From a virus, in IMG/VR virus record IMGVR_UViG_3300042294_000476, positions 1-31,938 of that record: a DNA stretch of 31,938 bases; one strand, 5' to 3'. The translations under genes were made by a program, and so were the position numbers. Below are positions 1 through 31,938 of the stretch, one piece after another. The notes under the pieces were generated by a model. The model did not search any database. It was given only the letters and a program-made list of their open reading frames with translations, and had not been told where the DNA came from. Each line of letters opens with the position of its first letter. The stretch's first letter is position 1.

Positions 1-95
1 CTATCAAAATAATTAAAGCGTTTATTGCCTTTTGTTTTTTATCTCTTTCCATTTGTTTTTTATCTTTTTCCATAAGTTCTTTTAGTTTTTGTTTT
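1..95. repeat. Terminal direct repeat, left copy
   Basis: These 95 bases are identical, base for base, to 31844-31938. The repeat lies inside a coding gene that continues in frame from this end of the window to the other end. The simplest reading is an assembly overlap of a circular or terminally redundant genome. A real short terminal repeat on the virion DNA is possible but cannot be told apart from sequence alone. Confidence 0.95.
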
Positions 96-199
96 CTTTC
101 TTTTCTTAATTGTTCACGATTTTCAATGCGCCATTTGTTTCTTGCTATTGCATCCGATTTCTCTGCCGTATCGAGTAAGTGTTTTATTTTGTCATTCAT
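1..199 (-). CDS. Small membrane protein of the MNDKIKHLL family, 5' part of a gene crossing the window joint
   Basis: The start codon at 199 follows a strong GGAGGT-GAGCA-ATG ribosome binding site inside the end of the helix-turn-helix gene. The N-terminal part reads MNDKIKHLL, then a charged stretch with KWRIENREQ and KELMEKDKKQM/ERDKKQK, a tandem heptad-like repeat likely to form a basic helix. The frame is open to base 1 and continues at 31843 of the repeat-trimmed circle, ending at 31704, for a total of 112 residues. The other end carries two hydrophobic segments. The same N-terminal module occurs at 28700, joined there to a different C-terminal domain. The function is unknown; a cytoplasmic basic helix anchored by a membrane hairpin is the visible architecture. 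Confidence 0.85.
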   Translation of the reverse strand, partial: MNDKIKHLLDTAEKSDAIARNKWRIENREQLRKERKQKLKELMEKDKKQMERDKKQKAINALIILI

Positions 200-377
200 T
201 GCTCACCTCCTTCAATGCAATCTCAATGACTGACTTTGCTTTGGGAGAAACGATGTTCCCCTCAATTAAATACTTTCTAACCGTTGGGAGAGATACCCCA
301 GCTTTACGAGCGACTGACTGCAATAGTCCTTGCCGTCTCTTCATTTTAATCTCTTCAATTGCTTTCGTGTAATCCAT
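192..377 (-). CDS. Small helix-turn-helix DNA-binding protein
   Basis: This 61-residue protein has a compact helix-turn-helix: LLQSVARKAGVSLPTVRKYL, about residues 18-37, matches the A-x3-GVS-x2-TV-x2-YL pattern of Cro/CI or LacI-type recognition helices. No other domain is present, so it would act as a dimeric small repressor or activator. A promoter of the Bacteroidota type lies directly upstream (386-416) with a predicted start site only a few bases before the ATG. Its last codons (KEVSNE) contain the GGAGGT site of the next gene, which it overlaps by 8 bases. It may be the early switch regulator of the accessory cluster that follows on the circle; this is inferred from position only. Confidence 0.75.
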   Translation of the reverse strand: MDYTKAIEEIKMKRRQGLLQSVARKAGVSLPTVRKYLIEGNIVSPKAKSVIEIALKEVSNE

Positions 378-385
378 AACGAGAG

Positions 386-416
386 CAAAAGTAAAGTAAA
401 CTTTCTAATTGTGCAA
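386..416 (-). promoter_or_regulatory. Bacteroidota-type promoter for the HTH gene
   Basis: On the minus strand, TTG (416-414) is followed after exactly 20 bases by TACTTTTG (393-386). This fits the Bacteroidota vegetative consensus TTTG/TTG-N19-21-TAnnTTTG. The predicted start site lies about 5-7 bases downstream, only 1-4 bases before the ATG at 377, so the mRNA would be nearly leaderless. It also starts a new unit after the tail-completion-like gene that ends at 438. Confidence 0.65.
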
Positions 417-437
417 GTATTTTTTTCTTTTTGTGAA

Positions 438-986
438 TTAACTTTTCACTTCCACCGCAAATATCAAGTCACCAAGACGAGCATTCAACTCGTTTACCAA
501 CTCCATTTGTAGTGATTCGGTGAAGGCATCTTCCAAGAATGGGTTTGCCTTTGTACCTCTGCGGTGAATCTTTTTTGCAATCGCTTTGGCCAATGAATCG
601 TGAGTCATATTCTGCGGAATAGCAATCGGCTTTGCCCTTATCCATTCTTTGATGGACTGCCACAGGTAGGGTGTTCCCTCAATATGACCATTCCTTGTCG
701 GCTTTCTTCCAAACTCAACAAACTCCCAATAGTCATCTGCAACAAGGATCGTGTTGATGGATGTCGGTGTCTTAATTATCTCACCCGGTTTGAACGATGC
801 CTTCAATCCACCACTCGCATTTATCTTCCGCTCATCCATTGTCCGAGCGATTTGCGGATTTACTTTGTTATTCCACCAATCTCGGATGATTTGCTCAAGC
901 AAGTTGTTGACTGGATTTCCTACATTCTCATCACCAAGAAAGGAGTCAAGCACATCGCCTAATTTGCTTAAATCTATTTCAGCCAC
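438..986 (-). CDS. Virion protein, HK97 gp10-like neck/tail completion protein
   Basis: This protein of about 182 residues contains DYWEFVEFGRKPTRNG near its middle. That pattern resembles the YYxxVEFG segment of HK97-gp10-like head-closure/tail-completion proteins. The C-terminal part is helical and charged (NPFLEDAFTESLQMELVNEL). A GTG at 986 was preferred because it gives a 13-base overlap with the upstream gene. A TTG at 1031 would add 15 residues but overlap the upstream membrane anchor by 58 bases. Neither start has a Shine-Dalgarno site. The protein would act at the head-tail junction. The family assignment is from motif memory and is moderate. Confidence 0.7.
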   Translation of the reverse strand: MAEIDLSKLGDVLDSFLGDENVGNPVNNLLEQIIRDWWNNKVNPQIARTMDERKINASGGLKASFKPGEIIKTPTSINTILVADDYWEFVEFGRKPTRNGHIEGTPYLWQSIKEWIRAKPIAIPQNMTHDSLAKAIAKKIHRRGTKANPFLEDAFTESLQMELVNELNARLGDLIFAVEVKS

Positions 987-1306
987 GATAGAAGCGTTAA
1001 AAAGGTCAAAGTGATACTTACCCCTTGCCAAAGGATTATCTTGCGTGAAATGGCTTTATTTTCGCTCACAAGGGCATTGTTCTTCTCTCGCAGATATGCG
1101 TTGTTGATTCGCACCTTGACAATGATGCTATCTTGCTCGGCAATTATGATGGAATCCGATGTCACAATCCTACGAAGAACCGTGACTTGTTCTCTTGCAA
1201 TCGCACCTTTGACCAAATAGTGGTTGGCTTGTTTGATGGTATTTGTATCAACAAGGACTTGTCCATAACTGGTCAACGGAAGGAGCAGAATCAACAAGAA
1301 TCTCAT
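974..1306 (-). CDS. Exported coiled-coil protein with C-terminal membrane anchor, spanin-like
   Basis: The 110-residue product begins with a cleavable-looking signal peptide (MRFLLILLLPLTSYGQ). A heptad-rich region follows (about residues 25-85, with LRRIV, IIIAEQDSIIV, LREKNNALVSEN). A C-terminal hydrophobic segment (LWQGVSITLTFLTLLSWLK) ends it. An exported coiled coil tethered to a membrane suits a spanin-like or envelope-disruption role, but it is distant from the holin and amidase genes. The longer reading from 1411 was rejected because it overlaps the DUF3310 gene and adds a non-conserved basic leader; ATG 1306 lies one base after the upstream stop codon. No lipobox cysteine is visible. 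Confidence 0.7.
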   Translation of the reverse strand: MRFLLILLLPLTSYGQVLVDTNTIKQANHYLVKGAIAREQVTVLRRIVTSDSIIIAEQDSIIVKVRINNAYLREKNNALVSENKAISRKIILWQGVSITLTFLTLLSWLK

Positions 1307-1307
1307 C

Positions 1308-1544
1308 TTACAAAGTAGCGTTTTTCTTCGTTTGTTTTTCCTTCTCTGCGATGAGCTTGTCAAGATACCACTTTGCTTTGTACAAATCCTCAAGTCCGTT
1401 CTTGTCCTCACATCTCCACAGGTACTTAATTACATTTGCGGTGCATACGGCAATGAGTCCCTTCTTCCTGATGGTTGCTGACTCAATCGCATCAATACAC
1501 TCTATGTCTCCCTGTTTGTAGTGGGTTGGGTTAATTGCATCCAT
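1308..1544 (-). CDS. DUF3310 protein (phage nucleotide-metabolism-associated)
   Basis: The 78-residue product matches the DUF3310 pattern almost end to end: NPTHYKQGDIECIDAIESA at the N-terminus, then NVIKYLWRCEDKNGLEDLYKAKWYLDKLI. Members are common in phages of many hosts and are sometimes labelled nucleotide-kinase-like, though the reaction is not established. The length is normal for the minimal domain. It overlaps the upstream 84-residue gene by 43 bases and is followed immediately by the spanin-like gene. Confidence 0.9.
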   Translation of the reverse strand: MDAINPTHYKQGDIECIDAIESATIRKKGLIAVCTANVIKYLWRCEDKNGLEDLYKAKWYLDKLIAEKEKQTKKNATL

Positions 1545-1756
1545 TTTCTCACAAAGGTATAATAACTCTCTTCAATCACAATGATGTGTCCACCTGTCAT
1601 AAATAGTTGCGTATTCTCAAAGAACGCACAAGCAGCGACAATGTGTTGCTCATTTACAAATCCATCTTCCAAGATTTGCACAATCTCCGGTTCAATCCCA
1701 ACAGATTCAAGCCAAGAGTCGTTCTTTTGTTCCAGTATGATTTGCACTTTCATCAT
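1502..1756 (-). CDS. Hypothetical protein, 84 residues
   Basis: No family is recognised. The protein is acidic and soluble (MMKVQIILEQKNDSWLESVG start, IEPEIVQILED, HIVAACAFFENTQLFMTGGH). It starts at ATGATG overlapping the stop codon of the metallophosphoesterase gene (either 1756 or 1753), which suggests translational coupling. It overlaps the DUF3310 gene at its 3' end. A small accessory role is all that can be said. Confidence 0.65.
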   Translation of the reverse strand: MMKVQIILEQKNDSWLESVGIEPEIVQILEDGFVNEQHIVAACAFFENTQLFMTGGHIIVIEESYYTFVRKWMQLTQPTTNRET

Positions 1757-2592
1757 AATGTCTTGTGCGTGTATGCGTGAATCTTGCGTGTTGTTGCCTT
1801 GTCTCGGAATGGTTTGAGAATTAACCAGCGACCTCCGATTGGTTTTGGACTTGCACCTCTTTCAATGTGCCACCCCTTTGATCCATCTCCGTATTCTTCT
1901 TTGTATGCTGAAGTTCTAATCATCAAGATGTCCCTCAATTGAACGGTGTCTTTAGTCGTCAACTCTTCCACCGTGTAGGTCATCTCATAGTCCTCGTGAA
2001 CATGCCCCATCCAAATCGCATCCGCTCCCTCTACATTGACGCTCATTCGGTTGTGCTGGATAGTGCCACGAGTTACCGCACCACCTCCGCCAAATCCGTG
2101 CATATACTTAATTTTGAATGACTGCGTACTTGAGCCATCGTCAAACTGGATGCGAATCCATCCACCATATCCTCCCACTTGAATGTCCGAACCGGTCTTG
2201 TAATTTAACAAAGTCACAAAGCGTTCAATGATGTCCGTCTCTTGGCGTTTTAAGATGGCGGTCTCGTGATTGCCATAAGCAACCAACTTGATGAGATGTG
2301 CGTAAGGTGTAAACCAATCAACTGCGGTGTTGATGATGGCATCAAAGTAGTTTGCGGAATTGTGTTCAGGACGGATGTCGCTCTTGGATTTGCGTGGATC
2401 GTACGCACCTTGCATCAAGCAAAACAAATCTCCGTTGATGAGTATGTCGTGATTTCCTTTGAGTGCTTCGTCAAGGTGTTTCTTCAACAATTCCCGGTCA
2501 CACTTGGGATTGTCCCAATGTAAATCCGAAATGAGAAGGACTTTCGTTTCCTCCCATCTCTTGTCAATTCTCACTACATTGTTTTTTTTCAT
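1753..2592 (-). CDS. Calcineurin-like metallophosphoesterase
   Basis: The 279-residue protein shows the metallophosphoesterase motifs in order: DLH (residues 23-25, in LLISDLHWD), GD in ILINGDLF, GNHE in YGNHETA, then HGFGGGG, and GHVH in MGHVHEDYE near residue 195. These residues bind two divalent metals and hydrolyse phosphoesters. The substrate cannot be read from sequence: DNA ends, cyclic nucleotides and phosphoprotein are all open. It overlaps its neighbours by 4 bases on each side and lies between a single-span membrane protein and a small unknown gene, downstream of virion genes. Confidence 0.9.
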   Translation of the reverse strand: MKKNNVVRIDKRWEETKVLLISDLHWDNPKCDRELLKKHLDEALKGNHDILINGDLFCLMQGAYDPRKSKSDIRPEHNSANYFDAIINTAVDWFTPYAHLIKLVAYGNHETAILKRQETDIIERFVTLLNYKTGSDIQVGGYGGWIRIQFDDGSSTQSFKIKYMHGFGGGGAVTRGTIQHNRMSVNVEGADAIWMGHVHEDYEMTYTVEELTTKDTVQLRDILMIRTSAYKEEYGDGSKGWHIERGASPKPIGGRWLILKPFRDKATTRKIHAYTHKTL

Positions 2593-2870
2593 ATGGTGTC
2601 CAAGTGGATGTGTAATCCTATCGCCTTTTTCAAGCCCTCTGCTGAAGGTTTGAAGGTGTCAAGGTAGATAGTATCAAATGAGTTGATTCGTTTAATGAGC
2701 GTGTCTCTTACAAGTTTCTCCCTCTCCACGATTCTCTCGTGCATCTCTACATTTATCGGTCGTTCAATGCGGACTGGTCTTTCTAAATTGAAGAAAGCCA
2801 CAACCACGCTACACAGGAACAACGCAAGTATTAAATAGATAAGGAGTGTTGACTTGGAAGTTGATTGCAT
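2589..2870 (-). CDS. Single-span membrane protein, possible inner-membrane spanin
   Basis: The 93-residue product has an N-terminal hydrophobic span (LLIYLILALFLCSVVVAFF, about residues 9-27). A charged, probably helical region follows (RIERPINVEMHERIVEREKLVRD). This is the topology of an inner-membrane spanin or a small tail-associated membrane protein. ATG 2870 follows an AGGAT element; an alternative ATG at 2897 would deepen the overlap with the upstream gene from about 60 to about 90 bases. Together with the signal-peptide coiled-coil protein at 974-1306 it could form a two-component spanin pair, but they are separated by three genes. Confidence 0.65.
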   Translation of the reverse strand: MQSTSKSTLLIYLILALFLCSVVVAFFNLERPVRIERPINVEMHERIVEREKLVRDTLIKRINSFDTIYLDTFKPSAEGLKKAIGLHIHLDTI

Positions 2871-3249
2871 ATCCTGAAAGAATGTCGGTTTTGGCATCGT
2901 AGAAAGGTGAAGCGTTGGAAGTAACTACCAATTCAAAGTCCTCGTCATCTTGTGTGTTGTCATCAATCAAAGCAAATACATCTGCAATGATTTGTGCGGT
3001 GTCCGAAAGTACCTCAATAACATTGCTCTCACTTTCAAACACACGATCCATCACAAGCAGAGCAAAGTTGTATGTCATCAAGTTCCCAGTTGTGGAAAGA
3101 TTAAACCCATCAGGATACAACCAAACCAACGGATAGTATTCAACATTCTCAACCGTCATATTTGACTGCTGACCAACGCCAAACTTGTGAACCATCTTAT
3201 GGCTTTCGGCTGCCGTTTGAATCTTTTGAATTATTTGGTTTAGTGTCAT
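2809..3249 (-). CDS. Tail terminator/completion-like protein
   Basis: The 146-residue product starts MTLNQIIQKIQTAAESH and contains YYPLVWLYPDGF, then a beta-rich YNFALLVMDRVFESESNVIEV segment and SGYAINFQVNTPYLFNTC at the end. A short N-terminal helix followed by an alpha/beta core, in a gene next to the head-tail connector, is typical of tail terminator proteins of Bacteroidota phages. It would cap the tail tube at the neck. The assignment is by context and general resemblance. It overlaps the next gene by about 60 bases. Confidence 0.65.
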   Translation of the reverse strand: MTLNQIIQKIQTAAESHKMVHKFGVGQQSNMTVENVEYYPLVWLYPDGFNLSTTGNLMTYNFALLVMDRVFESESNVIEVLSDTAQIIADVFALIDDNTQDDEDFELVVTSNASPFYDAKTDILSGYAINFQVNTPYLFNTCVVPV

Positions 3250-3293
3250 TCTTGAGAAATTTGAGAAGTTTGGCTTCGTTGTTTTTTTGCCAC

Positions 3294-3854
3294 TTATTTG
3301 TCCGTGTCGGGGAAGTCATAGTTCGAGAAACAATCTTGAGATGTTGGAAGATAAATACCACCGACAAAAGCGGTGTTCTTTGGACGGATTGTATCAAATG
3401 TACTGCCGGGATTTAAGAACAAAGGATAATCATTGGTGTATGTGCGGAGATAATCCCTCAATCTGTTGGCATAGTATTCCGCTTTGTCACGGTATCTGCC
3501 TTCAATCATTGTCATCTCTTCCACGGATACGGCACGAGCGTTGTCACTCTCTCTTGATGCAACCGATTTGTTCATCAGTTTGAAAGTCATTGGAAGCATT
3601 GCTTCGGTCAATGTGTAGTATTTCAAACAGGGTGCAATGTACGAATCCAAAAGGGTGACATTCAAGGCAGTCAAAGTGTTTGCATACGCTTGTGTCTGCA
3701 ATTCATTGTATATGCCCGAACCGATGACATCCCGAATATAAATCTCTTGAGCTTCTTTGATTGCTGACTTGAGCAATTTGTCGTCAACATTCTCATTCAA
3801 AGGAGTGTTGTCCTTGAGATAGGTTGTGCTTATGAAATATACAAAGTTGGTCAT
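3294..3854 (-). CDS. Head-tail connector (adaptor) protein
   Basis: The 186-residue product begins with YFISTTYLKDNTPLNENVDDKLLKSAI and contains AQEIYIRDVIGSGIYNEL. This resembles the connector proteins that follow the portal gene in Bacteroidota phages. The helical middle (EGRYRDKAEYYANRLRDYL) suits a ring-forming adaptor docking under the portal. It starts within the stop region of the portal gene (ATGA overlap), so the two are probably translated together. The function is by family resemblance and position; no catalytic residues are expected. Confidence 0.75.
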   Translation of the reverse strand: MTNFVYFISTTYLKDNTPLNENVDDKLLKSAIKEAQEIYIRDVIGSGIYNELQTQAYANTLTALNVTLLDSYIAPCLKYYTLTEAMLPMTFKLMNKSVASRESDNARAVSVEEMTMIEGRYRDKAEYYANRLRDYLRTYTNDYPLFLNPGSTFDTIRPKNTAFVGGIYLPTSQDCFSNYDFPDTDK

Positions 3855-5731
3855 CGTTTAATTCTCCTCAATAATTTTTGAACCCAAATGTGTCTGCATT
3901 GTGGTGTGTTGACATCAAGTGTTGGATTGTGATACCAACCACCTCTGCGTTTCCACACATCATATCCCAACTCCGATGACATCATATTGATGTCCTCACG
4001 AGAATACACACGACCACTATTGACAACATCCGTGCAGAACTTACGAGATGTATCAATCAAAAGTCCTCCGCTGATTCCCGGTGCAAGTCCGTATTGATAG
4101 CGAACCACCAATTCAGTTTGAAGATTTTTGATTTCTTCCAATCCTTTTGGGGTTGTTTCCAATCCGTCCTCGTATGACTTAACCAATTCCGCTTTGGCAA
4201 GTTTGGCAATCGCATCGGCAACAACCCTTGCGTCAAGTTTGGTGATGTTTACAATGTCTCCAACCTGTAACCCTTTGTTCTCTTTCAACACATTCAAGAT
4301 GGCAGATTCAATCGCATCGGCAAACTCAAACTTCGCCTCCTCAAACTCTTCGGCTTTCTCTCCGTACTTATTGAATACAACAAGGTCACGCTCATCATCC
4401 CAACCGAATGGGTTTTGTTTTGACAAGGCAACTGGTGCTGCTGATGGCAATGAATCTCCTCCAGCGATAGGCGGAAGGTTTGCCAATTGTCTCTTCTCGT
4501 TGATTGTCATATTTGACAATACATTGTTTGCAACCAAAGGACTCAAAGCATTGATGGCATCGTTCAAAGAAGATTGCTGAACATCGGTAATCAATGGAAG
4601 CCCAAGTTCTTTCCGTGCTTCTTCGTTTGTAATTACACCAGCGGTGAACAATGACTGATAGTCCAATCCGATTGGTGGCTTGTTGATGGTCTCTAATCTT
4701 ACCTGTGCAATAGGTTCAAGCAAGTACGAGAACACATCATCAATCTTTTGTTGGCGTGGTTCAATGTAGGCGTGATGAAACATCTCATATGCTTCAATCA
4801 ATTCCGTTCTGCCACCCAACTGACCTTCTACACGCACCCCAAACAACATTGGAGAGTTGACCTTGTGTGCAACAAATATCTCTTGTTGAACGGTCTTATT
4901 CAGCAAATCAAATTGCTTGTCAAAATCCGATGGTTGAAGGTTGGAAATAATTGATTCCTTCTCGGTCGGATCGTTGTATTGGATAATTAAACCACCGGCA
5001 TTGTCCGTTCCTTGATAGTTCTCCTTGAATCGTCTTGCAGTTGCACGAGCTTCTTCAGGTGTTGGGATTCCCTTGAACAACTGGATGTGAGTTTGTGCCG
5101 TGAATCCGTTCTTGATGCTATTCAAGTAGTAATTGGAAATCTCGGTATCAACCTCAATATATTTCAACGCCCCTACATAATCGGGAAGCGGATAAGTGCC
5201 TTCACCGGGACGATAGAACTGACAATAGTACAATTGCTTTGATTCTCTTGTGATGGGGTTGTAGGGTTGATAAGATATGCGTGGTGCTTTTGCATCACTC
5301 CAATCTTCACAATAGATGTATTCACCTTCCAAACCTTTGCGTACATCCTTGAATGGGATGTGATAGTATTCGCTTGGTGCGGTCTTGGCTTTGTTCCAAA
5401 TAACCTCAACACAAAACCCATTGAACAACTCGGCATCGTATGCAATCTTTGCTTTGAGTTCCTCGTAGGTCTCATAGGCGTTGATGTTCTTTAGTTTGGC
5501 TTCGGCTTTGGCGATGTCGGTGGTGTTTTGTCCGAAAACATCAGTACCAATACCAGCAATATAAGAAGCTTTTGCAGAAACGATGGCATTGTGCTTGGGT
5601 GATTTGTTAAATAACTCTACGAGAAAATCGGGATAGAGATTGTCTGCTCCGAAAGTCACGAACCCCTTTGCCTTGTTCTCCTTGAACACAGGCAGTTTGT
5701 TGTCGTGAAAATTAATCCTTTGGAATATCAT
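3851..5731 (-). CDS. Portal protein with C-terminal winged-helix-like and MuF-like extension
   Basis: The 626-residue protein has a portal-like core in its first ~430 residues: NLYPDFLVELFNKSPKHNAIV, FNGFCVEVIW, the PSDFDKQFDLLNKTVQQEI stretch, and GQLGGRTELIEAYEMFHHAY. The C-terminal ~190 residues hold a segment like a small winged helix (LQVGDIVNITKLDARVVADAIAKL). The end, RGGWYHNPTLDVNTPQCRHIW, resembles the C-terminal part of Mu-F-like head-morphogenesis proteins. It forms the dodecameric DNA gate of the head. ATG 5731 is preferred to the in-frame TTG at 5740. A GCTATTT box lies 7 bases upstream. The position after the amidase gene is unusual. Confidence 0.85.
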   Translation of the reverse strand: MIFQRINFHDNKLPVFKENKAKGFVTFGADNLYPDFLVELFNKSPKHNAIVSAKASYIAGIGTDVFGQNTTDIAKAEAKLKNINAYETYEELKAKIAYDAELFNGFCVEVIWNKAKTAPSEYYHIPFKDVRKGLEGEYIYCEDWSDAKAPRISYQPYNPITRESKQLYYCQFYRPGEGTYPLPDYVGALKYIEVDTEISNYYLNSIKNGFTAQTHIQLFKGIPTPEEARATARRFKENYQGTDNAGGLIIQYNDPTEKESIISNLQPSDFDKQFDLLNKTVQQEIFVAHKVNSPMLFGVRVEGQLGGRTELIEAYEMFHHAYIEPRQQKIDDVFSYLLEPIAQVRLETINKPPIGLDYQSLFTAGVITNEEARKELGLPLITDVQQSSLNDAINALSPLVANNVLSNMTINEKRQLANLPPIAGGDSLPSAAPVALSKQNPFGWDDERDLVVFNKYGEKAEEFEEAKFEFADAIESAILNVLKENKGLQVGDIVNITKLDARVVADAIAKLAKAELVKSYEDGLETTPKGLEEIKNLQTELVVRYQYGLAPGISGGLLIDTSRKFCTDVVNSGRVYSREDINMMSSELGYDVWKRRGGWYHNPTLDVNTPQCRHIWVQKLLRRIKR

Positions 5732-5748
5732 CGTAATCAAATAGCAAC

Positions 5749-6357
5749 TTAAAGTGATTGCAACATAGATACCAAATCAGGGTGCGGATAGACATCAATT
5801 TTGTCTGCACGAACCGAGTTGTGAGTGAACACTCCATTCTTTCCGCTCAAAGCTCTTTTGGTAACTTGCCAAATGTCCTCGTGATATGTCAAGTCAATGT
5901 TATACTTCTCACGCCACAATAACAACAACTCTTTGGTTGATGCAATTTGCTCTTTCGTGTAGTTCTCAAAATAGGTAAATCCTTTGTATGGCTTCTCAAG
6001 TTTGCATACATCCTTGACCTCCTTGCCGACATAGTTGTAGAACTTGCCGTTCTTCTCTACCAAGTAACCCCAATTACAAATCTCAATGCCGATGGATGTC
6101 TTGTCAAGTTTGATGAATGGTAACCCTTTGAAGTGTGCAGATTTCAAACCCAAGTGGAACGCCCAATGTTTAGATGAGAACCCTTGCACGATTTCACCTG
6201 ACCGACTTATCGCAACACAGGTTGCGATGTTTACTGGATCGGCATCCCAAAACTTGAAGGTTGCCACTCCGTCACCACCACCAGCGGTGTGATGCAAATA
6301 GATTTGTGATTTCGGTGACTCTTCTTTGTAGTAACCGTTGAATTTAACTTGTTTCAT
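5749..6357 (-). CDS. Endolysin: N-acetylmuramoyl-L-alanine amidase
   Basis: The 202-residue protein is an Amidase_2/T7-lysozyme-type enzyme. IYLHHTAGG (H22 or H23) supplies the first zinc ligand. GIEICNWG is the conserved core strand. A later HNSVRADKIDVYPHPDL supplies the second histidine, with an acidic residue where many relatives have cysteine. It cleaves the amide bond between muramic acid and the stem peptide for release of progeny. ATG 6357 (MKQVKFNGYY) overlaps the holin-like gene by 14 bases; a longer start at 6405 would add residues with no similarity. No signal peptide is visible, so it needs the adjacent holin. Confidence 0.9.
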   Translation of the reverse strand: MKQVKFNGYYKEESPKSQIYLHHTAGGGDGVATFKFWDADPVNIATCVAISRSGEIVQGFSSKHWAFHLGLKSAHFKGLPFIKLDKTSIGIEICNWGYLVEKNGKFYNYVGKEVKDVCKLEKPYKGFTYFENYTKEQIASTKELLLLWREKYNIDLTYHEDIWQVTKRALSGKNGVFTHNSVRADKIDVYPHPDLVSMLQSL

Positions 6358-6553
6358 CCGTGAAGAAGTTTGTGATAAACTTGCCGAGTCCACCACATAT
6401 GCCAATGATAAGCATCAACTTGGGATGGTCAATGTTTAACCCGGCAACAAACAACGATCCCGCAGCGATGGAATCTCCAAGCACACGGAATCTTTTTGGT
6501 GTTGGTTCAAAGTAGGATTTGAAACTTATCCTTGTCCTCTTTTGGGTTTCCAC
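6344..6553 (-). CDS. Holin-like small membrane protein (2)
   Basis: The 69-residue product has a basic N-terminal tail (TQKRTRISFKSYFEPTPKRFR). Hydrophobic segments follow (DSIAAGSLFVAGL and KLMLIIGICGGLGKFITNFF). The pattern PTPKxFRxxGD...LxxIGxxGGLGKFxTNFF resembles holins that precede amidase genes in Bacteroidota phages. It would control the timing of lysis by forming holes in the inner membrane. The gene overlaps the amidase by 14 bases. Confidence 0.7.
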   Translation of the reverse strand: METQKRTRISFKSYFEPTPKRFRVLGDSIAAGSLFVAGLNIDHPKLMLIIGICGGLGKFITNFFTDETS

Positions 6554-6642
6554 GATTTGTGTTTGTTAATATGCTTTGTGTGTCTGCGGAGTTTGTTCTT
6601 TGGCTTTGCCCTAAACGCTACCGAGTTAGTTGCCTTTGCCAT
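6526..6642 (-). CDS. Very small, highly basic protein (38 residues)
   Basis: The frame runs from ATG 6642 to TAA 6526. The product is rich in lysine, arginine and histidine (KPKNKLRRHTKHINKHKSWKPKRGQG). It fills the otherwise empty space between two holin-like genes, overlapping each by 17-28 bases, and lies on the coding strand. Similar tiny KHKSxKPxRGQG-ending proteins occur in other Bacteroidota phages as far as I recall. A nucleic-acid-binding or virion-internal role is possible. It is easily missed by length filters. Confidence 0.6.
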   Translation of the reverse strand: MAKATNSVAFRAKPKNKLRRHTKHINKHKSWKPKRGQG

Positions 6643-6817
6643 CTATCCTCTTGATTTTCTTGTGGTAATATACCACAGCCAACACGCCCGATATAATACC
6701 AAGAATCCCCACGCAAAAAGTAACAATTGGCTGATAAGTTTGCGTGAAAGTGATGAGAGCTGAACTGCCTGAAATAGCAGTTGCAATGACCGCACTTGTA
6801 TCATTAAAGTTTTTCAT
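6626..6817 (-). CDS. Holin-like small membrane protein (1)
   Basis: The 63-residue product has one or two transmembrane segments (AVIATAISGSSALITFT and TFCVGILGIISGVLAVVYYH). A short positively charged tail follows (KKIKRIDGKGN). The size, topology and position two genes before an amidase suggest a holin or antiholin. Two small membrane proteins in the lysis cassette could form a holin/antiholin pair. The gene starts inside the end of the 126-residue gene. Confidence 0.65.
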   Translation of the reverse strand: MKNFNDTSAVIATAISGSSALITFTQTYQPIVTFCVGILGIISGVLAVVYYHKKIKRIDGKGN

Positions 6818-7184
6818 CGGGAATTACACAATAGGGTGAGTCAGGAAACTTCTTGCAATATGCTTGTAAATACAAATTGTCATCCCCGCTGAAAGTGTGT
6901 ATTCCCATCGGTTCTGGGAAAACCTCAAACGGGGCAAAACTTGCGGGGGGTTCTGAATAAAACAAAATATCAACCGCCCATTTGTCGCTTAAAACTGCGG
7001 GGGTTACAACCTCCATCCCGTCATAAACTGCGGGGGTAATTGGTAAAAATCCCAACTCTACAACTGCACAATCTACAAAAGATTGAACTGGCTCACCATC
7101 GGGGTTGGTTGTGGTTTGTTCTATAAGTTTGCGAAGTGTTGCCCATTTGGTGGGGGTGAACTCGTATTTATTGAAGGTCATCAT
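6804..7184 (-). CDS. Hypothetical protein downstream of the fibre gene
   Basis: The 126-residue product is not recognised. It contains two similar stretches, FLPITPAVYDG and EVVTPAVLSDKW, and ends with YCKKFPDSPYCVIPDEKL. Both TPAV stretches are encoded by CCCCCGCAGT, giving long C runs on the coding strand (G runs on the plus strand near 6942-7037). This base use is unlike the structural genes elsewhere and matches the fibre gene directly upstream. It may be a fibre-assembly or receptor-related protein. Confidence 0.65.
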   Translation of the reverse strand: MMTFNKYEFTPTKWATLRKLIEQTTTNPDGEPVQSFVDCAVVELGFLPITPAVYDGMEVVTPAVLSDKWAVDILFYSEPPASFAPFEVFPEPMGIHTFSGDDNLYLQAYCKKFPDSPYCVIPDEKL

Positions 7185-8870
7185 TTAGATAGTTGTTAAG
7201 GACGCAAGTTCTGCGTTTGTTAGGCGGGTTGGGAATATGGCGACTTGGTTAACTTTTTGTTGACCTTGGTAATTAGAAGAATAATACTGCAAACCAAATG
7301 TATTATATCCGCTTGGCGTTCCGCTCGTGTCAGTTCCGACTTGTACGCCATCAACATAGAAAACAAAATCGTCTGTTGCGTAAGCGATTGCGCATTTATG
7401 ACGACCAACAGTTAATCCCGCCTTAGTTATACTTACAATTGACGAGGTGGTATATTCTGCATAAACTAAATTACCATTTGAGTATAATTCCATATAACGC
7501 TCACCCGCCCCAACATCTTTCATATACCATAAAACGGGGTCATTTGTTTGTGCTGAAATTGTGTCAACGGTAAAATCAAAAAACACACTTCCACTCGTCT
7601 GCCCAATCAACGAACTAATACCCGTTTTGCTACAAGCATCCGCCACCCTTGTTGCGCTTGATGATGTGGTGGGGATGTAGGAGGTGGGGTATGATGAGGC
7701 TTCGAGTTGTGCGCCGTAAACAAAAATCCCGCTTCCAATAGTTCCAGCGTAATTGTATGTGTTATTTGCCGTTGCGGTTAAATAATTAATATACCAAGTT
7801 GCGGCGGTTGCCGTAAATGTTAAATTGCATCTATACCACCCGTTCCCAAAATTTTCAATTGATGCAGAATACCCGCTTGAAACATTTCCTACAACCCCGT
7901 TTTCTAAATCAAAAAACGCGCCGACATCCGCAGAGGTTGTGGCAATCAAAAAAATCCATTTTCTTTCAGAGGCTTTTGCAAAAACACTTAATGTGTAAGT
8001 TGTTGCGCTTAATGTAAAACCTTTATTTATGTAATGTGTGGTTGTGCTTGTCGTATTTTCGGCGATTTTATCCGCATCTTGTGTGCCATCGGGTGATGTT
8101 GTTGCGTTTGCCGTTATTGTTGCCCCACCTTTTGACCAATACGCATTTCCAAAATCTTGCGAATAATTTACCAAATTCGTACTCTGCTTTTCCAACAACA
8201 AAGAAGGACACCCCCCGCCCCCATTTTGGTAGGTAAGGCGTGGAACATTTAGGCGGTCGGTAGTTGGGAAATAGGGTTTGGCGGTTGTTGAAACGCTCAA
8301 TTGAAATCCCCAAACTAAAATATACGCGCTTGATGTCAACGCTTCCAATGTATTCAATCCATTACGCCCACTACCCGCTAAACTTGTAACCAATCCATTA
8401 ATTTCGTAGCGTGTCCATGTGGTTGTAACCGTGATGTTTTGAGATGCCGTACTCGCATTGTTTAGAAATAATTGAATGGTTTTTGTTCCCGTATTTGTTC
8501 GCAACCATACGCTTAAATTCATTTGCGTATTTTCTTGGGCGTTGTTTTGTCGCAATTGGTAGCCATCGGAAACCGCTTCCATTTTTGATGCGGTCATTGT
8601 GCCATTTGGTGCTTCTGCAAAATTGTCCGTCATCGTTGGCTTTCCATTGCCACCACCAAGCCAAGCCGCATTTGTAAATTGTTCCGAATAGGTACACAAA
8701 TTCCACGGGCAAACCTCAACCAATCCCGCGCTATTGATGCGCGTTCCGTTGGATGCTCGTGTGAATGACAAATCGCCGCTGCCGTTGGTGGGAATTTGAG
8801 AATATACAACATCCTCTTTGTATCCGCTAGGAATCATCACTAGCGATGCTTGACTCAATAGATTGCTCAT
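7185..8870 (-). CDS. Tail fibre / receptor-binding protein with carbohydrate-binding-like domains
   Basis: The 561-residue protein starts MSNLLSQASLVMIPSGYKED, then has DLSFTRASNGTRINSAGLVE, a motif common in phage fibre-type proteins. Two similar beta-sandwich blocks follow, each opening with NLCTYSEQFTNAAW or NLVNYSQDFGNAYW (about residues 57 and 234), with the look of carbohydrate-binding modules. The last ~150 residues resemble a LamG/concanavalin fold (FDFTVDTISA, FVFYVDGVQVGTD, VNQVAIFPTRLTNAELASL). It probably binds surface sugars of the host. The tandem modules and distinct base use suggest exchange between phages. Confidence 0.75.
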   Translation of the reverse strand: MSNLLSQASLVMIPSGYKEDVVYSQIPTNGSGDLSFTRASNGTRINSAGLVEVCPWNLCTYSEQFTNAAWLGGGNGKPTMTDNFAEAPNGTMTASKMEAVSDGYQLRQNNAQENTQMNLSVWLRTNTGTKTIQLFLNNASTASQNITVTTTWTRYEINGLVTSLAGSGRNGLNTLEALTSSAYILVWGFQLSVSTTAKPYFPTTDRLNVPRLTYQNGGGGCPSLLLEKQSTNLVNYSQDFGNAYWSKGGATITANATTSPDGTQDADKIAENTTSTTTHYINKGFTLSATTYTLSVFAKASERKWIFLIATTSADVGAFFDLENGVVGNVSSGYSASIENFGNGWYRCNLTFTATAATWYINYLTATANNTYNYAGTIGSGIFVYGAQLEASSYPTSYIPTTSSSATRVADACSKTGISSLIGQTSGSVFFDFTVDTISAQTNDPVLWYMKDVGAGERYMELYSNGNLVYAEYTTSSIVSITKAGLTVGRHKCAIAYATDDFVFYVDGVQVGTDTSGTPSGYNTFGLQYYSSNYQGQQKVNQVAIFPTRLTNAELASLTTI

Positions 8871-9013
8871 AAGTTGTTCAGTTTACGCAATAGACAAGAG
8901 ATACCTTCATAATAGCCACCATCGGTTGTGATTCGTGCCTTGTAACCTTGCACAATGTCCCATCCTTGTCCTTTGTATAGGCGACTTCGTGTGCCAATTC
9001 CGATGCCTATCAT
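8867..9013 (-). CDS. Small fibre-associated protein (48 residues)
   Basis: The frame runs from ATG 9013 to a TGA that overlaps the ATG of the fibre gene (ATGA at 8870-8867). The product reads MIGIGIGTRSRLYKGQGW, then VQGYKARITTDGGYYEGISC and LLRKLNNL. Short proteins of this kind, with a DGGxxEGxxCLxxxLNNL ending, stand before fibre genes in other Bacteroidota phages as far as I recall. It starts one base after the stop of the upstream gene, so the three genes look co-translated. The role is unknown, perhaps fibre attachment. Confidence 0.65.
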   Translation of the reverse strand: MIGIGIGTRSRLYKGQGWDIVQGYKARITTDGGYYEGISCLLRKLNNL

Positions 9014-9014
9014 T

Positions 9015-9275
9015 TTAATAACCGATTACCGATCCTGAAGAGATGATGAACCCTGTGATTTTTGAAGAACCACCAGCGGGAAGATACGCACCTTGTTGCA
9101 AAGTGACTGCACTCAATCCTCGTGCTGAAAGTACATTTGTACCGTCAACGGAAAAAGATGTGAACACGGTGTCCTCTTGAACCACAAGAGCTGAATAACC
9201 GACTGCGGTCACAGTTCCAGTTGCGTGATACTTGAATCCATCGCCACCAGCGATGATGCTTGTTGAATTGCTCAT
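9015..9275 (-). CDS. Small virion-like protein, 86 residues
   Basis: No firm family. The protein is glycine/serine-rich and beta-rich (MSNSTSIIAGGDGFKYHATG, SFSVDGTNVLSARGL, GAYLPAGGSSKITGFIISSGSVIGY). The composition is typical of head-decoration or fibre-tip proteins. ATG 9275 overlaps the stop of the preceding 109-residue gene (ATGA). It lies in the unit started by the promoter at 9607-9637. Confidence 0.65.
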   Translation of the reverse strand: MSNSTSIIAGGDGFKYHATGTVTAVGYSALVVQEDTVFTSFSVDGTNVLSARGLSAVTLQQGAYLPAGGSSKITGFIISSGSVIGY

Positions 9276-9601
9276 TGTATGTAGATTTTTTCGTTTAGTG
9301 TTGGGTTGTATTCATTCTCGGTGAATGACTTTTGTACTTTCAAAAGACCTGTCTCACACAACACGCCTCCAGCAGTAGAAACACTATATTCGTGTTCTCC
9401 TTCCAAAAGGGTTGCAGTAGTGCCTTCAATGAACTGAAATTGATTGTATCGCTCGGTGTGAGCAGATATGTCCGTCAATGTTCTTGTGACGATGGTCTCG
9501 GTTTGGCGATGAGTAAATGTAAACACATAGGATGCAGCACTTGCCTTCTCCGTCAATGTTAAATACCAATTCTTTGTCTGCCCTTTGTTAATTACCAACA
9601 T
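9272..9601 (-). CDS. Virion-associated beta protein, 109 residues
   Basis: The product begins MLVINKGQTKNWYLTLTEKA and is predicted beta-rich (YVFTFTHRQTETIVTRTLTDIS, GEHEYSVSTAGG, CETGLLKVQKS). This suggests an immunoglobulin-like or baseplate/fibre adaptor domain; homologues often precede fibre genes in Bacteroidota phages. It is the first gene of its transcription unit. A terminator ends the previous unit and a promoter-like TTTG-N20-TATTTTG with a GCTATTT box precedes the ATG by 7 bases, so the mRNA would be leaderless or nearly so. Confidence 0.7.
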   Translation of the reverse strand: MLVINKGQTKNWYLTLTEKASAASYVFTFTHRQTETIVTRTLTDISAHTERYNQFQFIEGTTATLLEGEHEYSVSTAGGVLCETGLLKVQKSFTENEYNPTLNEKIYIQ

Positions 9602-9606
9602 CTATA

Positions 9607-9637
9607 CAAAATAGCGATGCGAAATTTATGTAACAAA
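9607..9637 (-). promoter_or_regulatory. Late promoter for the fibre/lysis/portal unit, overlapping a terminator
   Basis: Minus strand TTTG (9637-9634), 20 bases, then TATTTTG (9613-9607). This is close to the Bacteroidota consensus TTTG-N19-21-TAnnTTTG. The TTTG is formed by the last bases of the T tract of the upstream terminator. The start codon at 9601 lies only 5 bases beyond the -7 element, predicting leaderless mRNA. Confidence 0.55.
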
Positions 9638-9660
9638 AAAGGGAGAGCAATTGCCCTCCC
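9635..9660 (-). terminator. Rho-independent terminator after the capsid/tail-tube unit
   Basis: On the minus strand the hairpin GGGAG-G-GCAA/TTGC-T-CTCCC (9660-9641) is followed directly by six T (9640-9635). The stem is 9 paired bases with one mismatch. It lies 28 bases after the tail-tube-like gene, the end of the long unit that carries major capsid protein. Confidence 0.9.
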
Positions 9661-9687
9661 TCTTTCTCCTATGAAAACACGAATCAA

Positions 9688-10194
9688 TTAGATACCTAAA
9701 CTGGTAACAACTGATGCCTGTAATTTGTAAGGGGCTTCCGCTTCAATCGCTGACAAGGTAACCTCATATCCATTTGAATCACCCATCGCAGTACCGGTGT
9801 TGGCAACCATAGCGGTCACATCACATCCGTACTCCTTACCGACCAAGAAATACTCATCGTTATTGTTTCTCACGATGCAGAAACATCTGCCTTGTGCCAA
9901 CAATTTCATTTCATTTCTTTTGGTGGTTGACAATCTGCGAAGTTTGAAAGCAACATCCGACTGATTGAAGGATGTGCCATTCTCAACACTCACATTTGTG
10001 GTGATTACCATTGATCCAGTTGCTTTTGGAAGTTCGTAAGTATACACGCTACCACTTGCAACGCTTGTTGCGGTAACTTCTCCACTTGCAACGGTGAATC
10101 CTGAAGTTGCCCAGTTAATCAAGTGGATGCTTTTGATGCCACCTACTGCATCTTTGCAGTCAAGGGCGAATCCTGAAGTAAGTAAACAAGGCAT
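9688..10194 (-). CDS. Major tail tube-like structural protein
   Basis: The 168-residue product starts MPCLLTSGFALDCKDAVGGIKSIHLINW. It contains YELPKATGSMVITTNVSVENGTSFNQSDV, then FLVGKEYGCDVTAM and GTAMGDSNGYEVTLSAIEAEAPY. This pattern is familiar from Bacteroidota siphophages, where it is annotated as a major tail or virion structural protein; the beta-rich content suits a tail-tube fold. It lies directly after the major capsid gene and before a strong terminator, consistent with high expression. The start is preceded by AAGATATG, as for the tape measure gene, not by a Shine-Dalgarno site. Confidence 0.75.
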   Translation of the reverse strand: MPCLLTSGFALDCKDAVGGIKSIHLINWATSGFTVASGEVTATSVASGSVYTYELPKATGSMVITTNVSVENGTSFNQSDVAFKLRRLSTTKRNEMKLLAQGRCFCIVRNNNDEYFLVGKEYGCDVTAMVANTGTAMGDSNGYEVTLSAIEAEAPYKLQASVVTSLGI

Positions 10195-10205
10195 ATCTTA
10201 ATGGA

Positions 10206-11135
10206 TTAAAGGGTGAAGTAAACGATTTCTCCGGGGAAAGCAACCTGAACACCAGCTTTGAAAGTGAAACGAACTCGTACTTCATCGTTGTCAATGCTGT
10301 ACCACATCTTCACTTCTTCTTGCTCGTCAATCAAGTCCGTACCCATAAAGAAGTTGCTCAATGAACCAGCAACGATTTTGTTAGTTCCGTTCAAACCACC
10401 TACGGCAATCAACTTCATATTTGTACCGGGGTAAACCATTTCCATAGTTTGTGCAGCATCTGCAACATAATGGAACAAGTTTGCATTCTTCAAGTTAACC
10501 AACATCAACTTGTAAGCATCAATTCCCAAGAAGCAAACCAAGTCATCCTTCTCTGCAACGGCAGCGGGGATGTTAGCGTACACTTGATCCAAGATGTCAT
10601 CAATGTTTGCAGCGGTGATAGAAGCAAAAGCAGTTGGTGCAGAGTTAGCCAATACTGGAGAAGCAGCAGCGATGATTTTGTTGAAACCATCAAAACGGCT
10701 CAAGTTAGGGTTACCACTTGCGGTGTCACCTTGCCACAATGCAGTTTCCAAAGTTTGTGCAATAACGGCAGCTTTTTCAGCACCGACTTGCTCTTCAAAA
10801 GGAATCATTGTTGGTGAACCGGGCATAATTTGGGTTTGCATCCATTTGGCTTCCAAAGTTTTTGGACACAAAGTTTCTTCAACTTTTACTGCACCAACGG
10901 TGATATTGCGTTGAGTGAAGGCAGTTGTTCCACTTGGATTGTAACCACAACCATCGGCTTGGAAGAAAACGGTTGAAGCAAGAATGTTCAAAGCAGATGC
11001 TGATTTAACACCTACCTGAACTTGGTTAGCAGATTGCAAAGTTGAAGAAGTTTTGCTTCCGAACAATGCTTTAACCAACAAATCAGTTGACTGTTCGTTG
11101 GTGTAGTTAGCGAGTGATCCTACTGAAAATGACAT
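10206..11135 (-). CDS. Major capsid protein (HK97-like fold, inferred)
   Basis: The 309-residue protein has the layout of a small HK97-fold capsid protein. The N-arm reads SLANYTNEQSTDLLVKALFG. A helical region follows (EEQVGAEKAAVIAQTLETALWQGD), then DDILDQVYANIPAAVAEKDDL, and a C-terminal A-domain/P-domain end (NDEVRVRFTFKAGVQVAFPGEIVYF). It follows a scaffold-like gene and an XkdF-like protease, which confirms the head module. The start is AAAACTATG without a Shine-Dalgarno site, a common form in Bacteroidota. No long N-terminal delta domain is seen, which agrees with a separate scaffold. Confidence 0.85.
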   Translation of the reverse strand: MSFSVGSLANYTNEQSTDLLVKALFGSKTSSTLQSANQVQVGVKSASALNILASTVFFQADGCGYNPSGTTAFTQRNITVGAVKVEETLCPKTLEAKWMQTQIMPGSPTMIPFEEQVGAEKAAVIAQTLETALWQGDTASGNPNLSRFDGFNKIIAAASPVLANSAPTAFASITAANIDDILDQVYANIPAAVAEKDDLVCFLGIDAYKLMLVNLKNANLFHYVADAAQTMEMVYPGTNMKLIAVGGLNGTNKIVAGSLSNFFMGTDLIDEQEEVKMWYSIDNDEVRVRFTFKAGVQVAFPGEIVYFTL

Positions 11136-11139
11136 AGTT

Positions 11140-11673
11140 TTATTTGTTTATAGAGTTTTTGAATTTTTTAAGTGCTTCAAAGCGGTCGTTCTTTTTTGTA
11201 GACACAGGTGCTTTCAAGGGTTCTTCGCTTGGCAAGTCAGCAACCTTCTCAATCAGGTCAATCGCTTTGCTCATAGCTTCTTTGTGTTTGATGTTTGATG
11301 CAGTCAATGACTCAACCTTTGCAGACAATTCAGCGATTGCAGATTCCAACTTGGAAACAACATCATTGAATGCAGATACGGTTGCGAACTCTTCGGCTTC
11401 AATTTCAATCTCAACTTCAGGTTCTACGATTTCAGTAACAAAACCACCTTCAGTTGTAACCAACAAACCACCTTCAACCTCGTGAGTTGCGTCAGGTGCT
11501 GGAATGTTGCCTTCGGCAGTTTGAACGAAGATGGCAGTTCCTACCGCCAATTCGCCTTCGTACTCAATTACCGTTCCATCAGTCAAGGTGGCAGTTGCCA
11601 TCTCAACTTTGGTTTCTTCGTCCGAAAATCCCAACATCGTGCGGATTTCTTTCAATGTTTCTTTTGCGTTCAT
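11140..11673 (-). CDS. Scaffold-like capsid assembly protein
   Basis: The 177-residue product is highly acidic in its middle (EIVEPEVEIEIEAEEF) and has a coiled-coil segment (VVSKLESAIAELSAKVESL, about residues 105-125). It ends with a basic tail (KKNDRFEALKKFKNSINK). An acidic, helical protein with a basic C-terminus placed just before the major capsid gene is the usual form of a scaffold. The N-terminal part has a small beta domain (ATLTDGTVIEYEGELAVG) resembling short domains found next to prohead proteases. ATG 11673 is preferred to 11727, which would overlap the protease gene. Confidence 0.75.
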   Translation of the reverse strand: MNAKETLKEIRTMLGFSDEETKVEMATATLTDGTVIEYEGELAVGTAIFVQTAEGNIPAPDATHEVEGGLLVTTEGGFVTEIVEPEVEIEIEAEEFATVSAFNDVVSKLESAIAELSAKVESLTASNIKHKEAMSKAIDLIEKVADLPSEEPLKAPVSTKKNDRFEALKKFKNSINK

Positions 11674-11711
11674 TTGTATAAAATTAGAGTTTATGTTTCG
11701 GTGTTGCAATT

Positions 11712-12578
11712 TTACTTTCCATTCCACTTGGAAAGGACTTCTTTCAATGCCTCAAGTATTTGTTCGTCTTTGTCTTCAGGAAAGTCAAAAACGCCCTCAA
11801 CGGAGAACCCTTTGAACTCACCCTCTTTGACTCTTGCCCACACATCGTCATTGTCTACCAAGTAGGAAACAAACCACGATCCGTCAGCAACCTCTTCAAA
11901 TCCCTTCGGTGGCATCACGCCTCTCTCCCGGTCAATGATGTATGATTCAAACAAGCTCACGCCATCCATTATCGGAGTGCGGTGATGAGCATTGACTGCA
12001 TCGTACTTGTTGCCCCTTGCCCATTTCTTTGCAATCTTGAAGATGCTCTCCTTGTCAAATACCACATAGTATTCACCACGCACATCGTCTCTGCGATAGA
12101 TGGGTAGGTCGGCAATCATCGCTGCTCCAGTTACGATTCTTTTCTCCTCGTCTTGGATGGCAAACTTTTGACCTTCTACCTTCAGGATTCTTTCACACCA
12201 ACGGAGCATCTCTTCTCCACCCCAAAGCAAATAGGAGATAGTTCCACACGCTTCGGTGTCATCGGGGTTGTAGTATTCCTTTGCACGAGATAAGAAGGAG
12301 TAAGTGCGTTCAATCGTTTCCATTGACAAGTTCTCACGGTTGGCAAGTTGGTTTGCTCTTGCTTTACCGACTAATGTCGCACAATCGTTGTCTACTTTCT
12401 CATTCAATTCCATTCCACGAATGGCATTGTCAACCGCTGCCTGTGGGTAATCGTTCTCAAAAGCAGAGAAAGCAAGAAAGTCCTTTTGTATGGCTGGAGA
12501 TTCCACGAGAGAGACAAACTCAATCCCTGTCTCTTCGTCCCATTCGTTGATGTCTAATTTGTAAACTGGAAGTTTCAT
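11712..12578 (-). CDS. Prohead protease, XkdF-like, with inserted helical domain
   Basis: The 288-residue protein has an N-terminal strand set (YKLDINEWDEETGIEFVSLVESPAI). An inserted helical region follows, about residues 45-130 (YPQAAVDNAIRGMELN, TYSFLSRAKEYYNPDDTEACGTISYLLWGG). The C-terminal protease-like part contains IVTGAAMIADLPIYR, YYVVFDKESIFKIAKKW, AHHRTPI and SYLVDNDDVWARVKEGEFKGFSVEG. The last motif is typical of XkdF/Peptidase_S78_2-type proteins. It would mature the scaffold and capsid. The ATG at 12578 is 7 bases after a GCTATTT box almost identical to the one before the portal gene; the in-frame TTG at 12587 is less likely. Confidence 0.8.
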   Translation of the reverse strand: MKLPVYKLDINEWDEETGIEFVSLVESPAIQKDFLAFSAFENDYPQAAVDNAIRGMELNEKVDNDCATLVGKARANQLANRENLSMETIERTYSFLSRAKEYYNPDDTEACGTISYLLWGGEEMLRWCERILKVEGQKFAIQDEEKRIVTGAAMIADLPIYRRDDVRGEYYVVFDKESIFKIAKKWARGNKYDAVNAHHRTPIMDGVSLFESYIIDRERGVMPPKGFEEVADGSWFVSYLVDNDDVWARVKEGEFKGFSVEGVFDFPEDKDEQILEALKEVLSKWNGK

Positions 12579-12593
12579 CGTATTCAAATAGCG

Positions 12594-14231
12594 TTATTTC
12601 ACAACGGACACTCTTTTGGTGTTTCCGACTCTTGCTTGTGTGCGTGATATGTCCCCTTCGGTCACAAATACTCTCTGCTCAAATCCGCTGACTTGTGGCA
12701 ATGTAGATGATACCTGTGGAACACTTTGCTGAATGCCTTGAATGTTTGTGGTTTGTGGTTGACTGCCTCCTTTGGATGCACTACCTCCCGACAACAATTG
12801 TTTTGCTCTTGCGACATTCGCCAAAATCCTTGCCACACCTTGTGCATAGTATGCAGCGGTGAAGATGGGAGTTGCAGGTCCAAGTATAGACGCTGCCTGT
12901 GCAGATGCTTTTGCAGATTCAGCGTTCAAACTTGAGAACGCAACTGCACTATCAATTGCAATCTCTACCAATGCAATACCTTTGGCGATTTGTTCACGCT
13001 TCTTTTCTTCGGTTGTCAGGATTGTATTCAATGAACTCAACCCATCCACCGTTGCTCGTGCAAATCCTATCTTGGCATCATATACTTGTTTTGCAGCAAG
13101 TATCTCTTCGTCCGCTGCTTTTTTGACTTTTGCTGCCTCATCCGCTCGTGCTTTGTCAATTAAGTCATCCGCTTCGGTTCTTGCTTGATAGCGTAGAAGT
13201 GATGCGGTCGTGATTCCCTTTCTTTGTATACCCTCAAGTCCCTCAAAGTATTTTTCTTCTTTCTTGAGATTTTCTGCGTTCAACCGGTCATTCGCTTCTT
13301 TGGCTTCTTTTGCTCTTGCATCATTTGCATCTTTTCTTGCTTTGGCTTGGTCTTTGTTGAAATTCTGCTCTTCAATTTTTAACACCTCTAATGCGTTCTT
13401 GGTGTCAAGGATAATCTTGCCCCAATTCTCCTCATTGTTTTTGCCGTAGTTTGCTCGTGCTTTTGCAAGGTCATTCTCTAACTTTTGGCGTTGCTTGTTA
13501 AACACACCAACTTGGTCACCTCTTGCTTGTAGCAATGCAATCTCTCTGTCAAGTTGCTCATTGCTTTTTTCGGTTGTCTTGTTTAACTTGTCCAATGCCC
13601 TTTCCGCTGCCGAAGTAATCCCGACAAAATCGGTGAACCGCTGAACCAAATTGCCGACAAAATTGGCAATCGTTTTCAAACCGGGTATCAATCCTAAAAT
13701 TGCATTTTTTAACTTGTCAAAGTTGGCAATGATTAAGGTCAAAGCAATACCGATTGCACCGAAGGCAAGGGTTGACATTTTGCCTAATGCTTGGAAAGCT
13801 TTTAACACATTGCCCTTGATGTTCCCAGCGATAGCGGAGAATTGTTGTTGAACCTTTCCAAGTCCCTCAAGTCCTTCAGCCAATGCCATCGCACCTTGCA
13901 ACTTGACCATTGTCTTTTGCAAGTCCTCGCTTTCACTACCGAATAGAGCCATTGCCCCTTGTGCTGCTTGGAATCCACGAGCAACTCCTTGAACAACCGT
14001 GTTAATTTGAGCAAACTTGTCGGGGTTTACTGCTGCAACTCGGTCGTTAAAATCCTCCATTCGGTCACGAGCTTGTGCAAGTGCCTTCTCTGCCTTGATG
14101 GCTTCAGGAGAAAACTCACCAAACTCCATCACCGCCTGTTGTGCTTGGATGGTTAGTTCCTTAATCTCCGACTTCATTGACTTGAAGTCAGGTTTTTTGA
14201 CCGTTAGGTCTATCGCTGCCGTTAGTGCCAT
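12594..14231 (-). CDS. Tail tape measure protein
   Basis: The 545-residue protein is dominated by alpha-helical, alanine-rich segments. The N-terminal IKELTIQAQQAVMEFGEFS with later EDLQKTMVKLQGAMALAEG is typical of tape measure N-termini. A hydrophobic stretch (TLAFGAIGIALTLIIANF, about residues 155-172) and ILGLIPGLKTIANFVGNL follow, then a long charged coiled coil (residues ~240-390) with many K/E/A repeats. If about 1.5 angstroms per residue holds, the tail would be near 80 nm. It lies after, not before, the two large tail/baseplate genes, an inversion of the usual order. The start is AAGATATGG. Confidence 0.8.
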   Translation of the reverse strand: MALTAAIDLTVKKPDFKSMKSEIKELTIQAQQAVMEFGEFSPEAIKAEKALAQARDRMEDFNDRVAAVNPDKFAQINTVVQGVARGFQAAQGAMALFGSESEDLQKTMVKLQGAMALAEGLEGLGKVQQQFSAIAGNIKGNVLKAFQALGKMSTLAFGAIGIALTLIIANFDKLKNAILGLIPGLKTIANFVGNLVQRFTDFVGITSAAERALDKLNKTTEKSNEQLDREIALLQARGDQVGVFNKQRQKLENDLAKARANYGKNNEENWGKIILDTKNALEVLKIEEQNFNKDQAKARKDANDARAKEAKEANDRLNAENLKKEEKYFEGLEGIQRKGITTASLLRYQARTEADDLIDKARADEAAKVKKAADEEILAAKQVYDAKIGFARATVDGLSSLNTILTTEEKKREQIAKGIALVEIAIDSAVAFSSLNAESAKASAQAASILGPATPIFTAAYYAQGVARILANVARAKQLLSGGSASKGGSQPQTTNIQGIQQSVPQVSSTLPQVSGFEQRVFVTEGDISRTQARVGNTKRVSVVK

Positions 14232-14234
14232 ATC

Positions 14235-17075
14235 TTATCCGTTACCTATTATGTAGAAATTTGTTCCATCACACACAACCCATTTCTTTTCCCAATGGTT
14301 GTTGATGACCTCATCGTCTGCTCCGTTTATTGTCGCAGCGGTTGCCGTTGCAATCGTAATTGAATGTGCTGAATTTGTTTTGAGAAACACCCAATGCTTT
14401 CCACTCAATCCTGATGGATCGGGAAGAGTCACGGTGAACGCTCCAGCGGTCGCATCACACAGGAACAACCAATCGTCTTTGGTCACGCTTGTTGTAGTTG
14501 TTACCGTCTTAACTGCACCTCCACTCAAGAATGATGGATACATCTCGTAATTGCCAAGATAGAGTGTGTCAGGTTTAGTGACTGCAAAGTCATCACACAA
14601 TATCGCAGCACTCCCATCCGTTCCCGCTTGGAAGGTTGTGTTTTTGGAAACAACCGCAAATGTATCGGTAAGATTGTTGTTCTGCACAATGCCATCTCCC
14701 TGAATTATACCTCCTCCTCCTTGACTTACACCAACCGTCACACCTTTGATGCCGGGTTTGATTGGTATATTTCCACCGGGATAGATGTCGGATTCCGCAT
14801 CGGTTTGCCCCGCAGTTCCCGCACCGATTGTCTTTTGAACTATTGATGCTGGTTCAATAAATTGCTGAAGCAAGAACTCGCACAAATACACCCCATCCTC
14901 AATTGGGTTGTAATCGCTGATTTGATTCAATCGCCAATACTGACCTTCAAAAAAGTAAGCATCCGAGAATGACAAGTTCAGCCAATCCTTTGGAGTGATG
15001 CGGAAATAAGCTCGTAGAATCTTGGAGTTTGATCCTGTAATCTCACTCAAGAAACGATAGTAGTAATTGTTGACAAGGTTTGAGTTGGTATACTTGTACC
15101 CAGCACCAACACCAATCTCTCTCGGCATTCCAAAAAGAATGTCATATGTCGGATTGCTGATTGAGTCCAAGTGAATGGTCAATGGTATTGAGAATTGATT
15201 TGTGTAGTTCAAACCAACACCCGCATATTGTGCGTAGAACTTCCAATTCACTCCACTAACCACACCACCAAAATACAATATCCGCAAGTCACCATCTTGA
15301 TAGTTGGGGACATACGACAAGACAAAGTTCTTTTGATTGTTGTAAGAGTTTATCTGCGTAGGTGCAAAAGCAATTTGAATCTTTTTCTCATTCTTGATAA
15401 ACTGGTTGTCAACCTTGTATGTGCGACTTCCGTATGTTGTTTGATACGATTCCTGATACAACACATTCGCTTCATCCTTGCCCTCTTTGTATTGTAGGAC
15501 ATAGGGGTTTGCTTCAAGCTCTCCCATAGGCACAATCTCAACAGGTTGAGAATAGTCCAGTTTAGCAGTCCAATCAACATTATCTCCAGTATAGAACTCA
15601 TCTCGTGGAACGCAACGCAGATTCTTGGGATTGTCTTTGTCGGGTTCAATGTACAAATTGAACATTTTAACAAACGACATAAACATCTCGCTTTGCTTGA
15701 CTTCGGAGTTTAGGAATGCAGAGAAGTCAACCGTCTCTCCAAGTCCGTATGTGTACGCTGATTGATTGCTCTCAATAAACGAACCAATACCGATATCCAA
15801 AGAGAATTGAGCATTGGTCAAATTGTATGAATTGGCATCGTCATAAACTTGTGCCAATCTCACATCCAACACATTGCCTGTAAACACCGCCAAAGGTGAG
15901 AAGTACAATCCGACTTGGAATGCTGGTGATCCGAAGTCAACGGTGACCGTGCTTGTTTGCTTCAACACTCCGTCAACATACAATCCAAACACCAAGTGAA
16001 TGTCCTCTTGGAATACAGGTGCATAGCCGGTGGATGCGTAGTTGATTGAAAGGTCAACATCAAACACATATCTTCCACCAATAGGTGCAGTATAACGCCC
16101 GGTCGCATTGTTGTAATTACCACCATTGTCAAAGTTCCCACCTGTGGAATCGTTTTGGAATATAAGGATTGAGTTCAGGTCAAGGGATTGTGCAGATGTT
16201 GTGCGAGAAGCTCGGAATCTTCTTGACTCCAATGTCGCAGCATTTGCCGTCAATGCCGATGGTGCTGGTAACACCAACCGCTTGAACCTATCCGAGTTGA
16301 AAAAGGAATCGTTTGTGTAGGTGAATCCAGCATTGGTGAAGATTTTGTCAACAACCGTCTTTGCATAGAGCGAAGGAGTAAATTGACTTGTGTCCCACAA
16401 AGCGATGTTTGTCGGATGCCCCTTGTCTATCATCGCATACATATAGCCATCGCCATATGCAAATGCTTGTGGAGTTCCGTTCTTGTAGATTTGATTTGAC
16501 CACGAGTCAATGATGTTGCCACTTGACAAAGTGTGGTTGTATTCGCTGAAATCTAACTGGTTCAGTTTGCGTTCTGCGATGGTCGTGAAGAAGTCCGCAG
16601 ATTGTCCGTGACAAGTTACCTCATAGGTGATGTGTGTGGAGTCATCAACACGGATTTGAATCAACCGCAAGAAACCTCTCAATTGCTCAATGCCATCTAC
16701 ATAGATGATGCACTCGGCTTTGAGATTTGGGTTGAATGTCGGTGAAAATTGTGTGGTTGAACTTGTGGTTTGCTCTACCTCAAAAAGATGAGAGAAGATG
16801 ATGTTGTTTGTCTTTGAACCCGGCAACTCAATTGTCTTTGTCCAATCGGATGACCTTGTGTCAGGTTCACGAATGTCTGCAATAGAGCGATTGATTAAGA
16901 CATTGAAATCTTTGTAGGTGTCAAGTTTGCGTTGAACCCAACTACCACCCAATGCAATCTCTTTTGAAATACGGCATTCCTCACCTTCTTCAAAAGCATC
17001 AACAACACGACTCTCAAAACTGCCCTCAATCGTTTCAAGCAACGATGTGGGGATTGCAACATAAATTTCTATCAT
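14235..17075 (-). CDS. Large tail/baseplate protein with fibre-like C-terminus
   Basis: The 946-residue protein is the largest in the genome. The N-terminal half is beta-rich and baseplate-like (KLDTYKDFNVLINRSIADIREPDTRSSDW split over a domain border, then YVDGIEQLRGFLRLIQI). The middle has further beta domains. From about residue 780 it has glycine-rich repeats (GVTVGVSQGGGGIIQGDG) and ends with a fibre-type domain (FTVTLPDPSGLSGKHWVFLKTN, ITIATATAATINGADD, VVCDGTNFYIIG). It probably forms the tail tip and contacts the cell. It overlaps the 375-residue gene by 4 bases and is 3 bases from the tape measure gene. No catalytic motif was seen. Confidence 0.75.
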   Translation of the reverse strand: MIEIYVAIPTSLLETIEGSFESRVVDAFEEGEECRISKEIALGGSWVQRKLDTYKDFNVLINRSIADIREPDTRSSDWTKTIELPGSKTNNIIFSHLFEVEQTTSSTTQFSPTFNPNLKAECIIYVDGIEQLRGFLRLIQIRVDDSTHITYEVTCHGQSADFFTTIAERKLNQLDFSEYNHTLSSGNIIDSWSNQIYKNGTPQAFAYGDGYMYAMIDKGHPTNIALWDTSQFTPSLYAKTVVDKIFTNAGFTYTNDSFFNSDRFKRLVLPAPSALTANAATLESRRFRASRTTSAQSLDLNSILIFQNDSTGGNFDNGGNYNNATGRYTAPIGGRYVFDVDLSINYASTGYAPVFQEDIHLVFGLYVDGVLKQTSTVTVDFGSPAFQVGLYFSPLAVFTGNVLDVRLAQVYDDANSYNLTNAQFSLDIGIGSFIESNQSAYTYGLGETVDFSAFLNSEVKQSEMFMSFVKMFNLYIEPDKDNPKNLRCVPRDEFYTGDNVDWTAKLDYSQPVEIVPMGELEANPYVLQYKEGKDEANVLYQESYQTTYGSRTYKVDNQFIKNEKKIQIAFAPTQINSYNNQKNFVLSYVPNYQDGDLRILYFGGVVSGVNWKFYAQYAGVGLNYTNQFSIPLTIHLDSISNPTYDILFGMPREIGVGAGYKYTNSNLVNNYYYRFLSEITGSNSKILRAYFRITPKDWLNLSFSDAYFFEGQYWRLNQISDYNPIEDGVYLCEFLLQQFIEPASIVQKTIGAGTAGQTDAESDIYPGGNIPIKPGIKGVTVGVSQGGGGIIQGDGIVQNNNLTDTFAVVSKNTTFQAGTDGSAAILCDDFAVTKPDTLYLGNYEMYPSFLSGGAVKTVTTTTSVTKDDWLFLCDATAGAFTVTLPDPSGLSGKHWVFLKTNSAHSITIATATAATINGADDEVINNHWEKKWVVCDGTNFYIIGNG

Positions 17076-18199
17076 TGGCGTTGGCGTTTTGATTCAAAGG
17101 AATAACTCATATCAAGCTCAATGAAGAATGCATTGTCTTGGATGTGCTTCTTGACTTCGTAGGTCGTTGCGTCTATATTGACCGCAACCAAAGTGCCATC
17201 GTACGCATAGACAACGGGAGATGTAAACAAGTCAAGCAACCACTCGCTCTCTGCTTCCGTGATCCAGTTACTGAACATCTTGACCTTGTGAGTCATATTC
17301 GTGTCGTAGGTCTTTTGCTTGAATGCCGATGTAGTGTAACCGTATGTCGCACCCAATGTGTAAGGGTTGGACTTGAATTGCTTTCGCTGGATGTCGTAAT
17401 TGTCACGCCTCACCCTATTGAATCGGAATGAGTCAAACCCACCTAATGAGTTCAGGAAGAACAAGTCAGTTGTGTCGTATTTGCTACACTCGTCAATCAG
17501 GTTCACTCGGTAGGTTTCCGATAGAACCGTTCCTCCAAGTTTTAACTGGATGTCATAGTATGTCGCTGCACCCGGTATTGTCAATTGACTTCCTGATGGA
17601 ATGCGAACCACCTTTGTAGATGGTAGATTGATTGTTTGTGTGGATGCGTCCGAGTAAGTTACAAGGGCAGTTGTTGCCGTGTTGCGGATAGCATAGAGCC
17701 AATCCTTTTGAGTACGGTGAATGGTCTTGCTACGAATCGGAGTCAAGAACAAACCATTGCCATCCATTGTGTATTGCCCGGCATAGTTCACCAAGTCAAT
17801 TGGATTGAGTGCAGCGTTCCACACGCTTCCAGTTGCCGATGTCAAGTTGGTGTATTCGGTGACGCTTCCTGTGGCAGATGCAGAGTATTCATAGCCAAAC
17901 TCCACCTTGTAATCAATAATTGAATTTGTGCAACCACTTGCTGCACTATCGTTGAAGTTCCAATCATAGGTGACATAGTTCTCAAGGATGCGTCCGATGT
18001 TGAACACCCCCTTGTTTGTGCTGCCGTAGTAGATGGGTGCTTTGAGCTTGGCAAGTGAAGTGGTGCTTTGCTTGACCTCTGCAATGAACTTGAAATTGTC
18101 CTTTGTGTAGATGCCACCTGATGACTCCGTAATGACAAAGTTGGTATCGTTGTACGCAGGAGCGTATTCGTTTGGTTGTTGTGTGATAGATAGTGCCAC
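17072..18199 (-). CDS. Tail/baseplate protein, distal-tail-like
   Basis: The 375-residue product begins ALSITQQPNEYAPAYNDTNFVITE and has a repeated small-residue, beta-rich pattern. It includes FLNSLGGFDSFRFNRV and VKMFSNWITEAESEWLLDLF, with SPVVYAYDGTLVAVNI after it. Proteins of this form stand beside the large tail-tip gene in Bacteroidota siphophages and are probably part of the baseplate. The start is GTG at 18199, just after a GCTATTT box and a promoter-like element (18204-18234). It is the first gene after the 465-base gap, so it heads the main virion operon. Confidence 0.7.
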   Translation of the reverse strand: MALSITQQPNEYAPAYNDTNFVITESSGGIYTKDNFKFIAEVKQSTTSLAKLKAPIYYGSTNKGVFNIGRILENYVTYDWNFNDSAASGCTNSIIDYKVEFGYEYSASATGSVTEYTNLTSATGSVWNAALNPIDLVNYAGQYTMDGNGLFLTPIRSKTIHRTQKDWLYAIRNTATTALVTYSDASTQTINLPSTKVVRIPSGSQLTIPGAATYYDIQLKLGGTVLSETYRVNLIDECSKYDTTDLFFLNSLGGFDSFRFNRVRRDNYDIQRKQFKSNPYTLGATYGYTTSAFKQKTYDTNMTHKVKMFSNWITEAESEWLLDLFTSPVVYAYDGTLVAVNIDATTYEVKKHIQDNAFFIELDMSYSFESKRQRQ

Positions 18200-18203
18200 G
18201 ATA

Positions 18204-18234
18204 GAAAATAGCGGTTAGGGTTGTGCGTCCCAAA
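18204..18234 (-). promoter_or_regulatory. Promoter-like element before the tail gene
   Basis: Minus strand TTTG (18234-18231), 20 bases, then TATTTTC (18210-18204). It has the same 20-base spacing as the promoters at 386-416 and 9607-9637, with two departures in the -7 element. The GTG at 18199 is 4 bases beyond it. It could drive the capsid/tail unit. Confidence 0.45.
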
Positions 18235-18341
18235 TGCACACCAATATGCACATATTGCATAATACAATGGTTAATTACACCGATTTTGGGGTAGTTTAAC
18301 CAATATATTGTCAACCTATAGGTTTAGTTTATGACGGACAG

Positions 18342-18365
18342 ATTCAACTTTAAAGTTGAATTTTT
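18342..18365 (+). terminator. Possible plus-strand terminator or operator palindrome
   Basis: A perfect 20-base palindrome (ATTCAACT-TTAA-AGTTGAAT) runs into a T tract on the plus strand. The stem is AT-rich and weak for a terminator. No plus-strand gene ends here, so a protein-binding palindrome is equally likely. Confidence 0.3.
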
Positions 18366-18436
18366 GCGATAATGTCACAAATATCCAACGATAAAGTGTC
18401 ATATAATACCCAAAAGCATATAGTTTAGTCCCTTTT

Positions 18437-18583
18437 ATGGCAACTTATATGTGTAGGGATATAATGGAAAATTTCATGCAGTTATTCGGAGAATTGCCGA
18501 GTATAGTGGAAAAAATTCCCAATGGTTGGGAATGGTATAATACCGCTCGGTATAAAAAAAGGGGATTGAATCAAACACATTAA
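18437..18583 (+). CDS. Candidate plus-strand small ORF (48 residues)
   Basis: The frame runs ATG 18437 to TAA 18583 and is not covered by any minus-strand gene. The product looks protein-like (MATYMCRDIMENFMQLFGEL, then SIVEKIPNGWEWYNTARYKKRG). If real it would be the only plus-strand gene of the phage. A -7-like TAGTTTAG lies at 18421-18428, 8 bases before the ATG, with one mismatch to TAnnTTTG and no clear -33 element. Two of the hairpins of the region lie within it, which may instead mean it is fortuitously open. Function unknown. Confidence 0.25.
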   Translation: MATYMCRDIMENFMQLFGELPSIVEKIPNGWEWYNTARYKKRGLNQTH

Positions 18584-18638
18584 ACATCTTCCCGATAGGG
18601 AATGCAAACATTTGCCACTAATCCTATAAATTGGCAAT

Positions 18639-18670
18639 TTGTAACAAATACTGCCATAAATTTGTTACAA
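18639..18670 (-). repeat. Inverted repeat at the end of the chaperone fusion frame
   Basis: Arms TTGTAACAAAT (18639-18649) and ATTTGTTACAA (18660-18670) pair perfectly over 11 bases around a 10-base loop. The stop codon of the frameshifted frame (18667-18665) lies inside one arm. There is no T tract after it on the minus strand, so it may protect the mRNA 3' end or be a protein site. Confidence 0.75.
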
Positions 18671-18955
18671 CATCTCGTTCAAACAAGCCACAACATATGC
18701 GTTGAATCCCTTTGTCGCTGACTGCTCTAATCGTTTCTGCCTCTCTTTTGTCTTTGCTTTGTAGAAAGCAATGGTGTTCAGGAACTCAATCAACGGCATC
18801 TGCAAGATGGTGTCCCATTTTGTCCGATCCCCTTTGACAATCTTGTCAACTAATTCCAACCACGCCAATGGGCTTACGCTTCCCGTTTCAATTGGTTCAT
18901 CTCCTCCTTCAAATAGGTTAGGATAGTTTCCAATAGTTTGGGATAAACTGCCGAA
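18665..18955 (-). CDS. Tail assembly chaperone, frameshifted extension (T-like part)
   Basis: This frame has no convincing start of its own (only TTG 18868) but is open upstream without a stop to the T9 run inside the preceding gene. After a -1 slip the ribosome would read F-G-S-L-S and on through GDEPIETGSVSPLAWLELVDK. The end contains LIEFLNTIAFYKAKTKERQKRLEQ, adding 96 residues to the first 156 for a 252-residue fusion. This is the organisation of lambda G/GT-type tail chaperones, in which the minor fused form recruits tail-tube and tape-measure proteins. The frame is -1 relative to the upstream gene. Confidence 0.75.
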   Translation of the reverse strand, partial: FGSLSQTIGNYPNLFEGGDEPIETGSVSPLAWLELVDKIVKGDRTKWDTILQMPLIEFLNTIAFYKAKTKERQKRLEQSATKGFNAYVVACLNEML

Positions 18956-19422
18956 AAAAAAACTGCATAGGAGTAAGCGGTGGTAACTGGAAGCGACAAG
19001 AACAATTCACACTTCTCTTGATAGTGTGCCTGTGCATCCGTGACCTTCTTTGTCCGTCCCAAAAAATCCACCTCGTAAGTCAGCAACGCCATCACTTTGT
19101 GAAGCGACTCAATCATATCTCCGTTGAACACTTGCTGGAGTTCAATGAAGTGGTGTCCGCAAATCTCGTTCGTTGTCTTTGCCAACTTCCAACGCCTTCC
19201 ACGATGTCGGAATGAGAATCGCACCTTGTCGGTTGGTAGCGTGTTTAGGAACTCCAACTTCTTCAGTTCGGTTGTCAGCTCATCAATCGGCATTGACTCC
19301 ACCTTGTCCATTGACCAATCTTTGACGATGGCAAGGGTGTTCATTGTTTTCTCAATGTGAGACATATCACGACAAGAGTGAATCTCTTGCAGTTGGTATA
19401 TGGTTATATTATTCCATTTCAT
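18874..19422 (-). CDS. Tail assembly chaperone (G-like)
   Basis: The 182-residue product opens NNITIYQLQEIHSCRDMSHIEKTMNTLAIVKDWSMDKVESM. That matches the general form of tail assembly chaperones of Bacteroidota phages (short beta element, QFQEI-like helix, then a segment with LSI-x-TG-like residues). About residue 150 the coding sequence passes through nine T. The zero frame ends 26 codons later with YLKEEMNQLKREA. The gene stands between the large terminase gene and the tail genes; the tape measure gene is further down. It is a virion assembly factor and is not expected in the mature particle. Confidence 0.75.
   Translation of the reverse strand: MKWNNITIYQLQEIHSCRDMSHIEKTMNTLAIVKDWSMDKVESMPIDELTTELKKLEFLNTLPTDKVRFSFRHRGRRWKLAKTTNEICGHHFIELQQVFNGDMIESLHKVMALLTYEVDFLGRTKKVTDAQAHYQEKCELFLSLPVTTAYSYAVFFSAVYPKLLETILTYLKEEMNQLKREA
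18954..18962 (-). promoter_or_regulatory. Slippery T9 run for -1 ribosomal frameshifting
   Basis: In the chaperone frame the codons are GTT TTT TTT TCG, so positions 18961-18955 form a perfect X-XXY-YYZ heptamer (T TTT TTT). A -1 slip enters a frame that is open to 18665. About 12 bases downstream, CCAA-ACTA-TTGG can form a small hairpin. A T9 run is also prone to polymerase slippage and sequencing error, but here both frames look biologically sensible. Confidence 0.75.
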
Positions 19423-19443
19423 AGCGTTTCAATTTGTAACGAG

Positions 19444-20631
19444 TTAGGCAAAGTAAAAAGTACCCGGTCTATTGTGTGACTTGCAATCCACCGCCAATGC
19501 GAGAGCCATAACGCAGTCATCGTGTAGTCCTGTCGGTGCGGTGTATCTCACACCAGTTCGTGTGTATTCAAATTCAAAGTTCTCCATCTCCGAGCCGATT
19601 GGTTCTTCAGGAAAGAATACCGAGTTCTGCTGAACGGAGAGAACGAGTCCCTCAATTAGTTGTTGCTTGGATTGTGATGTGAACTTGAATCCCTTGACTC
19701 TTTGACATACCCTTTGGATTTGTTCCACGATAGGATCACCCACGCCCGTGCTATCAATGAACGCTGGAGTGTTTCCAATCAACCGAATGATTCTATCTTG
19801 TGTGATGCCCCAATCCGCTTGAAATCGGTCAACATACGCACATTGATTGTTGGCATCCAATCCAACGATAACCGTATAATCCGAGTATTTTGCAAGGTCA
19901 ATTCCCCAAGCGACAACAATACCCCTTGAGACAGGTCGGTAGCATCTGCGAATGTTGTCAATTCCAAAAGGGTTGGTCTTATCGTCCGCTGGTTCTGCAA
20001 GATACAACTCGTTGAATACATTTTCAGGAAGGTCACGCTTGGCTTGTTCTACCTCCTCAAGTTTGAGAATACCCTCCTTGACTGCATCGTAAGCGGTTAT
20101 TTTGAAATAGCGATAGTCATTCTCTCCGCTCCTTGCCCTTTCTCCTAACTTGTAGAACCAGTTCTTTTTCCCTTTGACATTCCCAATCAGTTTGCACTTG
20201 CCTTGTGTGGCAGTTAGGGTTGAACGCATCGCATACCACGACTCCTCACGCATACGACTCGCCTCATCAATGACCGCAGCAAACACATCGTCTCCATAAA
20301 GGTTGTCGGGTTTCTCTCCTGACTTAAACTCAATGCGTGATCCTGTTGGAAGGGTGAGCAATAACTTGGTCTCGTTGCTTTGGAAGAAGTTGACATCGGT
20401 CACTTGTGTTTTCATCCTTCGGAATGCAATCTCCGCTTGTTGGTATACTGGAGCAACCCACCAAACCGATTGACCATCCTTGCACTTGAGAGCTTGTTCA
20501 AACAACCATATGATGTGCGATGCGGTCTTTCCCGTCTTTGTACTCGCTGCCGTTATCGTGAACCTCTCCTCACAATCAAGGATGGCTTGTTGGTAACTGG
20601 TCACATATGGTCGCTTGTAGTTTATTTGCAT
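19444..20631 (-). CDS. terL: Terminase large subunit
   Basis: The 395-residue protein has the ATPase part first: a Walker-A-like ASTKTGKT (residues 29-36), Walker B with FAAVIDEAS near residue 118, and a coupling segment at LIGNVKGKKNW. The nuclease part follows with three acidic motifs: GIDLAKYSDYT, FIDSTGVGDP and HDDCVMALALA. It pumps DNA into the prohead and cuts it. It overlaps the glycosyltransferase gene by 10 bases and starts with TAAACTATG, a Bacteroidota-type initiation context with no Shine-Dalgarno site. The length is slightly short for the family but all motifs are present. Confidence 0.93.
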   Translation of the reverse strand: MQINYKRPYVTSYQQAILDCEERFTITAASTKTGKTASHIIWLFEQALKCKDGQSVWWVAPVYQQAEIAFRRMKTQVTDVNFFQSNETKLLLTLPTGSRIEFKSGEKPDNLYGDDVFAAVIDEASRMREESWYAMRSTLTATQGKCKLIGNVKGKKNWFYKLGERARSGENDYRYFKITAYDAVKEGILKLEEVEQAKRDLPENVFNELYLAEPADDKTNPFGIDNIRRCYRPVSRGIVVAWGIDLAKYSDYTVIVGLDANNQCAYVDRFQADWGITQDRIIRLIGNTPAFIDSTGVGDPIVEQIQRVCQRVKGFKFTSQSKQQLIEGLVLSVQQNSVFFPEEPIGSEMENFEFEYTRTGVRYTAPTGLHDDCVMALALAVDCKSHNRPGTFYFA

Positions 20632-21608
20632 AGTTTATCGTAAACCGCCAACCGAGTCAGGTTGTGCAGTTCAAGGTTGTGATAGGTATTGCAATAGTCA
20701 AAGTTGCTCCGTCCCATAGATTGTCTCACCGAGTGTCCAGCGTGAATGAGTTTCTCAATAGACGCTTTCCAATTGTTTTTGTTGGTGAATATCACTCCAT
20801 CGTTTGATGTGTGGTAAAGGTAAGGGAACACGGCAGAGCAGATGATAGGGATGCTATACGCTGCTGCCTCCACAATCTTCAACTCACTCTTGCATTGGTT
20901 GAAGTGGTTGTCCTGAAGGGGTGCAAGTACGAAGTCAAAGTGCTTGTAAACTTCACCATATTCCCACACGCTTGTGCCTTCCACAATCTTGGCTTTTGGA
21001 ATCAGTTTGACGATGTTGTTCCAATGCTCACTCGGAGTATAACCAACGATGTAGAACTCAACATCCATCGCATTGATGTCATCAGCGATGAGCTTTAAGT
21101 CCTCCTCGTGTGTGATTCCTCCAACCCAACCGATTTTCACCGTCTCATTTTTCTCCTTAATTTGCGACCATTGGTTGTGTGTTAAGTCCAAGCAGTTTGG
21201 CACGACATACACCTTCTCGTTGATGGTGCGTATCTCCTTCGCCAACATCGGAGTGGTGGTGATGACTGCATCCGCATAGTGCATGGCATCCTTGATGGCG
21301 TTCTTGATTCCTTTCCTGTATGCCCAATATGCCGGGTTGTATTTGGGGAGTACCCAATAGTCATCCACATCTATCACATAGGGTTTCCCGGCATCAGCAA
21401 TCCGCTTGAGAATATCATAGTGGTATTTTCCGAGCCATCGGGAGAACACAATCACATCGTACAATTTGAAGTCAATGGTCATCCACTCCTCTTGGGATTG
21501 GCAGACATCAATTGTCGCTTGTCCGTCCAACTGCAAACGAAGATGCGGTGTGTAGATGCGGTGATAAACCACACCATTCATTCCATCGGTGAGAATCAGG
21601 ATTCTCAT
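20622..21608 (-). CDS. Glycosyltransferase, GT4-like
   Basis: The 328-residue protein looks like a GT-B glycosyltransferase of the group 1 (GT4) type. The N-terminal Rossmann part starts MRILILTDGMNGVVYHRIYTPH and has KPYVIDVDDYW. The C-terminal half has VKIGWVGGITHEEDLKLI, then FDFVLAPLQDNHFNQCKSELKIVEAAAYSIPIICS, the usual donor-binding E-x7-E-like region. It transfers a sugar from a nucleotide or lipid donor. The target is not visible: phage DNA, virion protein or host surface are all possible. It lies inside the packaging block, between a small DUF551-like gene and the large terminase gene. Confidence 0.85.
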   Translation of the reverse strand: MRILILTDGMNGVVYHRIYTPHLRLQLDGQATIDVCQSQEEWMTIDFKLYDVIVFSRWLGKYHYDILKRIADAGKPYVIDVDDYWVLPKYNPAYWAYRKGIKNAIKDAMHYADAVITTTPMLAKEIRTINEKVYVVPNCLDLTHNQWSQIKEKNETVKIGWVGGITHEEDLKLIADDINAMDVEFYIVGYTPSEHWNNIVKLIPKAKIVEGTSVWEYGEVYKHFDFVLAPLQDNHFNQCKSELKIVEAAAYSIPIICSAVFPYLYHTSNDGVIFTNKNNWKASIEKLIHAGHSVRQSMGRSNFDYCNTYHNLELHNLTRLAVYDKLCK

Positions 21609-21790
21609 TCGTTTGGCAAAATTGGTATAGGCATCCAGTACACCACCTCAAGCAACCGGTTAGTGTGTTCGTCAATCCACATCTCGTCAATGTACCGGGC
21701 AAGTGTGAACTCGCCTTGTGATGTGTGAACCAACTTCAGGTCATCGTCAACGGGTGGATAGACATCCAACCCTCTCCAAGTTTTCTTCAT
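21605..21790 (-). CDS. Small protein, DUF551-like ending
   Basis: The 61-residue product contains EVVYWMPIPILPNE at its end, which recalls the W-M-P-L-P ending of short DUF551 phage proteins. The rest is charged (KKTWRGLDVYPPVDDDLKL). It overlaps both neighbours by 4 bases or so, in ATGA fashion. No function is known for such proteins. The assignment is tentative. Confidence 0.55.
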   Translation of the reverse strand: MKKTWRGLDVYPPVDDDLKLVHTSQGEFTLARYIDEMWIDEHTNRLLEVVYWMPIPILPNE

Positions 21791-21990
21791 CGTGGTTTGG
21801 GAACTGAAAGTGAGTGGGTGGCTTTGCTCTTCTCGTGTGGTGCTTTCATCTTGTTGCAGTTCACACGGACATCACCGTATTGATTGACTACCAGTTCACC
21901 ACTCTTGATGGCTTCGTTTAATTTGTTGATGTTGATTGATAGGTTGAGTCCATACTCATTCTCCCATCCGTTACCGAGATAAGTTGTCAT
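21787..21990 (-). CDS. Hypothetical protein, 67 residues
   Basis: Not recognised. The product has LGNGWENEYGLNLSININKLNEAIKSG, then VNQYGDVRVNCNKMKAP, and a basic low-complexity end. The first half suggests a small single-strand nucleic-acid or beta-alpha domain, but nothing firm can be said. It overlaps the small-terminase-like gene by 20 bases and the next gene by 4, so it belongs to the packaging operon. Confidence 0.6.
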   Translation of the reverse strand: MTTYLGNGWENEYGLNLSININKLNEAIKSGELVVNQYGDVRVNCNKMKAPHEKSKATHSLSVPKPR

Positions 21991-22360
21991 TGTCTAAATT
22001 CAAAGTTATTGTGAAATTCTTGGATTCTATAGTTTGGTCAATTGTTTCTTTTGGTTTTCCTTGTGAGCGTGTGAGTAACATCTCCAAGTTGAAGAGTGAG
22101 TTCTTGTCGTGGGATTTCAACAAAGCACCAGCAATGATTCTCTCAAGGATGGTGAACTCATCTCCCTTGTCAATCTTCTCAAGGTCTTTGCGTGACATCG
22201 TGAGCATCGTGTTAACGGTGTCCTCAACTTGACTCTTGTGATACCCAATCTCCTTGAGTTGTGTTATCAATTTCTTTGGTCTGCCGTGCGGATTTAGGAC
22301 TTCTCCTTTCTCCGGTCTTGTCAAACTTCCTCCGTGTGGTTGTGGTTCTTGTGTTGCCAT
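21971..22360 (-). CDS. Terminase small subunit-like protein
   Basis: The 129-residue product starts with a basic, glycine-rich tail containing NPHGRPKKLITQLKEIGYHKSQVEDTVNTML. A helical middle follows (KGDEFTILERIIAGALLKSHDKNSLFNLEMLLTRSQGKPKETI). This N-P-x-G-R-P-x opening and helical body are typical of small-terminase-like proteins in Bacteroidota phages. It would recognise the packaging site. It is followed two genes and a glycosyltransferase later by terL, and preceded by an HNH nuclease gene. Confidence 0.7.
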   Translation of the reverse strand: MATQEPQPHGGSLTRPEKGEVLNPHGRPKKLITQLKEIGYHKSQVEDTVNTMLTMSRKDLEKIDKGDEFTILERIIAGALLKSHDKNSLFNLEMLLTRSQGKPKETIDQTIESKNFTITLNLDNDNLSR

Positions 22361-22381
22361 ATCTCCGAATTTCTCCCGAAT

Positions 22382-22639
22382 TTATTTTACCATTGACAAT
22401 CTTTGTTCGTGAATGGATTTCAACCACTCCTTGTATTGTTTCCTATCTCCAAACTTGATGTGATCCTCACGACATAATGCCATCAGGTTTTCAATCGCAT
22501 CGGCTTCCTTACTCCCTCCCATTTGTCTTGGTTCAATGTGATGGATGTCCACGGCAGTTTGACCACACACCTCACAAGGGATGAAGTCACTGATGTCATA
22601 ACCGAAATGATTGAGATAGTGCATTGTGTGTTTCTTCAT
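22382..22639 (-). CDS. HNH endonuclease of the packaging block
   Basis: The 85-residue product has a zinc pair CEVCG (residues 22-26). The HNH core reads DIHHIEPRQMGGSKEADAIENLMALCREDH, with the second zinc residues at C and H. Small HNH proteins next to terminase genes can work with the terminase in DNA cleavage at cos sites. A cos-type packaging mode is therefore possible here, although the contig itself closes as a circle. It overlaps the preceding gene by 4 bases (ATGA). Confidence 0.85.
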   Translation of the reverse strand: MKKHTMHYLNHFGYDISDFIPCEVCGQTAVDIHHIEPRQMGGSKEADAIENLMALCREDHIKFGDRKQYKEWLKSIHEQRLSMVK

Positions 22640-22857
22640 ATTTCAAGATTGTACTCATTAAGCAGTTGGTGAAGTTTGTCTCTTGTCTCTTGCAATGCGT
22701 TGTATGTGTCTTCGCTTTGATTATCCGGTGGGTATTTTGTTAATCCTCTTAGGTGGTTGTCTAAGTCCCAAATTACTGAATGATATTTTGAGCCATTGAC
22801 GGCAAAGTCAAACTCTGCTCTTTCTTCGTCAAGGTTGAATTCAATGATTGCTTTCAT
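22636..22857 (-). CDS. Conserved phage protein of unknown function (NGSKYHSVIWDLD family)
   Basis: The 73-residue product begins MKAIIEFNLDEERAEFDFAVNGSKYHSVIWDLDNHLRG split over one domain, and has SEDTYNALQETRDKL. This is a widespread small phage protein with a conserved AxNGSKYxxxxWxLDxxLR pattern and no known function. Its start at 22857 follows GGAGGT-AAGCA-ATG, a strong site encoded in the last codons (YGGGKQ) of the upstream gene. Confidence 0.8.
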   Translation of the reverse strand: MKAIIEFNLDEERAEFDFAVNGSKYHSVIWDLDNHLRGLTKYPPDNQSEDTYNALQETRDKLHQLLNEYNLEI

Positions 22858-23114
22858 TGCTTACCTCCTCCGTAGGTTTGTTTGTAGTATTGTTCTGCTA
22901 TTTGTAAAGGATACCCTTCAGTTTGATTGCATTGCCCTTCATAATGAGCATCAATAATTCTTTCCTTCTCCATTGCTTTGGCTTGTTCTTTTAATTGCTT
23001 TAATCTTTGATTTTTTTCATCTTTTGATATATGTTCAGCCCAATAATCATAATGTAAAATTTCCATTTGTTCTGCCAACCACTCCACTGCAGTTTGTTGT
23101 TTATTGTTTGTCAT
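22854..23114 (-). CDS. KQQTAVEWL-family small protein, copy 2
   Basis: The 86-residue product starts TNNKQQTAVEWLAEQMEILHYDYW, has a charged helical middle (LKQLKEQAKAMEKERIIDAH), and ends IAEQYYKQTYGGGKQ. The same N-terminal NKQQTAVEWL, the middle KAKEMEKxx and the ending Y(Y/N)xTYGGG occur at 31202-31465 and in the second half of the gene at 28290-28700. The family is common in Bacteroidota phages and has no known function. The GGG codons form the ribosome binding site of the next gene. It follows a NTFKIFARE-family gene, as it does at 28.7-28.9 kb. Confidence 0.75.
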   Translation of the reverse strand: MTNNKQQTAVEWLAEQMEILHYDYWAEHISKDEKNQRLKQLKEQAKAMEKERIIDAHYEGQCNQTEGYPLQIAEQYYKQTYGGGKQ

Positions 23115-23332
23115 AGTGTTTGCTCCCTTGCAAAAATCTTAAATGTGTTTCCTTTACCATCGTCAAATACAATATTGGAATAAGATTTATTATCAAGTTT
23201 GATAATCAATTCTTTTTCTCCTCCAATTGGTTTGGATATTGGTATTGGATTATCATTATTGAATTGATATACCCATTCTACATTATCATAAGTTGAGATT
23301 CCGATTGGCACTGCCGTTTGTTGTTTATTGCT
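23111..23332 (-). CDS. KQQTA-leader protein with NTFKIFARE domain, copy 1
   Basis: The 73-residue product begins MSNKQQTAVPIGISTYDNVEWVYQFNNDN and ends IVFDDGKGNTFKIFAREQTL. The copy at 28693-28929 has the same order: KQQTA leader, W-x-FQFNND, and NIVFxDGxGNTFKIFARE. The two share an unbroken stretch of DNA of about 30 bases at the ARE end, so the duplication is recent or under exchange. ATG 23332 is preferred over 23374; it follows GAGGAGA. The function is unknown. Confidence 0.7.
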   Translation of the reverse strand, partial: SNKQQTAVPIGISTYDNVEWVYQFNNDNPIPISKPIGGEKELIIKLDNKSYSNIVFDDGKGNTFKIFAREQTL

Positions 23333-23597
23333 CATTCTTTCTTCTCCTCTTTGGTTTCTGCTCATCATCGGCAAGTTGTGCTTTGGTGATGGCTTCTTGT
23401 TGTTGGTTTGCCCAAATCAAAAGTGAGTGCAATGCTTCGGTTATACAGGTACTGCAATTCGGCAAGTTCCTTCCGAAGATTTCACGGTGAACATTGTTTA
23501 GGATTGCTCCTTGTTCTGGTGTTGGGTTGAACACTTGTGTTTTCTTCCAGTTGTCGTACAACGGTTGGAGTGATAGTATAAATTCGATATTGCTCAT
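23325..23597 (-). CDS. Hypothetical protein with CxxC, 90 residues
   Basis: The product reads SNIEFILSLQPLYDNWKKTQVFN and has NLPNCSTCITEALHSLLIWANQ, giving one CxxC pair, then a basic tail (KPKRRRKNEQ). No family is recognised with certainty; it may bind a metal or nucleic acid. The start is TAAACTATGAGC, the AAACTATG context seen before several genes here. It overlaps the upstream membrane-protein gene by 4 bases. Confidence 0.65.
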   Translation of the reverse strand: MSNIEFILSLQPLYDNWKKTQVFNPTPEQGAILNNVHREIFGRNLPNCSTCITEALHSLLIWANQQQEAITKAQLADDEQKPKRRRKNEQ

Positions 23598-23848
23598 AGT
23601 TTAGTTTCTAATAGTGCGACAATCACAGTTGCAATGGATGCATAAAGTATCCCCACCCAACCGTAGGTGTACAAGAAAAAGGACAAGCCCAACCACCACG
23701 ATAGGCAGAAAGCACAATCAAGTGGTTTCATTCGCTTCCATTTGTGGTATTCGTTTCCGTAGAGATAGCGTTTAAGTAGGTCGGCTGGTTTTCCAAAGTT
23801 CACAATGATGATTGCTAAACAAGCAATTCCAATTATTTCTGTGTGCAT
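23594..23848 (-). CDS. Small membrane protein with CAFC motif
   Basis: The 84-residue product has an N-terminal hydrophobic span (EIIGIACLAIIIVNF) and a central PLDCAFCLSWWLGLSFFLYTYGWVGILYA. It ends in a third hydrophobic segment (SIATVIVALLE). The PLxCxFCLSxWLGL pattern resembles small membrane proteins of Bacteroidota phages. No function is known. It overlaps the sigma-like gene by 16 bases. Confidence 0.65.
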   Translation of the reverse strand: MHTEIIGIACLAIIIVNFGKPADLLKRYLYGNEYHKWKRMKPLDCAFCLSWWLGLSFFLYTYGWVGILYASIATVIVALLETKL

Positions 23849-24342
23849 CTTTCTTTCATTAGTTTCACCACCCTCAACACTTCACGGACGGAGATGTCGG
23901 TCTTTCTATGGATTGCCCTTGCAGACATTCCTGAACACCACATCTTGAATAGTTCCTTCTCATAAAAATATGCTGACTCGGTTACTTGGTTTATTTTGTT
24001 GATTCGTTCAAGTTCAATTGTTTCTTCTTCCTCTCTCTCAAGGAGTAGGTCAGGTTCTTCAGCGAAGTCAAGCTCATAGACATCGTACTGGTCATATATG
24101 CGAGAGTTTCCGAAGGGATGCCGGTTGCCGTTGATAGCCAAATAAAGGAGACGGATTGACCAAAACTGGATGTATCCGTCCCTGTATATTTTCTCAATTT
24201 GCTCATCAGGTTTCTCAAGTAAAGTCAAAAAGTAAAATTGATACAACTCCCTTGCCAACTCTCTATCTTTGGCGATATTCCTCGTTGCTTGGGTGAGCCA
24301 ATCAGCTTTGGATAGTTCCAATATGATGTCGGCTTTGTTCAA
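23833..24342 (-). CDS. Sigma-factor-like transcription protein
   Basis: The 169-residue product has an N-terminal helical part with NIAKDRELARELYQFYFLTLLE and IYRDGYIQFWSIRLLYL. This recalls sigma-70 region 2 (a DNI-KD-x-LA-x-DL-Q-like pattern). An acidic linker (EEPDLLLEREEEETIELE) follows, then a C-terminal helix-turn-helix like region 4 (MWCSGMSARAIHRKTDISVREVLRVVKLM). It could redirect host RNA polymerase to late promoters, perhaps those with the GCTATTT box. The start is TTG at 24342, under a TATATTTG -7 element at 24361-24368. The assignment is moderate because no region 3 or clear -10 contact residues can be named. Confidence 0.65.
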   Translation of the reverse strand: MNKADIILELSKADWLTQATRNIAKDRELARELYQFYFLTLLEKPDEQIEKIYRDGYIQFWSIRLLYLAINGNRHPFGNSRIYDQYDVYELDFAEEPDLLLEREEEETIELERINKINQVTESAYFYEKELFKMWCSGMSARAIHRKTDISVREVLRVVKLMKERCTQK

Positions 24343-24360
24343 ATTTTCTTTTCAATACTA

Positions 24361-24368
24361 CAAATATA
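24361..24368 (-). promoter_or_regulatory. -7 promoter element (TATATTTG) before the sigma-like gene
   Basis: Minus-strand TATATTTG is a perfect match to the Bacteroidota -7 consensus TAnnTTTG, in the 48-base gap between two genes. No TTTG or TTG is present 19-21 bases upstream, so it may need an activator or be a weak promoter. The predicted start site is about 10-13 bases before the TTG start codon. Confidence 0.5.
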
Positions 24369-24390
24369 ACCATCTTTTTCGTATTTTTTC

Positions 24391-24888
24391 TTACACCTCA
24401 ACAACTCCTCCTCCGTCTTGTAGATGGAGATGCTCTGCGTGAGTCCTTTCTTGCAAGTAATCACCCAATAAGGCAAGTGCTTTCGTATAATGTTGACTTG
24501 TGATTCGGTCATATTGGATTAGGTCGGTGTAAACATTGACGGAGTTAATGATAGATGAGTAATCCCGATGAAGGATGTTGCCAACCCCAGCGAAGGTCAT
24601 CTTCAAATGCTTCCTACATAAATAGCAAAACAAGTGCCGTGCATAGGAGATGTGTTGTTTGCGGTTGTGAGAAACGATTTGGTCAGGGGTGACATCGTAA
24701 ACTTGACAAGCCACTCGCATTGCATCCGTCCAGTCAGCTTCTATGTCGTTAATGTCGCAGCGTGGTCGGAGTATTTCATTCTTTAATCTCTTGACCTCTT
24801 GTGCGTGTGATGTGTGTAGTTGCTGAATGGTCAATCTCAATCTGCGAATCTCTTGCTTTAGGTTGTGGGTTACTTGGTATTGGTTCAT
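24391..24888 (-). CDS. DnaA domain IV-like replication initiation protein
   Basis: The 165-residue product has an N-terminal coiled coil (LKQEIRRLRLTIQQLHTSH). A C-terminal domain follows, reading QIVSHNRKQHISYARHLFCYLCRKHLKMTFAGVGNILHRDYSSIINSV. This fits the DnaA domain IV pattern SRKREIVxARQLAMYL...S-x3-IGxxFxRDHSTVxxA, which binds DnaA boxes. No AAA+ domain is present, so it resembles phage proteins that borrow only the origin-binding part. ATG 24888 overlaps the methyltransferase stop (ATGA). It lies near the DnaB gene, suggesting origin recognition for phage replication. Confidence 0.8.
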   Translation of the reverse strand: MNQYQVTHNLKQEIRRLRLTIQQLHTSHAQEVKRLKNEILRPRCDINDIEADWTDAMRVACQVYDVTPDQIVSHNRKQHISYARHLFCYLCRKHLKMTFAGVGNILHRDYSSIINSVNVYTDLIQYDRITSQHYTKALALLGDYLQERTHAEHLHLQDGGGVVEV

Positions 24889-25739
24889 AGGTCGTTGATA
24901 ATTTGGAATAGTTGATAAGCGATTTGTGGAACTATGGCGTTGCCATATGCCTTCATTGATTTTTGTCTCCATTGCGGAAAGGTAATTCCGTCCAATCTTT
25001 CGGAAAGCCCATCATTTCCGCTACAAAACGGGTGTTGAGTTGGGAAAACGCTCCAGGAATCTCCCTCATTGGGTTGCCGGATCCTCCCCATTCTGCTATT
25101 GAATGCTGACTGTTCTCGTTTCCAGCTGTTGGTGTCGGCAACATCCCCATTGCGACATAATGTTCCAAGTACATTGCCCGTGTTTTCCCTCCGTAGATTT
25201 TTTTGCGTTTGATTGTTTGCTCTTCCGTCACTTCTCTCGGACTTGAATTTGGAGTTGGCAGCAACGAACCAGCATCGGTCTCTTCGGTGTGGAGCGTTCT
25301 TGGCACAAGCTGGAATAATAAACGGTTGAACTTCGTACCCTTCACCTTCCAAGTCAAGGCACACTTGCTGGAATACCAATCCCCCATCAATAGTCGTGAT
25401 ACCAAAGACATTTTCAGCGATGACGAATGTGGGTTTAATTTCTTGAATTGCTCGTAGCATTTCGCCCCACAGGTAGCGTTCATCATCCGTGCCTTTCCTT
25501 TGACCAGCGTTGGAGAAGGGTTGACAAGGGAATCCCCCCGTGAGAATATCAATTGTGTTTGCATATTTTGTGAAATCAGTTTTACAAATGTCAATGTGAC
25601 TATCCGCATTTGGAAAGTGATAGTCCAATACTTTTCGTGGGAACTCCATCCATTCACAATGGAATACATTCTCCCATCCCATCCATTCGGCAGCAAGGTC
25701 AAAACCACCTATTCCGCTAAACAAAGAACCGTGTCTCAT
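24885..25739 (-). CDS. DNA cytosine-5 methyltransferase
   Basis: The 284-residue enzyme has motif I LFSGIGGFDLA (6-16), motif IV GGFPCQPFS with catalytic Cys72, and motif VI ENVFG (109-113). It also has motif VIII HRRDRCWF (151-158), a short variable target-recognition part (~160-240), and motif X GNAIVP (266-271). It methylates cytosine C5 in DNA, probably to evade host restriction; no partner nuclease is seen. The start at 25739 follows GAGGAGAAGTT-ATG and overlaps the helicase stop by ATGA. An upstream start at 25796 is unnecessary. A second frame through the gene carries other methyltransferase-like motifs (24953-25708). Confidence 0.92.
   Translation of the reverse strand: MRHGSLFSGIGGFDLAAEWMGWENVFHCEWMEFPRKVLDYHFPNADSHIDICKTDFTKYANTIDILTGGFPCQPFSNAGQRKGTDDERYLWGEMLRAIQEIKPTFVIAENVFGITTIDGGLVFQQVCLDLEGEGYEVQPFIIPACAKNAPHRRDRCWFVAANSKFKSERSDGRANNQTQKNLRRENTGNVLGTLCRNGDVADTNSWKREQSAFNSRMGRIRQPNEGDSWSVFPTQHPFCSGNDGLSERLDGITFPQWRQKSMKAYGNAIVPQIAYQLFQIINDL
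24953..25708 (-). other. Overlapping +1 frame inside the methyltransferase gene with family-like motifs
   Basis: A 251-codon open frame lies +1 relative to the methyltransferase. Its second half contains WYSSKCALTWKVKGTKFNRL, two LLPTP/MLPTP repeats (SLLPTPNSSPRE and GMLPTPTAGNEN) and LNTRFVAEMMGFPKDWTELPF. These three patterns are familiar from the variable and C-terminal parts of LPTP-type phage C5 methyltransferases (LNPxFVEWLMGFPxGWT). The first half has no such likeness. The frame ends before motif X, which lies in the main frame. It may be a relic, an alternative recognition domain reached by frameshift, or a shadow kept open by the main frame. Confidence 0.4.
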
Positions 25740-26965
25740 AACTTCTCCTCGTACATTGTCCGACTGCCTGTGAAGGTTGTGGGGATGGTGCAACACTCTC
25801 CGTTGCGATTCTTTGCGATGATTAACTCTGCATCTTCAACTTCAGGTTTCTCTTGCTCATAGTAACTTGGTCGGAATGGGAACATCACGATGTCGGCATC
25901 TTGCTCAATTGCACCTGACTCTCTCAAGTCACTCAATAAAGGTCGTTTATCTGCTCTCTCTTCGCTTTTGCGTGATAATTGGGCAAGGACTATCACCGTC
26001 ATTTTTAACTCCTTTGCAAGTAGTTTCAAACCTCTTGAGATTTCTGCAATCTCTTGTTCACGATTTGCTTTTGTACCCTTCACTAACTGGATGTAATCAA
26101 TCACCAATAGGTCAAGTCCTTTGCGTGATTTGTGCAACTTCGCCTTCGCTTTGATTTGTGCGATGGATGTGTCAACATCATCGTCAATGTAGAACTCAAT
26201 TGTTTGGTTGTTTGCAGAGTTGATGACTTTGTCAATTTCTATTTGTTGCAATCTGCCGTTGCGAATCTTCCAATTCTCTATGTCACCAATCAATGAAATA
26301 TATCGTTTGGCAAGTTGGTCATTGCTCATCTCAAGAGACAAGAACAAAGCTTTGTAATTGTACTTTGCAAAATCCTTTGTGAGTGTGAGAGCGATTGCAG
26401 TTTTTCCCATACCCGGTCTCCCAGCGATTACAATCAAATCCCCTTCGTTGTATCCACCAATGTACTTGTCAAGATAACGCCATCCAGTTTGTTTGCCTGT
26501 TAACGCACCACCGTTCAAACTATTCTCCACGATGTGATCCACAACCTTGTTTGTCACCTTGACAATTGACTCTGGTTCTTTGTGTGTTGAAAATGTCGTC
26601 TCTTCCAAAATGCTTTGAATATCCTTGACCATATCAGGCAACTCGTTTGATAAGTCCAAATGGGTTAACCTATCAACTAAATTCCGTTTGATGTAGTTGT
26701 ATTCTAAAGTCAGTAAGTGTGTACGCAAATCAATGTCACTTGCATTTTGTTGTAGCGTGATGACATCAATCAATTCCTTGCGTTCAAAATGCGGAATCAA
26801 TGTGAGATAGTCAATGGCTTCGTTGTTCAAATACATCTGCGTAATTACACCAACAATTTTCTTGCACAAAGTATCTTCAAACCAATTCAAGTTTATTCGG
26901 GGCAAGTAATGACGCTTATCGTTGTGGTAAAGGATGTTGCTAATTATTAATCGTTCGTTGCTCAT
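25736..26965 (-). CDS. Replicative DNA helicase, DnaB-like
   Basis: The 409-residue protein has an N-terminal helical DnaB domain (residues 1-110, with ERLIISNILYHND) and a RecA-like ATPase domain. Walker A is GRPGMGKT (182-189), Walker B is LLVIDYIQL near 285, followed by QLSRKSEERADKRPLLSDLRESGAIEQDADIV and the late IAKNRNGECCTI. It unwinds the phage replication fork as a hexamer. The context is CACTATGAGC, without a Shine-Dalgarno site. It overlaps the loader-like gene by 4 bases and the methyltransferase by 4. Confidence 0.95.
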   Translation of the reverse strand: MSNERLIISNILYHNDKRHYLPRINLNWFEDTLCKKIVGVITQMYLNNEAIDYLTLIPHFERKELIDVITLQQNASDIDLRTHLLTLEYNYIKRNLVDRLTHLDLSNELPDMVKDIQSILEETTFSTHKEPESIVKVTNKVVDHIVENSLNGGALTGKQTGWRYLDKYIGGYNEGDLIVIAGRPGMGKTAIALTLTKDFAKYNYKALFLSLEMSNDQLAKRYISLIGDIENWKIRNGRLQQIEIDKVINSANNQTIEFYIDDDVDTSIAQIKAKAKLHKSRKGLDLLVIDYIQLVKGTKANREQEIAEISRGLKLLAKELKMTVIVLAQLSRKSEERADKRPLLSDLRESGAIEQDADIVMFPFRPSYYEQEKPEVEDAELIIAKNRNGECCTIPTTFTGSRTMYEEKL

Positions 26966-27516
26966 AGTGTTGCAAGTTTAGGTTTGTTTGTTGTGACTTT
27001 CAAATTATTTGTTTTCCAAGTCCTAACGGATGCTTTCCAGTCCTTCATCTTGACTTTGCCGACCATCCATCCATTTGCTTCGTAATGGTTTAACCAGTTC
27101 TCTGCGATGTCGTTCATCCCTTGTTCGCTCATATACTCTTTGAGTTGTTCAATGGTAGGTTTGACAAAACCTTTTATTTCTTTTTTACCTGTTACACTAC
27201 CACTTACACTTACACTTACACTATCGGCATTTTTGGTATCATTTGGTATGCCACTTGATGCGGTCGCATCCCACCGCTTACGAGCGTTGTCCTGATTACG
27301 CTTTCGGATGTCCTCGTATTTCTGCAAATCTCTCTTGAGTGATTGCTTGATGGGTTCAAATGCAATCCGTGTGATGACATTCTCCGTTTGTGGTTCTTGG
27401 TCGTTGACATAACGCAAGATGTGTTTTAACAAATCCCCAGCTTGTTCATCGGTTAACTGTTCAACCGTGTGTATCAGGTCGCAGTAAAGCAAAAATGATT
27501 TCTTATCGGTTGCCAT
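26962..27516 (-). CDS. Replication protein, DUF6291-like / helicase-loader-like
   Basis: The 184-residue protein begins DKKSFLLYCDLIHTVEQLTDEQAGDLLKHILRYVND, an N-terminal form seen in phage replication proteins (DUF6291 type). A linker SVSVSVSGSVTGK encoded by a 6-base tandem repeat follows. The C-terminal end is IAENWLNHYEANGWMVGKVKMKDWKASVRTW, resembling DnaT-like or loader C-domains. Just upstream of DnaB it probably loads the helicase. ATG 27516 is preferred to 27558. It overlaps the HNH gene by 14 bases. Confidence 0.75.
   Translation of the reverse strand: MATDKKSFLLYCDLIHTVEQLTDEQAGDLLKHILRYVNDQEPQTENVITRIAFEPIKQSLKRDLQKYEDIRKRNQDNARKRWDATASSGIPNDTKNADSVSVSVSGSVTGKKEIKGFVKPTIEQLKEYMSEQGMNDIAENWLNHYEANGWMVGKVKMKDWKASVRTWKTNNLKVTTNKPKLATL
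27190..27222. repeat. Short tandem repeat encoding the SVSVSVS linker
   Basis: The unit ACTTAC (plus strand) is repeated about three times around 27200-27218, with imperfect copies beside it. It encodes serine-valine dipeptides in the linker of the replication protein. As the unit is 6 bases, copy changes alter linker length without breaking the frame. Confidence 0.7.
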
Positions 27517-28003
27517 TGGTTGTATAAAAAAAGCGTTGAAGGGGTGATTTTTTAACAATCCTCATCCGATGTTTGTGTCTACATTCACCAATTGAACGAG
27601 CTGCTTCAGCAATAGATATAAATTGTAATCCTGTCAATATATCAATTACTGGTTTAACTCTAATGTCTAATTTATTTATTATTGCGTGTTCAACATTTTC
27701 TTGATGAGTCATCCATTCAAGATTATCAATGTGATTATTTTTTTTATTGCCATCTTTATGATTAACGGTCAATTTATTTTCATCGTTTATAATAAAAGTT
27801 TGTGCAACTAACCTATGTATATAATAAGTTTTTGAAGTTTTATTTCTGCTTAATGAAATTTGTAGATACCCATTTTGATGTGTGCTGGGTTTCAAAATAA
27901 TTTCTTTACCTTTTTTGTAACTCTTGACCCTTCCGTGACTGGAGATGTGGTACTCACCGTTGCTATCAGCAACCGCTTTCCAAATTTCTTGTTGTGTGTT
28001 CAT
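27503..28003 (-). CDS. Free-standing homing endonuclease, NUMOD4-HNH
   Basis: The 166-residue product has a NUMOD4 module (IWKAVADSNGEYHISSHGRVKS, residues 7-28) and an HNH_3 core (VNHKDGNKKNNHIDNLEWMTHQENVEHA). A C-terminal DNA-binding segment follows, resembling NUMOD1 (PVIDILTGLQFISIAEAARSIG). Such enzymes cut phage-like DNA and spread by repair. It stands among replication genes, upstream of the loader-like gene, and no split gene or intron boundary was found beside it. A structured leader (28017-28069) precedes it. Its codon use is more AT-rich than that of the neighbours, in line with mobility. Confidence 0.88.
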   Translation of the reverse strand: MNTQQEIWKAVADSNGEYHISSHGRVKSYKKGKEIILKPSTHQNGYLQISLSRNKTSKTYYIHRLVAQTFIINDENKLTVNHKDGNKKNNHIDNLEWMTHQENVEHAIINKLDIRVKPVIDILTGLQFISIAEAARSIGECRHKHRMRIVKKSPLQRFFYTTNGNR

Positions 28004-28016
28004 TTTTGCTGCGAAT

Positions 28017-28069
28017 AAAAAAAGCCCATCAGTATGACAGTGGTCGCAGCACCTATCATCCCAACGGGC
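28017..28069 (-). ncRNA. Structured leader / terminator-like hairpin before the HNH gene
   Basis: On the minus strand, GCCCGTTGG (28069-28061) can pair with CTGATGGGC (28032-28024) over 9 bases, with G-U wobbles. Inside, ATGATA pairs with TGTCAT (6 bases) and GTG with CAC, leaving the loop CTGCGAC. Seven T follow (28023-28017). This is a long rho-independent-type hairpin. The loop sequence GCTGCGA is complementary to TCGCAGC both upstream (28099-28093) and just before the HNH start codon (28014-28008), so alternative pairings are possible. It could be an attenuator, a switch or a plain terminator. Confidence 0.65.
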
Positions 28070-28135
28070 AAAAATCTTGAAAGTTTACGAGAGCTGCGAA
28101 ATCTCAACTTCTTGTACGAAGATAGCGATTTAGTT

Positions 28136-28297
28136 TCATTGTTTCAACTTAAAATCTTTTTTGATCCGTGAATAAAGATACCGGGCTTTCCACTCACTGC
28201 ACCCCATACGCTCTGCGATTAATCTCCAGCAATGGTGATAGTCCTCACGAAGGATGGCGATTGCCCACATCAGGTTGTAGGTGCTTTGTTTAGTCAT
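28136..28297 (-). CDS. Small HTH-like protein, 53 residues
   Basis: The product reads MTKQSTYNLMWAIAILREDY, then HHCWRLIAERMGCSEWKARYLYSRIKKDFKLKQ. The second half fits a helix-turn-helix (LIAERMG-C-SEWKARYLYSRI). The start at 28297 follows GGAGGT-AACA-ATG, which is encoded by the last codons (FGGNND) of the upstream gene; the two overlap by 8 bases. A longer frame to 28363 lacks a suitable start. It may be a small regulator of replication genes. A 132-base gap with the structured leader follows. Confidence 0.7.
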   Translation of the reverse strand: MTKQSTYNLMWAIAILREDYHHCWRLIAERMGCSEWKARYLYSRIKKDFKLKQ

Positions 28298-28700
28298 TGT
28301 TACCTCCGAATGTTTCGTTGTAGTATTGTTGTGAAAAATCTTCTGCACTTTGTCGTTTTTCAAGATATTCTAAACCATAAGGCAAATTATTAAGATGAAT
28401 AAACATATCCATTTGAGCATTTTTAATTTCATCCTTTCGCATTGCTTCGGCTTGTTCAAGTGCTTTGTAAATATCAAATCCTCTCAATCTCAAATTGATG
28501 TCTTTTTTGATTTGTTCAACCAACCACTCTACGCTACTCTGTTTATTGTTGCTCATTGTTTTTTCTTTTTCCATAAGTTCTTTAAGTTCTTTTTTTCTTT
28601 GTTCTCTTCGTTGTTCTCGGTTTTCAATACGCCATTTGTTTTTTTCTATTGAATCGGTTTTATAAGCGGTGGCTAATAGGTGTTTGATTTTATCATTCAT
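28290..28700 (-). CDS. Fused small protein: MNDKIKHLL module + KQ-VEWL module
   Basis: The 136-residue product begins MNDKIKHLLATAYKTDSIEKN, has KWRIENREQ and KELMEKEKT, then continues in frame into SNNKQSSVEWLVEQI and ends DFSQQYYNETFGGNND. The first ~48 residues match the protein that crosses the window joint, and the rest matches the KQQTAVEWL family at 22854 and 31202. No strong ribosome binding site lies before the internal ATG, so this looks like a real fusion of two modules found separately elsewhere in this genome. The start at 28700 follows GGAGGT-AACA-ATG. The function is unknown. Confidence 0.72.
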   Translation of the reverse strand: MNDKIKHLLATAYKTDSIEKNKWRIENREQRREQRKKELKELMEKEKTMSNNKQSSVEWLVEQIKKDINLRLRGFDIYKALEQAEAMRKDEIKNAQMDMFIHLNNLPYGLEYLEKRQSAEDFSQQYYNETFGGNND

Positions 28701-28929
28701 TGTTACCTCCTTTCTCCCTTGCAAAAATCTTAAATGTGTTTCCATTGCCATCACTAAATACAATGTTTGAAGTACTAGTATCACCAATTGTAAGGTTCAT
28801 TTCTCTTTTTCCATTAATGTATTCAGCAATCATTACTGGTACATCATTATTAAATTGAAATGCCCATTCTAAGTTATCAATTTTATGGTTTACAATTCCT
28901 ATTGCCGTTTGTTGTTTATCGTTGCTCAT
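28693..28929 (-). CDS. KQQTA-leader protein with NTFKIFARE domain, copy 2
   Basis: The 78-residue product begins SNDKQQTAIGIVNHKIDNLEW and ends NIVFSDGNGNTFKIFAREKGGNNE. It is the paralogue of 23111-23332, with the same leader and C-terminal domain. Its last codons (KGGNNE) carry the GGAGGT site of the following gene. The order NTFKIFARE gene then VEWL gene is the same at both places, so the pair moved or duplicated together. Confidence 0.72.
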   Translation of the reverse strand: MSNDKQQTAIGIVNHKIDNLEWAFQFNNDVPVMIAEYINGKREMNLTIGDTSTSNIVFSDGNGNTFKIFAREKGGNNE

Positions 28930-29060
28930 TGTTCGTTTATGAATTTAGCGTAATCGTGTGCATCCTGTTCACTCTCAAAGGTGGCCAGTAATTCTCCAGC
29001 GAAGTATACTCGCCACTTGGTAATGAAGTTGATTGTGGCTTTAATTACGACCGCTTTCAT
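28926..29060 (-). CDS. Small protein, 44 residues
   Basis: The product reads MKAVVIKATINFITKWRVYF, then AGELLATFESEQDAHDYAKFINEQ. The form W-x-V-Y-x-x-GE-x-x-ATF-x-S-x-x-DA-x-x-YA is like that of tiny beta-alpha proteins such as DUF2188, though too short for a sure call. ATG 29060 lies within the end of the upstream gene; the longer reading from 29108 overlaps more and begins with unrelated residues. Confidence 0.55.
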   Translation of the reverse strand: MKAVVIKATINFITKWRVYFAGELLATFESEQDAHDYAKFINEQ

Positions 29061-29328
29061 TCTTGATTGAGTTATACTGGTTCTCCCAAGTCCTCGCTTT
29101 GTCCTCAAGCTCTTGCTTGGTTTTCTCGTGACTCATTTTTGCCAAGTTCAATTGGTTGGTGGCAGTTTGCAAGTCAATGCGATTCTGCCAAAGTTCCCCT
29201 TCCAGTTCGGTGTTGATGCGATGTAGACGGTAGATTTCTTCCAAGTAACTTTGTGACTTCTTTTCATCAGCATACACCTTGTACACCAATAGGACGAATG
29301 TCAATCCAAATAGTATTGTTGTTGTCAT
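29041..29328 (-). CDS. Membrane-anchored coiled-coil protein
   Basis: The 95-residue product has an N-terminal hydrophobic span (ILFGLTFVLLVYKVY). A long charged coiled coil follows (YLEEIYRLHRINTELEGEL, LQTATNQLNLAKMSHEKTKQELEDK). No lipobox is present. It could be a spanin-like or cell-envelope protein, but it is encoded with the recombination genes rather than the lysis genes. It overlaps its neighbours at both ends. Confidence 0.65.
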   Translation of the reverse strand: MTTTILFGLTFVLLVYKVYADEKKSQSYLEEIYRLHRINTELEGELWQNRIDLQTATNQLNLAKMSHEKTKQELEDKARTWENQYNSIKNESGRN

Positions 29329-29531
29329 TTTGCTTTTCCTTTATAAAATTTGTGGTTGAAAATTGCCTGACTGAATTGGTCAAAGTCAGGTTTGTACTCG
29401 TCCCTCTCAAACTCGTATGGTTTGGCTTCGGGAAGTTCTTGCTTCATTGACTTGCGGAATGCGTGGATTCCGTAGCCCACCGCAAATGCGATGGGAGTCA
29501 AGATGATTGGGTAGATGATGTCTAATGCCAT
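29325..29531 (-). CDS. Single-span membrane protein, 68 residues
   Basis: The product has one N-terminal hydrophobic segment (IIYPIILTPIAFAVGYGI). A hydrophilic tail follows (KPYEFERDEYKPDFDQFSQAIF). No family is recognised. The start context is TTAAACTATGGC, the AAACTATG form. It and the next gene overlap by 4 bases and both carry a single N-terminal span, so they may act as a pair at the membrane. Confidence 0.65.
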   Translation of the reverse strand: MALDIIYPIILTPIAFAVGYGIHAFRKSMKQELPEAKPYEFERDEYKPDFDQFSQAIFNHKFYKGKAK

Positions 29532-29567
29532 AGTTTAATTTTCTAAATCTTTTTGTGAATGGACAAT

Positions 29568-30215
29568 TTATTTTGTGATTGATAAAAATAGTTCTCCAGC
29601 GTATGTCAGTTTCTCGTCAATGATTTCTTGCGAGTCCTCGTCCAAAGTGATAAGCGTTCCTGTGACCTTCTTGCCTTCAGGCATTCGTGGATCGTAGGAA
29701 ACGAAAATCCCTTCGGTCAACCCGGTTGCAATCATTCCCATCTGCATCTGCCAATAATACTCCGTCCGTTTGGACTTGAGTTGCTCGTTGTTTTTGATGA
29801 AGAAGTTTTGAAGGTGGTTGCCTGAATTAAAAGGACATTTGATTTCAATGAGCTTCTCACCAAGTGCATCGGGAGAGTAACCACCCCAAAGACCATAGGT
29901 GATGAAGGTGTAGGTCTCTGCTCCGTAGTAGGTATAGAAGTCATCGGTTTGTTGCTGGAAGTAGTGGAACGCTTCTTTCTCGTGTTCCTTGCCCCAATCC
30001 AAAGCACGACCATAAATCTCCGTGCGGTTGCCTGTGAGATACTCCGCTGCTTTCTCAAACACAAATGACTTTGCCGTCTCCGAAAGGAACTCCGATTTTG
30101 TTTTCGGAGTCCCCATCAGTTTGTGAATTTCGGAAGCGGTGAAGCGTGACCTTCTTAAATCTTGCCAATCCTCCTCCGTCAAAGAAGAGTGAATTGTTGG
30201 AAGTTGATGTTTCAT
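29568..30215 (-). CDS. YqaJ-like exonuclease (phage recombination)
   Basis: The 215-residue protein has RRSRFTASEIHKLMG near residue 22, GRALDWGKEHEKEAFHYF and a catalytic pair in GYSPDALGEKLIEIKCPF. It then has YYWQMQMGMIATG. This is the pattern of YqaJ/lambda-exonuclease-fold nucleases (D-x-n-E-x-K and Q). It resects double-stranded ends to leave single strands for the annealing protein encoded just upstream, with which it overlaps by ATGA. ATG 30215 was chosen; the frame to 30320 only repeats the upstream gene's end in another phase. Confidence 0.88.
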   Translation of the reverse strand: MKHQLPTIHSSLTEEDWQDLRRSRFTASEIHKLMGTPKTKSEFLSETAKSFVFEKAAEYLTGNRTEIYGRALDWGKEHEKEAFHYFQQQTDDFYTYYGAETYTFITYGLWGGYSPDALGEKLIEIKCPFNSGNHLQNFFIKNNEQLKSKRTEYYWQMQMGMIATGLTEGIFVSYDPRMPEGKKVTGTLITLDEDSQEIIDEKLTYAGELFLSITK

Positions 30216-30748
30216 TTCTCGCCAATTAATAGTTTTTGATTCACTGGAGAGACATCGTACTTGTTTGTGATGTCGGTCATCAGTCCACCGGTCTTGAGAT
30301 GCTCCATTGCTTTTGCCCAATTAGGATGCTTGGGAGTGAGTTCTTCTTTCTTGGGTACTTGTCTACCCATTGCCTTCTCACCGTCATCGTCATCGTCAAT
30401 GTTCAGGTTCAAGATAGAACCGAGAGCATAACGCCTTGCGTAAGTGATTGCCGAACCCATCGCTTGTGGATCGTTCTGCTTTGCCACAGGCATCGTGTAG
30501 GATGACTCCATCCACTCACCTGATTCGGAGTGAACGATGATGGTTGTGAGTGCGTCACCATCGGGAAACTGACTGACTGCCAAACCACATTCGCTCAATG
30601 GCTTTTGGATGGTTGACAAGATGTTTGCCAATGATGCATACTTTGACTTGAAGAAAGGATTGTTTGACTCCTTTGCTACCTTGCTCACCGATGCTTGGAA
30701 TTTTACCAACGCACCAGCGATGTTCTTGATTGATTCTGATTTATTCAT
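30212..30748 (-). CDS. ERF-family single-strand annealing protein
   Basis: The 178-residue protein contains NPFFKSKYASLANILSTIQKPLSECGLAVSQFPDG. It also has SGEWMESSYTMPV and DPQAMGSAITYARRYALGSILNLN. These are the hallmark motifs of ERF recombinases (P22 Erf, Sak-type relatives). It anneals complementary single strands in phage recombination or replication, with the YqaJ-like nuclease following. A short acidic run (IDDDDDGEK) follows the core. The start at 30748 lacks a Shine-Dalgarno site. Confidence 0.93.
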   Translation of the reverse strand: MNKSESIKNIAGALVKFQASVSKVAKESNNPFFKSKYASLANILSTIQKPLSECGLAVSQFPDGDALTTIIVHSESGEWMESSYTMPVAKQNDPQAMGSAITYARRYALGSILNLNIDDDDDGEKAMGRQVPKKEELTPKHPNWAKAMEHLKTGGLMTDITNKYDVSPVNQKLLIGEK

Positions 30749-31002
30749 AGGAAATTTGTTTTTTGTCCGAGCATAAATAACACTGTGAACTTGTCGGGTT
30801 CAAGATAGAAGAACCGCTCCGATTCAATGCCGACCAAATTGGTCTCAACGCATCCACCAAAGTAGACATCACGCTTTATCATATACGGCTCAAGTTCATC
30901 AAAGTGGTTGTTCAGTAAATAGTCATCTACTTGCTTGTCGGTATAGACATACCTATCCCCATTGATGGTGAGAATCCATCCGTTGACGGTTGCCTCAATC
31001 AT
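30745..31002 (-). CDS. Hypothetical protein, 85 residues
   Basis: Not recognised. It begins MIEATVNGWILTINGDRYVYTDKQVDDYLLNNHF and has a beta-rich second half (YFGGCVETNLVGIESERFFYLE). The start at 31002 follows GGAGGT-GAACA-ATG, encoded in the last codons (QGGEQ) of the upstream gene. Its stop overlaps the start of the ERF gene, so it may be a co-expressed recombination accessory. Confidence 0.68.
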   Translation of the reverse strand: MIEATVNGWILTINGDRYVYTDKQVDDYLLNNHFDELEPYMIKRDVYFGGCVETNLVGIESERFFYLEPDKFTVLFMLGQKTNFL

Positions 31003-31205
31003 TGTTCACCTCCTTGTATTTTTACTACTCCGTAAATTGTAAGTATTTTTTTTAGTTTTGAAAGTGTAATTGACATACCTTCTTCTTTAGTAACTTCTTC
31101 ATCCCACATATCAACCCCTTCGGTAATAATAGATTCTGCATCAGCACAATCAAAACAAAATCCAAATCTTAAATCTTGTTCTCTGTTGCAACATTTACAT
31201 TTCAT
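30999..31205 (-). CDS. Small zinc-finger-like protein
   Basis: The 68-residue product has two CxxC pairs: CKCC (residues 3-6) and CFDC (17-20), in MKCKCCNREQDLRFGFCFDC. That could bind one zinc. The remainder is helical and charged (WDEEVTKEEGMSITLSKLKK). It starts at 31205 after GGAGGT-AACAA-ATG, encoded in YGGGNK of the gene before. Such small zinc ribbons in phages are often regulators or inhibitors, but nothing specific can be claimed. Confidence 0.7.
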   Translation of the reverse strand: MKCKCCNREQDLRFGFCFDCADAESIITEGVDMWDEEVTKEEGMSITLSKLKKILTIYGVVKIQGGEQ

Positions 31206-31465
31206 TTGTTACCTCCTCCGTAGGTATTGTTAAAATGTTTTTCAATCGTACTTTTTACATCAATTTTTTTCATCATTACAGAACCGTTAAAATACCAATC
31301 CTCGGCAAAGTTAATTGTTCTTTCCTTCTCCACTTCTTTGGCTTTTTCAAGTATTTCTTTCATACTTAAATTTGGTTTTAACATTTCTTGTTCCAACCAC
31401 TCCACTGCTGTTTGTTGTTTCTTATTTACCATTTTCGTAGGTTGTTTTGTCGTGGTTGTTCTCAT
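31202..31465 (-). CDS. KQQTAVEWL-family small protein, copy 1
   Basis: The 87-residue product begins MRTTTTKQPTKMVNKKQQTAVEWLEQEMLK split by its leader, has EKAKEVEKERTI and ends NTYGGGNK. It matches the copies at 22854 and in 28290-28700. ATG 31465 is preferred to 31513 because GGAGGT-CACAA-ATG precedes it and it overlaps the lipoprotein gene by ATGA. Its last glycine codons form the ribosome binding site of the zinc-finger-like gene. The function is unknown. Confidence 0.75.
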   Translation of the reverse strand: MRTTTTKQPTKMVNKKQQTAVEWLEQEMLKPNLSMKEILEKAKEVEKERTINFAEDWYFNGSVMMKKIDVKSTIEKHFNNTYGGGNK

Positions 31466-31701
31466 TTGTGACCTCCTTTGTGGATAGGGTTTTTGCAATT
31501 TCCTTTGTGACATAGAATATCGCCCTTGTAATTTTTACAAATAAAGTATTCACATCCTTCAATTACACACACCTTAAGTGGGTCTGATGCTAAATTACCT
31601 TCACTTGGTATTGTGTAGTTTGTAGTTCTTGATGATACTGTGGGTTCTTCGCAACCAGCCATCATTCCGATGAGTAATGTTGCTAATAATATTTTTTTCA
31701 T
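31462..31701 (-). CDS. Small lipoprotein with cysteine-rich C-terminal part
   Basis: The 79-residue product has a signal peptide with lipobox (KKILLATLLIGMMAGCEEP), so Cys16 or so would be lipidated and the protein placed in the envelope. The mature part has C-x5-C-x4-C and C-x5-C (CVIEGCEYFIC, CHKGNCKNP), likely disulfides or a metal site. Phage lipoproteins can block superinfection or act as spanins; it is encoded with early accessory genes, which favours the first. Its end (HKGGHK) encodes the ribosome binding site of the next gene. Confidence 0.75.
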   Translation of the reverse strand: MKKILLATLLIGMMAGCEEPTVSSRTTNYTIPSEGNLASDPLKVCVIEGCEYFICKNYKGDILCHKGNCKNPIHKGGHK

Positions 31702-31703
31702 TT

Positions 31704-31938
31704 CTACTTTATTGATTTGTTAGTTGTGTTTCGACTTAGCATTACATAAATACCGCAATAAGCAAATACCAAAAGAAGAAGAATTATTAGCCCAAGAAAA
31801 ATATGTATACTCTTATGCACGGCTATTGTAAGGGCTAAAATTCCTATCAAAATAATTAAAGCGTTTATTGCCTTTTGTTTTTTATCTCTTTCCATTTGTT
31901 TTTTATCTTTTTCCATAAGTTCTTTTAGTTTTTGTTTT
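31704..31938 (-). CDS. Small membrane protein of the MNDKIKHLL family, 3' part of the joint-crossing gene
   Basis: The frame enters from the window end and runs to the stop at 31704. It carries the basic repeat (MEKDKKQMERDKKQK) and two hydrophobic segments (NALIILIGILALTIAV and LGLIILLLLVFAYCGIYVM), with a short tail. Joined to the 5' part at 1-199 it gives 112 residues with no frame break. An internal ATG at 31916 exists but has no ribosome binding site, whereas the start at 199 has an excellent one. Confidence 0.85.
   Translation of the reverse strand, partial: KQKLKELMEKDKKQMERDKKQKAINALIILIGILALTIAVHKSIHIFLGLIILLLLVFAYCGIYVMLSRNTTNKSIK
31844..31938. repeat. Terminal direct repeat, right copy
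   Basis: This is the exact second copy of bases 1-95. Removing one copy leaves a unit of 31843 bases in which the small membrane-protein gene of 199-1/31938-31704 becomes intact. Confidence 0.95.

Follow-up and report, generated by a model that had tools for sequence, protein, structure and literature searches.

The P4 CI and P1 c4 RNAs carry one stretch that is complementary to both upstream and downstream copies in the phage leader, and the gene downstream of the pT181 attenuator is reportedly the replication initiator repC. The pT181 attenuator is controlled by antisense RNA; in its leader, a sensing hairpin at the 5' end is combined with loop-loop kissing and with an intrinsic terminator ahead of the gene (PMC4878617). 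In the I-complex plasmids (ColIb-P9, IncB and IncK), pairing likewise involves loops of the initiator leader, with specificity set by loop nucleotides (PMC10724649). Among prophages, the Gifsy-1 IsrK RNA derives from a phage leader with a terminator; a single promoter yields both a short and a read-through form, and the former acts in trans on the latter (PMC4825925). The put RNAs of phage HK022 are about 70 nt long with two stem-loops, and putL is located just after a phage early promoter and controls termination in cis (PMC9378689).

The locus considered here lies in a window of 31,938 nucleotides, positions 1 to 31,938 of the IMG/VR virus record IMGVR_UViG_3300042294_000476. The original prediction placed in it a long hairpin followed by T7, the loop of which could pair with a TCGCAGC copy on either side; hairpin, T7, loop and both flanking copies were all confirmed to the nucleotide on the minus strand, to which the leader coordinates below refer. 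The leader runs in the order promoter, hairpin 1, 10-nt linker, long terminator hairpin, T7 and start codon. The putative Bacteroidota-type promoter (28117-28147) consists of TTG at 28147-28145, 20 nt and TATCTTCG at 28124-28117, resembling the Bacteroidota consensus of TAnnTTTG at -7 and TTTG at -33 (PMC7366714), and TAnnTT(T/C)G precedes hairpin 1 in all 21 inspected relatives found by protein search. Hairpin 1 (28080-28111) reads GAAGTT-GAGA-TTTCGCAGC-TCTC-GTA-AACTTT from 28111 to 28080, with an outer stem (28111-28106/28085-28080), an inner stem (28105-28102/28092-28089), a loop (28101-28093) and a 3-nt bulge on the 3' side. The upstream TCGCAGC copy (28093-28099) is thus itself a hairpin loop just after a promoter, neither of which the original prediction contained. 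The linker CAAGATTTTT (28070-28079) leads to hairpin 2 (28024-28069; -21.2 kcal/mol, 17 pairs), the stem-loop of a predicted intrinsic terminator, which displays kissing loop 2, GCTGCGA (28044-28050), complementary to loop 1, and is followed by the U tract (T7, 28017-28023), a third TCGCAGC copy (28008-28014) and the ATG of an HNH gene (28003-28001). TCGCAGC occurs seven times on both strands of the window, compared to 1.96 expected, and three of these copies are in the leader. Since the single-sequence fold of the leader is no better than that of shuffled sequences (z = -0.59), the case for the element rests on comparison.

Relatives were gathered from IMG/VR by scanning for the DUF6291, HNH and 52-aa proteins of this locus. 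The same locus recurs in many IMG/VR contigs, but the element at this site differs, even where the 52-aa gene ahead of it is 100% identical. The layout is shared by the IMG/VR relatives and six groups of cultured flavobacterial phages, with more than 20 distinct loop pairs that are complementary in every case. Loop 1/loop 2 pairs from IMG/VR include TCGCAGC/GCTGCGA, TGCGGG/CCCGCA, GTGCGAG/CTCGCAC, GGGGAAG/CTTCCCC, GTTGCAGT/ACTGCAAC, GTAAGAG/CTCTTAC, GTCGCAT/ATGCGAC and ATTGCGG/CCGCAAT, among others. A pattern scan requiring the promoter, TTGCC and GGCT7ATG, which fixes the distance from T7 to ATG and makes no demand on loop complementarity, returned 37 unique sequences, one a false positive without a hairpin. 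The loops are complementary in all 36 hairpin-forming elements when judged by eye, with G-U pairs and register shifts allowed, and automatic counting gives Watson-Crick runs of 4-7, reaching at least 6 in 27 of the 36. Compensated changes are also found between close relatives, as in L141 (GTAGGAG/CTCCTAC) and L136 (GTAAGAG/CTCTTAC), which have an identical stem 2, and in a second such pair, L163/L124. One variant layout was observed in L174 (41-158, minus strand): there, the sequence complementary to loop 1 (GGTAAGAGC) seems to occupy the 3' side of a terminator hairpin that is longer, rather than its terminal loop.

Alignment of 55 members provides the main evidence for the structure. The covariance model behind this alignment contained the two hairpins and not the loop-loop pairing, and divergent members were misaligned by MAFFT, with several omitted from the first model. 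All seven pairs of the kissing helix show changes on both sides, with 89.4% of cells paired across the 55 sequences; the same is true of all six pairs of the hairpin 1 inner stem (89.7% paired), while the outer stem covaries with more exceptions. In hairpin 2, 18 of 19 pairs covary and one is invariant. The linker is conserved across the aligned members as an AAAGAnnTTT-like sequence, and a T run follows hairpin 2 in the relatives listed. Across the whole structure, 90.6% of cells are paired, compared to 39-46% (at most 46.2%) when the structure is slid along the alignment, and the covariation score was reached by none of 500 shuffles. Between the two loops of a member, the longest Watson-Crick run averages 6.49; re-pairing the loops among members lowers this mean to 3.24 (maximum of 1000 shuffles, 4.09). 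Both the shuffles and the slid controls keep the relatedness among members; this retention in the slid controls, together with the many differing loop types, argues against an artefact of relatedness. In the most distant members, for which covariance-model E-values are weak (0.02-0.9), independent support comes from the loop match. On these comparisons, a two-hairpin structure with a loop-loop helix is near certain.

The types of pair indicate the molecule on which selection acts. Stem cells contain 198 G-U and 12 A-C combinations, and as G-U far outnumbers A-C, selection acts on RNA of the leader's strand. The kissing cells comprise 301 Watson-Crick pairs, three G-U and no A-C, which shows near-strict Watson-Crick pairing between the loops. 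A DNA-level element, such as an origin hairpin or a target of the HNH enzyme, would suit a position at a replication locus adjoining homing endonuclease genes, but has almost no probability in view of this G-U excess on the leader strand, the conservation of promoter and U tract, and the many members that lack HNH. The same vanishing chance attaches to an ordinary terminator serving the upstream 52-aa gene, its complementarity being fortuitous: the hairpin and U tract alone do look like one, but compensatory changes across about 20 loop classes refute this explanation. The proposal of a regulated leader instead of a plain terminator thus stands insofar as the leader RNA is conserved, and compensatory changes strongly support pairing of the terminator loop with the upstream copy, the structured relatives keeping the complementarity with different sequences. 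It requires revision in that the partner is the loop of a second hairpin and the downstream copy is class-specific.

That downstream copy had been proposed to hide the start codon by pairing with the loop. It is found in all class A members seen, and partly in class B, of about 21 loop classes, is absent from most of the others, and recurs as a 6-nt match in L052; relatives that keep the hairpins and the kissing have lost it, the observation that was expected to speak against the proposal. The third copy probably lies outside the conserved element, and its candidacy as a general feature was rejected, the class B match being mostly the constant ATG. Nor is disruption of the terminator by pairing with the upstream copy supported in the form originally envisaged: hairpin 1, hairpin 2 and the helix between their loops are conserved together. 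Only loop nucleotides pair with the first copy, so the kiss does not directly replace pairs of the terminator stem, and loop-loop pairing by itself removes none of them.

The assignment of the element to the HNH gene is likewise not supported. In the window, the leader is followed by a NUMOD4-HNH homing-type endonuclease gene (27503-28003, minus strand; Pfam PF07463, 1.8e-13; PF13392, 6.9e-10), then by a gene for a DUF6291 protein, a putative replication initiator or occupant of the helicase-loader position (26962-27516, minus strand; PF19808, 2.9e-25), and a DnaB-like helicase in the same operon (25736-26965, minus strand; PF03796, 8.5e-87). The HNH gene stands between leader and initiator here and is missing from many relatives, in which the leader abuts DUF6291 or another initiator. 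DUF6291 is the commonest gene after the leader and is labelled 'replication protein' in the elemo and Harreka phages, both from culture. It is the replication-initiator operon to which the element belongs; the HNH gene, in the window phage and some related phages, is a passenger lying between the leader and the initiator. The 52-aa ORF upstream of the leader (window 28139-28294) is 88-100% identical across contigs with differing leader class and HNH, from which leader and HNH look like an exchanged module; HNH proteins are only ~50% identical among contigs sharing a near-identical 52-aa ORF. In L055 and L068, a mini-ORF (ATG CGG AAA AAA TGA) directly follows the U tract before HNH, and its stop overlaps the HNH start (ATGA), making translational coupling to HNH possible. 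Elsewhere in the window, positions 24391-24972 encode a phage protein whose C-terminal part is a DnaA DNA-binding domain (Bac_DnaA_C, 2.5e-15); the annotations of Cellulophaga phages phi13:2 and phi19:3 include similar DnaA-like genes.

The element is present upstream in 65 of 68 DUF6291 loci: a strict automatic rule finds 60, and inspection adds five with G-U pairs or divergent sequence. It is absent from L060, L064 and L080. Cultured carriers include Muminvirus tooticki and Lillamyvirus (lillamy), with loops GTGAGACG/CGTCTCAC, the elemo phage (TGAGAGC/GCTCTCA), Cellulophaga phi13:2 and phi19:3 (CTCTCACAA/TTGTGAGAG), Olleya phage Harreka_1 (GTGGTGG/CCACCAC) and the Flavobacterium 11b phage (CGGGCAGG/CCTGCCCG). 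Most contigs have a single strong copy. In tooticki6-1, a second self-kissing putative terminator (L184 about 1097-1190; record 11590-11683), with loops GTCGTCG/CGACGAC unrelated to those of the replication leader, lies directly before the NUMOD4 HNH endonuclease gene gp032. The leader also precedes phrog_270 replication initiation or DnaD-like helicase loader genes in L173, L127 and L123, and with loops GGGCAG/CTGCCC it precedes an initiator of another family in L322-L325. These seven loci appear to keep the leader and change the initiator family, consistent with initiator swapping at a fixed regulatory site; from translations inspected by eye, the gene next after the initiator is C5 methylase-like in L173 and encodes a DnaB-like helicase in L127.

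A descriptor of the kiss had no matches in 0.87 Mb of bacterial loci or in 0.54 Mb of shuffled sequence; a looser pattern was run on 84,980 bacterial genomes and, among the matches listed, none passed the descriptor. The best covariance-model matches in bacterial loci were rejected as chance, the element not being visible on inspection, and the model found no match in 396 genomes of one flavobacterial family, which is weak evidence given the stricter filters applied; DUF6291 was found in only two of these genomes, with no element nearby. No element was seen at the distant DUF6291 genes of Vibrio phage 1.240.O, Shewanella phage ZP9 and a human-faecal phage. Ten member loci (57 kb) had no match to Rfam release 15 at the gathering threshold, permissive Rfam searches with three members gave only sub-threshold chance matches, and no earlier description of the leader was found in the literature, as covered by open-licence papers.

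The position of the element relative to the genes it precedes bears on its function. In most relatives, 0-13 nt separate the T run from the start codon (full range 0 to 43 nt), and in most protein-found relatives without HNH the distance is 0-5 nt. This proximity, and the retention of the downstream position even where the initiator family changes, point to control in cis. They render improbable an autonomous small RNA gene acting on other phage or host RNAs, merely placed conveniently before initiators. Such a gene would account for the promoter, 5' hairpin and intrinsic terminator, which define a compact ~95-nt transcript like canonical Bacteroides sRNAs (PMC7366714), but no conserved unpaired seed is seen besides the kissing loops. 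Slightly less probable still is a translational leader, in which the kiss or hairpin gates ribosome access to the start codon and termination is minor. In many relatives, a stable hairpin does end about 7 nt short of the start codon, and translation of I-complex plasmid repZ is reported to be controlled by an RNA pseudoknot or kissing switch (PMC10724649). The variable distance to the start codon and the T run straight after a G+C-rich stem base, the signature of an intrinsic terminator, argue against it.

The leader probably controls the replication-initiator operon of flavobacterial phages by transcription attenuation, with the terminator loop kissing the 5' hairpin. A dedicated promoter would start the transcript immediately before hairpin 1, with a 5' end expected within about 10 nt after TATATTTG; hairpin 1 would expose a loop of about 7 nt, and the two loops would kiss once that of the long terminator hairpin emerges. 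The default product would be an RNA of ~95 nt ending at the U tract, while read-through would yield the initiator mRNA, in the window covering HNH, DUF6291 and DnaB. Because most relatives have no room for another promoter between the T run and the start codon, expression from the leader promoter would depend on read-through, the probability of which the kiss would set. We infer that transcription starts and mainly terminates at the leader and that read-through is regulated, with the initiator as the regulated product. Regulation would follow a cis or a trans route. In cis, the kiss would compete with closure of the full terminator base and the hairpin 1 outer stem; neither the folds nor the consensus structure showed an antiterminator pairing with the terminator 5' arm, and none that covaries was found. 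In trans, terminated copies would kiss nascent leaders and thereby provide feedback on replication. With stem 1 of about 11 bp, a linker of 9 nt (17 nt with the outer stem open) and stem 2 of 18 bp, a coarse geometric estimate suggests that a coaxial cis kiss, a complete terminator and the hairpin 1 outer stem do not comfortably coexist; the kiss would therefore be either a cis switch or favoured in trans.

A trans-acting self-antisense, in which loops of the terminated RNA kiss new leaders from other genome copies and switch the initiator on or off by copy number in a loop-specific manner, akin to plasmid copy control or P4/P1 RNA immunity, is unlikely but has several points in its favor. Fully Watson-Crick loops of 7 nt are typical of intermolecular kissing, as exemplified by ColE1 RNAI/RNAII, and the coarse geometry strains a cis kiss. 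The variety of loop specificities recalls incompatibility types, which loop nucleotides determine (PMC10724649), and IsrK offers a prophage precedent for a terminated RNA acting in trans on the read-through form of the same RNA (PMC4825925). Against this, the two-copy phage tooticki has non-matching loops, and the loops are not clearly diverging faster than the stems, leaving diversifying selection on them unsupported. Moomin phages are reported to be virulent (PMC7077304) and no phage integrase was found in the window, though the record may be a fragment; prophage immunity is thus not a general role of the leader. More tentatively than attenuation itself, the element may represent a new class of attenuator, whose terminator hairpin carries its own antisense and kisses a sensing hairpin at the 5' end of that transcript or of a sister copy, which would set the timing and frequency with which a virulent phage's initiator fires, with dozens of orthogonal loop specificities in nature.

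A structured RNA absent from Rfam thus occurs in nearly every examined flavobacterial phage with a DUF6291-type replication module, cultured isolates included. RNA-based control, of which most known cases come from plasmids, would with it extend to the replication operon of Bacteroidota tailed phages, where regulation is little known, and its matched loop versions point to built-in on/off control of the start of viral DNA replication. The more than 20 natural loop pairs could also be used directly to test loop-loop recognition and orthogonal RNA switches.

Compared by described features, and with no Rfam match, the leader is best classed as a putative RNA attenuator outside the pT181, I-complex, IsrK and put families. 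P4 CI and P1 c4 have targets on both sides and belong to a temperate phage or satellite, whereas the downstream copy of the leader is not conserved, being absent in most classes, and its carriers include virulent phages. The HK022 put RNAs work by binding RNA polymerase, without a terminator tract of their own after them, and loop-loop covariation is not known to be described for them (PMC9378689). IsrK differs in structure, genes (orf45-anrP) and hosts, and trans action is a proposal for the phage leader. The I-complex plasmids share loop pairing in an initiator leader, but control translation through the antisense RNAI, and the pairing does not involve a terminator hairpin. The pT181 leader kisses a separate antisense RNA, and its terminator has a 5' arm to which an anti-terminator sequence pairs, whereas in the phage leader the complementary loop is the terminator's own, on the same transcript; no sequence relation is claimed. 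As the phage leader appears, like that of pT181, to be an initiator leader ending in a predicted intrinsic terminator, the pT181 attenuator is, by analogy, the system whose working it would most resemble.
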